Below, in pieces: positions 1-44,573 of a stretch of DNA of 44,573 nt. The number at the start of each line of letters is the position of its first letter. Position 1 is the stretch's first letter. Source of the DNA: an uncultured Phycisphaera sp. (lineage in GTDB: Bacteria; Planctomycetota; Phycisphaerae; Phycisphaerales; SM1A02); NCBI GenBank assembly GCA_937919685.1, contig CALFOM010000133.1, forward strand, positions 1 through 44,573, written 5' to 3'. A program made the position numbers and the translations under genes. A model generated the notes under the pieces. The model had not been told where the DNA came from. It searched no databases and saw nothing but the letters and a program-made list of their open reading frames with translations.

Positions 1-81
1 TCTCCGCGTTCTCCGCGTTCTCCGCGTTCTCCGCGTTCTCCGCGTTCTCCGCGTTGGCTGCGTTGGCTGCGTTCTTCGCGT
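1..81. repeat. 9-bp tandem repeat inside the tricorn gene, running off the window
   Basis: Six perfect copies of TCTCCGCGT fill bases 1-54. Two TGGCTGCGT variants (55-72) and one TCTTCGCGT variant (73-81) follow. The unit is three codons, so length changes keep the frame of the minus-strand protease. It encodes Asn-Ala-Glu, then Asn-Ala-Ala and Asn-Ala-Lys at the older, degenerate end. The perfect copies lie at the window edge, so the array is probably longer than what is visible. Confidence 0.95.
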
Positions 82-3043
82 TGGATGACGGTACCGACCG
101 AAGTACGGTCACGATTACTTCGGAACCGCTCTTCCCTCGAAGACGTCCGTCCACGGTGTCCGGAGGGGCCGCGCCGAGGTCGAGTGGCACAAGATCGATC
201 GAAGTGATGATGTCCCCGATCTCCAGAGGCATCTCGGTCTCCGCCGCCGGCGAGTCTTCGAGAATCCCGGTGATTCGATATCCGTTCTCGACCGCTTCAA
301 GATCGACGCCGAGCCGCCCGATCGACTGGGACAAGGGCATCGTTTCGGCCTGCGCGAGAATTCCCATGTGCGACGCACTCAGTTCTCCGATAAGTCGATT
401 CGCGACCCAATTGAATTCATCCGCAGTTCGTGCCTTCCGTGCGATTTCGTGATATCGATCGGTCAAGGCGGGCCAATCCAGACCCTTCATTTCCGGATCG
501 TAGAAAATCTCCCCGATGATTCCGGCTGCCTCAAGGAACTTCTCGCTCGACTGCTGTTCGAGATCGATTCGAATTCGCATCTTGATCGGATACGGAGTCG
601 CTTTCCCGCTTCCGACGTCGATGGTCTTGGCCGCGCCGGCGCCGACCGCGACCAGTTGCCCACCGTCCTCGGAGAGCCCCATCATCGAGACCGAGTCCCC
701 AAGCCGCTTCCGATCCGTGCCATCCCAACTGACCGAATAAAGACCAGACACACCTGGAGCGGACGTCTGGCTGTCGAAGAGCACCATGTTTCCCGCGGGA
801 AGCATCGCAAGTCGATTCTCGTTTCCGGGAAGACGCGTCAACTTCCGAAGTCGCAGATACGCGGTCTCTAGATCCTTGGTCGTGAACGGTGATGAATTGA
901 CCTCCGCGGCCGCGTCATCGGCATCCGCGACCTCGATCGGCCCGTCCTGATCCACCGCCACCTCCGCGTTCGCCACGGCAGCCGCCGCGGCTTTCTTCAA
1001 CGCCTTCCGAACCTTGTTCGGATCGAGCGGCTTCCGTTTCTTGGCGGCCTCTCCCGCATCCTTGAAGTACTTCTCGAGTTCGGGATCGGCCAACTTCTCA
1101 AGTTCACGATCGAGGAACACGTACCAGACGTCGTACTCTTCGCTGTCTCTCTCGCTGGAGAAGGCGAGCACCTTCGCATCGGCGGAGAACCTGGCCCCGC
1201 CATCGTTGTCGGGATGACGCGAGATGTTGATCGGTGCCGTCGATCCATCGCTCGGCACGATGAAGACGTCTTGATTGAAATTCATGTCAGCCTGATCGAA
1301 GACGATCCACTGCGAGTCGAGGCTCCACTCGAATTCGATGCCACGATCCCATCCCGATCGAAGAAGCGTCTCCTCGCCGGAGGCCAGGTCGAGCATCATC
1401 AGATCGCCCAGACCACGGAGAAATCCGAGCGTCATGCCGTCGGGCGACGGCGACGGGCGACGGTCGTTCGTCCCGGCCTGGATCAATGGACTGACCACGA
1501 AACTCACGGCATCTGCCCAACGAGCGGGGTCGAGCAGTGGATCCGCCTCATCTTCGGGATCTGCGTCGTCCTCCACATCTTCTTCTTCAGCCGACTCCGT
1601 GGACGAGTCTTCCCCGTCCTTCGACTCCTTCACGTCCTCGACTTCGCTGGAATTCTTGTCGGCGGCGGCATCATCCGGATTCAGGCCCTCCGCATCGCCG
1701 GCCGGTTCGTCACCGTCATCACCTTCATCGCCTTCATCACCTTCATCCTCTTCGTCTTCGCCGGAGCCCGTCCGATCCGCGTAGTCCTTCTTGATCTCCT
1801 CCCGAGTCCGCGAGACTGTGGCCGTCATGATCGAGGCGTTTCCAGCACTCATGGTCGTAAAATAGAGCGTGGTTCCGTCAGGACTCCACGCCAGATCACC
1901 TTCTCGACCATGCGTCTCGGTCACTCGGCGAGATGGCGCATCATCCTCCGTGCCTCGAATCACGACCTCGCCGTACGCGATCACCGCGATCGATTTCCCA
2001 TCCGGGTTGAGTGCCGCCTCGGTGACCCGCAGGGAGATGTCGAGATTCTCTTCGGAATCGAGCGAGTCTTCCGGCGCTGTGATCACCAACGGACGCGGGA
2101 CCGCATTCGGATCGTCGAGATCCATCGTGAAGAGCGAATCCCATCGGTGCAGAACAATCTTGCGCCCGTCGGAGGTTGCGTCGAATCCCGCGACATCGAT
2201 CTCTTCGAAGTTGGTGATCGCCTCGGCTTCGCCACCAGCGAGGGCCTGACGATGAATGTTCTGGGTCGAGTTGAGACGGTCGGAAAGAAAGAGCACCGCG
2301 TCATCACCCGACCATCGCGGCTTCCCGTCATTTCCCTCCCAGTCGGTCAACGGCGAGAAGGCGCCGGTCATCCCATCGTGAATCCAGACGTTTCGACGAT
2401 CGTCACCTCGATAGTGCCGCCGCTCCCACTTCGCATTGCCACGTTCGAATGCGGCCCGAGCGCCATCGGGGCTTCGAACGTTGAGACCGCCGAAGGCGTC
2501 GTGCAGTCGACGCGGCTGGCCGCCTTCAATGGGAATCTCATAGGGCCTTGGCGAACGATAGAGATCACCTTCGAGATACCCCGTGAATCCCACGACCACC
2601 TGGCCATCCGGATCGAGACCGACCCCCCCCAGGGCCACGGAGGTATCGAGATCGGTGATTCGCCGCAGCCCAGTGCCATCCGCGGCCATTGCCCAGAGAT
2701 TGGTGGTCCCATCTCGATCACTTTCGAACACGATGGTGGAACCATCCGGCGTCCAAGCCGAATCATGATCACGGCCTGGATGGCTGGTGAGTCTCGTGGC
2801 GGTGCCCCCTCCGAATGGGACCTTCCAGAGATCCCCCCGCCAACTGAAGACAACGGTCTCTCCATCCGGGCTGATGCTCGGGAATCGAGGAAGGTCGACG
2901 TTCCCTTCCGCCCGAAGCACGCGGGCACTCCCGGGATCTGCTGTTCCAGCAGCCACCTCGGCAAGCCCGAAAATCAGAAGGCCGATCGCCCCCACCAATA
3001 AAGGAAGGCGAAAGGCAGCGTGAATCGAGGGCCAATGGCTCAT
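1..3043 (-). CDS. Tricorn-type secreted serine protease (C-terminus beyond window)
   Basis: Large peptidase of the tricorn/S41 type that would degrade peptides outside the cytoplasm. The 1014 visible residues begin with a signal peptide (about 1-32, hydrophobic LPLLVGAIGLLIFGLA). Two beta-propeller regions with PD40/TolB-like SPDG and TPDG blades follow (about 45-420 and 505-800). A tricorn C1 domain contains Ser891-His892 in SASHMGI, matching the Ser-His pair of the tricorn active site. A PDZ domain spans about 911-990. The nucleophile-bearing C2 domain lies outside the window. The propellers are separated by a very acidic linker (about 425-505, mainly Asp and Glu). After the PDZ comes an Asn-Ala-Glu repeat. 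The ATG at 3043 has GGAG seven bases upstream. Large plus-strand frames here, such as 1214-3001, are antisense shadows. The family assignment is firm; the substrate is unknown. Confidence 0.88.
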   Translation of the reverse strand, partial: MSHWPSIHAAFRLPLLVGAIGLLIFGLAEVAAGTADPGSARVLRAEGNVDLPRFPSISPDGETVVFSWRGDLWKVPFGGGTATRLTSHPGRDHDSAWTPDGSTIVFESDRDGTTNLWAMAADGTGLRRITDLDTSVALGGVGLDPDGQVVVGFTGYLEGDLYRSPRPYEIPIEGGQPRRLHDAFGGLNVRSPDGARAAFERGNAKWERRHYRGDDRRNVWIHDGMTGAFSPLTDWEGNDGKPRWSGDDAVLFLSDRLNSTQNIHRQALAGGEAEAITNFEEIDVAGFDATSDGRKIVLHRWDSLFTMDLDDPNAVPRPLVITAPEDSLDSEENLDISLRVTEAALNPDGKSIAVIAYGEVVIRGTEDDAPSRRVTETHGREGDLAWSPDGTTLYFTTMSAGNASIMTATVSRTREEIKKDYADRTGSGEDEEDEGDEGDEGDDGDEPAGDAEGLNPDDAAADKNSSEVEDVKESKDGEDSSTESAEEEDVEDDADPEDEADPLLDPARWADAVSFVVSPLIQAGTNDRRPSPSPDGMTLGFLRGLGDLMMLDLASGEETLLRSGWDRGIEFEWSLDSQWIVFDQADMNFNQDVFIVPSDGSTAPINISRHPDNDGGARFSADAKVLAFSSERDSEEYDVWYVFLDRELEKLADPELEKYFKDAGEAAKKRKPLDPNKVRKALKKAAAAAVANAEVAVDQDGPIEVADADDAAAEVNSSPFTTKDLETAYLRLRKLTRLPGNENRLAMLPAGNMVLFDSQTSAPGVSGLYSVSWDGTDRKRLGDSVSMMGLSEDGGQLVAVGAGAAKTIDVGSGKATPYPIKMRIRIDLEQQSSEKFLEAAGIIGEIFYDPEMKGLDWPALTDRYHEIARKARTADEFNWVANRLIGELSASHMGILAQAETMPLSQSIGRLGVDLEAVENGYRITGILEDSPAAETEMPLEIGDIITSIDLVPLDLGAAPPDTVDGRLRGKSGSEVIVTVLRSVPSSNAKNAANAANAENAENAENAENAENAE

Positions 3044-3330
3044 GACAAATCTCCAGAATTGCGGACTAGTCTATCTTTGATTGGGCCGCGCCAAGACGAC
3101 GAACCCTTCCACACACGGCGCGATCAATCTGAGTCTACCCGCCGCGCCCCCACCGGTTCCGCTCTGCACCCTTCCAGAAGACCGTGGGGGTGTCGAGTGC
3201 CATCTGATCCGACTGTGCGGTTTGCCCACCGTGATTCGCCACTTGAAGGTTGAAAAATGAGAGCGGGAGGGAAGTTCGCCTCCGCAGGGTCCGATTTTTA
3301 GTCTGACCCTGAAAAGAAGGAATACTCGAT
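3044..3330. other. Divergent intergenic region
   Basis: This stretch separates the tricorn gene (minus) from the small plus-strand gene at 3331 and must hold both promoters. On the minus strand TTGGCG and TAGACT lie 15 bases apart upstream of the tricorn start, a poor sigma-70 match that I do not claim. No RNA gene or strong hairpin was seen. Confidence 0.4.
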
Positions 3331-3654
3331 ATGAACCGGAAAGAAACCGATTCCAACAACCGCATGCGAACCATCCTGCAGAGAATGGAGCGCTCGATCG
3401 ACGACGCCCGCTCCAGACGCGTGGAGGGGACGGGCACCAGTGCTCCCTACCCACCCCGGAGCGCCAACCCGATCACGCCCCAATCCAACGTGACCCCTCG
3501 GTCAATAGATCCGCTCGATACGCCGATCGCTGACTCGCTCCCGGGCAAGTCGTCGAAGAGCGACTCGATCGCCGCCGTTCGGGATGCCGGAACCATGTTC
3601 GATTTCAATGGTCCACGCCTGAAGGCACGTCCGAAGCGACCCTCGAGCGACTGA
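3331..3654 (+). CDS. Small hypothetical protein, 107 aa
   Basis: I do not recognise a family. The ATG is preceded by a good ribosome binding site (AAGAAGGAA, about 8 bases upstream), which is the main reason for calling the gene. The protein has a short helical, charged N-terminus (about 1-30, with MRTILQRMERSIDDARSRR), then a Pro/Ser/Thr-rich stretch likely to be disordered. It ends in a basic tail that includes MFDFNGPRLKARPKR. There is no signal peptide or membrane segment. It lies 55 bases before the M42 aminopeptidase on the same strand and may share its transcript. The composition suggests a small intracellular adaptor or regulator, but that is a guess. A spurious frame cannot be excluded. 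Confidence 0.55.
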   Translation: MNRKETDSNNRMRTILQRMERSIDDARSRRVEGTGTSAPYPPRSANPITPQSNVTPRSIDPLDTPIADSLPGKSSKSDSIAAVRDAGTMFDFNGPRLKARPKRPSSD

Positions 3655-3709
3655 AACACCGCGGCCTGCTGATTCGCTACCTGACAGAGACCGCGGGTAG
3701 ACTCGTCGG

Positions 3710-4801
3710 ATGCGAAGAGAATCTCTCGACTTCCTCCGACGCCTCCTCGATATGCCGTCACCCTCCGGCCATGAAACCGCCGGGCAGCGGATCTGGCTCG
3801 AAGAAGTCAGCCGATCGGCCACATCAACCTGGAACGATGCCTACGGAAACTGCTTCGCCCGCCTCGAATGCGGTCGCGAAGACGTACCCACTGTGGCGAT
3901 CTGCGGCCATGCCGACGAGATCGGCCTGATGGTCAACAACATCGACGACAAGGGCTTCATCTACTGCCGCCAGATCGGCGGCATCGACGCCGGATCGATC
4001 GTCGGGAAGCGGATCCACTTTGTCTCGAGCGTCGAGGGTGTCGACGAACCCGTGGTGGGGGTGATCGGCGCCACGGCGATCCATCTCCAGGATCGCGCCC
4101 GTGATGCGAAGGTCCGCAAGCTTCATGAGCTCTTCATCGACATCGGTTGCAAGTCGAAAGAAGAAGCATCCGCAAGATTGAATATCGGTGACCCCGGCGT
4201 GTTCGCAGAGGGCTCGATGCTGCTCGGAGACGACATGATCCTCGCGCGAGGACTCGACAATCGGATTGGCACTTGGGCGGCTGCGGAAGCAATCCGACTG
4301 CTCGCCGACGATCGTGAGAAACTGCATTGCAACGTGGTCGCGGTCAGTACTGTTCAGGAGGAAGTCGGCCTGCATGGCGCGGCGATGATCGCAGACGGAC
4401 TCAAGCCCGATGTCGCGCTGGTCACGGACGTTGGACATGCGACCGACACCCCCGGCATCGATCGCAATCGACATGGCGATTTCAAAATGTCGGGCGGCCC
4501 GAAGATCGCAGTGGGAGGCCCCGCACAACCGATCGTGGTGGCGAAGCTTCTTGCTGCCGCTGCGGCAGAGGAAATCATTATTCAACGGTCGGCGACTCCG
4601 GGCCGTTCCGGCACCGATACGGACGCGATCTTCCTCCGGAACGGCGGGATTCCCTGCGGTCTGGTGAGTCTTCCCATTCGCTACATGCACACCACCGTCG
4701 AACTCGGCAGCCTCAAGGATCTGGATGCGATTGCCCGTATTTTCGCGAGATTCTGCAGAGATCTTCAGACCGGGGAATCGTTCATTCCCACCATATCTTG
4801 A
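3710..4801 (+). CDS. M42 family metallo-aminopeptidase
   Basis: Cytosolic dinuclear-metal aminopeptidase of the M42 (TET/glutamyl aminopeptidase/FrvX) family, which removes N-terminal residues from peptides. The 363-residue length is normal. The metal and catalytic residues are all visible: His67 in CGHADEIG, Asp183 in LDNRIG, the Glu217-Glu218 pair in VQEEVG, Asp240 in TDVGHA and His327 in YMHTTVE. There is no signal peptide. It sits 55 bases after a small unknown gene and 108 bases before a methyltransferase, all on the plus strand. The divergent neighbour is a tricorn-type protease, whose peptide products could feed an aminopeptidase, but the two are expected in different compartments. The exact substrate preference cannot be read from sequence. 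Confidence 0.93.
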   Translation: MRRESLDFLRRLLDMPSPSGHETAGQRIWLEEVSRSATSTWNDAYGNCFARLECGREDVPTVAICGHADEIGLMVNNIDDKGFIYCRQIGGIDAGSIVGKRIHFVSSVEGVDEPVVGVIGATAIHLQDRARDAKVRKLHELFIDIGCKSKEEASARLNIGDPGVFAEGSMLLGDDMILARGLDNRIGTWAAAEAIRLLADDREKLHCNVVAVSTVQEEVGLHGAAMIADGLKPDVALVTDVGHATDTPGIDRNRHGDFKMSGGPKIAVGGPAQPIVVAKLLAAAAAEEIIIQRSATPGRSGTDTDAIFLRNGGIPCGLVSLPIRYMHTTVELGSLKDLDAIARIFARFCRDLQTGESFIPTIS

Positions 4802-4909
4802 TTTCCGGCATCGGCTCCATGGAATTCCTGACAGCCGACACCCAAGATGTGGTCGAAAGAGGATCATCCCACTACTATCCTTTGTCAGTTCCGCCTCAGA
4901 GCATCAGCC

Positions 4910-5536
4910 ATGTTTGACTTCCTTTCACAGACCTTCCGCAACTTCAAGCACACCGGCGCCGTGTGGCCGAGTGGAGACAAACTAGCGCGTGAGATGACCA
5001 GCTCACTACGCAAGTCAAGCGGGCCCAAGCGGATCCTCGAGGTCGGACCAGGGACCGGAGCGTTCACGTCGAAGATCCTCCAATCCGTTCGTCCCGGAGA
5101 TGAATTCCACATCGTGGAGATCAACCCATTCTTCTGCAACGTGCTTGAAAAGCGGCTCCTCGAGCCATTCCGAAATCGCCATCCGGACTTGAATGTCGAG
5201 CTTCACGAGTCTCCGATCGAGTCGGCCCCCATCGAGGGTGCGTTCGACCACATCGTCTGCGGCCTCCCTTTCAACAACTTTCCCCCCTCCCTCGTGCGAG
5301 GCATCTTCAAGAAAATGCTCAGCCTGCTCGGCGAGAACGGTGATCTCACCTACTTTGAGTACGCCGCGGTCCGAGTGATGAAAGCCCCGATTACCAGTTC
5401 GGAGTCGAGGCGAAACCTCCGACGAATCGATGCCCACGGCAAGCGGCTGCATCGACGGCATCACGGTTCGCGCCAACTCGTCCTCGCGAATTTTCCGCCA
5501 GCGGTCGCCGTCCGGCTTTTTCAGCCGACCAGTTGA
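4910..5536 (+). CDS. SAM-dependent methyltransferase, phospholipid N-methyltransferase-like
   Basis: Class I SAM methyltransferase of 208 residues. The N-terminus (SQTFRNFKHTGAVWPSG) and the SAM loop EVGPGTGAFT (residues 44-53), followed by VEINP (69-73), resemble the PmtA/rRNA adenine dimethylase-like group. That group includes phosphatidylethanolamine N-methyltransferases. The C-terminal LANFPPAVAVRLF corresponds to the NxPPAW region near the end of this family. The ATG at 4910 is chosen because it begins the conserved MFDFLSQTF block; the open frame extends 21 codons upstream with unrelated sequence. Phospholipid methylation is likely but not proven; another small or macromolecular substrate is possible. 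Confidence 0.75.
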   Translation: MFDFLSQTFRNFKHTGAVWPSGDKLAREMTSSLRKSSGPKRILEVGPGTGAFTSKILQSVRPGDEFHIVEINPFFCNVLEKRLLEPFRNRHPDLNVELHESPIESAPIEGAFDHIVCGLPFNNFPPSLVRGIFKKMLSLLGENGDLTYFEYAAVRVMKAPITSSESRRNLRRIDAHGKRLHRRHHGSRQLVLANFPPAVAVRLFQPTS

Positions 5537-5691
5537 GCGGCCCAATACCTCGTAAGACTCCGGCCTCCGAGTCCGGCGTGAATTCCGGTTGATTCCCCGG
5601 GGGACGTATGCTGCGCCCATCGGCCTCCGCACGCCCTGTCCCGTGTCACTCGGATTCCCAGGATGCGCCCCTTGATTCCGGAACGAACCTC

Positions 5692-6927
5692 ATGGTCCTG
5701 ATCAACGAAAACTACCTCAAACTCACCGCCGGATATCTCTTCCCGGAGATCGCCCGACGCGTGAACGAATATGTCGAGTCGAACCCGACGCTCGCCGGAC
5801 GCATCATCCGATGCGGCATCGGCGACGTCACCGAACCGATCGTTCCGGCCGTTCTCGCGGCAATGCATACGGCGATCGACGACCTGGCCTCTCACGAGAC
5901 CTTTCGTGGATACCCGCCGCCGACCGGATATGACTTCCTGCGCAAGGCGATCGCAGAACACGACTATCGAAACAGGGGAATCTCCGTCAGCGATGATGAG
6001 ATCTTCGTGAGCGACGGTTCGAAGGGTGATTGCGGGAGCCTGCTGGAGATCCTCGGCGCCGGGAATCGAGTTGCGGTGACCGACCCCGTCTATCCCGTCT
6101 ACGTCGACACGAACGTCATGGCCGGCAACACCAGAGACCCTCTGGACGGCGGCGGGTACGACGGCCTGGTCACCATGGAAGGGAACGAAGCCAACGGTTT
6201 CGTGCCGAGCCCGCCCGAAACGCCGGTCGACCTCGTCTATCTCTGCTTCCCGAACAACCCCACGGGCTCGACGATCGACCATGCCCGCCTCGGGGTCTGG
6301 GTCGATTGGGCGATCAAACACGAGGCGCTCATCGTCTTCGACGCCGCCTATGTGAACTTCATCCAAGACCCGGATCTTCCTCGGAGCATCTTTGAGATTC
6401 CAGGGGCGGACCGGTGCGCCATCGAGACGCGGAGCTTCTCCAAGAACGGCGGTTTCACCGGACTCCGTTGCGGTTACACGGTGGTCCCGAAAGCGCTCGA
6501 GGGACGTACCCGCGACGGACGAACCATTTCGCTTCACCAACTCTGGAGCCGACGATGGAGCACGCGAAGCAATGGCGTCAGTTGGCCCGTCCAACGTGGC
6601 GCCGAGGCGCTCTACTCCCCGGACGGACTCGAGCAGACTTCGACGCTGATCGACCACTACATGACCAACGCCTCTCTGCTCCGCGGTGGATGTGAAGCGA
6701 TGGGGCTCACGGCGTATGGCGGCGAAAATGCACCCTACGTCTGGGTCAAATGCCCCTCGGGACAGGACAGCTGGGGCATGTTCGACCGACTCCTAAAGGA
6801 TGCGCAGGTCGTCACGACGCCCGGCGCAGGATTCGGGCGATGCGGAGAGGGTTACTTCCGAATCAGCGCGTTCAACAGCCGGGCGAACGTCGAAGAAGTC
6901 GTCACGAGAATGAAGGATCTGGTCTGA
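5692..6927 (+). CDS. dapL: LL-diaminopimelate aminotransferase
   Basis: PLP enzyme converting tetrahydrodipicolinate directly to LL-diaminopimelate, the one-step branch of lysine and peptidoglycan precursor synthesis. The start MVLINENYLKL, the length of 411 residues and the blocks PPPTGYDFLRKAIAEHDY, PNNPTGS and NGVSWPVQRGAEALYS match DapL. The PLP-binding lysine is Lys251 in SFSKNGGFTGLRCGYT; most DapL proteins have SFSKTAGFTG. The open frame extends 28 codons upstream, but the ATG at 5692 matches the family N-terminus. DapL is typical of plants, chlamydiae, cyanobacteria and planctomycetes, in line with the presumed host. A hairpin follows the stop. Confidence 0.95.
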   Translation: MVLINENYLKLTAGYLFPEIARRVNEYVESNPTLAGRIIRCGIGDVTEPIVPAVLAAMHTAIDDLASHETFRGYPPPTGYDFLRKAIAEHDYRNRGISVSDDEIFVSDGSKGDCGSLLEILGAGNRVAVTDPVYPVYVDTNVMAGNTRDPLDGGGYDGLVTMEGNEANGFVPSPPETPVDLVYLCFPNNPTGSTIDHARLGVWVDWAIKHEALIVFDAAYVNFIQDPDLPRSIFEIPGADRCAIETRSFSKNGGFTGLRCGYTVVPKALEGRTRDGRTISLHQLWSRRWSTRSNGVSWPVQRGAEALYSPDGLEQTSTLIDHYMTNASLLRGGCEAMGLTAYGGENAPYVWVKCPSGQDSWGMFDRLLKDAQVVTTPGAGFGRCGEGYFRISAFNSRANVEEVVTRMKDLV

Positions 6928-6941
6928 TTGAATACAGAACA

Positions 6942-6971
6942 GCGGCCCGCCGCGTGATCGCGATGGGCCGC
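6942..6971 (+). terminator. Hairpin between dapL and the convergent gene
   Basis: GCGGCCC (6942-6948) pairs perfectly with GGGCCGC (6965-6971). An inner CGCG/CGCG stem closes a TGAT loop. The T-run (ATTTTC) comes only about 17 bases later on the plus strand, so it is not a textbook rho-independent terminator. It lies just after the dapL stop and before the end of the convergent minus-strand gene, so it may serve both. Confidence 0.5.
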
Positions 6972-7002
6972 CGAGGACGACTCTAGATTTTCAAACCGAG
7001 GC

Positions 7003-7266
7003 TCAGGCCGTCATCTCGACCGATCCCATCGGAAGGGTCTGCCTGAGCCTGTGGAGTACGGACTCGGCAACCGGGTCGGGCAGGTTCAGGCGATCGAGGA
7101 CGGTGGTGATGTTCGGCGGAATCGACTGGTGTCCGAGATCCGAGAGGATCCCCTGTACCCGATCGACGATTCCGGTGATCACAGCCGAATCGACTCCGAT
7201 CGATGGCGTCCCATCCGCAAACCGACGAACCGCGTGGTTTCCGTTGACGCGCCTCATTGGGGTCAT
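7003..7266 (-). CDS. Hypothetical protein, 87 aa, translationally coupled
   Basis: I do not recognise a family. Its ATG overlaps the stop of the upstream EF-hand-repeat gene in an ATGA (7263-7266), the usual sign of translational coupling, and this makes it credible despite its size. The sequence looks soluble and helical (SAVITGIVDRVQGILSDLG, TVLDRLNLPDPVAESVLHRL). It has no cysteine, signal peptide or membrane segment. The coupling suggests it acts with the EF-hand protein, perhaps as a partner or chaperone, but this is inference from position only. It converges on dapL across about 75 bases that hold a hairpin. Confidence 0.6.
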   Translation of the reverse strand: MTPMRRVNGNHAVRRFADGTPSIGVDSAVITGIVDRVQGILSDLGHQSIPPNITTVLDRLNLPDPVAESVLHRLRQTLPMGSVEMTA

Positions 7267-8243
7267 TCGCCGTTCACCTCATTGGCATCGAGGAGCGTCT
7301 CCCAGCGAGAGGCGAACATCTCAAGGTCATTCCCCTGGACACCGACGACGCGTTTCGCATCAGCGGTGATCATGGCGAGAATCTCTGCTCGCGAGAGCTG
7401 GCCGTCGCCGTCAGCATCGTACTGCTGCTTTGCGGCGTCCTTGATGTCCAACGATTCCATGGGAACGAAGCCGTCACCGTTCGCATCGAGCCGGGACATC
7501 GCGTAGTCCGCAAGTCGGTTGACGATCGCCTCCATCTTATCGCCCTGCTCTGGAAGCTCGGAGGCCGGCATCTGTGTTCCGCCGGACTGCTCAAGCATGA
7601 TGCCGAGATCCGTGCCGTCGACGATGCCATCACCGTTGAAGTCGAAGTCCGGATTGTCGCTTCCCCAGGCCGCCATGAACTGATTCAGTTGGCTGGGATC
7701 GGCGGTGGACTCCATTTGCTCCTCCAAGTACTGCCCGAGGTCCTGGCCATCGACAGTGCCATCCCCATTGAGGTCGTACATCGGATCGGCGGAACCCCAA
7801 GCTTCCATGAAGCCCTCGACGGTCATGCTCTCGTTGGATGTCTCGGAATCGGCAGGAATGCCACTCTCGAGATAGATGCCGAGGTCCTGGCCATCGACGA
7901 CGCCATCCGCATTGAAGTCCCAATCAGGATCCGCGGAACCCCAGGCGCCGAGGAGTGACTGCAGGTCTGCATCGCCGGATTCCGCCGCAGTCTGTGCCGC
8001 GAGCAACTGGCCAAGATCGAGGCCGTCGACCGAACCCGAACCATCAACATCCCAGGTCTGGTCATCGCTTCCCCAGGCAGCCATGAAAGCATCCATGTCG
8101 AGAATTTGAGTTCCCTCGGCCGTCGGCGGTGCTTCCGTCGGAGGCATCGACTCAACTGGACGAACGGTGTTCGATGCGGCACTCAGCACCTTCGAGAGGC
8201 CGGCGGGGCTGAGAAGTTCGGGGCTTGATGGTCCGATCTGCAT
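7263..8243 (-). CDS. EF-hand / dockerin-like calcium-binding repeat protein
   Basis: A 326-residue protein made almost entirely of calcium-binding loops. Four 32-residue units (50-81, 94-125, 142-173, 186-217) share the pattern F-x-x-AWGS-x-x-P-x-x-D-x-NGDG-x-VDG-x-DLG-x-x-L. This resembles a dockerin half-repeat and the LGAWG modules common in Phycisphaerales extracellular proteins. Two classical EF-hand loops follow, DANGDGFVPMES (253-264) and DADGDGQLSRAE (276-287). No signal peptide or membrane anchor is visible. The open frame extends 67 codons upstream, but the ATG at 8243 has GGAG eight bases before it, and the extension is low-complexity basic sequence. It is coupled to the 87-residue gene downstream. 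Calcium binding is well supported; the cellular role is unknown. Confidence 0.8.
   Translation of the reverse strand: MQIGPSSPELLSPAGLSKVLSAASNTVRPVESMPPTEAPPTAEGTQILDMDAFMAAWGSDDQTWDVDGSGSVDGLDLGQLLAAQTAAESGDADLQSLLGAWGSADPDWDFNADGVVDGQDLGIYLESGIPADSETSNESMTVEGFMEAWGSADPMYDLNGDGTVDGQDLGQYLEEQMESTADPSQLNQFMAAWGSDNPDFDFNGDGIVDGTDLGIMLEQSGGTQMPASELPEQGDKMEAIVNRLADYAMSRLDANGDGFVPMESLDIKDAAKQQYDADGDGQLSRAEILAMITADAKRVVGVQGNDLEMFASRWETLLDANEVNGE
7593..8096 (-). repeat. Four 96-bp intragenic repeats encoding dockerin-like units
   Basis: Units lie at 8001-8096, 7869-7964, 7725-7820 and 7593-7688, at intervals of 132 to 144 bases. DNA identity is obvious in the segments coding for VDGQDLG and AWGSADP; for example GAGGTCCTGGCCATCGAC occurs in two units. 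This points to tandem duplication within the gene. Confidence 0.85.
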
Positions 8244-8436
8244 GATTATTCTCCGGGGAAGGGTGCGTGTACCTCGAAGACAGGCAAGCCTCATGCCAAC
8301 CACGCCCGATCCATGACCAAGACCCCAAGAAAGCCTTCGTTCTCCGCTGATCAAGATGCGAGAAGAGACTCCGGTGATCGATCCGGCAATTGCTGCGCCT
8401 GAATCAACTCGACTGAGCGAAGGAACTGCGCGAGCG

Positions 8437-9108
8437 TCAATCACTCCAACCGGGGCCAGGTTTTGGTCGCCGGGGCGCGATCTCCTCCACCTCCGCCGCC
8501 CCGCCGCCTTCGGCCGCCTTTTCCGAAGCCGTGAGATGCTTCGAGCAGATCACGAACATCTCAACGGACTCGCCTCGACTCGCCACCGGCTTGAATCCCT
8601 TAGCCCGCTCAAACATCGAACCCGCCCGTACGAGCAGATCCCGATACGCCTCGCCTTCGAACACCTTCATGACCAGATTGCCGCCGGGTCGGAGCCAGGT
8701 ATTCGCACGATCAAGAAGATCATTGCAGAGCCGGATTGATCGATGGTGGTCTCCAAACTGATCGCCGGTCGTATCCGGCGCCATATCGGAGAGCACCACG
8801 TCGAAGGCGACGCCCCCAAGGGACTCGAGATCAACCTCTCGAAGATCTGCTTCTTGCAGAATGACGTTGGGCGGCAGGCCGGAGGGATCAATCAGCTTCA
8901 GGTCCACCCCGATGACCAATCCCCGAGGCCCGATTCGGCGAGAAGCGACCTGACACCATGAGCCGGGGGCCGCTCCACAATCGAGCACTCGATCGCCCTT
9001 CGACAGCACCTTCTTCTTGTCGTCAATTTCCTTCAACTTGAACGCCGCCCGAGAGCGGTAGCCCTCGCGCTTTGCCTGACGAAACCAATGGTCTTGAACG
9101 TCGCGCAC
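8437..9108 (-). CDS. rlmE: 23S rRNA 2'-O-ribose methyltransferase RlmE (FtsJ)
   Basis: SAM-dependent enzyme that methylates the 2'-O of a uridine in the A-loop of 23S rRNA. In 223 residues it shows the RrmJ/FtsJ landmarks. These are the N-terminal YRSRAAFKLKEID with Lys24, the SAM site LDCGAAPGSW (42-51), Asp108 in LSDMAPDTTG, Lys148 in LVMKVFEG and Glu183 in SRGESVEMFV. Together they form the K-D-K-E tetrad. The C-terminal 30 residues (EKAAEGGGAAEVEEIAPRR and onwards) are a low-complexity extension. The EF-hand gene lies 193 bases downstream on the same strand, too far to assume an operon. Confidence 0.95.
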   Translation of the reverse strand: MRDVQDHWFRQAKREGYRSRAAFKLKEIDDKKKVLSKGDRVLDCGAAPGSWCQVASRRIGPRGLVIGVDLKLIDPSGLPPNVILQEADLREVDLESLGGVAFDVVLSDMAPDTTGDQFGDHHRSIRLCNDLLDRANTWLRPGGNLVMKVFEGEAYRDLLVRAGSMFERAKGFKPVASRGESVEMFVICSKHLTASEKAAEGGGAAEVEEIAPRRPKPGPGWSD

Positions 9109-9160
9109 GGCGGATCCAATCCTATTCTGGGCTCAAATGCCCCGCCGGGATCATGTCAAT

Positions 9161-10033
9161 TCATTCCATGATGACCGGACCGACCCCGGTCGGATTCTCG
9201 GTGACCGCAACGCGAATGTCGCCGTAGGTGGTTCGAACGAGCACGGGGTTCAACCCGCCGCCGACTTTAGCAACGAAAATGGCGGGCCCGTTCTCCGCGG
9301 AAGTGCTGATCACGCGAGCCTCCGTGAATCGGTTGTAGACGAGACCACCGATGGAACGCAGGTCGTAGACCCCGGTGGAACCCTTCGGTGCCCGATAGTC
9401 GACCTCGCCTTCCTTGGTGACCAGAATGATCGGATCGTTCATCGGGTGCTCGGTGATCACGCGAATGTCGCCATGCGTGGTCTGCACGTCAACTCCGGCC
9501 GTATTGTTCTTCACCCAGACGCGACCATGGTCGGTTCGAACCTTGACCGATCTCAGATCTGCGGTTCGAATTCGAAAATCAACGCCTTGAAAATGCTCTT
9601 CGGCACTGCTGCTGCTCGCCACGATGCGAACCGTCTCACGATTCAACTCACCGGGAATCAACTCGACGACATATTCAATCGTTTCGAGCGAAGCCGCGGC
9701 ATCATCGCGACGCAGGTGGCCGTGACGAGCACGACGGACTGGTTCAATGATGGTGTTTTCGAGCCCTGGCACGGATTCGATGACGACGGTGCCACCGAAA
9801 GACTCGATTTCGACGTCCACCGGCCCTTGGGTCGCCACCACGATCTCCGGGTCGTCGATGGACATTTCCCCGTAGACCATGGCGTTGTTCATTCGCTCGA
9901 GCCCCGAGGTCGGGGTCGCGATGCATCCTTGGAGCGCCGATGCTGAGACGATGGAGGTCAGAAACGCCAGCGAAGCCCAGCGGGACGAACGAGTGGCGAT
10001 CGGAGAGTTGGTTGGAACGGAGTGAGGCTGCAT
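9161..10033 (-). CDS. Lipoprotein with a DUF4097-like beta-repeat region
   Basis: A predicted lipoprotein of 290 residues. The N-terminal hydrophobic segment (WASLAFLTSIVSASALQGC) ends in a lipobox with Cys37. The rest is rich in short beta strands with recurring patterns such as VKVRTDHGRVWVKN, VDVQTTHGDIRV and VLVRTTYGDIRV. These resemble the DUF4097/putative adhesin fold, a right-handed beta-helix. The ATG at 10033 has AGGA about 8 bases upstream; the frame runs 30 codons further, but that extension would bury the signal peptide. It is divergent from the esterase gene at 10245. Function is unknown; an envelope structural role is the simplest reading. Confidence 0.65.
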   Translation of the reverse strand: MQPHSVPTNSPIATRSSRWASLAFLTSIVSASALQGCIATPTSGLERMNNAMVYGEMSIDDPEIVVATQGPVDVEIESFGGTVVIESVPGLENTIIEPVRRARHGHLRRDDAAASLETIEYVVELIPGELNRETVRIVASSSSAEEHFQGVDFRIRTADLRSVKVRTDHGRVWVKNNTAGVDVQTTHGDIRVITEHPMNDPIILVTKEGEVDYRAPKGSTGVYDLRSIGGLVYNRFTEARVISTSAENGPAIFVAKVGGGLNPVLVRTTYGDIRVAVTENPTGVGPVIME

Positions 10034-10244
10034 GCGGGATCCTGCTTGATGTTCCGGAGAGAGCGACGTTCCCAATAAGCATGGAGACAGCCGACGATGA
10101 CCACCGGACGGGTCTCCGGACAAGTATCGGCTGGATCGGGGTCTGAACTCCCCATCAGGCCGCCGAAAACGAGTTTCCGAGCATCAGGTGGGTCCTGAGT
10201 CAAAGAAACCGCCATCTCAGCCCTCGTGACCGTAGCATCCGTGC
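10034..10244. other. Divergent intergenic region, no clear elements
   Basis: This 211-base gap lies between a minus-strand lipoprotein gene and a plus-strand esterase gene and must contain two promoters. I see only the AGGA ribosome site of the lipoprotein, and no convincing -35/-10 pair, hairpin or RNA gene. Confidence 0.35.
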
Positions 10245-11987
10245 ATGCGATCTTCTTCTCAAATCCAGCGCCTCTCGCCTCCGACAACGTTGATCCAGCC
10301 TCCCCGCGGGCGGATGCCCTCCTGGGCGGTCCTCGCCTTGGGCTCGCTTCTGCTCGGCCTCCCAGCCTTCGGACGTAGTCTCGCCCAGGAATCGAGTCCC
10401 ATTCCAAATGCGGATCGGCCCGATGCCCGTGATGTGACGCCGGAACCGCCGCCCCCGACCGCCACGGTCTTCCGAGTGACCCTCTCCCCGGAGATGGCCG
10501 CGACGGCGATACTGGCGCTGGAGCAGGATCGAACGGCCCAGCCTCGACTCCTGGTCCTCCTGTGTGAGCGTTCCGGTCGAATGCGTCGTGAAGATCCACT
10601 CTCCGCCCCGTTCTTCCAGCGACCACAGCCGATCCTCTCAATTCCGATCACCGCCAAAGAGATCGCCGACTCTGGGCCCTTCCTACTCGGGGCCGACAAG
10701 CCTCAGACGGCCATGGTGCCGGATCGCCTCGACCACCTCAACGGACGATTTCTCGCCCGGGCGGTGCTGGATCTGGGCCTGCATCGAAGCCACGACGCCT
10801 CGGGCAATCCGGTCTCAGCGGCGACGGAGATCACCTTCCGATCCGGTATCCCGCAGACCTTCGACCTTTCCGTCAATTCGATCGTCCCGGAGCAACCCCT
10901 CCCCAAGATGGACAATCTGACGTGGATCGAGATCGAGAGTCCGATCCTGACCAAATTGCTTGATCGACCAGTATTCCATCGGGCCGGCGTCGCTTTCCCG
11001 CCGGCCTACTTCGACATCGACGCCGAGCGCCGATTCTGGCCGGTGATCTACGTGATCCCGGGATTCGGCGGGGATCATCGGGACGCGGCTCGATTCGCCC
11101 GAATGTTGGACGACCCCGCGATGCGGCCGGTACTTCCACAAGCGATCTGGATCGTGCTCGATCCTGAGGACCGCTTGGGCCATCACGGCTTCGTCGACAG
11201 TGACAATTTCGGACCTCGCTCCACCGCGTTGGTGGAAGAGTTCATCCCGTGGCTCGAACGTCGATTCCGAATCATCTCCTCACCGCAGGCACGATTCCTC
11301 ACGGGCCACTCAAGCGGCGGTTGGGCGAGCCTCTGGCTCCAACTCCAACATCCCGAAACCTTCGGTGGCTGCTTCTCCAGCGCCCCAGACCCGGTCGACT
11401 TCACCGCCTTCGGCACGGTCGATCTCACCACCGACGAAGGGATGTTCTATGACGCCAATGGCCTACGCCATCCCAGCTACCGATCGCCACTGACCGATGA
11501 GCAGGATCGGGTGATGATGACCATCGAGGAAGAGATCGCGATGGAACGTTCGCTGGCGCCGGACTTCACGAGCGGTGAGCAGTGGAGCGCCTGGAACGCC
11601 ATGTTCTCCGGACGAAACTCGAACACCGGCCTCCCTTTGGCAGCTTTCGATCTGGAAACGGGCGTGATCGATCGAGCCGTGATCGATCGTGACTGGAGCC
11701 GGTATGACATCGGCCGCCTGATTCGAGAGAATCCCGATCACTATGGCCCGATCCTGCGGGATCAGGTGCGAGTGATCTGTGGCGCCGCCGATTCGTACTA
11801 CCTCAATCGCGCCGTCGAACGACTCATCGAGACCAGCACCGCCGCCCGCGCCGGCCTAGAGAACCCGGAGGGCGCGGGATTCATCGAGTTGGCACCCGGC
11901 GCGACTCACGGCAGCGTCGTGCCCCTTGCGATCCGTCGTTTCTATCCAGAATTGCGACGGATGACCGACGAAGCGCCGCCTTCCTGA
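10245..11987 (+). CDS. Secreted esterase-like alpha/beta hydrolase
   Basis: Predicted exported hydrolase of the esterase D / IroE-like family (PF00756 type). The nucleophile elbow is GHSSGG (354-359) with Ser356. A likely acid residue lies in GAADSYYL and the histidine is His555 in ATHGSVVP near the C-terminus. FWPVIYVIPGFGG marks the first strand and oxyanion region. The N-terminal third (about 60-250) is a poorly conserved region preceding the hydrolase fold. The signal peptide PSWAVLALGSLLLGLPAFGRSLAQ begins at the second ATG (10314), so either 10245 or 10314 could be the start; neither has a good ribosome site. The gene ends seven bases from the convergent transketolase. Substrate unknown. 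Confidence 0.78.
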   Translation: MRSSSQIQRLSPPTTLIQPPRGRMPSWAVLALGSLLLGLPAFGRSLAQESSPIPNADRPDARDVTPEPPPPTATVFRVTLSPEMAATAILALEQDRTAQPRLLVLLCERSGRMRREDPLSAPFFQRPQPILSIPITAKEIADSGPFLLGADKPQTAMVPDRLDHLNGRFLARAVLDLGLHRSHDASGNPVSAATEITFRSGIPQTFDLSVNSIVPEQPLPKMDNLTWIEIESPILTKLLDRPVFHRAGVAFPPAYFDIDAERRFWPVIYVIPGFGGDHRDAARFARMLDDPAMRPVLPQAIWIVLDPEDRLGHHGFVDSDNFGPRSTALVEEFIPWLERRFRIISSPQARFLTGHSSGGWASLWLQLQHPETFGGCFSSAPDPVDFTAFGTVDLTTDEGMFYDANGLRHPSYRSPLTDEQDRVMMTIEEEIAMERSLAPDFTSGEQWSAWNAMFSGRNSNTGLPLAAFDLETGVIDRAVIDRDWSRYDIGRLIRENPDHYGPILRDQVRVICGAADSYYLNRAVERLIETSTAARAGLENPEGAGFIELAPGATHGSVVPLAIRRFYPELRRMTDEAPPS

Positions 11988-11993
11988 ATTCGA

Positions 11994-13961
11994 TCACACC
12001 GTGACGCCGACCATCTTCGCGGCTTCGGTGGCGATGCTCTGGGCATCCAGACCGCACTGCCGCAGGATTTCGTCCGTGGTTCTCGCGCTCTTGGGAATCC
12101 GCCGAACATGCATCTGTCGGACCGTGAACGCGTCGCCGCCGGAAGTACAGGCGTCGGCGACCGCCGAGCCAAGCCCACCGCCATAGTTGTCCTCGACCAC
12201 GAGGACGTTCCCACCGTTCGCGTTGGCGACGTCAAGTACCCCTTCTTCATTGAATGGCAGTGAATACAGATCCACGAGTGTGGCATCGATTCCCGCTCGA
12301 TCGAGAAGGTCGAGCGCCTTGTTGCATTCGTGGACCATATAGCCCGCACTGGCGATCATGAGATCACGCCCCTCATTGAGCACCTCAAATCCACCGAGGT
12401 TGAAGACGGTCTTGTCGTCGTAGAGGAACTCGACTTCCGGCCGGAAAACCCGCATATAACAGGCCCCATCGTATTCGGCCATGGTCTGGGTCAATGCATA
12501 CGCCGCGTAGGCATCCGCCGGCTGCAGTACATAGCAACCCGGATTCCCTCGGTGATTCCGAATGGTGGAGAAGGATCGGAACCAGGCGACATCGGGAAGC
12601 GACATCTGGCTCGGGCCGTCCGCGGCAAGGCTGATTCCCGAATGTGATCCGACAATCTTGAGATTGGCTCCGCTGTTGATTCCCATCTCGATCTGATCGT
12701 AGGCTCGGGTGAGAAACTTAGAGAACGTCGCGAGGAAGGGGATTCTTCCCGCCGCAGACAGACCGACGGCGACCGATACCATGTTCTGCTCTGCGATTTT
12801 GCACTCGCTGAACCGAGGCGCAAGCTCACGATCATTCGCAAACCACTCGGTAAAGGTGGAGTTCTTGACATCCGCATCCAGCACGTGGATACCGGCGTTG
12901 GCGTGACCGGCAATGCGCAATGCGAGACCGAACGCCTTTCGCGTCGCGAATCGCCCGGTCGCCAGCGTGCTTCCCATGTCGTACTGCTTCATCGCTGCGG
13001 TAAGCGGCATCGGCACTCCCGCTTCGCGAGGGATCTCGACGAATGCGGCCGGCGGATTAAGTTTGAACGCGTCCGAGGTCTTCAGCGCCGACGTGAGCCT
13101 CGCACGTGTTTCGCCAAATTCATCACGAACCTGCTGAAGCTTTGCTCCCACCGCGGGTTTGCCATGCCAACCGCCGCCTTGAATGCACGGAGCGCCCCAA
13201 CCCTTGACGGTCTTGGCGACGATCGCGACGCGCTCTTTTCGGCTTGATCTCTCTCTCGCCGTCTCAAGAGCACGGCGGATCTGCTCGGGAGCATGGCCAT
13301 CAATGACATCGACCGCGAAGCCTACCGCTTCGAGTTTTCGGGTGATCACCTGAAAACTCTGCTGATCCGATACCTGATCGGCTTGGCCGAGCCGATTGCA
13401 GTTGAAGATCGGGATCACCGAGGCAAGCGAATGATCGGCGATGAAGTCGGCGGCTTCCCAGATCTGCCCTTCTCGACTTTCGCCATCACCGATGATGCAG
13501 AAGATCCGCTTGTCGATGTCGTCGAGACGTGCCGCGATTGCAAGCCCGGCCGCGACAGAAAGCCCTTGTCCCAGCGAACCTGTCGCAGCATCGAAGAAGG
13601 GGAAACCCTCCATCGGATTCGGATGACCATCGATCATCGAATCGCCAGCACGCAGCGAGAGACAATCCTTTCTGGTCATCGGTCGCAGCGTCTCACCAGC
13701 CTGACCGATCGCAACGCCGATGTCGCCGCACGCGGCGTAGACGATGGGCACCCCATGCCCTTCGCTGAGCACCAGACGATCCGACGCCGGATTCCGCGGA
13801 TCATCGGGAAGCCACTTCATGTGGTGGTACATCAGAACGGTCACGATGTGACCCAGGCTCAAGGCCGTCGTCGGATGTCCGCTGCCGGCTGCGGCCGTCA
13901 TTTCGAGAGAGAGAAGATCAAGATCAATGGCCTTGGCGTGAACAGCGGCTTCAAAGGACAT
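11994..13961 (-). CDS. tkt: Transketolase
   Basis: Thiamine diphosphate enzyme transferring two-carbon units between ketose and aldose phosphates in the non-oxidative pentose phosphate pathway. At 655 residues it has the TPP site GDGESREGQIWEAA, SGHPTTALSLGHI near the N-terminus, SEGHGVP, and the pyrimidine-domain glutamate in CKIAEQNMVSVAVG. The pattern is closer to the short animal-type transketolases than to the E. coli type. The upstream AGGGG is placed to serve the ATG at 13961. It complements zwf and pgl near 40-42 kb, which encode the oxidative branch. It is a single gene, convergent with the esterase. Confidence 0.93.
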   Translation of the reverse strand: MSFEAAVHAKAIDLDLLSLEMTAAAGSGHPTTALSLGHIVTVLMYHHMKWLPDDPRNPASDRLVLSEGHGVPIVYAACGDIGVAIGQAGETLRPMTRKDCLSLRAGDSMIDGHPNPMEGFPFFDAATGSLGQGLSVAAGLAIAARLDDIDKRIFCIIGDGESREGQIWEAADFIADHSLASVIPIFNCNRLGQADQVSDQQSFQVITRKLEAVGFAVDVIDGHAPEQIRRALETARERSSRKERVAIVAKTVKGWGAPCIQGGGWHGKPAVGAKLQQVRDEFGETRARLTSALKTSDAFKLNPPAAFVEIPREAGVPMPLTAAMKQYDMGSTLATGRFATRKAFGLALRIAGHANAGIHVLDADVKNSTFTEWFANDRELAPRFSECKIAEQNMVSVAVGLSAAGRIPFLATFSKFLTRAYDQIEMGINSGANLKIVGSHSGISLAADGPSQMSLPDVAWFRSFSTIRNHRGNPGCYVLQPADAYAAYALTQTMAEYDGACYMRVFRPEVEFLYDDKTVFNLGGFEVLNEGRDLMIASAGYMVHECNKALDLLDRAGIDATLVDLYSLPFNEEGVLDVANANGGNVLVVEDNYGGGLGSAVADACTSGGDAFTVRQMHVRRIPKSARTTDEILRQCGLDAQSIATEAAKMVGVTV

Positions 13962-14225
13962 TCGGCCCCTTTCAGGGGATGGTTGCGGAGTGGGTGCCGG
14001 ACCTAAAATGGCCCGAGCACCTCAGTATCGCGCCCCAGAGAGCCGCCCGCAACCCTTCGAACGCCCGTGCACACGAATCGAACTCTCTTCATCGCATTCT
14101 CGCTTTGGATTCTGGGCGGAAGATCGTACTTCAGGCCTCTATCGGGTCAGACCGATTGCAACTATGAACGCTTCTAAATGTAGACCATTGGCCAAATCGA
14201 CCCTCCATTCCACTCGGAACACAAT
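13962..14225. other. Divergent intergenic region
   Basis: This 264-base stretch lies between tkt (minus) and the large secreted protein gene (plus). A small hairpin, CCCCT-TTC-AGGGG, lies a few bases upstream of tkt and overlaps its ribosome site on the minus strand. It could affect initiation, but five base pairs is weak evidence. Nothing else was recognised. Confidence 0.35.
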
Positions 14226-16880
14226 ATGAATTTTCGCCTTCGCTGGGCTTTCCTCCTCGTCGCGATCTTCACTGTGGGCTCGATCACCCCTGATTCCTTT
14301 GCTCAAGGCGCCAGCGGACTGCCAGATCCCATTTCATCGACGGAGCTGAACACGATGCTGGCCGCTGCCGGCGCCGATGAATCCGATCTTGCGCTGACCG
14401 TCGATCCACATGGCCGGTACCTCCGCTCGATGGCGACACTCCGCAAAGGCGAGATCGAATCCTGGCTGGAGGAAAAACGAGAACGACCGGGTGTGATGGA
14501 CTCGTCGGACCCCGAGATGATCGGACAGCGAACCGCCGAACGGCGCCGACTGGCGATGCGAATCGCGTCGCTCGACCGCAGCCTATTCAACGAACTAGGC
14601 GACTCCGGAATCGACCAAGAAGTGATCGACCGCGCCCGAAGCGCACGATCTAGAGCGAGGTCCCGATCTCTCGCCGGCCGACGCTTCACCAGTGGGATTC
14701 GCTTCGAGCCGCTGGAGATCTATGCCTCGATCATGGCGGGTCCAGATGTCACAGAAGACCGGGATCAGGCGTTGGAGGCCGCGGTTCTTGAGATCATCTT
14801 TGAGCATGACAGGCTTCGTACCAGTCGCCTCGCCGCACTTTCAAATGCAGCGATCGAACTTCCCTTCGCACGTGCCGAGAGGATGGCGGAATTCAGTGAC
14901 GCGCAGCCTGATCCCAGAGACACCACCGCCGAAGACATGACTGACTGGCTCGCCACGCGGGAACGAATTGGTCAGGAAGCGGCGATCGATGCCCGCGATC
15001 TTCAGGCAGACATCGTCAAACTTGATCGCATGGTACTGAACCGAATTCTGAGCACCTTTCCGGATTCCAACGGGCATGCCTTTGCCATCGCTTTCCGGAA
15101 TGAATGGCTCGCGGCGGCGCATCCCTCGGCCTTCCCCGACCGCGAATCCCCTGCATCCCTCTTTGAAAAAGCTCGCGTCGCCCGCGAGAAGGGTGAGATG
15201 CCGGACGAGACCTACTCGGAGATCGAGTCACTCGAAGCGGCATGGAGACCCTCCCATCGCGCCTTGGAAGACCGACTGAACGAAGCGATCGAAGAAGAGA
15301 TCCGTGCCGGGTCCACCGGGTCCAGCCTGGAGATTGGCGGCGTCTCGATTACCATCGGTACCGACGGTATTCCCTTTCTGGATACCCCGGACCGCCCTTC
15401 GACGGGCATACGGCAGGACCGCGCTGATCTTGATCGTTCGATCCGGACACGCCTCGAGATGCTCTCGCCCGAACTCCTCGCCAATCGTGTTCGCGAAGGA
15501 ACGGTCGGCGCGTTGCGCATGGGCGGTGGCGGCGATGGCGATGGCCAAAGCATCGTCTTCAGCGCCGTGATGATCGGGGACAGCATGGGCGGCGAGGCGA
15601 TACAAATCAACACCGATGGGGCCATGTTCGCGATGAAGATAGCCGGCGTGGGAAGTTCGGGAATCCCCCGCCCCATCGACCGAGCAGCCTTCGACGTCTT
15701 GATCATGAAATTGAATGTCGACGACGCGACGCGACCCATCGGCGACGTGCTATTCCTCGCGTATCAGGATGGCTGGGTGGAGATTGAAGAGACTCTGGTC
15801 GCCGCCTTTCAAGAGACACGGAAGCCCGGCTTTGGCCCCGGCGGGCCCGTATCCGCCGACCCTGCAGATGTTCGCCGCGGGGCCGCACAACGCCTGGACA
15901 TCTTCAATGCGATGAATGATCTCGATGCATCCCTCTTCCGAGATCTCGGAACGGTGATCGACGCGCCGGAGATGATCAAGTCTTTGATGATGCAGCGGCG
16001 TCGGGCGATTGCTGTCGAGACACTACAGGGCGGCCGAGGCATGTTTCCCGCGCCCGGCCGAAACCAAGTCGCGGATCTGGATCTCACCGAGGCTTTGAAG
16101 GAAGTCCTGCCGACCTCCGAGTGGGACGACCAGATTGACCAGCTGAGCCGGGAATACGCCGAAGAGATCACTCCGGCGCTGGTCTCCCGGACGCTCGGTT
16201 TGATCGAGGTCGAACGCGACGCCCAACTCGCAGAGCAGAACATGATGACCGCGTTTTCGGAGGACAGCGGTGGCGGCGGAGCCGTCGTTCGATCCATGGC
16301 AGTCGACTTCGATGCTCAAAGCGATCTGATGCGGAACTTGCAGGAAATCGATCGACGAAGAACCGCGATCGAGGCTGGCGTAGCCGACCGGCAATTGAGC
16401 TGGAGGGCCCGTCTTGCGGCCGCGCTGCCGTCTGGTATCGAGCCCGAGTTCCAACTCGCGGTCGATCGCTTGGCATGGCCAAGGTGTTTCCGGGATCCTC
16501 GTTCTCCGGAACCGATGTTCAAGGCAGCCCTTGACCTACCTAACCTCACGGAATCGCAGCATGCCGCACTGCTCGAACTCCGCGCAGACTGGAGAGCCGC
16601 CTGGAACGGCGCCTGCCGTGAGTTGATCACGATCGAAGCGGGCGGAGCTGGGGCCGCTCATTCCTTCGATGGCGAGCCCGACATCGCGGCGATGCAGAAG
16701 AACCAGTCCGAACGAAAACGAATCCGCTTCGTCCGGTCGGAGATCGACGAGCGAGCGGCGAGAAAACTGCTTGAGCTCTTGACCCCGGAACAGGCTGCCA
16801 CCGTGGGCGAACTTCCGGAACCCGCGAAGTCGAATTTCCCGATTGACTTCGGCAATGTCGAGATGTTCATTGGCGGCTGA
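14226..16880 (+). CDS. Large secreted protein of unknown function with internal duplication
   Basis: No named family is recognised across its 884 residues. A clear signal peptide (1-27, ending DSFAQ) is followed by mostly helical, charged sequence. The two halves appear to be copies offset by about 440-455 residues. LDRSLFNELGD (116) matches LDASLFRDLGT (566). RNEWLAAAHPSAFPDRESP (near 292) matches VDRLAWPRCFRDPRSPEP (near 746). LEMLSPELL (near 410) matches LELLTPEQA (near 849). The second copy contains LTESQ and LTPEQ, which fit the LTxxQ motif of Spy/CpxP-type periplasmic proteins. A glycine-rich stretch (MGGGGDGDGQ) lies in the middle. A periplasmic helical scaffold or chaperone is one possibility. 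It converges on queF with only five bases between the stops. Confidence 0.75.
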   Translation: MNFRLRWAFLLVAIFTVGSITPDSFAQGASGLPDPISSTELNTMLAAAGADESDLALTVDPHGRYLRSMATLRKGEIESWLEEKRERPGVMDSSDPEMIGQRTAERRRLAMRIASLDRSLFNELGDSGIDQEVIDRARSARSRARSRSLAGRRFTSGIRFEPLEIYASIMAGPDVTEDRDQALEAAVLEIIFEHDRLRTSRLAALSNAAIELPFARAERMAEFSDAQPDPRDTTAEDMTDWLATRERIGQEAAIDARDLQADIVKLDRMVLNRILSTFPDSNGHAFAIAFRNEWLAAAHPSAFPDRESPASLFEKARVAREKGEMPDETYSEIESLEAAWRPSHRALEDRLNEAIEEEIRAGSTGSSLEIGGVSITIGTDGIPFLDTPDRPSTGIRQDRADLDRSIRTRLEMLSPELLANRVREGTVGALRMGGGGDGDGQSIVFSAVMIGDSMGGEAIQINTDGAMFAMKIAGVGSSGIPRPIDRAAFDVLIMKLNVDDATRPIGDVLFLAYQDGWVEIEETLVAAFQETRKPGFGPGGPVSADPADVRRGAAQRLDIFNAMNDLDASLFRDLGTVIDAPEMIKSLMMQRRRAIAVETLQGGRGMFPAPGRNQVADLDLTEALKEVLPTSEWDDQIDQLSREYAEEITPALVSRTLGLIEVERDAQLAEQNMMTAFSEDSGGGGAVVRSMAVDFDAQSDLMRNLQEIDRRRTAIEAGVADRQLSWRARLAAALPSGIEPEFQLAVDRLAWPRCFRDPRSPEPMFKAALDLPNLTESQHAALLELRADWRAAWNGACRELITIEAGGAGAAHSFDGEPDIAAMQKNQSERKRIRFVRSEIDERAARKLLELLTPEQAATVGELPEPAKSNFPIDFGNVEMFIGG

Positions 16881-16885
16881 CCAAA

Positions 16886-17260
16886 TCAGCCCGCACGGAA
16901 TTCGGGTGGAACCTCACCCCAGGGAGCGACGACCCGGCTCTTGACGCCGCCTCGCCCCTTCCAATCGCTCACGATCTGCATCCAGATCGGACTCGAGGTA
17001 CGAGCGATGTCGTCGCGAATCTTGTTGGTCACGGCCTCGAAGAACATGCCTTCATTCCGGAAGGCATGAAAGTAGAGCTTCAGGCTCTTGAGCTCGACGC
17101 ACACCGCCGCCGGCTGGTATCGAAGCATGATGGTCCCGAAGTCAGGATGTCCGGTCATCGGGCAGACCGATGTGAACTCTTCGTGCCGGTGCTCGATCAC
17201 ATAGGGGTCGGTGCCGGGGTTGTCGAAAAACTCGAGAATCTCTTCGGCGTTCGGTCGCAT
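16886..17260 (-). CDS. queF: NADPH-dependent 7-cyano-7-deazaguanine reductase QueF
   Basis: Reduces the nitrile preQ0 to preQ1 in queuosine tRNA modification. This is a short type I QueF of 124 residues. The thioimide-forming Cys33 and the general acid Asp40 sit in TSVCPMTGHPDFG, and ELKSLKLY (57-64) is the signature NADPH/QueF motif. In B. subtilis QueF a His-Glu pair in GxFHE helps hold the substrate; here the motif reads GMFFE, so Phe74 stands where His is usual while Glu75 remains. It is the last gene of the minus-strand run, 16 bases after the TPR lipoprotein gene. The assignment is firm despite the substitution. Confidence 0.92.
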   Translation of the reverse strand: MRPNAEEILEFFDNPGTDPYVIEHRHEEFTSVCPMTGHPDFGTIMLRYQPAAVCVELKSLKLYFHAFRNEGMFFEAVTNKIRDDIARTSSPIWMQIVSDWKGRGGVKSRVVAPWGEVPPEFRAG

Positions 17261-17276
17261 GGGTTTTCCGGGATCG

Positions 17277-18302
17277 TCACAAGGGATAGGTCGTCAGCAG
17301 TTGAACGACCTTGGGTTGATCAGGGTACACCCGGAGGCTCGATCGGAAGGCCGCTCCGGCCGCCTCCTTAGCCTGGATCTCTTTTCTTCCCGATCGGAGC
17401 CAGGCATTGAGCTCGTTGACGCCGATCCCATTGAGCGCGGGCCAGAATTCAGGGTCGATCTCCACCGCCCGACGATAGCTCTCGACGCTCGCGTCATAAT
17501 CGCCATGCCGAAAATAGGCCCGGCCAAGCCGTTCCCAGGCCTGAGCCGTGGGTTCGATCGAGATGAGCACCTGCCCGGCGTTGATCGCTTCTGCGAATCG
17601 ATCCTCGCGAGCGTAGCACTCGACCAAGCTCCGGATCACCGCCGGTTCGTTTCCGAGGAGTTCCAGCGCGATTTCGAACGAGTCAATCGCATCCTCGATT
17701 CGTTCGACCCGCATGTACGCTTCGCCGAGGTCTGCCCGGGCGCGACCATCATCTGGCGCGAGCACGACGGCCCGCTCGGCGGGTGCGATCGCATTGCTCG
17801 CCATGTCGAGACCAAGAAACGCACTGCTCATGCCGACAAGGGCGTCGACGCTCTCCGGATCGATTGCCAGCGCCTGCTGATAGGCCCGAATCGCATCGCG
17901 GAGTTTCCCGAGGACCTGCAATACCTCGCCGAATCCGAGTTGTGCTTCGTAATTCCGAGGATCAAGCCGAGTGGCCCGTTCAAACGCCGGCTCCGCGCGT
18001 TCGAATTCCCCGAGATCCTCGTAGGCCAAACCGATGCCGATGTAGGCCACGGTGAGTGAAGGGTTCTCATCAAGCAATTCTTCGAAGATCCGAATCGCGG
18101 TGGCGTGATCGCCGCCCTCGATCGCGGCCCGACCCTCGTTTGTTCGGAACTTCTGCACCGCGGTCGGCTCGCGGACATCGGTCACCACTCTGGTGGGAGA
18201 CGGGAGAGATGAGCGAGGCGAGCCGTTCTTCTCCCCACCTTGACAGGCGAGGAGCAGCGCGGGAATAGCCAGAAGGACGATGGTCTTGGTTCGGTGGAAC
18301 AT
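17277..18302 (-). CDS. TPR-repeat lipoprotein
   Basis: A predicted lipoprotein of 341 residues with lipobox LLAC (Cys20) after a short hydrophobic signal (KTIVLLAIPALLLAC). It is followed by about seven tetratricopeptide repeats covering roughly 55-300, for example AYIGIGLAYEDLGEFERAEPAFERATRLDP. These alpha-helical repeats bind protein partners, so an envelope-associated assembly role is plausible. The ATG at 18302 is chosen because it starts the lipoprotein signal; the frame extends 135 codons upstream into nfo. It lies 58 bases after nfo and 16 bases before queF. Nothing indicates a specific partner. Confidence 0.8.
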   Translation of the reverse strand: MFHRTKTIVLLAIPALLLACQGGEKNGSPRSSLPSPTRVVTDVREPTAVQKFRTNEGRAAIEGGDHATAIRIFEELLDENPSLTVAYIGIGLAYEDLGEFERAEPAFERATRLDPRNYEAQLGFGEVLQVLGKLRDAIRAYQQALAIDPESVDALVGMSSAFLGLDMASNAIAPAERAVVLAPDDGRARADLGEAYMRVERIEDAIDSFEIALELLGNEPAVIRSLVECYAREDRFAEAINAGQVLISIEPTAQAWERLGRAYFRHGDYDASVESYRRAVEIDPEFWPALNGIGVNELNAWLRSGRKEIQAKEAAGAAFRSSLRVYPDQPKVVQLLTTYPL

Positions 18303-18360
18303 GTTTAGTCTGAAGCCTCGAGTGGAGGACCAGTCCCCCACGCCCCTAAGGTCGGCACAA

Positions 18361-19392
18361 TCAGGTACCGGGAGCCAGTGAACCAAGCGTATCGAGATTG
18401 ATCTCATCCCAAGACCGGCCTTCCAGACCTCCTTCCTTCTCGGTCTCGAGGACCATTGGGATGCTCCTCCATGCCGGAACCCGCAGGACGGCCTTGAAAC
18501 AGGCCTCTCCGCAGGTCCCGTGTCCGATATGAGCGTGACGGTCCTTTCGGCTCCCCAGTACTCCGATCGAGTCGTTGAGATGTACCGCAAGCACCTGATC
18601 GAGCCCACAGGTCTCGTCGATCCGGCTGAGAACGGCTTCGGCCCGTTCCTTCGTCGACATGTCGTGCCCGGCAGCGACCGCATGACAGGTGTCGAAACAG
18701 AACCCAATACGTTCGGGAACCTTCACTCGATCTCGAATCCAGCCGAGCTGTCCCGGGTCGTATCCGAGATTGGTGCCACTTCCCACCGTGTTCTCCAACA
18801 ACGTTCGAACCGCATAACCACGGGTCTCCAGTTCGAGCCGATCCAAGGCGCCCACGATCCTGGCAAGCCCCTTCTCTTCATCTGCATTTGGCGGGACACC
18901 GATCGAATTCGGGTCGCCCGCCTTCCGCTTTGATTCCAGATGAGCCCCGGGATGCGCCACACAGGCCGGGATTCCCAGTGCTTCGCATCGTTCGAGTTCT
19001 TCGCGTTGAAGGGCAACCGACTTCTCCCACCCTTCCGAATTGGGTGACGCCATATTCACCAGGTAGCTGTTGTGACTCACCACTCTGGCGGGTGTCTTGC
19101 CCCACCCGAGTCGTTCGATCCCCGCCTTCCAGGCGGCAATGTCCGCCTCCGTCAGCGGCTTCGACTGCCACTGCCGCTGATTCTTGGTGAAGACCTGCAC
19201 GCAGTCACAATTCAGTTCCGTGACCGCGTCGAGAGCGTGATACATGCCACCCGCAATGGAAAGGTGCGAACCGAGCCATGGACGATCTTTGGCACCAGAC
19301 ACCGGATTCTTTGGGCGGGATTCGACGGCCGTCGTGTGGATCTTCGACATGGGTTGATCATCCTCGATCTCACGGCGAAGCGCCGGAATCAT
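18361..19392 (-). CDS. nfo: Deoxyribonuclease IV (AP endonuclease)
   Basis: Endonuclease IV cleaves DNA 5' of abasic sites in base excision repair, using three zinc ions in a TIM barrel. Metal-binding blocks are recognisable in order: GSHLSIAGG, SHNSYLVNMAS, CVAHPGAHLES, LLENTVG, CFDTCHAVAAGHD, AVHLNDS, HAHIGHG and LETEKEG. The first roughly 40 residues are an extension beyond the usual start at about DRPWLGSHLSIAGG. The ATG at 19392 overlaps the preceding stop in an ATGA, which is why it is preferred. ATG 19350 (MSKIHTTAVES) is the alternative. It belongs to the purL-purQ-membrane protein operon. The function is firm; why repair is tied to purine synthesis is unclear. Confidence 0.93.
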   Translation of the reverse strand: MIPALRREIEDDQPMSKIHTTAVESRPKNPVSGAKDRPWLGSHLSIAGGMYHALDAVTELNCDCVQVFTKNQRQWQSKPLTEADIAAWKAGIERLGWGKTPARVVSHNSYLVNMASPNSEGWEKSVALQREELERCEALGIPACVAHPGAHLESKRKAGDPNSIGVPPNADEEKGLARIVGALDRLELETRGYAVRTLLENTVGSGTNLGYDPGQLGWIRDRVKVPERIGFCFDTCHAVAAGHDMSTKERAEAVLSRIDETCGLDQVLAVHLNDSIGVLGSRKDRHAHIGHGTCGEACFKAVLRVPAWRSIPMVLETEKEGGLEGRSWDEINLDTLGSLAPGT

Positions 19393-20261
19393 CCACCATC
19401 CATATCGCGGAATCGTGCATCGAATTCCCGGTCGGTCGCTTCCTGACGGTCGGCCCTTCGGCGTTCGATGTCATCGTATTGCGCCCGGTGGCTCAAACTC
19501 TGTATGGCCCCGAGCAGCATCCGGAGATCGGCACACACGACACCCATCCACCAACCGATCGCGCCGAGGAAGATCGGAAATCGTGCCCTCGCTGCGAAGT
19601 CCCCGACGGTGGTCCACGGCTGAAAGAGGTACGAGCCAGCCACGATCGAGAGGCCAATCAGCATCAGTAGGTAGCACCACGGCGCCGATTCCAGCGTCAT
19701 CTCAGCGACGTCGTCCTGCATCCACCACGCGGTCCGACTGGCAAAGATCGCGGCTGCCGCACCGACGACCATCGCGAGGGCGAACGCCACGAATCCCATC
19801 GACCCCGCCACCGAGGCGTCAGTCATGACGGCTGATACCGCGAGGAATGCCAATGGCAAGATGCTCACGACGAGAATCCACTTCCTGACCATCCGTCGCG
19901 TCGGCGCCAAAGACTCTGGCGGCTGCATCGCGGAACTGCAACGGAACCAGGCGACCAGCCACGGGCTGAGACTAAGCGGAAGCAGAATCCAGATCGGAAA
20001 AGTCCAGATCAATGAAATCACCAGCATCCCGAGCCCGAGATGGGCGCCGAACGCGATCACCTCCCGCCAGACGACGCCGAGGATGATCCGATAGCTCGAA
20101 CGAGCAAGCGAATTGGCATCGCGAAGTCGCACCGCCGCCCGAAGCACGCCGCATTCCGGACATCGCGCCTTGCGCGAGAGTCCCGTCAGGTCATACCCGC
20201 ACCGGCCGCAGCGCGGCGCTTCCTTCCGACTTGGCGACGAGGTGTCAAGTCGGTTCGCCAT
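19389..20261 (-). CDS. Zinc-ribbon membrane protein of unknown function
   Basis: A 290-residue membrane protein with an N-terminal zinc ribbon: Cys18 and Cys21 in CGRCGYDLTGL, Cys34 and Cys37 in CPECG. This arrangement recurs in many planctomycete membrane proteins. About six to eight hydrophobic segments follow (for example LGLGMLVISLIWTFPIWILL, VVSILPLAFLAVSAV, FVAFALAMVVGAAAAIF), and the C-terminus is a charged Arg/Asp/Glu helix. The ATG at 20261 is used. A TTG at 20270 would overlap the purQ stop (TTGA) and is an equally possible coupled start. The stop overlaps nfo by four bases. Its position suggests co-expression with purine synthesis, but no function can be assigned. Confidence 0.8.
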   Translation of the reverse strand: MANRLDTSSPSRKEAPRCGRCGYDLTGLSRKARCPECGVLRAAVRLRDANSLARSSYRIILGVVWREVIAFGAHLGLGMLVISLIWTFPIWILLPLSLSPWLVAWFRCSSAMQPPESLAPTRRMVRKWILVVSILPLAFLAVSAVMTDASVAGSMGFVAFALAMVVGAAAAIFASRTAWWMQDDVAEMTLESAPWCYLLMLIGLSIVAGSYLFQPWTTVGDFAARARFPIFLGAIGWWMGVVCADLRMLLGAIQSLSHRAQYDDIERRRADRQEATDREFDARFRDMDGG

Positions 20262-20266
20262 ATTGC

Positions 20267-21091
20267 TCAATCTACGGCGGCCAACGCAAATCGGACCGCA
20301 TTCTTGAACATCATCAGCCCCGGCGTATCGCCGGATCGAACTGAGGGATCAAGTCGCGTCCAGGTCGGGTGCTGCGACCATCGCGTGTAACGCTCCGGAT
20401 GCGGCATCAGGCCGAAGACCAGGCCGCTGGCATCGCAGATTCCCGCGACGCGATCTTGGGATCCATTGAAATGATCTCGAGCCGTGTATCGCAAGGCGAT
20501 CCGGCCGGATCGATCGAGATCGGCCAGAACGTCTGGGGCCGCCACGAATCGTCCCTCGCCGTGCGCGGAGGGAAGCACCATCACCGCGGGATCGATGCCC
20601 TCGATACCGGCCGTCCAGATGCAGCGACTCTCCGATGGAATCTCGAAGCCGGTCCAATCGTCGCGAAAACGCCCGGCCTCGTTGGGCGCCAGTGCCACGA
20701 TCGGTCGAGACGGGACCTCCGGCCAGTTCTCGCCGTTGCCCGGTCCGGGAAGAAGACCGGCCTGAACCGCAATCTGAAAACCGTTGCACGGGGCGATCAT
20801 CGGAACGCCTCGATCGATCGCGGCGGACAACGCGCCGTAGAGTCCCTTCCTGATCAACTGGGCGAGCACTCGCCCCGCACCGCCATCATCTCCGTAGCTG
20901 AAGCCACCGGGAAGCCCGATGAGCGCAAAGTCGTCGACGATGGCCGGCCGGTCGATCAGATCGGAGAGCAGTACCGAAGTCGGCGTCGCTCCTGCCTCCC
21001 GGAATGCCAGACTCAGTTCGCCGTCACAGTTGATGCCGGGCGCCGTAATGATCAGTGCCCTCGGCGCATCGCCGTGATTCGCGTCGGTCAT
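20267..21091 (-). CDS. purQ: Phosphoribosylformylglycinamidine synthase, glutaminase subunit
   Basis: Class I glutamine amidotransferase subunit supplying ammonia to PurL for step four of purine synthesis. The protein has 274 residues. It opens with ITAPGINCDGEL, followed by GLPGGFSYGDD. The catalytic cysteine lies in APCNGFQIAVQ, and the His and Glu are in GLMPHPERYTRW. The ATG at 21091 overlaps the purL stop as ATGA (21088-21091), so it is preferred over the GTG nine bases upstream. At its 3' end it abuts or overlaps the zinc-ribbon membrane gene. It is longer than the roughly 225-residue Bacillus-type PurQ because of loops after the active-site region. Confidence 0.95.
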   Translation of the reverse strand: MTDANHGDAPRALIITAPGINCDGELSLAFREAGATPTSVLLSDLIDRPAIVDDFALIGLPGGFSYGDDGGAGRVLAQLIRKGLYGALSAAIDRGVPMIAPCNGFQIAVQAGLLPGPGNGENWPEVPSRPIVALAPNEAGRFRDDWTGFEIPSESRCIWTAGIEGIDPAVMVLPSAHGEGRFVAAPDVLADLDRSGRIALRYTARDHFNGSQDRVAGICDASGLVFGLMPHPERYTRWSQHPTWTRLDPSVRSGDTPGLMMFKNAVRFALAAVD

Positions 21092-24000
21092 CGGTCGCAC
21101 CCCTTCTCCCAGGCATTGCGGAAGCGATCGGCCAACTCGGAAGATACGCCGAATTCACCACTTGAAATCACCACTTCGCCACCATCTGGGCCGGCTTCGG
21201 TGAAGCGACCAATGACTGCGTGCGGGATTCCGTCGAAAATCGTGGCGATCGCATCCAAGTCACCTTCCTTCACCTCAAGCAGATATCGGCAGGGGTCTTC
21301 GGCGAAGGCACGAGCGACATCGGAGACGCCATCTCCTCGCACCGGAACCATGTCCAACTGGACATCGACGCCGAGGCCACCCGCGAATGCCATCTCGATG
21401 GCAGCGACGAGCAGGCCGCCTTCGCTGGCGTCGTGAGCACTACGAACCAGACCTTGCTTGATGGCGGCATGAACCGCCGTTGCCGTGCGGGGTCCTCGCT
21501 CGAGATCGACCGTCGGAAGTTCATCACGACCGGACAATGCATCGCCGCCGATTCGAATGAAGTGCGATCCGCCAAGTCGGTCGGTCGTCTCGCCGATCAG
21601 GACGAGTCGATTTCCAGGCCGCTTGGCGTCCATGGTCGTGGCCAGCGATTCATCTTCGACGATACCCATCCCCGAGATCAGCAGCGTCGGCGGGATTCGA
21701 ATGGTCAGACCTTCGTCGGTGGTGAACTGATTGTTGAGCGAATCCTTGCCACTGATGAACGGCGTGCCGTAGGCGATGCCTCCATCGAGGCAGGCCTCGG
21801 CCGCCCGGACCAGAGAGCCAAGATTCCGCGGGTCGTCGCAACTGGGCCAGCAGAAGTTGTCGAGGATGGCGATCCGTGATGGATCCGCGCCGACACAGAC
21901 CATGTTTCGAACGCATTCATCAATCGCCGCGAGTCCCATCTCGTATGGATCGCGTGCCAGCCCAGTGGCCAGACCATTGCCGATCGCCAATCCCTTCGGG
22001 GACGTCGGCACCGGCCGGACGATCGCCGCATCACCGGGTCCGGCATTCGGACCAACGAACGGCTTGACGACGCTTCCGCCTTGAACCTCGTGATCGTACT
22101 GCCGAACGATCCAGGCCTTGCTGGCGAGGTTTGGATGTCCGAGCAGTTGCGCCGCCGCATCGAACAGGCCTGCGATATCGGCGATCTTCGGCTGAGGCTC
22201 GACACCGGGGTCCTCACCACCGGCTTCCAGTGCGGCCCATTCCGGATCCCAGACCGCCTTCCGCACCGGCATCGGCACGCCGTCGTGAAGGAACTCCATG
22301 CCGATCCGGCCGACTTCGACCTCGTCCCAACGGAGAATCAACTCGCGGCCTGGCGTCCCGAAGACGCCGAGGTCGCACCACTCGACGCCATGGCCTTCGC
22401 AGATGGCCGCGATCTTGGCGACCTTCTCGGCCGGGACCGCAAGCACCATGCGTTCCTGCGCTTCGCTGATCCAGACTTCCACCGGCGTCAGTCCGTCATA
22501 TTTCAACGGCGCCTGTTCCAGCTGGACGATCGCACCGATCTTCTCACCCATCTCACCGACCGCACTCGAGAAACCGCCGGCACCGCAATCGGTGATCGCG
22601 GTAAAGAGGCAGCCATCAACGTGATCTCGAGCCGCGAGGACCGCGTCCAGCGTCACCTTCTCGGTGATCGCATTACCGATCTGTACCGCATGACTAAACT
22701 CGTCCGCGTGCGTGTCGGTGAGTTCGGCACTCGAAAAAGTCGCGCCGTGAATCCCGTCGCGTCCGGTCCGGCCGCCCATCGCGATGATTCGATCGCCGGG
22801 AATGGCATCCCCTTCAATCGCGGTTCGCGGCATGACGCCCACGCAACCGCAGTAGACCAGAGGGTTACCGATGTATCGGTCATCGAACCAGACTCCGCCA
22901 TTGACGATGGGGATGCCCATTCGATTCCCGTAGTCACGGACTCCCCCGACCACCTCACCCAGAATGCGATGCGGATGAAGGCAGCCGTTCGGGACAGAGG
23001 GCGCCGCGTCCGTCCCGACACAGAAGACGTTGGTCGCCGCAATCGGCTTCGCGGCGAGCCCCGTTCCCATGATGTCCCGAATGCAACCGCCAATCCCCGT
23101 GGCCGCACCGCCGTAGGGCTCGATCGCGGATGGATGATTGTGCGTCTCAACCTTCATGCAGACCGCGGTGTCTTCGTCGAAGGCGACGATTCCCGCGTTG
23201 TCCACAAAGACCGAGAGGCACCAGTCGTCCAGTCCTTCCGCCATCAGACGGTGGGTGGCGGCCGCCACGGTCGACTTCAGCAGGTTGTCGATGCGAACGC
23301 TGCCATCGGCGCCGAGGGAATGCCCCGGACGGTTTCCAGCCGACTCCCGAATCGAGACCGCCCCGCGGTCGGAGAGATCGGCCGGTTCGTGATAGTCGAT
23401 GGTCGCCTTGAGCGTCTTGTGCACGCAATGCTCGGACCAGGTCTGGGCGAGGGTCTCGAGCTCGATCTCACGAGGCTCGCGTTCCAAAGATCGATAGTGC
23501 GATTGAATCGCCAGCATCTCGTCAAGCGAGAGGAAGAGGTGGGCTTCCCGACTGAGTCGTTCGAGCGACGGGGCATCGAGTTCGCAAAGCGGGACATCGC
23601 GCACTTCAAACGGCTGGTGATGCCCCACGGGGAAGGAACTCGGCTGATACGGCTCGGTGTGAATCGCATGAATGACTGGATTCGCCAGCAGCCTCGTGGC
23701 GAGCTCGCGACCGGCCTCGGCGTCGATGCCACCGAAGGTGTATCGCCGGCCAGTTCGGACCACAATGCCCGATGCGCGATCCTCGCCGACCATCGCCGCG
23801 ATCGCCGTGGCGATCGACGCTGCGGCAGGATCCATCACACCGGGAAGTGGATGAACCTCGATCACCACCTGACCCGGCTCCGGAGTCGCGGCACCGATCA
23901 CCGCGGACTGCATGACCGGATCCGCAAGGAGTTCCTCCGCGATCCGAAGAAGCTCCGCGTCGGCGAGCGACCCTTCCAGAAGATAGACGGCCGCACAGTG

Positions 24001-24150
24001 CACCGAAGACGGAACCAACGCATCCGGAAGCCCGGCGGCGTCCCGGCGAATGGCATCCGCGGTGGGATCCCCGGCTTCCGGTCGGCGGTGAATCTCGATT
24101 CGATGAACAGTGGCGGTCATGGGCGAAGAAACGGCGGTGGCTGTGGACAT
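21088..24150 (-). CDS. purL: PurL with fused PurS-like N-terminal region
   Basis: ATP-dependent synthetase subunit converting FGAR to FGAM. At 1020 residues it is intermediate between the small PurL (about 740, with separate PurS and PurQ) and the large form (about 1300, with a fused glutaminase). Residues 11-85 and 90-170 look like two PurS-type units, each ending alike (LADPVMQSAVI, LANPVIHAIHT). The synthetase core follows: WSEHCVHKTLKATI, VETHNHPSAIEPYGGAATGIGG, ITDCGAGGFSSAVGEMGEK and SAHDASEGGLLVAAIEMA. The ATG at 24150 is used; the next at 24120 is possible. The frame extends 106 codons further into the porin terminator region and is rejected there. purQ follows with a four-base overlap. 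Confidence 0.94.
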   Translation of the reverse strand: MSTATAVSSPMTATVHRIEIHRRPEAGDPTADAIRRDAAGLPDALVPSSVHCAAVYLLEGSLADAELLRIAEELLADPVMQSAVIGAATPEPGQVVIEVHPLPGVMDPAAASIATAIAAMVGEDRASGIVVRTGRRYTFGGIDAEAGRELATRLLANPVIHAIHTEPYQPSSFPVGHHQPFEVRDVPLCELDAPSLERLSREAHLFLSLDEMLAIQSHYRSLEREPREIELETLAQTWSEHCVHKTLKATIDYHEPADLSDRGAVSIRESAGNRPGHSLGADGSVRIDNLLKSTVAAATHRLMAEGLDDWCLSVFVDNAGIVAFDEDTAVCMKVETHNHPSAIEPYGGAATGIGGCIRDIMGTGLAAKPIAATNVFCVGTDAAPSVPNGCLHPHRILGEVVGGVRDYGNRMGIPIVNGGVWFDDRYIGNPLVYCGCVGVMPRTAIEGDAIPGDRIIAMGGRTGRDGIHGATFSSAELTDTHADEFSHAVQIGNAITEKVTLDAVLAARDHVDGCLFTAITDCGAGGFSSAVGEMGEKIGAIVQLEQAPLKYDGLTPVEVWISEAQERMVLAVPAEKVAKIAAICEGHGVEWCDLGVFGTPGRELILRWDEVEVGRIGMEFLHDGVPMPVRKAVWDPEWAALEAGGEDPGVEPQPKIADIAGLFDAAAQLLGHPNLASKAWIVRQYDHEVQGGSVVKPFVGPNAGPGDAAIVRPVPTSPKGLAIGNGLATGLARDPYEMGLAAIDECVRNMVCVGADPSRIAILDNFCWPSCDDPRNLGSLVRAAEACLDGGIAYGTPFISGKDSLNNQFTTDEGLTIRIPPTLLISGMGIVEDESLATTMDAKRPGNRLVLIGETTDRLGGSHFIRIGGDALSGRDELPTVDLERGPRTATAVHAAIKQGLVRSAHDASEGGLLVAAIEMAFAGGLGVDVQLDMVPVRGDGVSDVARAFAEDPCRYLLEVKEGDLDAIATIFDGIPHAVIGRFTEAGPDGGEVVISSGEFGVSSELADRFRNAWEKGCDR

Positions 24151-24276
24151 TTCGCCTGATTTTAGGAGAAGCGAGGCCCGACCGCCCCCGGGTGGACGGC
24201 GAGCGGCGCGAGATCCCCGAAAATGGCATCGGCTCGCGTCAGTTCGACTGGCCGGTCTCCGACGATCACCCAAGAA

Positions 24277-24310
24277 ATGCGGTCCCGCCGGCGAACCAGC
24301 GAGACCGCAT
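24277..24310 (-). terminator. Rho-independent-type terminator after porin 1
   Basis: In the minus-strand transcript ATGCGGTCTCGC pairs with GCGGGACCGCAT, twelve pairs with one G-U, around a ten-base loop. TTTCTTG follows directly. It lies about 30 bases after the stop of the first porin gene and ahead of purL, separating the two units. Confidence 0.8.
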
Positions 24311-24338
24311 GAATGGAAGCAATCAGTCGGCCAGCGGC

Positions 24339-25979
24339 TCAGAAGAGCAGTTGGACATACGTCTTGAAGACGTAGGCGTCGCTCACCGGCGTCGAACGTA
24401 TGCCCGTTTCGGGAGTGGTCCAGGCGGGCGAGACGGAATTGGGCATGTACGTCGCCGAGAAGCCCCACTTCAGGTCCTCGCCGTCGAGATACCAGGTGGC
24501 ACCCATCGTGAAGCCCTGGTACGCGGAGGTGTCCGCATAGGCGCCGTAGAGAGTGTTGAGGTTCTGGGGAGGTGAGGTGAGCTCGCCGAGATTGCCGTTG
24601 TCGACGACGTCCATGTAGTCGAAGCCGATGTAGCCTTCGACATCCTCAGTGAGGTACAGCGAACCGTACAGGCTCAAGCCCAACATTCCCACGTTGCCCG
24701 CGTCGAAGGTCGGATTGCTGCTTCCGACCGGCGCAAAGCCAAAGAAAAGATAGGCCGACGACGAATTGACCATGTGGTAGTAGGCCGATGCGGCGATGGT
24801 CGCACCTCCAAGATTGGCGGTCACATCGGCCGTCAAAGCGAGCCAGTCGTTGTCGCCTCTATCAGTCGAGTTGTTGTAGGACGTGGAATTGAGCAACACC
24901 TGGCTTCGCTGCCAATGGGAACCAACGCCAAGCAGCAGCCCGAATTCCTCTCCCGGCGGAGAAGTCATGGTTTCGAAGTCACGCCACTGTCCAGCGATTT
25001 TGAATTCGGCTCGGGCGGAAAATGCGAACGCTGCCTGCGAGAAGTAGTACGGCGAGTTTGCGGGCTGCGTCGTGCTCAAGGCGAAACCGCTGAGGAGGCG
25101 ATCGTTCCCGCCATCACTGAATGCGCCGCGAACTCTGACCGAATCACTTCCCCAGGAGAGCTCGACGCCCTGACTGCGACCAAGCCCCATGTGCACGGCG
25201 ACGGTATCTCGCTCCCCGGTGAGCTGATAGGCAATCGGGATTTCCCAGCCTCGATCGAATGGAAGTTTGAACTGTCCAACTCGCACCGCAAAACCATCGC
25301 CGAGTTCCTGGAGGATGTAGGCATCGAGTAGTTTGAAATTGCCATTCGCAGCGCCGTATTCTGGAGCCGCCGCCACCGGAGGGGTCGAGTAGAGCTGGAA
25401 TGCATCCGGCCGCTGATTACTGAATTCCCCTTGAATTCGGAATCGCGTATCCGGTCCGAAGACATGGCCCTTGAAGTCCAACCGGGCGTGCGGAATGTCC
25501 CATCCATTTCTGGACGTGACGTCATCCTCGGCCGCGAATTCCTGACCGGGCTGGGTCTCCGCGTTGAATCCATCCCTGATGTGGGAAGACATGTACCGGG
25601 CCTGCACCATGCCGCCGACCTCGAGCCGAAACCGCCCGTCGGGGCTCTGAAGGAAGAACCCATTGTCCCAGCCCCCGCTCATGCCGGCACTTTGAAGGCT
25701 CGCCCGAGTCTCAGAATCGGCCAGAACATCGGTGACGACGCCCCGGATCTGGTCGGCTCGCTCCTGAGTCAGCCAGGTCTCGGCATCGGCCGCTTCGAGT
25801 TCGTTGACCCGTGTCTGAAGCGTACCGTTCTGTTTCTCGATCTCGGCGAGCCGCCGAGCCATCTCCTGGATGGCACTGGCATCGCTGGTTCCAGCATTCT
25901 GCCCGAATGCCGATCCCACGAGAATGAGGCCTGACGCACCCATCACACCGACTGTTAGTCCAATTTGCATCCTGCGCAT
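24339..25979 (-). CDS. Outer-membrane porin 1, coiled-coil N-terminus
   Basis: Predicted outer-membrane beta-barrel of 546 residues, like the planctomycete relatives of phosphate-selective porins OprO/OprP. Signal peptide about 1-27 (ending GSAFGQ). A short coiled coil follows (about 38-62, MARRLAEIEKQNGTLQTRVNELEA), then a conserved block WLTQERADQIRGVVTDVLAD. The barrel begins at NGFFLQSPDGRFRLEVGGMVQARY and ends with KTYVQLLF, an aromatic C-terminal signal for outer-membrane insertion. It is the most divergent of three tandem paralogues. The ATG at 25979 has GAGGA five to six bases upstream; ATGs at 26003 and 26045 are rejected for that reason. A terminator follows. The substrate cannot be inferred. 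Confidence 0.85.
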   Translation of the reverse strand: MRRMQIGLTVGVMGASGLILVGSAFGQNAGTSDASAIQEMARRLAEIEKQNGTLQTRVNELEAADAETWLTQERADQIRGVVTDVLADSETRASLQSAGMSGGWDNGFFLQSPDGRFRLEVGGMVQARYMSSHIRDGFNAETQPGQEFAAEDDVTSRNGWDIPHARLDFKGHVFGPDTRFRIQGEFSNQRPDAFQLYSTPPVAAAPEYGAANGNFKLLDAYILQELGDGFAVRVGQFKLPFDRGWEIPIAYQLTGERDTVAVHMGLGRSQGVELSWGSDSVRVRGAFSDGGNDRLLSGFALSTTQPANSPYYFSQAAFAFSARAEFKIAGQWRDFETMTSPPGEEFGLLLGVGSHWQRSQVLLNSTSYNNSTDRGDNDWLALTADVTANLGGATIAASAYYHMVNSSSAYLFFGFAPVGSSNPTFDAGNVGMLGLSLYGSLYLTEDVEGYIGFDYMDVVDNGNLGELTSPPQNLNTLYGAYADTSAYQGFTMGATWYLDGEDLKWGFSATYMPNSVSPAWTTPETGIRSTPVSDAYVFKTYVQLLF

Positions 25980-25983
25980 GGAA

Positions 25984-25989
25984 TTCCTC
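25984..25989 (-). promoter_or_regulatory. Ribosome binding site fixing the porin 1 start
   Basis: GAGGAA on the minus strand, ending about five bases before the ATG at 25979. No comparable site precedes the in-frame ATGs at 26003 and 26045. Confidence 0.7.
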
Positions 25990-26132
25990 TTTGTCTTGGT
26001 CATGAAAAAAGCTGTGGACTCTGAGACATCGGCCTTCTCGGCCATGAATCATCAGAAACCCGCGCATTGATTGACCAAGAAGGAAAACCTTCGCGATGCA
26101 CCCCCGCCCCGAGGACCGACTGGCACGAAAGA

Positions 26133-26161
26133 CCGGCCGACTCCACTGGGGAGCCGGCCGG
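26133..26161 (-). terminator. Terminator hairpin after porin 2
   Basis: In the minus-strand transcript CCGGCCGGCTCC pairs with GGAGTCGGCCGG, twelve pairs including one G-U, around a five-base loop. TCTTTC follows. It lies about 65 bases after the porin 2 stop and upstream of porin 1, so porin 1 probably has its own promoter between here and 25990. Confidence 0.75.
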
Positions 26162-26227
26162 CCGAGCCCTTGACACGGATCATGGTCACCATGGATCCGC
26201 GTTCGTCGGGTGGATGCCCTCGAAGGA

Positions 26228-27577
26228 TCAGAAGAGCAGTTGCAACTGTGCCCGAATGGCCCACTGGCCGTCTTCTCCCGGCTCATCGGTCCGGAAACCG
26301 GCACTGCTCGCGACGAACGCCCCGGCGGCAAGCGACGAGAAGTTGTAGGAAAAGTCCGCGGTGAACTTCACGTTGGAGTTGATAAACCAGTTTCCACCGA
26401 CCGTGAATCCGTCGTACTTGGCAACGTTGGCCAAGAGCGAGGGGTCGAAATCCATGTACTCGTATCGAACGAAGGCTTCCACCGATTCCGTGACGAAGTA
26501 ACCGCCTTGAATCGTGACGCCCCAAGGATTCGAGTCACCACCCGCGTTCGGCGAATCGACGTTGGTCCAGACTCCAGAGACGAACAGGCTTGCCCCGCTC
26601 ATGTCCCAGGTGAAGTCGCCGGTGATGCCGTAGACCTTCGTGCCGTCCGCGGCGGCACTGAGATTCTGGTTCGCCCGTTGCGTGACCGCGGAGACACCGG
26701 CCATCATGCCGGAGTTACTTCCCCGCTTGCTGCTGAAGTCATTGAACTGACTCCAATCGCCAGAGATCTTGTATTCGGCTCGTCCGGCGAACGAGTAATT
26801 CGTCGCCGTACGATCCCAGTTTGTGTTCTGGCTGTTGAATCTCGCCAGCCCGAAGCCGCGAGATCCGATGCCATCACCCGCCCAGGCCCAGGCTCGGAAG
26901 GAATCAGCCTCGTAGCCCAGTTGGATGCCTTGGGAGAACCCCTGGTTGAAATACTCGTTGACGATCGACCGTTCCACGGTCAGTTGCTTCGAGCTCGACA
27001 CGAGTTCTTCTCGCATCCACGGCGCCTTGAACTGCCCGACTTTGATCGCCAGACCGCCGTCGAACTTCTTCTGTACATAACCGTCTTCGAGGACGAAGTC
27101 GCCGCCGGATCTCGAAAAAGCGCCCTTAACCTTGTAGGTCCACGACTTATCGAAAACGTTTCCTGAGAAAGAAAGCTTGGTGCGACGGTTCTCGAAGCCC
27201 CATTCGGTGTTCTGGTCCTTCGCCGAGTTCAAGACGTACCGAACCTGCAGCTGCCCACCGACCTTGAGGCTGAAGTTGCCGTCGGGGCTCGCGAGAAAGA
27301 AACCTTTCTTCCAACCCGCGGTGGCCGCCGAATCCTGGAAGCTCGCTCGCGTGTCGGCGTCGGCGAGGACATCCTGCACCACACCGCGGATATCGGCCGA
27401 CCGCTGCTCGGTCAACCATCCCTCGTTGTTCTCTTGCTTGAGCTGTGCGATCTCTGCCCGGAGCTCGGCGATCTGCCCCGCGACATCGGATGACTCGACC
27501 GACGTGGAGGCATAAGCCGCCAATGGCGCGACGAGCACCAGTGAAGTCGTTTGAAGGAGGGTGGAAAAGGTGATCAT
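26228..27577 (-). CDS. Outer-membrane porin 2, coiled-coil N-terminus
   Basis: Paralogue of the flanking porins, 449 residues. Signal peptide about 1-24 (ending LAAYAS). A coiled coil follows (QIAELRAEIAQLKQENNEG, about 32-50). The WLTEQRSADIRGVVQDVLADADTR block comes next, then the barrel beginning FFLASPDGNFSLKVGGQLQVRY. The end, AIRAQLQLLF, is nearly identical to porin 3. The frame extends 47 codons upstream, but only the ATG at 27577 starts a signal peptide; no strong ribosome site precedes it. The sequence FENRRTKLSFSGNVF is shared with porin 3, so these two diverged more recently from each other than from porin 1. The transported solute is unknown. Confidence 0.87.
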   Translation of the reverse strand: MITFSTLLQTTSLVLVAPLAAYASTSVESSDVAGQIAELRAEIAQLKQENNEGWLTEQRSADIRGVVQDVLADADTRASFQDSAATAGWKKGFFLASPDGNFSLKVGGQLQVRYVLNSAKDQNTEWGFENRRTKLSFSGNVFDKSWTYKVKGAFSRSGGDFVLEDGYVQKKFDGGLAIKVGQFKAPWMREELVSSSKQLTVERSIVNEYFNQGFSQGIQLGYEADSFRAWAWAGDGIGSRGFGLARFNSQNTNWDRTATNYSFAGRAEYKISGDWSQFNDFSSKRGSNSGMMAGVSAVTQRANQNLSAAADGTKVYGITGDFTWDMSGASLFVSGVWTNVDSPNAGGDSNPWGVTIQGGYFVTESVEAFVRYEYMDFDPSLLANVAKYDGFTVGGNWFINSNVKFTADFSYNFSSLAAGAFVASSAGFRTDEPGEDGQWAIRAQLQLLF

Positions 27578-27683
27578 CGGGAGTCGGCTCCAGGTTCTGA
27601 GAACGGGTGAATCGCCTTGCTGTTTGACCTTCGAACAGCGTTCGGCATGAATACCAGCGGTACATCGAGACGATGACGAGATG

Positions 27684-27732
27684 GAGATCAGCCTGCAACG
27701 AGTTCGAAGGCGTTTCACCGAAAGCTGATCTC
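27684..27732. repeat. Inverted repeat upstream of porin 2
   Basis: GAGATCAGC (27684-27692) and GCTGATCTC (27724-27732) are perfect 9-base inverted copies 31 bases apart, extendable by a few bases with one bulge. They lie about 110-155 bases before the porin 2 start, where they could form a leader hairpin or a pair of operator half-sites. Chance occurrence is possible. Confidence 0.4.
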
Positions 27733-27798
27733 ATCTTCATGGTCCCTGAATACATCAACACACGGCCGATTGCCTCTGAAGCTCCGACGAAAGAAAAA

Positions 27799-27865
27799 CC
27801 GGTCGAACCATGTGGTTCGACCGGCCGAGCCCTTGAAGCCTCACCCCCCTCTCGGGGGGTGAGGC
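27799..27865 (-). terminator. Tandem terminator hairpins after porin 3
   Basis: Two perfect 12-bp hairpins in series. The first in the transcript (27838-27865) is GCCTCACCCCCC, a four-base loop, GGGGGGTGAGGC. The second (27799-27824) is CCGGTCGAACCA with its complement and is followed by TTTTTCTTT (27790-27798), a classical rho-independent terminator. Two strong terminators suggest a heavily transcribed gene. Confidence 0.92.
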
Positions 27866-27891
27866 GATCTTCGGGTGGATGAACTTCAGAC

Positions 27892-29346
27892 TCAGAAGAG
27901 AAGCTGGAGCTGAGCACGAATGGCCCACTGGCCATCATTGCCAGTCTGGCCTGATCCGGCGGCGGCGTTCTCGTACGAATCCGTACGGAGACCAGCGCCG
28001 TTGAGCGCTGCGGCACTGCTCACGCCGGAGAGACTCTTCAGGTTGTAGGTGAAGTCACACGTGAACTTCACACCCTTGGCGAAGAAGTAGTTGGCACCGA
28101 GGGTCATGCCGTTGTACTTGCTGGTGTCAGAATCACTGACGTCGTAGTCGATGTACTCGTAGCGAGCAAAGAGTTCAACCTCTTCGGTCACGAAGTAGCC
28201 ACCTTGGACGCTAACACCCCAAGGATTGTTTGACGCGCTACCACTGGGGGAGTCCGCATTGACCCAGACGCCAGAGGCGAAGAGGCTTGCGCCACCGAAG
28301 TCCCAGGTGAAGTCACCCGTGATGCCGAAGGACTTTCCACCCTCGACAATACTGTTCCAGTTCGCACGCTGGTACATCATTGCAACGCCAGCCATCATGC
28401 CGGCTTCTTCGCCCTTGAAGCTGGAGAAGTCGTCAAACTGGCTCCAGTCACCGGAGATCTTGAAGTCAGCACGACCAGCGAACGCGTAGTTCGTCTTGGT
28501 GTTGTCCCAGTTGGTGTTCTGGCTGTCGAAAGCCCGTCCGGTTCCAAAGCTGTTCTGGCCACCGAGACCGTCAAAGGCACCACCCATGAACCGCATGTTG
28601 TCCATTTCGTAGCCGAACTGGACACCCTGCGAGTAGCCCTGTCCGAAGAGCTGGGCGAGCACGGATCGTTCTGCGGCGAGCTGATACGCGGAGTCAACGA
28701 TGACTTCACGCATCCAAGGAGCGTTGAACTGACCGACGCGAATGCTCATGCCGTTGTCCATTGCCTTCTCGATGTAGGCAAAGTCGATGGCGGCAGCGCC
28801 GTTCGCGTTCGTATCGGCAGTCGTACTCGAATCAGAAGTACCCTGGTTGAACGCGGCTCGGACCCGATAGGTCCAATCCTTGCTAAACACGTTGCCCGAG
28901 AAGTCGAGCTTGGTGCGACGGTTCTCGAAGCCCCATTGGGTGTTCTCGTTCACGTTTTCCACAGTGCCGCCAGCCGCATAACCCGTCTTCGCCGAGTTCA
29001 TGGTCCAACGGACCTGAACCTGACCGCCGACCTTGAGGGAGAAGTTCCCATCGGGGCTGGCGAGGAAGAAGCCGTTGTTGTAACCGGCCATCGCACCGCT
29101 GCTCTGCAGGCTGGTACGAGTGTCGGCGTCAGCGAGGACATCCTGAACGATGCCACGAATTTCGGCGGACCGCTGCTCGGTCAACCAATCCTGGCTGTTC
29201 TCCTGCTTGAGCTGTGCCAGCTCCTGCTTGAGTTCAGCGATCTGCGAAAGCGCGTCGTTGTTCGACTCTGCGCCGCCAAAAGCCGAGCCGGCGATAGCCA
29301 GTGCGGTCGTTCCAGCGACAAGCCCAAACCTGTTGGTCAGACTCAT
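27892..29346 (-). CDS. Outer-membrane porin 3, probably the major one
   Basis: Predicted outer-membrane beta-barrel of 484 residues. Signal peptide about 1-24 (LVAGTTALAIAGSAFGG). A coiled coil follows (QIAELKQELAQLKQENSQD), then WLTEQRSAEIRGIVQDVLADADTR and a barrel from FFLASPDGNFSLKVGGQVQVRW to AIRAQLQLLF. The ATG at 29346 has GGAG eight bases upstream; the frame extends 26 codons further without a signal. Compared with its neighbours the codon choice looks more restricted (for example AAG and AAC almost throughout). With the long leader region and double terminator, this suggests high expression. That reading is by eye, not a computed index. It may be the main general porin of the cell. 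Confidence 0.88.
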   Translation of the reverse strand: MSLTNRFGLVAGTTALAIAGSAFGGAESNNDALSQIAELKQELAQLKQENSQDWLTEQRSAEIRGIVQDVLADADTRTSLQSSGAMAGYNNGFFLASPDGNFSLKVGGQVQVRWTMNSAKTGYAAGGTVENVNENTQWGFENRRTKLDFSGNVFSKDWTYRVRAAFNQGTSDSSTTADTNANGAAAIDFAYIEKAMDNGMSIRVGQFNAPWMREVIVDSAYQLAAERSVLAQLFGQGYSQGVQFGYEMDNMRFMGGAFDGLGGQNSFGTGRAFDSQNTNWDNTKTNYAFAGRADFKISGDWSQFDDFSSFKGEEAGMMAGVAMMYQRANWNSIVEGGKSFGITGDFTWDFGGASLFASGVWVNADSPSGSASNNPWGVSVQGGYFVTEEVELFARYEYIDYDVSDSDTSKYNGMTLGANYFFAKGVKFTCDFTYNLKSLSGVSSAAALNGAGLRTDSYENAAAGSGQTGNDGQWAIRAQLQLLF

Positions 29347-29724
29347 TGGGTGACTCTCCAAGAAGTGCCTGGGCGTAAATGTCGAATTGGTGTGACCCAT
29401 GTACGACTGCCCGTGTTCATCCACCCGCCCGTTACGTGCTCAAACCAGCCAATGGTAAAAGCCGGACGTGAGTTTCCCTATCGACCAACATGGCCGTTTG
29501 GGATCAAGAGCGGAACTATATCGACTCCGGTCGAATTCGCCACGTCGGCACGAGCGCAAGATGCGAACAACGCCCAAACATTCTTCCCTGACTCAGGAAT
29601 CATGGTCGTAAAATGCTGGTGGGAAAGCACTTGTGTCATTCCTCGCTATGTCACGATTCCGTCAGGTTTTCCATGTTTTCGAGGTCCTGACCACTCCATC
29701 AGGTTCGAAAAACTTTGGAAAACG
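29347..29724. other. Long intergenic region upstream of porin 3
   Basis: These 378 bases hold, next to radA, a nested inverted repeat (29666-29723) and, next to porin 3, its GGAG ribosome site. The space between must carry the porin 3 promoter and a leader of up to 300 bases. The sequence is more AT-rich than the flanking genes. I could not identify a confident promoter, and I see no open frame worth calling. Confidence 0.5.
29666..29723 (-). terminator. Nested inverted repeat just after radA
   Basis: From outside in, GTTTTCC/GGAAAAC, TTTTCGA/TCGAAAA and TCCTGA/TCAGG arms face each other around an eight-base centre, with small asymmetric gaps. The structure begins one base after the radA stop codon. 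Runs of T flank the inner stem on both strands, so it could end transcription in either direction. Confidence 0.6.
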
Positions 29725-31149
29725 TCAGCACAAAACGCCGAGCGCCGCGCCGATTCCCGCAACGGGCAGGATCTCGAGCCCGAGGTTCTGGCTCGAAGCG
29801 GCCTGCGTGGACGGCACGATCGCGGCGGTGGCCCCGCGTCGAGCGAGCTCTCGGAGCCGCTGCTCGATGTTTCGAACCGATCGAACCTCGCCGGTGAGCC
29901 CGATTTCGCCTAAGACGACCGTGCCCCGCGAGACCGCACGACCGTGGTGCGCCCCTGCAATGGCGAGGACCAACGCAAGATCCGCCGCGGGCTCAACCAC
30001 CCGGATTCCGCCGGTCACGGCTGCGAAAATGTCCTGATCGGCCAATCGCTGGCCCCCGTGTTTCTCCAGCACTGCGATCAACATGGCGAGTCGATTCGCG
30101 TCCAACCCCGTCCCCCGACGCTTCGCAGATCCAAGGAACCCCGTCGAGGTCAACGCCTGGATCTCCACTGGCAGACACCGGGTCCCGGCCATCGTTGCGG
30201 TAAGGATCGAGCCGGAGACACCCGGGCCATCGACCTCGACGGCGATGCCGCCCTCGTCGATCTCCTGAAGCCCGGCATCCGTCATCTCGAACAGTCCAAT
30301 CTCCTGAGTCGACCCGAAGCGGTTCTTGGTCGCCCGAATGATTCGGTGCCCGTGCTCCCGATCGCCCTCGAAGGAGAGGACGGCATCGACCAAGTGCTCC
30401 AACAGCTTCGGACCTGCCAACTGACCTTCCTTGGTCACATGGCCCACGACCACCACGGCCGCCCCAGTGATCTTGGCCACCTGAACGAGGTCGTGGCAGC
30501 AGCGTCGGAGCTGGGTCGTGGATCCCGGAGGAGCATCCAGATCCCCGCGATAGACCATCTGGATCGAGTCCACGAGGACCAAATCGGGTTTTACGCGGCG
30601 AATTTCCTCGATGATTCGGACCAGGTTGGTCTCGGTACAGAGGAAAAGCCGAGTGGCAGACGCCAAGTCCTCGCCGATCAGTCGGTCGCCTCGGAGCCGG
30701 ATCTGCTGCGGGCTCTCCTCACTGCTGGCATAGAGCACCGTTCGACCCGCACCCACGACGCTGGCCGCGACCTGCATCAGAAGGGTGCTCTTGCCGATTC
30801 CCGGCTCCCCACCGAGCAACGCCACCGATCCCGGAACCAATCCGCCCCCAAGCACTCGATCCAGTTCGCTGATCTCCGTTGGAATTCGGGGGACCTCGAG
30901 CTGGTCGATTTCGATCAATGGAACGGCTCTGGCGAGAACGCCAGCCCCCCCTTTTCCGACCCCATCCAACTCGATCAAGCCGGTGAGCGCGATTCCCGCC
31001 ACGGTCCCGATCGAACTCGTCGCAGACGCTGCCGACTCGGTGAAGGACTCAAGGGTGTCCCATGCAGCGCAGTCGGGGCAACGCCCGATCCATTTGGGTT
31101 GGACACCACCACAATCACGGCAGACAAAGGAGGTTCGGTTCTTGGCCAT
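29725..31149 (-). CDS. radA: DNA repair protein RadA (Sms)
   Basis: RecA-like ATPase and helicase that promotes branch migration in recombinational repair. The 474 residues show a four-cysteine zinc finger (Cys10, Cys13, Cys24, Cys27), Walker A GGEPGIGKS (113-121) and Walker B VLVDSIQ (191-197). The RadA-specific KNRFG motif is at 275-279, and the C-terminal Lon-like domain includes VFAAVTGGIRVVEPAAD with D-for-Val variation typical of the family. The ATG at 31149 starts the zinc-finger region (MAKNRTSFVCRDCG); an upstream extension of 13 codons is ignored. It follows nuoH and a 69-codon gene on the same strand. Confidence 0.95.
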   Translation of the reverse strand: MAKNRTSFVCRDCGGVQPKWIGRCPDCAAWDTLESFTESAASATSSIGTVAGIALTGLIELDGVGKGGAGVLARAVPLIEIDQLEVPRIPTEISELDRVLGGGLVPGSVALLGGEPGIGKSTLLMQVAASVVGAGRTVLYASSEESPQQIRLRGDRLIGEDLASATRLFLCTETNLVRIIEEIRRVKPDLVLVDSIQMVYRGDLDAPPGSTTQLRRCCHDLVQVAKITGAAVVVVGHVTKEGQLAGPKLLEHLVDAVLSFEGDREHGHRIIRATKNRFGSTQEIGLFEMTDAGLQEIDEGGIAVEVDGPGVSGSILTATMAGTRCLPVEIQALTSTGFLGSAKRRGTGLDANRLAMLIAVLEKHGGQRLADQDIFAAVTGGIRVVEPAADLALVLAIAGAHHGRAVSRGTVVLGEIGLTGEVRSVRNIEQRLRELARRGATAAIVPSTQAASSQNLGLEILPVAGIGAALGVLC

Positions 31150-31252
31150 GGCTTGGAGTCTACGGGCCGACGAGACGCCGCTGACCACCGCCGGCGGGAA
31201 TGCGACGTCGATTCAGTCTTCACCGACAGATGACATTGGACCCAAAGGTGAA

Positions 31253-31462
31253 TCAGACGTCCCGAGCGGCCAGGCGTAACCGCCTCGCCCAGGCGCCGTA
31301 GGCGATGAACGAGCGGCGTCGTGCCGCCGCGGACGGCCAGGCCGATCGATCCGACCCCAATGCGGTCTCCATCCGCCACGTCCAATAGCGACCCCGTAGA
31401 CGAAAACCGGTCGTGGCCCCCAGATAGAGAAGCCCGATCAGACCGGAGAGACGGTGACGCAT
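31253..31462 (-). CDS. Small basic hypothetical protein, 69 aa
   Basis: A 69-residue open frame between nuoH and radA, starting 22 bases after the nuoH stop. The sequence begins with a short hydrophobic stretch (LSGLIGLLYLGATTGF). An Arg/Trp-rich region follows (RLRGRYWTWRMETALGSDR, then RRRSFIAYGAWARRLRLA), more like a conserved small membrane-surface protein than random sequence. The ATG at 31462 is chosen to avoid overlapping nuoH; a frame to 31516 exists. I do not recognise the family. Co-directionality with nuoH and radA fits a real gene but does not prove one. Confidence 0.5.
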   Translation of the reverse strand: MRHRLSGLIGLLYLGATTGFRLRGRYWTWRMETALGSDRSAWPSAAARRRSFIAYGAWARRLRLAARDV

Positions 31463-31484
31463 CGTGGAAGGCCCCAAAGTGGAC

Positions 31485-32744
31485 TCAGCCTGAAGAGGCC
31501 TTGGAGAACTGCTCACCAGCAGAATCGCCCTCCACGGGACTGAATCGGCTTCCGATGAGGCGTATTCGATGGTTCGGATCGGATTGCTGTGGCATGAATG
31601 GAAGGATCAGGTAGATCACCACGATGCACCCGAGCGATCCTGCCCACATGTAGTCGTTCCACCCCATGAAGAGGAAGAATGAAACCATGAGCATGACGAA
31701 GAGCGAGACCGGAATCATGCCTTCCCAGGCAAGTCGCATCAACTGATCGAAACGGAATCGCGGCAGCGTCCACCGGATGGCCATGGCGAACGCCACGAGG
31801 AGGAACATCTTGGATGCCACGACCCCGAACTGGATCAAACCCATCCACCAGGCGCCTTCGACCGGCAGGTCCCAGCCACCGAAGGGATTCAGTGACCAAC
31901 CACCCAGGAACAGCATGGTGAAGAAGGCGGCACCGGTGATCATGTGGAAGTACTCGGCGAGAAAGAAGAGGGCGAACCGCATCGATGAGTACTCGGTGTG
32001 GTAGCCGCCGACCAGTTCGCTTTCGCATTCCGCCATATCGAACGGGGCTCGATTGCTCTCTGCGAGCATGCAGGTATAGAAGATGACGGCAGCCACCGGA
32101 AGTTGCATCAGGTTCCAAGCGCCGTCGAGCTGTCCGCCGATAATCGTCATCGGCCTGATCGAACCGGAGATGAGGATGATCGCGAGCAGCGAGAGCCCCA
32201 TCGGGATCTCGTAGGAGATCATCTGGGCGCCGGCCCGGAGTCCGCCGAGGAACGACCACTTGTTGTTGCTGGCCCAGCCACCGAGCGTCACTCCGAAGAC
32301 CCCAAGCGAACCGACCGCGATGAGGTAGACCACGCCGATGTTGATGTCCGCGCCGACCACCGAGACCTGGTAGATCGTGTTGGCCTGAGCAATCCCCAGA
32401 AGACTGACGAGACCAGTGATGTCAATAAGACCAGCGAACGGCACGACGGCGAAACCGATCATCGCGGGCAGCATGATCAATCCGGGAGCCATGGTGAATA
32501 GGGCCTTGTCGACCCCCAGCGGGGTGTAATCCTCCTTGAGGAGGAACTTCAGACCATCCGCGAGAGGCTGGAACAATCCCTTGGGTCCGACCCGATTGGG
32601 TCCGACCCGATCCTGCATCCACGCACTGAGCTTTCGCTCCAGCATGATCGAGTAGGCGCAGGCCCCAAGAAAGACGTGCAAAAGCACCGCAATCACGATG
32701 ATGGAGAAGACGAGCTGAACCTGATCGGGAGTGGCGGTGAACAT
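31485..32744 (-). CDS. nuoH: NADH-quinone oxidoreductase subunit H
   Basis: Membrane subunit of respiratory complex I that forms much of the quinone-binding site at the junction with the hydrophilic arm. At 419 residues, eight or more membrane helices are evident. The family signatures are present: ERKLSAWMQDRVGPNRVGPKGLFQPLADGLK near the N-terminus, then ISYEIPMG, and ESNRAPFDMAECESELVGGYHTEYSSM. The C-terminal 30 residues are a polar tail. The ATG at 32744 begins the usual N-terminus; an upstream extension of 27 codons is unlikely. No other nuo gene lies in the window: the neighbours are carB upstream and a small unknown plus radA downstream. Confidence 0.95.
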   Translation of the reverse strand: MFTATPDQVQLVFSIIVIAVLLHVFLGACAYSIMLERKLSAWMQDRVGPNRVGPKGLFQPLADGLKFLLKEDYTPLGVDKALFTMAPGLIMLPAMIGFAVVPFAGLIDITGLVSLLGIAQANTIYQVSVVGADINIGVVYLIAVGSLGVFGVTLGGWASNNKWSFLGGLRAGAQMISYEIPMGLSLLAIILISGSIRPMTIIGGQLDGAWNLMQLPVAAVIFYTCMLAESNRAPFDMAECESELVGGYHTEYSSMRFALFFLAEYFHMITGAAFFTMLFLGGWSLNPFGGWDLPVEGAWWMGLIQFGVVASKMFLLVAFAMAIRWTLPRFRFDQLMRLAWEGMIPVSLFVMLMVSFFLFMGWNDYMWAGSLGCIVVIYLILPFMPQQSDPNHRIRLIGSRFSPVEGDSAGEQFSKASSG

Positions 32745-32929
32745 TCTTGTTGACCCGAATCCATGCTGAATCGCTCCGGACGGAGCAATCGGTTCGATAC
32801 TGGAAGCGCCGTTGCGCGAGGGCACAGTCTAGCGAGCCGAGGCGGGTTCGCCCCCCCAAAGTCGACCGATCCCGGGCGACGGCTCAAGAATCCAGCGTGA
32901 CCATCGGTCGTTGATTCGACGCCGGCGGT

Positions 32930-35900
32930 TCAGCTCGTGGAGCCGACGGTCGATGCCGAGCCGTTCCGCTTGGACACGTCGGCAGGGACGAGTGGGCCGC
33001 GGGCGAGGTGCGGGAAGTAATCTTGGGTGGCGGCGACGTTCCAATCCCCGGCCCGAAGTCCGGTGATCGCCTGGATCGCCGCTCGCGCTCCGGGAATCGT
33101 GGTGATCATCGGAATACCGGCCCGAACGGCCTCCGCCCGGATCCGGCCTTCGTCGGTATGAGCACCCTTCCGCGTCGCGGTATTCAGGATCAGGTGAACC
33201 TCCTCATCGGCGATCAGGTCGAGAATGTTTGGCCGCAAACCTTCGGAGATCTTCGGAAGCGCCTCGACGTCGACCCCGAACTCCTTCAGGTATTCGAAGG
33301 TCCCGCCGGTGACCAGAACCCGGAAGTTCATTGATCGGAGCCCTCGTGCCAGTTCGACGGCGTGGCCCTTGTCCTCATCCCGCACCGAAAGGAAGACCGT
33401 CCCCTCGCTCGGCAGATCAAGACCCGCCGCCATGCAGGCTTTTGCGAAGGCGAGCGGAAGCGAGCGGTCAGCGCCCATGACCTCGCCGGTCGACCGCATC
33501 TCCGGCCCAAGGATCACATCCACACCCGGGAACTTGCTGAACGGGAAGACCGACTCCTTGACCGCGAAGAATCCGGAATCTGCGACCTCCTCGATATTCA
33601 ACTCCGCGAGTGAGGCACCCATCATCACCTTCGCGGCGATGTACGGCCACGGAACACCTTTCGCCTTTGAGACGAACGGCACCGTCCGCGAAGCCCGGGG
33701 GTTCACTTCGAGAATGTAGATCTCTTCGTTCTTGACCGCGAGTTGCAGGTTCATCAGCCCGCGAACCCGCAATCGCTTCGCGAGTCGGCGAGCCTGATCC
33801 TTGATCCGCTCGACGATCTGCGGACTCAACGAGTATGGCGGAATGGTGCAGGCGGAATCCCCCGAATGGACGCCGGCCTCCTCGATGTGCTCCATCACGC
33901 CGCAGACCAGTGCCGACGGCGGAGCCGTGGAACACTTGATCATCATCGCCCGTGATTCCTCGTCCGGCTCGAAGTCGGCGACCACGTCCACGTCGACCTC
34001 CACGGCATCCCCGAGGAAGCGGTCGATGAGGACCGGCGCGTCCTGAAGATCGCTCGCACCGACCGCGGCCACCATGTAGCGGCGGAGCGCCGTTTCGTCG
34101 TAACAGGTCTCCATGCCACGACCGCCGAGCACGTAACTCGGCCGGACCAGCACTGGGTATCCGAGGCGGGCGGCGATGCTCACCGCATCCTCGATCGAGT
34201 GCGAGATACCGTTCTCTGGCTGCTGGAGCCCGAGTTCGTCGAGAATCGCCTTGAATCGATCGCGATCCTCCGCGAGATCGATCGAGTCGAGCCCGGTCCC
34301 GATCAACGGCACCCCGGCCGCGACCAGACCGTGCGCCAGATTCAATGGCGTCTGGCCACCGTACTGCACCACGCATCCGACCACGCCACCCGATCGCTCC
34401 GCGACCTCGATGCCGCCGCCGTTCAGTCGCTCGACGATGTTCAACACGTCTTCGAGGGTGAGCGGCTCGAAGAAGAGTTGGTCACTGGTGTCATAGTCGG
34501 TCGAGACGGTCTCCGGATTCGAATTGATCATCACCGAATCAAAGCCCATCTCCGCAGCGGCAAAGCTTGCCTGACAACAGCAATAGTCGAATTCAATCCC
34601 CTGGCCGACCCGGTTCGGACCGCCACCGAGAATCACGATCTTCGGCCGGCCTCCCACGCGGGCTTCGTCGTCGACGACGGTCCGACTTTCGCCGTTCGCA
34701 TCCTCGATCCGGTAGGGCCGCTCGTACGTCGAATAGAAGTACGGCGTCACCGCCTCGAATTCGGCGGCGCAGGTGTCGACGAGCTTGTAGACCGGCTCGA
34801 TACCCAGAGACTTGCGATGCTTCCGCACCGCGAGAATCGACTCCGTCGAAATCGAGCCGAGATAGACGTTGGCCAATTGAGGATCGGAGTAACCGAGGCG
34901 CTTGGCTTCGAAGAGCACGTCGGTAGGAACATCTTCCAGCCGCTCGAACGCCATCAGTTGGTCTTCGAAGTCGATCAACTCCATGATCTGATCGAGGAAC
35001 CACGGGTCGATCCCGGTGAGTTCGCGGATCCGCTCGATGGGCCATCCCAACTTGACGGCATAGCGGATGTAATAGAGTCGCCCCTGACTGGGGACCGAGA
35101 GTTTTCGAACCAGCAGATCCTCGGCCGGCGGCCACTCCGGCACGGTCCAGTCGCCCGAAACCGACTTCAGCCCTTCTCTGGTCGAGGCCAGCCAGCGGTC
35201 GTTCGCGTCAAGGCCAAGCCCGAACCGTTTGACCTCCATGCTCCGAATCGCCTTCTGCAAGGCTTCCTTGAAAGTCCGGCCGATCGACATGCCTTCACCG
35301 ACGGACTTCATCTGCGTGGTGAGGGTCTCGTCGGCCTCGGGGAACTTCTCGAACGTCCACCTCGGCATCTTCACCACGACGTAATCGATCGATGGCTCGA
35401 AGCAGGCGGAGGTATTGCCGGTGATGTCGTTGCGGAGTTCGTCGAGGGTGTATCCCACCGCGAGTTTTGCGGCGATCCTCGCGATCGGAAATCCCGTGGC
35501 CTTCGATGCGAGGGCGGAACTCCGCGAGACTCGCGGGTTCATTTCCACCACCACCACATCGCCGTTCTCGGGGTTGACCGCGAACTGGACGTTTGATCCC
35601 CCGGTGTCGACCCCGACCGCTCTCATGATCGCGAACGCGGCGTCGCGGAGATACTGATACTCCTTGTCCGAGAGCGTCATGATTGGCGCTACCGTGATGG
35701 AATCTCCGGTATGCACCCCCATCGCATCAATGTTTTCGATGCCGCAGACCACCACGCAATTGTCCCGGCGATCACGAACGACTTCGAGTTCGTACTCCTT
35801 CCAACCGAGAAGCGACTTGTCGACCTGAACCTGATCGATCATCGAGGCCTTGATGCCCGAACGCACGATCTCCTCGTATTCCTCGCGATTCCAAGCGACG

Positions 35901-36454
35901 CCGCCTCCGGTTCCGCCGAGCGTGAACGCGGGACGGATGATCGCGGGAAGGCCGATCTCATCGAGAAACCCGATCGCCTCGGCAACCGTCGAGGCGGTTC
36001 GGCTCTCGGGGTTCCGGAGGCCAACCGAATCGACCACTTTCTTGAATGCTTCCCGATCTTCCGCCCGCCGGATTGCTTCACGATCGGCACCGATCATCTC
36101 GATGCCGTGCTCCTGCAGGATCCCCTGATCCCAAAGCTCGCATGCGCAATTTAGTCCGGTCTGACCACCGAGCGTCGGAAGGATCGCGTCGATCGGCGTG
36201 CCCAACAACGCCTCCTTCTCGATCACCTTGCGAACCGACTCCATGGTGATGGGTTCGATATAGGTGCGATCGCTGAACGCGGGATCGGTCATGATCGTCG
36301 CGGGGTTCGAATTGACCAGCACGATTCGATACCCCTCTTCGCGCAACGCCTTGCACGCCTGCGTTCCGGAGTAGTCGAATTCGCATCCCTGTCCAATGAC
36401 GATCGGTCCGGAACCGAGCAGGAGAATCGTCGAGATGTCGTCTCGTCTTGGCAT
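32930..36454 (-). CDS. carB: Carbamoyl-phosphate synthase large subunit
   Basis: Makes carbamoyl phosphate from bicarbonate, ammonia and two ATP for pyrimidine and arginine synthesis. The protein has 1174 residues in the expected order. These are the N-terminal ATP-grasp half ([20 protein letters not shown] at 14-33), the oligomerisation domain (about 420-560) and the second half ([21 protein letters not shown] at 610-630). Last is an MGS-like regulatory domain (about 1029-1145, containing [17 protein letters not shown]). It is about 100 residues longer than E. coli CarB, from small inserts near 590-610, 685-700 and 830-850 and a C-terminal tail. The ATG at 36454 fits the family start. The partner carA is not in the window. 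Confidence 0.96.
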
Positions 36455-36656
36455 GTAGGACCGTGCTCTTCGGGGTGCCGAAAAAAGGTTGAAACACCAT
36501 CCGTGGGGCCTAGAGAAAGGCCCCCTCGATTCACGCGAATTCCGACCGCATCGGAATCGATCCGCGCAAATTTCCGAGATCATACCCCGACAGCGGGATT
36601 CCGCGACGCCGTCCGACCGCTCATCCACCGCCCGCTTGACGCGGACGCCCGATGCC

Positions 36657-36662
36657 GGGAGG
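36657..36662 (+). promoter_or_regulatory. Ribosome binding site deciding the acyltransferase start
   Basis: GGGAGG eight bases before the GTG at 36671. The alternative GTG at 36503, at the beginning of the open frame, has no comparable site and would add a 56-residue low-complexity N-terminus. Confidence 0.7.
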
Positions 36663-36670
36663 CTCCACGC

Positions 36671-37462
36671 GTGCCCCTGCCCTCACTTGCCATCGTCATC
36701 GTGGCCGGAATCGGTGTCTGGATACTCCTCTGGATGTGGGCCATCCCTACGGTCACCGACCGAATACGAACCGCGCTGGATCGCCGAATCGGTAACGGCC
36801 CCCTGGTCGGGCTGATCGACTTGGTGTCCTGCACGTTGGCCCGAACACGACATCACGTTCGATTCGTCGGTTTCGAGGACCTCCCATCGCCCTTTCGCCA
36901 TGGAGATATCGGCGGAGGCATCGTGGTGGCCAATCACACCGCAGGCGTGGACCCGTTCATCGTCCAGACCGGGATTCGACGGTTGATCCGCTGGATGATG
37001 TGGGCCGAGATGATGGATCCGAGATTCGACTTCGCCTGGAAGGCCGGCCAGGCATTACCCGTGAGCTATGGCAGCCAAGATGCCAGCACGCTGCGGAAAG
37101 CGGTTCGACACGTCAAGAATGGCGGGCTGATCGGAATTTTCCCCGAGGGTGCCATCGCTCGCCCCCCGAGTCAGATCAGACCGTTCCAGCCCGGCGTGGG
37201 ACTACTGGCACGGCTCAGCAAGGCCCCGGTCCTGGTCCTCTGGATCCACGACACTCCGTACACCGAGACCGCGTCGGGGGCGATCTTCAAGCGAAGCCAC
37301 TCGATCGTGGAATTGGTCGGCATCGTCAATCTCTCCGACGAGAAGGTCCCCGCTACCGCCACCGCCATTCTTCGGGATGCCATCGCCGATCGAAGTGGGT
37401 GGCCCAGAAACGACGAGAGCATCCTGAAAATCGGCGGAACCGAGGCCGCTGCGGACTCCTGA
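36671..37462 (+). CDS. PlsC-type 1-acylglycerol-phosphate acyltransferase family protein
   Basis: Membrane-anchored acyltransferase of 263 residues, likely acting in phospholipid synthesis. One N-terminal membrane helix ([21 protein letters not shown], about 5-25) precedes the catalytic region. NHTAGVD (88-94) gives the HxxxxD motif with His89 and Asp94, and FPEGA (157-161) is the acceptor-binding motif. The GTG start is supported by GGGAGG eight bases upstream. It is divergent from carB and lies ahead of ruvA with 87 bases between, mostly a tandem repeat. Lysophosphatidate is the usual acceptor, but related enzymes modify other lipids. Confidence 0.85.
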
Positions 37463-37472
37463 TGGCCCTCGC

Positions 37473-37528
37473 GATCCGGGGAAGATCCGGGAGGAAGATC
37501 CGGAAGATGGATCCGGAAGATGGATCCG
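37473..37528. repeat. 13-bp tandem repeat upstream of ruvA
   Basis: Consecutive units start with GATCCGG: an 11-base copy (37473), then 13-base copies at 37484, 37497 and 37510 (the last two identical, GATCCGGAAGATG), and a partial GATCCG (37523-37528). The array fills most of the gap between the acyltransferase stop and the ruvA start, leaving only about 20 bases before the ruvA ATG. No ribosome site is recognisable there. Confidence 0.9.
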
Positions 37529-37549
37529 ACCGTGTGCTACAGTCCAGAC

Positions 37550-38191
37550 ATGCTCGGCAGTATTCAAGGTGAACTCCGATCCGTGGGCGACCAGTCCGCG
37601 ATGGTTCAGGTCGGCCCGCTCGGCTACGAGATCATGCTCACCTCGGGCGACGTCGGCCGGCTTCGCCTTGCCGTCGGCCAGGACGTCCAGTTCACGCTTC
37701 TTCACTATCTGGAGAGCCAGTCCAACGGCGCGGTCTTTCGACCCCGTCTGATCGGATTCTCCAACGAGGTCGAACGGGCATTCTTCGAGCTCTTCACCTC
37801 GGTCAAGGGAATCGGCTATCGCAAGGCACTTCGAGCCCTCGCGATGCCGATGTCGACGATCGCTCGAGCGGTCGCGGATCGCGACACCGACACCTTGCGA
37901 TCACTCCCCGAAATCGGAAAACGCACCGCGGAGACGATCGTGCTCGATCTTGCGGAAAAGGTCGAAGAGCATTTCGCCTCGCTCGCGGGTGGCGGCGAGG
38001 AAGGATCGCCGGAGGGCGAACGGCGACCGGCCGACGGCGGACAGGATGCCATCAAGGTGCTCGTCCAACTCGGCGAAGCAAGACCCATCGCCGCGGAACT
38101 CGTCGATCGCGTCCGCCGCGCTGATCCCACGATCGCCGACGCCGACGCGTTCGTTGCCGCCGCCCTTCGACTCAAGGGCACGGTGACCTGA
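37550..38191 (+). CDS. ruvA: Holliday junction branch migration protein RuvA
   Basis: Tetrameric protein that binds Holliday junctions and loads the RuvB motor. The 213 residues comprise an OB-fold N-terminal domain (MLGSIQGELRSVGDQ, then VGPLGYEIML) and two helix-hairpin-helix motifs in domain II (FTSVKGIGYRKALRAL and LPEIGKRTAETIVLDL). An acidic, glycine-rich linker (about 145-165) leads to a C-terminal domain III that contacts RuvB. The ATG at 37550 matches the family start; ATG 37520 lies inside the tandem repeat and is rejected. ruvB and ruvC are not in the window; ruvX lies 1.2 kb downstream. Confidence 0.94.
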   Translation: MLGSIQGELRSVGDQSAMVQVGPLGYEIMLTSGDVGRLRLAVGQDVQFTLLHYLESQSNGAVFRPRLIGFSNEVERAFFELFTSVKGIGYRKALRALAMPMSTIARAVADRDTDTLRSLPEIGKRTAETIVLDLAEKVEEHFASLAGGGEEGSPEGERRPADGGQDAIKVLVQLGEARPIAAELVDRVRRADPTIADADAFVAAALRLKGTVT

Positions 38192-38299
38192 ACCCCGGAC
38201 TGGAGAGGACCCCCTCGGCAGTCGATACCACTCCCAACGCTTCGCCGATTGCGGCGAACCTCCTGCGGAACTCCCGACTCGGACTTTCTAAAGCGAACC

Positions 38300-39385
38300 A
38301 TGCGACACGCAATGATCATGGCTGGCGGATCCGGCACCCGACTCTGGCCAGTGAGCCGAGCGGATTGTCCCAAGCAACTCGTCCCGCTGGTCGGGGGTCG
38401 ATGCCTGCTCCGCCTTGCAAGCGATCGGCTCGCCGGTGTGGTTGGGGACAGCGAGCAGTGGATCTGTACCGCCGAACGATTCCGGAAACAGGTGAATGAG
38501 ATGGTTCCAGCGGTGGCCGATGACCATGTGCTGGGCGAACCGTGCGGCCGAGACACGCTCAATGCGGTGGGCCTCACCGCGGCCGTCTTGGCGAAAACTG
38601 ATCCCGATGCGATCTTCGCCGTCCTGACCGCCGACCACGTGATCGAACCACAGTCCGTCTTTGCCGATCGACTCGCCGCCGGCTTCACCCTGGTCGAAGA
38701 GGACCCCAATCGCTTCGTCACGTTCTCGGTCACCCCCACGCGGCCGGCCAGCGAATACGGCTATGTGGAACAAGGCGATGCAATCGCCGGACATGCCGGT
38801 TGTTTCCAGGCGCGACGATTCGTTGAGAAACCGGACCGCGAAACCGCAGAGGCATATCTCGAAACCGGACGATTCGGCTGGAACAGTGGGATGTTCGTGT
38901 TTCATGCCAGGACCATCCTTGAGACGATCGGTCGATATGAGCCCGCGACCCGCGAAGGCCTCGACCGGATCGCCACCGCGTGGGGCACGCCGGAACAATC
39001 GGCGACGCTCGACGCGATCTATCCCGAGCTGAAAAAAATCAGCGTCGACTACGGCCTCATGGAGCCGGCCTCCCGAGACGATGCCATCATGATCTCCACG
39101 GTGCCGATGGACATATCGTGGATCGACGTCGGCAGCTGGCCGAGCCTCGCGGAGACGCTGCCCGCAGACGACCAAGGCAACCGGGTCGCGGCGAACACCC
39201 TCCACACCGATCTTGATTCAAGCAATCTGCTGGTCTTTAGCGAGGACGCCAACCACCGGATCTGCACCATCGGCTGTTCCGACCTCGTCATCGTTCACAC
39301 GGAGCATGCCACCTTGATCTGCCGGGCCGAAGATGCCCAGAAGGTCAAGGATCTCGTCGGCTTGGTCCCTGAGGATCTTCGCTAA
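38300..39385 (+). CDS. manC: Mannose-1-phosphate guanylyltransferase
   Basis: Makes GDP-mannose from mannose-1-phosphate and GTP, a precursor for glycans. The 361-residue protein has the nucleotidyltransferase signature MAGGSGTRLWPVSR (7-20) and FVEKP (174-178). It also has WNSGMFVF and SVDYGLMEPA, which are typical of the family. It lacks the C-terminal phosphomannose isomerase domain of longer bifunctional versions. The ATG at 38300 gives the canonical start; 17 upstream codons are excluded. It ends five bases before ruvX and probably shares its transcript, a juxtaposition with no obvious functional meaning. Confidence 0.92.
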   Translation: MRHAMIMAGGSGTRLWPVSRADCPKQLVPLVGGRCLLRLASDRLAGVVGDSEQWICTAERFRKQVNEMVPAVADDHVLGEPCGRDTLNAVGLTAAVLAKTDPDAIFAVLTADHVIEPQSVFADRLAAGFTLVEEDPNRFVTFSVTPTRPASEYGYVEQGDAIAGHAGCFQARRFVEKPDRETAEAYLETGRFGWNSGMFVFHARTILETIGRYEPATREGLDRIATAWGTPEQSATLDAIYPELKKISVDYGLMEPASRDDAIMISTVPMDISWIDVGSWPSLAETLPADDQGNRVAANTLHTDLDSSNLLVFSEDANHRICTIGCSDLVIVHTEHATLICRAEDAQKVKDLVGLVPEDLR

Positions 39386-39390
39386 ATTCC

Positions 39391-39795
39391 ATGCGGATCC
39401 TCGCCGTCGATCTCGGAGACGTTCGAACCGGCCTCGCCGCCGGCGAGGACGTGACTGGAACAGTGCAGCCGCTCGAAGTGATCGTCGAACGGGATGAACA
39501 GCGCCGCCTCGAGAAGATCGCGGCCGCGATCGCCGACTTCGGACCCGATCTGATCCTCGTCGGCCTCCCGATCAACATGGACGACACCGAGGGGCCCCGG
39601 GCCATCGCCGCACGATCCTTCGGCGCCCGGCTCGCCGAACGAACGGGACTGCCGGTCGACTTCCACGATGAACGGCTTTCGAGCTTCGAGGCCGATGAGT
39701 CGTTGAAGGGATCGGGTCTGACTCACAAAGGAAAGAAGAAGGTCCAGGACGCCATCGCCGCTGCCAACATCCTGCAAGACTGGATGCGTCGCTGA
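39391..39795 (+). CDS. ruvX: RuvX/YqgF family nuclease
   Basis: RNase H-fold protein (YqgF/RuvX) implicated in maturation of the 16S rRNA 5' end and earlier proposed as a Holliday junction resolvase. The 134 residues show the first catalytic aspartate in ILAVDLGDVRTGLA (Asp7), GLPINMDDTEG, DERLSSFEA and the late aspartate in VQDAIAAANIL. The start follows the manC stop by five bases, so translation is probably coupled. It ends six bases before the convergent pgl stop. Family assignment is firm; its physiological reaction varies between organisms. Confidence 0.92.
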   Translation: MRILAVDLGDVRTGLAAGEDVTGTVQPLEVIVERDEQRRLEKIAAAIADFGPDLILVGLPINMDDTEGPRAIAARSFGARLAERTGLPVDFHDERLSSFEADESLKGSGLTHKGKKKVQDAIAAANILQDWMRR

Positions 39796-39801
39796 CCAAG
39801 C

Positions 39802-40590
39802 TCACCCGCCGCAGGAAGCCCGATCGAGATACCAGATCATCTCACCGTTCCGAGGCCGGATCCCCTTGCAGGGAAGTGTTTCGAAGCCTTCGCTTCCGGT
39901 CGCGATCCGCTTGATCATCTCGGCCTTCTCCGACCCCAGCACGTAAAACGCGACCGACCTCGCGTTGTTGAGCAGTGGATAGGTCATGGTGACCCGCGCC
40001 GGTGGCACCACACTCGGGCCGTCGTTGTCGACGACCCATCGATCCTCCACATTCAACGCGGAACTGTGCGGAAAGAGACTGGCGGTGTGTCCATCCGGGC
40101 CCATGCCGAGCAGGACGAAGTCGAGCCGTCCACGGTCCGGGTCGTCGGGGGCGCCTCCGCTCGCCAGATGCTCGCGAAGTTCGGCATCGTAAAGATCGGC
40201 CGCATCCTCCTGATCCACTGGGATCGGATGCACGTTGCATGCGGGAATGTCCGCGTGTCCGACGATCAGTTCGTGGATGTGCTTGAAGTTGTTGGTGTCG
40301 CTTTCGAAGGGAGCCCGTCGTTCATCGACGATCCAAAGATGAGTGTGACTCCAAGGCATCTCCCTGAACAGCGGGTCAATCATCAATCGTTGGTAGAACG
40401 GCATGGGCGTGCTCCCGCCCGAAAGTGCAAAGTGGAACACGCCCCGCTTCCCCACCGCCTGCTTCGCCATCATCAGGAGATCTCTTCCGAGTCGCTCCTG
40501 CGAATCTTCGGCATCCGCGCCGACGTTGACGCCACCGGGAAGAGAGGGGACTTCAAAGCTTTCGGGTTCGATCTGATAGGCATCGCTCAT
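39802..40590 (-). CDS. pgl: 6-phosphogluconolactonase
   Basis: Hydrolyses 6-phosphogluconolactone, the second step of the oxidative pentose phosphate pathway. Its 262 residues carry the NagB/Pgl-fold motifs FALSGGSTPMPFYQRL, WIVDERRAPFESDTNNF and LGMGPDGHTASLFP. The DER and GHTAS blocks are the sugar-phosphate site. The ATG at 40590 gives MSDAYQIEP; a 21-codon upstream extension is not used. It lies 78 bases after zwf, which makes its substrate, so the two probably form one transcript. Confidence 0.94.
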   Translation of the reverse strand: MSDAYQIEPESFEVPSLPGGVNVGADAEDSQERLGRDLLMMAKQAVGKRGVFHFALSGGSTPMPFYQRLMIDPLFREMPWSHTHLWIVDERRAPFESDTNNFKHIHELIVGHADIPACNVHPIPVDQEDAADLYDAELREHLASGGAPDDPDRGRLDFVLLGMGPDGHTASLFPHSSALNVEDRWVVDNDGPSVVPPARVTMTYPLLNNARSVAFYVLGSEKAEMIKRIATGSEGFETLPCKGIRPRNGEMIWYLDRASCGG

Positions 40591-40668
40591 CGGGCGTTCT
40601 CTTTCACTGTGTTCGTTGCATTGAATGACCGGCTCGTCCATGTGACGAGCCACGCGTCGTCACGAACC

Positions 40669-42222
40669 TCACGAGACGTCGTCTTCGTACCAACGACGTC
40701 CCTTCCGAGCTAACAGCGCTCGGGAGGAGTCCGGTCCCCAGGATCCCGGCTGGTAATTGTCGCGAATTCCCGCCCGCGCACCATCGCTCGCCTCACTGAG
40801 AAACGGCATCACCGCGTCCCAAGCGCTTTCCACCTCGGTCCGACTCTTGAACAACGTCTGATCCCCGCGCATCGCGTCGATCATCAACGGCCCGTATGCC
40901 TCGACGGCCGGCGCGTCGAAACTCGCGCCGACATCAGCCATCATCTCGAGCGGATCGATGTTGATCCCGAGGCCAGGACGCTTGGTCTCGAACCGGAGGC
41001 TGAGCTGTTCATTCGGAGCCACCGTGAAGACGAGACGATTCGGCACCAGGTGGTCGCCGCCGGCAAAGGCCGGGAGTTTCCTGAAGAGGTTCGCGGCCGG
41101 CGGCTTGAACTGAACCACGACCTCAGTCTGTTTCTTCGCCATTCGCTTGCCGCTGCGGAGATAGAAGGGCGTACCGGCCCATCGCCAGTTCTGAAACTGC
41201 AATTCGAGCGCCGCGAACGTCTCGGTCGTGCTTCCCGGAGCGACGCCCTCGCTGGCCGCAAATCCTGGATCGTCCTTCCCGTTCGGGCCGTACTGACCGA
41301 GGGCGCAGAACTCTGCGACTCGATCGGCGGGTGTCGGCACCAGCGCGTCGATCACCTTCACCTTCTCGCTTCGCACGTGCTCGGGCGTGTAGTCCGTGGG
41401 CGGTTCCATCGCCGCGAACGCGAGGATCTGGAAGAGGTGCGACTGGATCATGTCGCGGATCGCCCCGGTCTGATCGTAGAACGCCGTCCGCTGGCCGACG
41501 CCCACCGTCTCGGCGGCGCTGATCTGAACGTGATCGATGTACTGCTGGTTCCAGACGGGCTCCCAGAGGATGTTGGCGAACCGGAAGACCAGCAGGCTCT
41601 GGACGATCTCCTTCGCAAGGTAGTGATCGATTCGATAAATCGACTCTTCCTCGAACGCCCGACCGAGCGTCCGGTTCAGGCTCTTGGCCGTGACGTCGTC
41701 GTTGCCGAACGGCTTCTCGATGATGATCCGCTGCCAACTCGCCTGGGCAGGATTGATGCTGCACCACCGCTTGCCTTCCACCACCAGCCCCGCCTCATCA
41801 ATTTTCTCGACGATGGGCTCGTAGAGAGAACTCGCGACACTCAAGAAGAACAGCACGTTCCCCGAGGTCTTCGATTCCACGTCCAATTCGGCGATGCGTT
41901 TCCCGACCGCGGCCATGCCTTCGGAAGTGGTGGCGTCGGCCGGAAGATAGTAGATCCGCTGGGCGATTTCCCGCCAGACCGATTCATCCATCTCCACATT
42001 GTGCTTCCGAACCCAGGGTTCCAGTTCCTCACGCCATTCGTCGTCGGTCTTCGGGCGACGGGCCACACCGAGGATTCGGGTCTCAACTGGGAGCAACCCC
42101 ATCTTCGACATCTCGTACATCGCCGGGATCAGCTTGCGAGCAGTGAGATCTCCGGAGGCACCGAAAATGACCAACGTGCAAGGATCGACGGCATGATGCG
42201 AAGCGAGTGGAGAATTGGACAT
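40669..42222 (-). CDS. zwf: Glucose-6-phosphate 1-dehydrogenase
   Basis: Oxidises glucose 6-phosphate to the lactone while reducing NADP, the committed step of the oxidative pentose phosphate pathway. The 517 residues show the nucleotide fold FGASGDLTARKL (20-31), IIIEKPFG (167-173) and the substrate signature RIDHYLAKE (197-205). This signature has Ala203 where most members have Gly (RIDHYLGKE). Downstream blocks SGKRM and PNEQLSLRF are also typical. AAGGA lies about 10 bases before the ATG at 42222. pgl follows. The Ala substitution is conservative and unlikely to abolish activity. Confidence 0.95.
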   Translation of the reverse strand: MSNSPLASHHAVDPCTLVIFGASGDLTARKLIPAMYEMSKMGLLPVETRILGVARRPKTDDEWREELEPWVRKHNVEMDESVWREIAQRIYYLPADATTSEGMAAVGKRIAELDVESKTSGNVLFFLSVASSLYEPIVEKIDEAGLVVEGKRWCSINPAQASWQRIIIEKPFGNDDVTAKSLNRTLGRAFEEESIYRIDHYLAKEIVQSLLVFRFANILWEPVWNQQYIDHVQISAAETVGVGQRTAFYDQTGAIRDMIQSHLFQILAFAAMEPPTDYTPEHVRSEKVKVIDALVPTPADRVAEFCALGQYGPNGKDDPGFAASEGVAPGSTTETFAALELQFQNWRWAGTPFYLRSGKRMAKKQTEVVVQFKPPAANLFRKLPAFAGGDHLVPNRLVFTVAPNEQLSLRFETKRPGLGINIDPLEMMADVGASFDAPAVEAYGPLMIDAMRGDQTLFKSRTEVESAWDAVMPFLSEASDGARAGIRDNYQPGSWGPDSSRALLARKGRRWYEDDVS

Positions 42223-42314
42223 TTCGAGGGATCCTTGAACTATTCGCCGGCGTTGTAAACCGCCGGACGTGATGGGCGGAGGCTGTTGAGCACTCGCCCC
42301 GGAGTCACGATCGA

Positions 42315-43151
42315 TCAGCCGGAGACGTCAAAATTGCCCTCAAGACCGGCCAAGAGTGCGGAGAGGGCGGCCCCGGGATCCTCTTCCCGTAACAGATGCT
42401 CTCCGACGAGCGCGATGTTGATGCCGTGATCTCGAAGCCGCCGAAGATCGTCGGAGGTCCTGATCCCGGATTCGCTCACCAGCACTCGTGGATCCTCGAT
42501 CAGATCCAACATCCGGAAAGTATGAGCGAGATCTGTGGTCATCGTCGAGAGGTCGCGGTTGTTGACGCCGAGCAACGAGTACCCGGAGTGCGGGAATCCG
42601 ACGTGGTTCAACACCCGGTAGAGATTGTCGATCGAATGGACCTCGACCAATGACGTCATGCCGAGTTCGGTGGCGAGGATCTGATAGTCGATGATCTGAG
42701 CTTCGCTCAACACTTCCGCAATGAGCAAGATCGCATCGGCGCCAGCAGCTCGGGATTCCCAGACTTGGTACTCGTCGACGATGAAGTCTTTCCGGAGGAC
42801 GGGCAGTGGCATTCGGTCCTTGATTGGAAGAATGTGGCCCAGATCACCACCGAAGTAGTGGCGGTCAGTAAGACAGGAGATCGCGGCCGCGCCGCCGGAG
42901 TGGTAGCGTGACGCGATGTCCGCCGGATCGAAATCCTCGCGAATGACCCCTGCGGACGGACTCTGGCGTTTGACCTCCGCGATGACGCGAAAGTTTTTTG
43001 GTCTTCGATCGGCGACCACCGCCCGGAAGAAGTTGCGGGGACGACCAAGCTCCGCGATCCGGTCCTTGATGGACGCGATCGGCGTGACGAGCCGGGCCTT
43101 CTCGACCTCGACCCGCTTACGAGCGACGATTTCCTCAAGCACACTTTCCAT
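42315..43151 (-). CDS. trpC: Indole-3-glycerol phosphate synthase
   Basis: Converts carboxyphenylamino-deoxyribulose phosphate to indole-3-glycerol phosphate in tryptophan synthesis. It is a TIM barrel of 278 residues with the active-site lysine in VIAEVKRQSPSAG (Lys61; KKASPS is commoner), LRKDFI, AILLIAEVL, GVNNRDLSTM and SESGI. The phosphate-binding end is LVGEHLLRE. The ATG at 43151 fits the normal N-terminus (MESVLEEIVARKRVEVE). The open frame runs another 243 codons upstream, but that part is antisense to the CPBP gene. It stands apart from other trp biosynthesis genes here, though trpS lies 1 kb away on the other strand. Confidence 0.95.
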   Translation of the reverse strand: MESVLEEIVARKRVEVEKARLVTPIASIKDRIAELGRPRNFFRAVVADRRPKNFRVIAEVKRQSPSAGVIREDFDPADIASRYHSGGAAAISCLTDRHYFGGDLGHILPIKDRMPLPVLRKDFIVDEYQVWESRAAGADAILLIAEVLSEAQIIDYQILATELGMTSLVEVHSIDNLYRVLNHVGFPHSGYSLLGVNNRDLSTMTTDLAHTFRMLDLIEDPRVLVSESGIRTSDDLRRLRDHGINIALVGEHLLREEDPGAALSALLAGLEGNFDVSG

Positions 43152-43218
43152 CGCGAAGTCGGATTCTCGGCATTCTGGGAACGAGCACGGCTTCCACAAC
43201 CGGCTCCCGATCGGGTGG

Positions 43219-44154
43219 ATGGTCGCGGTGGCGGCCATCACCCTGCTCGGTTCGAACGGCATTCTACTCGCAGCATCCATCGAGCCGAGCCCGGTGGATT
43301 TGACCGCCACAGACGCCTCCGGTGCCGAGTGGATTTCGGTAACGTCGCTGATCCTGGCGCCCATATCGATCTTCGTGCTGTGGCGAACCGGATGCTGGCG
43401 ATTGCGGGCACCGGACGGAACACTCGGCTCACCGTGGCGGATTCCGCCGGTCGCGAGCCTGGGCATGTTTGGGCTCGGGCTACTAGGCGGCGGGCTCGCG
43501 GCGTCGTTGATTCCAACGTCTTTCATTCCGCCCACAACCGCCCCGCTCCGATCCATGGCCTTGATCGGCGGGGCCGCGACCATCGGCAGCCTCCTCTTCT
43601 GCGTCCCTGCCCTTCTCCTCGCGAGCACGCTGCCTCTGCCGGATGGCGCCACCCCTCCCGTCGCCGCACGCCGCGGGGTCTGGATGGGTGCCGTCGGCTT
43701 CCTGATCGCGATCCCCTTGATCCAGACCGGGGCGATTCTCGGCCAGGCCGTCCAACAGTGGCTCTCCCCGACGCCGCCCAATCTCATCGCCCACGAGACC
43801 CTCGATGCGCTGGTCTCGATGACGCCAGACATCTGGTGGTGGATGGTCGCGGCCAATGCCGTGATCGGAGCGCCGATCATCGAGGAGATCCTCTATCGGG
43901 GATTCCTACAACAGGCGCTCCGCCGAGGCGGAGTCGGTGCCTGGCCCGCCATTGTGCTGACCGGCAGCATCTTTGCCTTGATGCACTACACGGTCCTCCC
44001 GCCGGATACCGCGATCTCTGCCCTGACCGCGTTGCTCCTTCTCGCGATCGCCCTCGGCATGATCCGCGAACGAACCGGCCGCATCGCGCCGTGCATGGTT
44101 GCTCACGGCATGTTCAACGCTCTCAATCTCGGCCTCGCGGTTTGGCTCGCCTGA
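43219..44154 (+). CDS. CPBP family intramembrane metalloprotease
   Basis: Polytopic membrane protein of 311 residues with the CPBP/Abi (CaaX protease and bacteriocin-processing) motifs. These are EEILYR (Glu222, Glu223, Arg227), FALMHY (His256) and HGMFNA (His296, Asn300). About eight hydrophobic segments surround them. Related proteins are glutamic or metal-dependent intramembrane proteases with diverse or unknown targets. The ATG at 43219 is the first start after the divergent trpC; the frame continues upstream through trpC as a shadow. trpS follows 57 bases later. No bacteriocin gene is visible nearby, so self-immunity is not indicated. Confidence 0.85.
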   Translation: MVAVAAITLLGSNGILLAASIEPSPVDLTATDASGAEWISVTSLILAPISIFVLWRTGCWRLRAPDGTLGSPWRIPPVASLGMFGLGLLGGGLAASLIPTSFIPPTTAPLRSMALIGGAATIGSLLFCVPALLLASTLPLPDGATPPVAARRGVWMGAVGFLIAIPLIQTGAILGQAVQQWLSPTPPNLIAHETLDALVSMTPDIWWWMVAANAVIGAPIIEEILYRGFLQQALRRGGVGAWPAIVLTGSIFALMHYTVLPPDTAISALTALLLLAIALGMIRERTGRIAPCMVAHGMFNALNLGLAVWLA

Positions 44155-44211
44155 GTTCGGTGGATCACGCCCTCCGAGCCTCCGGTTCGACAACCGTATA
44201 CTCCGAGTGCC

Positions 44212-44573
44212 ATGACCGAATCCAAACCGACCGAACGTGCCCGCATCCTCACCGGCGACACCCCCACCGGGAAACTCCACCTGGGCCATTGGGTCGGCTC
44301 GGTGAAACGCCGCGTCGAATTGCAGGACACCCACGACTGCTACTTCATTCTTGCGAACATCCACGCCTTCACCACTCGCGCCAGTCAACCAGATGCGATC
44401 CGCGAGGACACCCTGGAAATCGTCCGCGACCTCCTCGCGATGGGCATTGATCCTGAACGTTCATCGATCTTCATCCAGAGTGAAGTTCCGGCCATCGCGG
44501 AACTCACCTTTCTCTTTGCGATGCTCCTTCCCTTCAACCGAGTGATGCGGAATCCAACGCTCAAGGAAGAGAT
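44212..44573 (+). CDS. trpS: Tryptophanyl-tRNA synthetase (C-terminus beyond window)
   Basis: Class I aminoacyl-tRNA synthetase that charges tRNA(Trp). Only the first 120 residues are visible. The N-terminal ARILTGDTPTGKLHLGHWVGS carries the HIGH motif as HLGH, and CYFILANIHAFTT, DPERSSIFIQSEVPAIAEL and RNPTLKEEI follow in the order of the Rossmann domain. The TGDxPTGKLHLGH form belongs to the clade distinct from the E. coli-type SGIQPTG form. The start 57 bases after the CPBP gene is the only reasonable one. The KMSKS loop would lie outside the window. Confidence 0.92.
   Translation, partial: MTESKPTERARILTGDTPTGKLHLGHWVGSVKRRVELQDTHDCYFILANIHAFTTRASQPDAIREDTLEIVRDLLAMGIDPERSSIFIQSEVPAIAELTFLFAMLLPFNRVMRNPTLKEE

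Follow-up and report, generated by a model that had tools for sequence, protein, structure and literature searches.

A two-unit, probably secreted protein of Planctomycetota with an internal duplication and probable distant kinship to the LTXXQ (Spy/CpxP/CnrX) superfamily

The question raised by this locus is what a protein of 884 residues with two similar halves is made of, and what it could do in the cell envelope of a planctomycete. The window is the whole stretch of DNA that was analyzed, 44,573 nucleotides in length, and the gene, P0001, lies at 14226..16880 on the plus strand. It starts with ATG, has no internal stop codon, and has relatives in the same genus. Full-length relatives are found at 64-73% identity in three genomes of the genus (G007, G006, and G001) and at 40-41% in two more (G002 and G003). 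The full-length relatives in the first three genomes indicate that the 884-residue open reading frame is a genuine gene. A putative signal peptide, recognized by eye, covers residues 1-27 (14306 is its last base), with a basic n-region, a hydrophobic core, and a final SFAQ followed by G. Both Q27 and G28 are conserved in 24 of 27 aligned members. The product would be a secreted, soluble protein of the cell envelope. A scan of P0001 against NCBIfam found no families, a scan of ten relatives found nothing approaching its cut-off, and Rfam and tRNA searches across the window found no RNA genes.

The two halves of P0001 are almost certainly the products of an internal duplication. Unit 1, the N half, comprises residues 28-425 (14307..15500), and its homolog, unit 2 or the C half, comprises residues 476-872 (15651..16841). 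A glycine-rich linker joins them (residues 421-476, 15486..15653), which has pLDDT below 50 and is probably disordered and flexible. A sequence-only reading had proposed the duplication from three landmarks recurring in the same order. A single gapped alignment places all three in register, with LDRSLFNELGD at 116 paired with LDASLFRDLGT at 566, FPDRESP at 303 with FRDPRSP at 755, and LEMLSPE at 410 with LELLTPE at 849, and the measured offsets are 450, 452, and 439 residues. The duplication itself was borne out by shuffling tests, BLASTP of the halves, profile comparison, and the shared order of the main helices. Four choices of split gave half-versus-half alignment scores of 141, 141, 122, and 117. 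Shuffled sequences averaged about 43 (SD 6.2-7.3), and the observed score was reached in 0 of 300 shuffles at each split. In the 141-score alignment 96 of 368 aligned residue pairs are identical. Shuffling inside 20-residue windows gave 46.1±7.9 for this alignment, with a maximum of 89 in 500 shuffles, and reversal of the C half gave 43. BLASTP of one half against the other gave an E-value of 3e-5. When the N and C halves of 27 aligned two-unit members, P0001 included, were compared with hhalign, the probability was 100% with an E-value of 7.9e-45 over 370 columns; hhalign E-values are those of single comparisons, and X residues due to masked bases were removed from the translated relatives. 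The duplication is old and common to the two-unit relatives.

The protein is predicted to be almost entirely helical, with one unit of about 400 residues doubled end to end. An AlphaFold2 model of P0001 based on 21 sequences had a mean pLDDT of 76.3 and a pTM of 0.74. The N half folded alone more confidently than the whole chain (pLDDT 84.7, pTM 0.84), and thus the unit looks like a self-standing domain. With kinked helices merged, the first six helices of the N half are at residues 38-47, 52-86, 96-126, 131-150, 162-170, and 181-222, and the last six are at 235-276, 281-298, 310-321, 327-361, 391-413, and 415-418. The first six of the C half are at 486-495, 503-532, 546-577, 581-600, 620-627, and 635-681, and the last six are at 695-733, 739-755, 762-769, 776-810, 820-851, and 854-860. 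Matched by eye in this model, the helices follow the same order in the two halves. Two elements are unpaired: the C half has a short helix at 614-617, and the N half has a small pair of strands at 367-376.

Profile comparisons support distant kinship with the LTXXQ hairpin superfamily (Spy, CpxP, CnrX, and ZraP) for two stretches, one opening unit 1 and one closing unit 2, and P0001 is likely to be related to this superfamily. The profile combined Spy and CpxP of Escherichia coli with 12 LTXXQ proteins from the order to which P0001 belongs. These were 12 of 15 extracted scan hits; L100, L103, and L104 were omitted, L100 being a member of the P0001 family. The test was repeated with two disjoint sub-profiles of the same set. 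Module N1 (residues 34-150, 14325..14675), with helices at 38-47, 52-56, 59-86, 96-126, and 131-150, matched the full profile at 97.0% in hhalign and the sub-profiles at 96.0 and 96.3%. Module C2 (residues 745-870, 16458..16835) matched at 95.9%, and at 93.7 and 95.7% with the sub-profiles. The counterpart of C2 in unit 1, segment N2 (residues 290-425, 15093..15500), matched at 94.1%, and the counterpart of N1 in unit 2, segment C1 (residues 480-600, 15663..16025), at 93.8%. The sub-profiles lowered these to 88.5 and 86.8% for N2 and to 85.1 and 88.1% for C1, and for this reason the two segments are stated less firmly. The middle segments matched the full profile at 30.9 and 52.5% and the sub-profiles at 4.6-61.1%, while six reversed segments gave at most 1.2% with the full profile and 1.4% with the sub-profiles. 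Helical segments of P0001 outside the duplicate pairs match each other at 31.8-91.6% (the maximum is N2 with Cm), with the exceptions of N1 with N2 at 94.0% and N1 with C2 at 95.6%. Because such segments match each other at up to 91.6%, only N1 and C2 stand clear. Within P0001 the match is 99.5% between N1 and C1 and 99.4% between N2 and C2, so the kinship of N2 and C1 with LTXXQ would follow by descent.

The positions of the motif also point to the two outer modules. The sequence-only reading had noted that the second copy contains LTESQ and LTPEQ, which fit the LTxxQ motif. They are found at residues 774 and 852, both in C2. P0001 contains no further LxxxQ string, and the literal motif is therefore missing from its N half. 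Some relatives carry it at the corresponding positions of that half, at N1a in 11 of 27 and at N1b in 13 of 27. In the 27 members together L[ST]xxQ occurs 70 times, compared to 12.1±3.5 in shuffled sequences (maximum 24 in 500 shuffles). The places are C2a (15), C2b (14), N1b (13), N1a (11), N2a (6), and C1a (1), with 10 elsewhere, so that N1 and C2, with two places each, account for 53 of the 70. That a stretch like LTXXQ is also present at the start of unit 1 goes beyond what had been noticed earlier.

P0001 is below the curated threshold of the Pfam family. PF07813 (LTXXQ) matched residues 773-860 with an E-value of 0.071 and 14.3 bits, and in a DNA-level scan of its own genome P0001 was the sole match at E≤1 (E 0.011, 18 bits); the cut-off is 24.3 bits. 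Of the earlier suggestion that the protein is like Spy and CpxP, superfamily kinship is supported, by the N1 and C2 profiles and the CnrX structure matches among others, while membership in Pfam LTXXQ is not. LTXXQ is the commonest Pfam family among the members, found in 10 of 23 at E≤10, with the next family in 3 of 23. In nine of ten chosen members it was found at E≤1, located at N1 or C2; these ten were picked partly since earlier searches had flagged them. None of the ten whole relatives reached the cut-off, the best having 24.2 bits. LTXXQ was matched by just one of another ten members, most of them single-unit, among which were all four paralogs from the genome of P0001. A DNA-level scan of 61 genomes found ten family loci above the cut-off, identified by overlap with matches to the family profile. 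Among them are G034:C8 with 28.0 bits at the start of unit 1, G033:C48 with 27.5 bits at the end of unit 2, and the single-unit G022:C2 with 26.2 bits.

Of the 12 LTXXQ frames in the profile, the family models match L084 alone. This is a 307-residue LTXXQ protein (L084:1321-2244) with two LTXXQ matches side by side, matched by the unit-1 model at 25.9 bits, and this protein, from another taxonomic family of the order, is a possible intermediate form. L100 (G026:C15:189492-191960) is a family member in a 1093-residue frame with an above-cut-off LTXXQ match near its start. In three genomes of the same taxonomic family as P0001, a small genuine LTXXQ gene is present a few kb from a family match (G011:C44, G014:C42, and G019:C13, L090).

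Structure comparison gave its clearest result with module C2. In a VIA-align 2 search with residues 758-870, four CnrX entries were at the top (Z 9.7-10.4), and the next row had Z 8.2. C2 and CnrX entry 2y39 aligned with Z 10.4 and rmsd 2.5, which is below the tool's caution line of about 13 in Z for helical bundles. The N half alone gave a best Z of 6.5 with varied helical proteins, and CnrX, Spy, and CpxP were not among its best 50 rows. Foldseek with the full model gave 134 rows at E≤10 and none at 0.001, and CnrX, Spy, and CpxP were absent from the best 50 of the 134. Among PDB sequences, the N1 profile matched ZraP (3lay) with an E-value of 0.023, ranked second behind ING4 (0.020). The whole family profile placed ZraP third of four (E 0.44), and the C2 profile found no LTXXQ protein in 16 rows.

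Among the genomes surveyed the family was found in one planctomycete order only. The family profile matched 48 of the 61 genomes of the order, including that of P0001. By taxonomic family, members occur in all 37 genomes of the same family, in 4 of 6 of f2, in the single genome of f3, in all 6 of f4, and in none of the 6 of f5 or the 5 of f6. In a survey of the phylum 5 of 246 genomes matched, again including that of P0001, and all belong to the same order; no more than three candidates were scored per genome, and the apparent absence from other orders is therefore tentative. A pattern scan of named contigs found 30 stretches, of which 17 contain family frames, and the titles of these 17 name Phycisphaerales, Phycisphaeraceae, Phycisphaerae, Phycisphaera sp. 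TMED9, Planctomycetota, Planctomycetia, or Planctomycetaceae. A first P0001 scan of genome contigs gave 32 pattern-matched stretches, none of which was confirmed. Among the paper titles listed for LTXXQ, CpxP, Spy, CnrX, ZraP, and Phycisphaerae proteins, none describes such a protein, and no listed paper joined LTXXQ with Planctomycetes.

The family of P0001 has many copies and includes single-unit proteins, which goes beyond the earlier observations. Its genome has a second two-unit gene of 830 residues (G000:C119:48123-50609; L142:4127-6619), beside ThiF-family and DinB-like genes, and such neighbors recur in many relatives. Three more paralogs in the same genome are single-unit, with frames of 535, 461, and 557 residues, the last of which is truncated by a contig end. 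Among 8 loci inspected in four f2 genomes, 7 have two or three adjacent single-unit genes on the same strand and the eighth has one. Sets of three adjacent single-unit genes are present in each of these genomes (L146-L149), and in G061 (L147) the set adjoins a type II/IV secretion ATPase gene. The occurrence of single-unit genes in tandem in one taxonomic family and of fused two-unit genes in another makes a readable case of passage from small hairpins to a large single chain.

A tree of 74 units suggests how the two-unit genes arose. It placed 26 N units on one side of a branch with support of 92 and 26 C units likewise with support of 56. The tree was inferred rapidly under LG+G4 and has long branches; it leaves out L048 and L050 among the 27 two-unit rows and adds the second two-unit gene from the genome of P0001. 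The grouping is as expected for one duplication before the two-unit genes diversified. A tyrosine (65/513 in P0001; 68 of 73 units) and an arginine (143/593; 69 of 73) are nearly invariant and mark the unit. The 73 units comprise both units from each of the 27 two-unit rows (54) and 19 of the tree's 22 single units.

The surroundings of the gene vary within the family. On one side of P0001 is a transketolase gene in divergent orientation; on the other is queF, in convergent orientation, followed by a TPR gene. Transketolase, or relatives of the TPR and queF genes, are near family genes in L116, L117, and L130. Elsewhere in the window, a PurL-type protein is encoded on the minus strand at 21091-24468 with a PurS domain match in the same frame (residues 200-270), and a separate GATase_5 gene at 20270-21100 adjoins it. 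At other loci the typical neighbors are ThiF, HtrA with trypsin and PDZ domains, PanB, and DinB-like genes, with counts in 20 loci of 8, 6, and 6 for the first three. Read by eye among the matches listed, the best HtrA match lies no more than 10 kb from a family match in at least 9 of the 37 genomes of the same family (G011, G014, G022, G026, G027, G028, G029, G030, and G036), a lower bound given the short contigs, the one genome with no HtrA match, and the limit on listed matches. In 8 of these genomes the separation is within about 3.1 kb. In the genome of P0001 the HtrA-type genes are on other contigs than P0001. The link to HtrA was rejected as proof of function, since it is absent at P0001, the gene order may simply be inherited, and the count covers listed family matches only. 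In two genomes of the same genus the HtrA-type match, at G000:C81:6153-7661 and G007:C40:8918-10423, runs across one in-frame TAG.

P0001 may work in the cell envelope as an ATP-independent chaperone or adaptor. This is the most likely function given that the protein is likely secreted, has several related hairpins, and in places has an HtrA gene close by. Since the halves are homologous, N2 and C1 should descend from the same hairpins as their counterparts, giving four per chain, of which the two outer ones, N1 and C2, would keep the motif best. Much as a series of covalently joined Spy/CpxP-type hairpins might, the helical surfaces would bind envelope proteins that are damaged or unfolded, and the bound proteins would perhaps be handed on to a protease of the HtrA/DegP type. 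E. coli CpxP is described as degraded by DegP/HtrA (PMC6737893), and a title cited there has it degraded along with its substrate. E. coli Spy is described in PMC8144458 as a dimeric chaperone with four helices per chain, forming a cradle whose concave face is positively charged. Against this face, the mature P0001 has a net charge of -45, compared to +5 for Spy and -3 for CpxP, and 26 of 27 members are negative. The charge and the lack of HtrA linkage at P0001 count against a chaperone, and the strong negative charge would favor other clients or a scaffold role. Taken as a whole, the reading that joins duplication, LTXXQ kinship, and chaperone or adaptor function has a little less than an even chance. 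It is doubtful, although conceivable, that the family consists of lineage-specific giant envelope chaperones or adaptors. These would be covalent pseudo-oligomers with four Spy/CpxP-type hairpins per chain, expanded into several paralogs per genome within one order of Planctomycetota, some encoded beside a DegP-type gene, and acting alongside or replacing the small dimeric Spy/CpxP.

It is rather unlikely that P0001 instead serves a structural or scaffolding purpose in the planctomycete envelope, in which case the hairpins derived from LTXXQ would have lost their chaperone function and the many copies would reflect a building role. Each of the 37 genomes of the same family has 2-12 profile matches (matches and not genes, among the matches listed), and a building role agrees with this as it does with the acidity of nearly all members. 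The motif is mostly lost from N2 (6 of 27) and C1 (1 of 27), and the nearest neighbors of P0001 are metabolic genes and the TPR protein gene. However, the mean column identity in the family alignment is only 30%, which would be unusual for a lattice-forming protein, and no sign of sorting or anchoring was noticed in the sequence.

It is quite unlikely that P0001 is a generic helical repeat protein with a chance resemblance to LTXXQ. Its position below the Pfam threshold, the high matches of non-duplicate segments with each other, the absence of related structures from the best 50 rows for the N half, and the lack of an LTXXQ match in most scanned single-unit relatives would fit a chance resemblance. 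However, with each of the two disjoint LTXXQ profiles N1 and C2 reach 93.7-96.3%, which the middle and reversed segments do not, the motif places are enriched, and four CnrX entries head the structure list over nearly the whole domain. A metal sensor or buffer like CnrX or ZraP is improbable: CnrX gives the best structure rows, ZraP is among the weak sequence matches, one single-unit relative weakly matches Pfam Metal_resist (E 0.013), and the best-kept His/Met/Cys columns, H62 in N1 (23 of 27) and C797 in C2 (19 of 27), leave room for a metal site elsewhere, but P0001 has no His or Met at the places matched by simple offset to CnrX 42, 46, 119, and 123, which we take to be the ligand positions, and no sigma, anti-sigma, or sensor-kinase family was found among ten window neighbors scanned.

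With an ATP-independent chaperone or adaptor as the preferred reading, the family offers testable envelope chaperone candidates in Planctomycetota, where to our knowledge little is known about envelope protein quality control. Comparison with known systems shows which parts are shared. ZraP (3lay) shares with P0001 the second-ranked N1 profile match, which is weak and not significant; no counterpart of the Gly/His/Cys-rich tail of E. coli ZraP was noticed in P0001, which has 7 His and 2 Cys in its mature form. CnrX of Cupriavidus metallidurans superposes on C2 over 104 of 110 residues. Unlike CnrX, P0001 is not a single hairpin, and it differs in the neighbors scanned and, by the approximate end-to-end mapping, in its ligand places. 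E63 and M123 of CnrX are named in titles of structure entries, and E784 of P0001 is near the E63 place. The precursors of E. coli Spy and CpxP have 161 and 166 residues, compared to 884 in P0001, which also differs from them in having several modules and middle helical segments, in its net charge, and in its score below the Pfam cut-off. In common with the LTXXQ family (PF07813), P0001 is likely secreted and helical, has two LTxxQ-type motifs in C2, matches through its N1 and C2 profiles, and has the short-long-long-short order of helices in its end modules.
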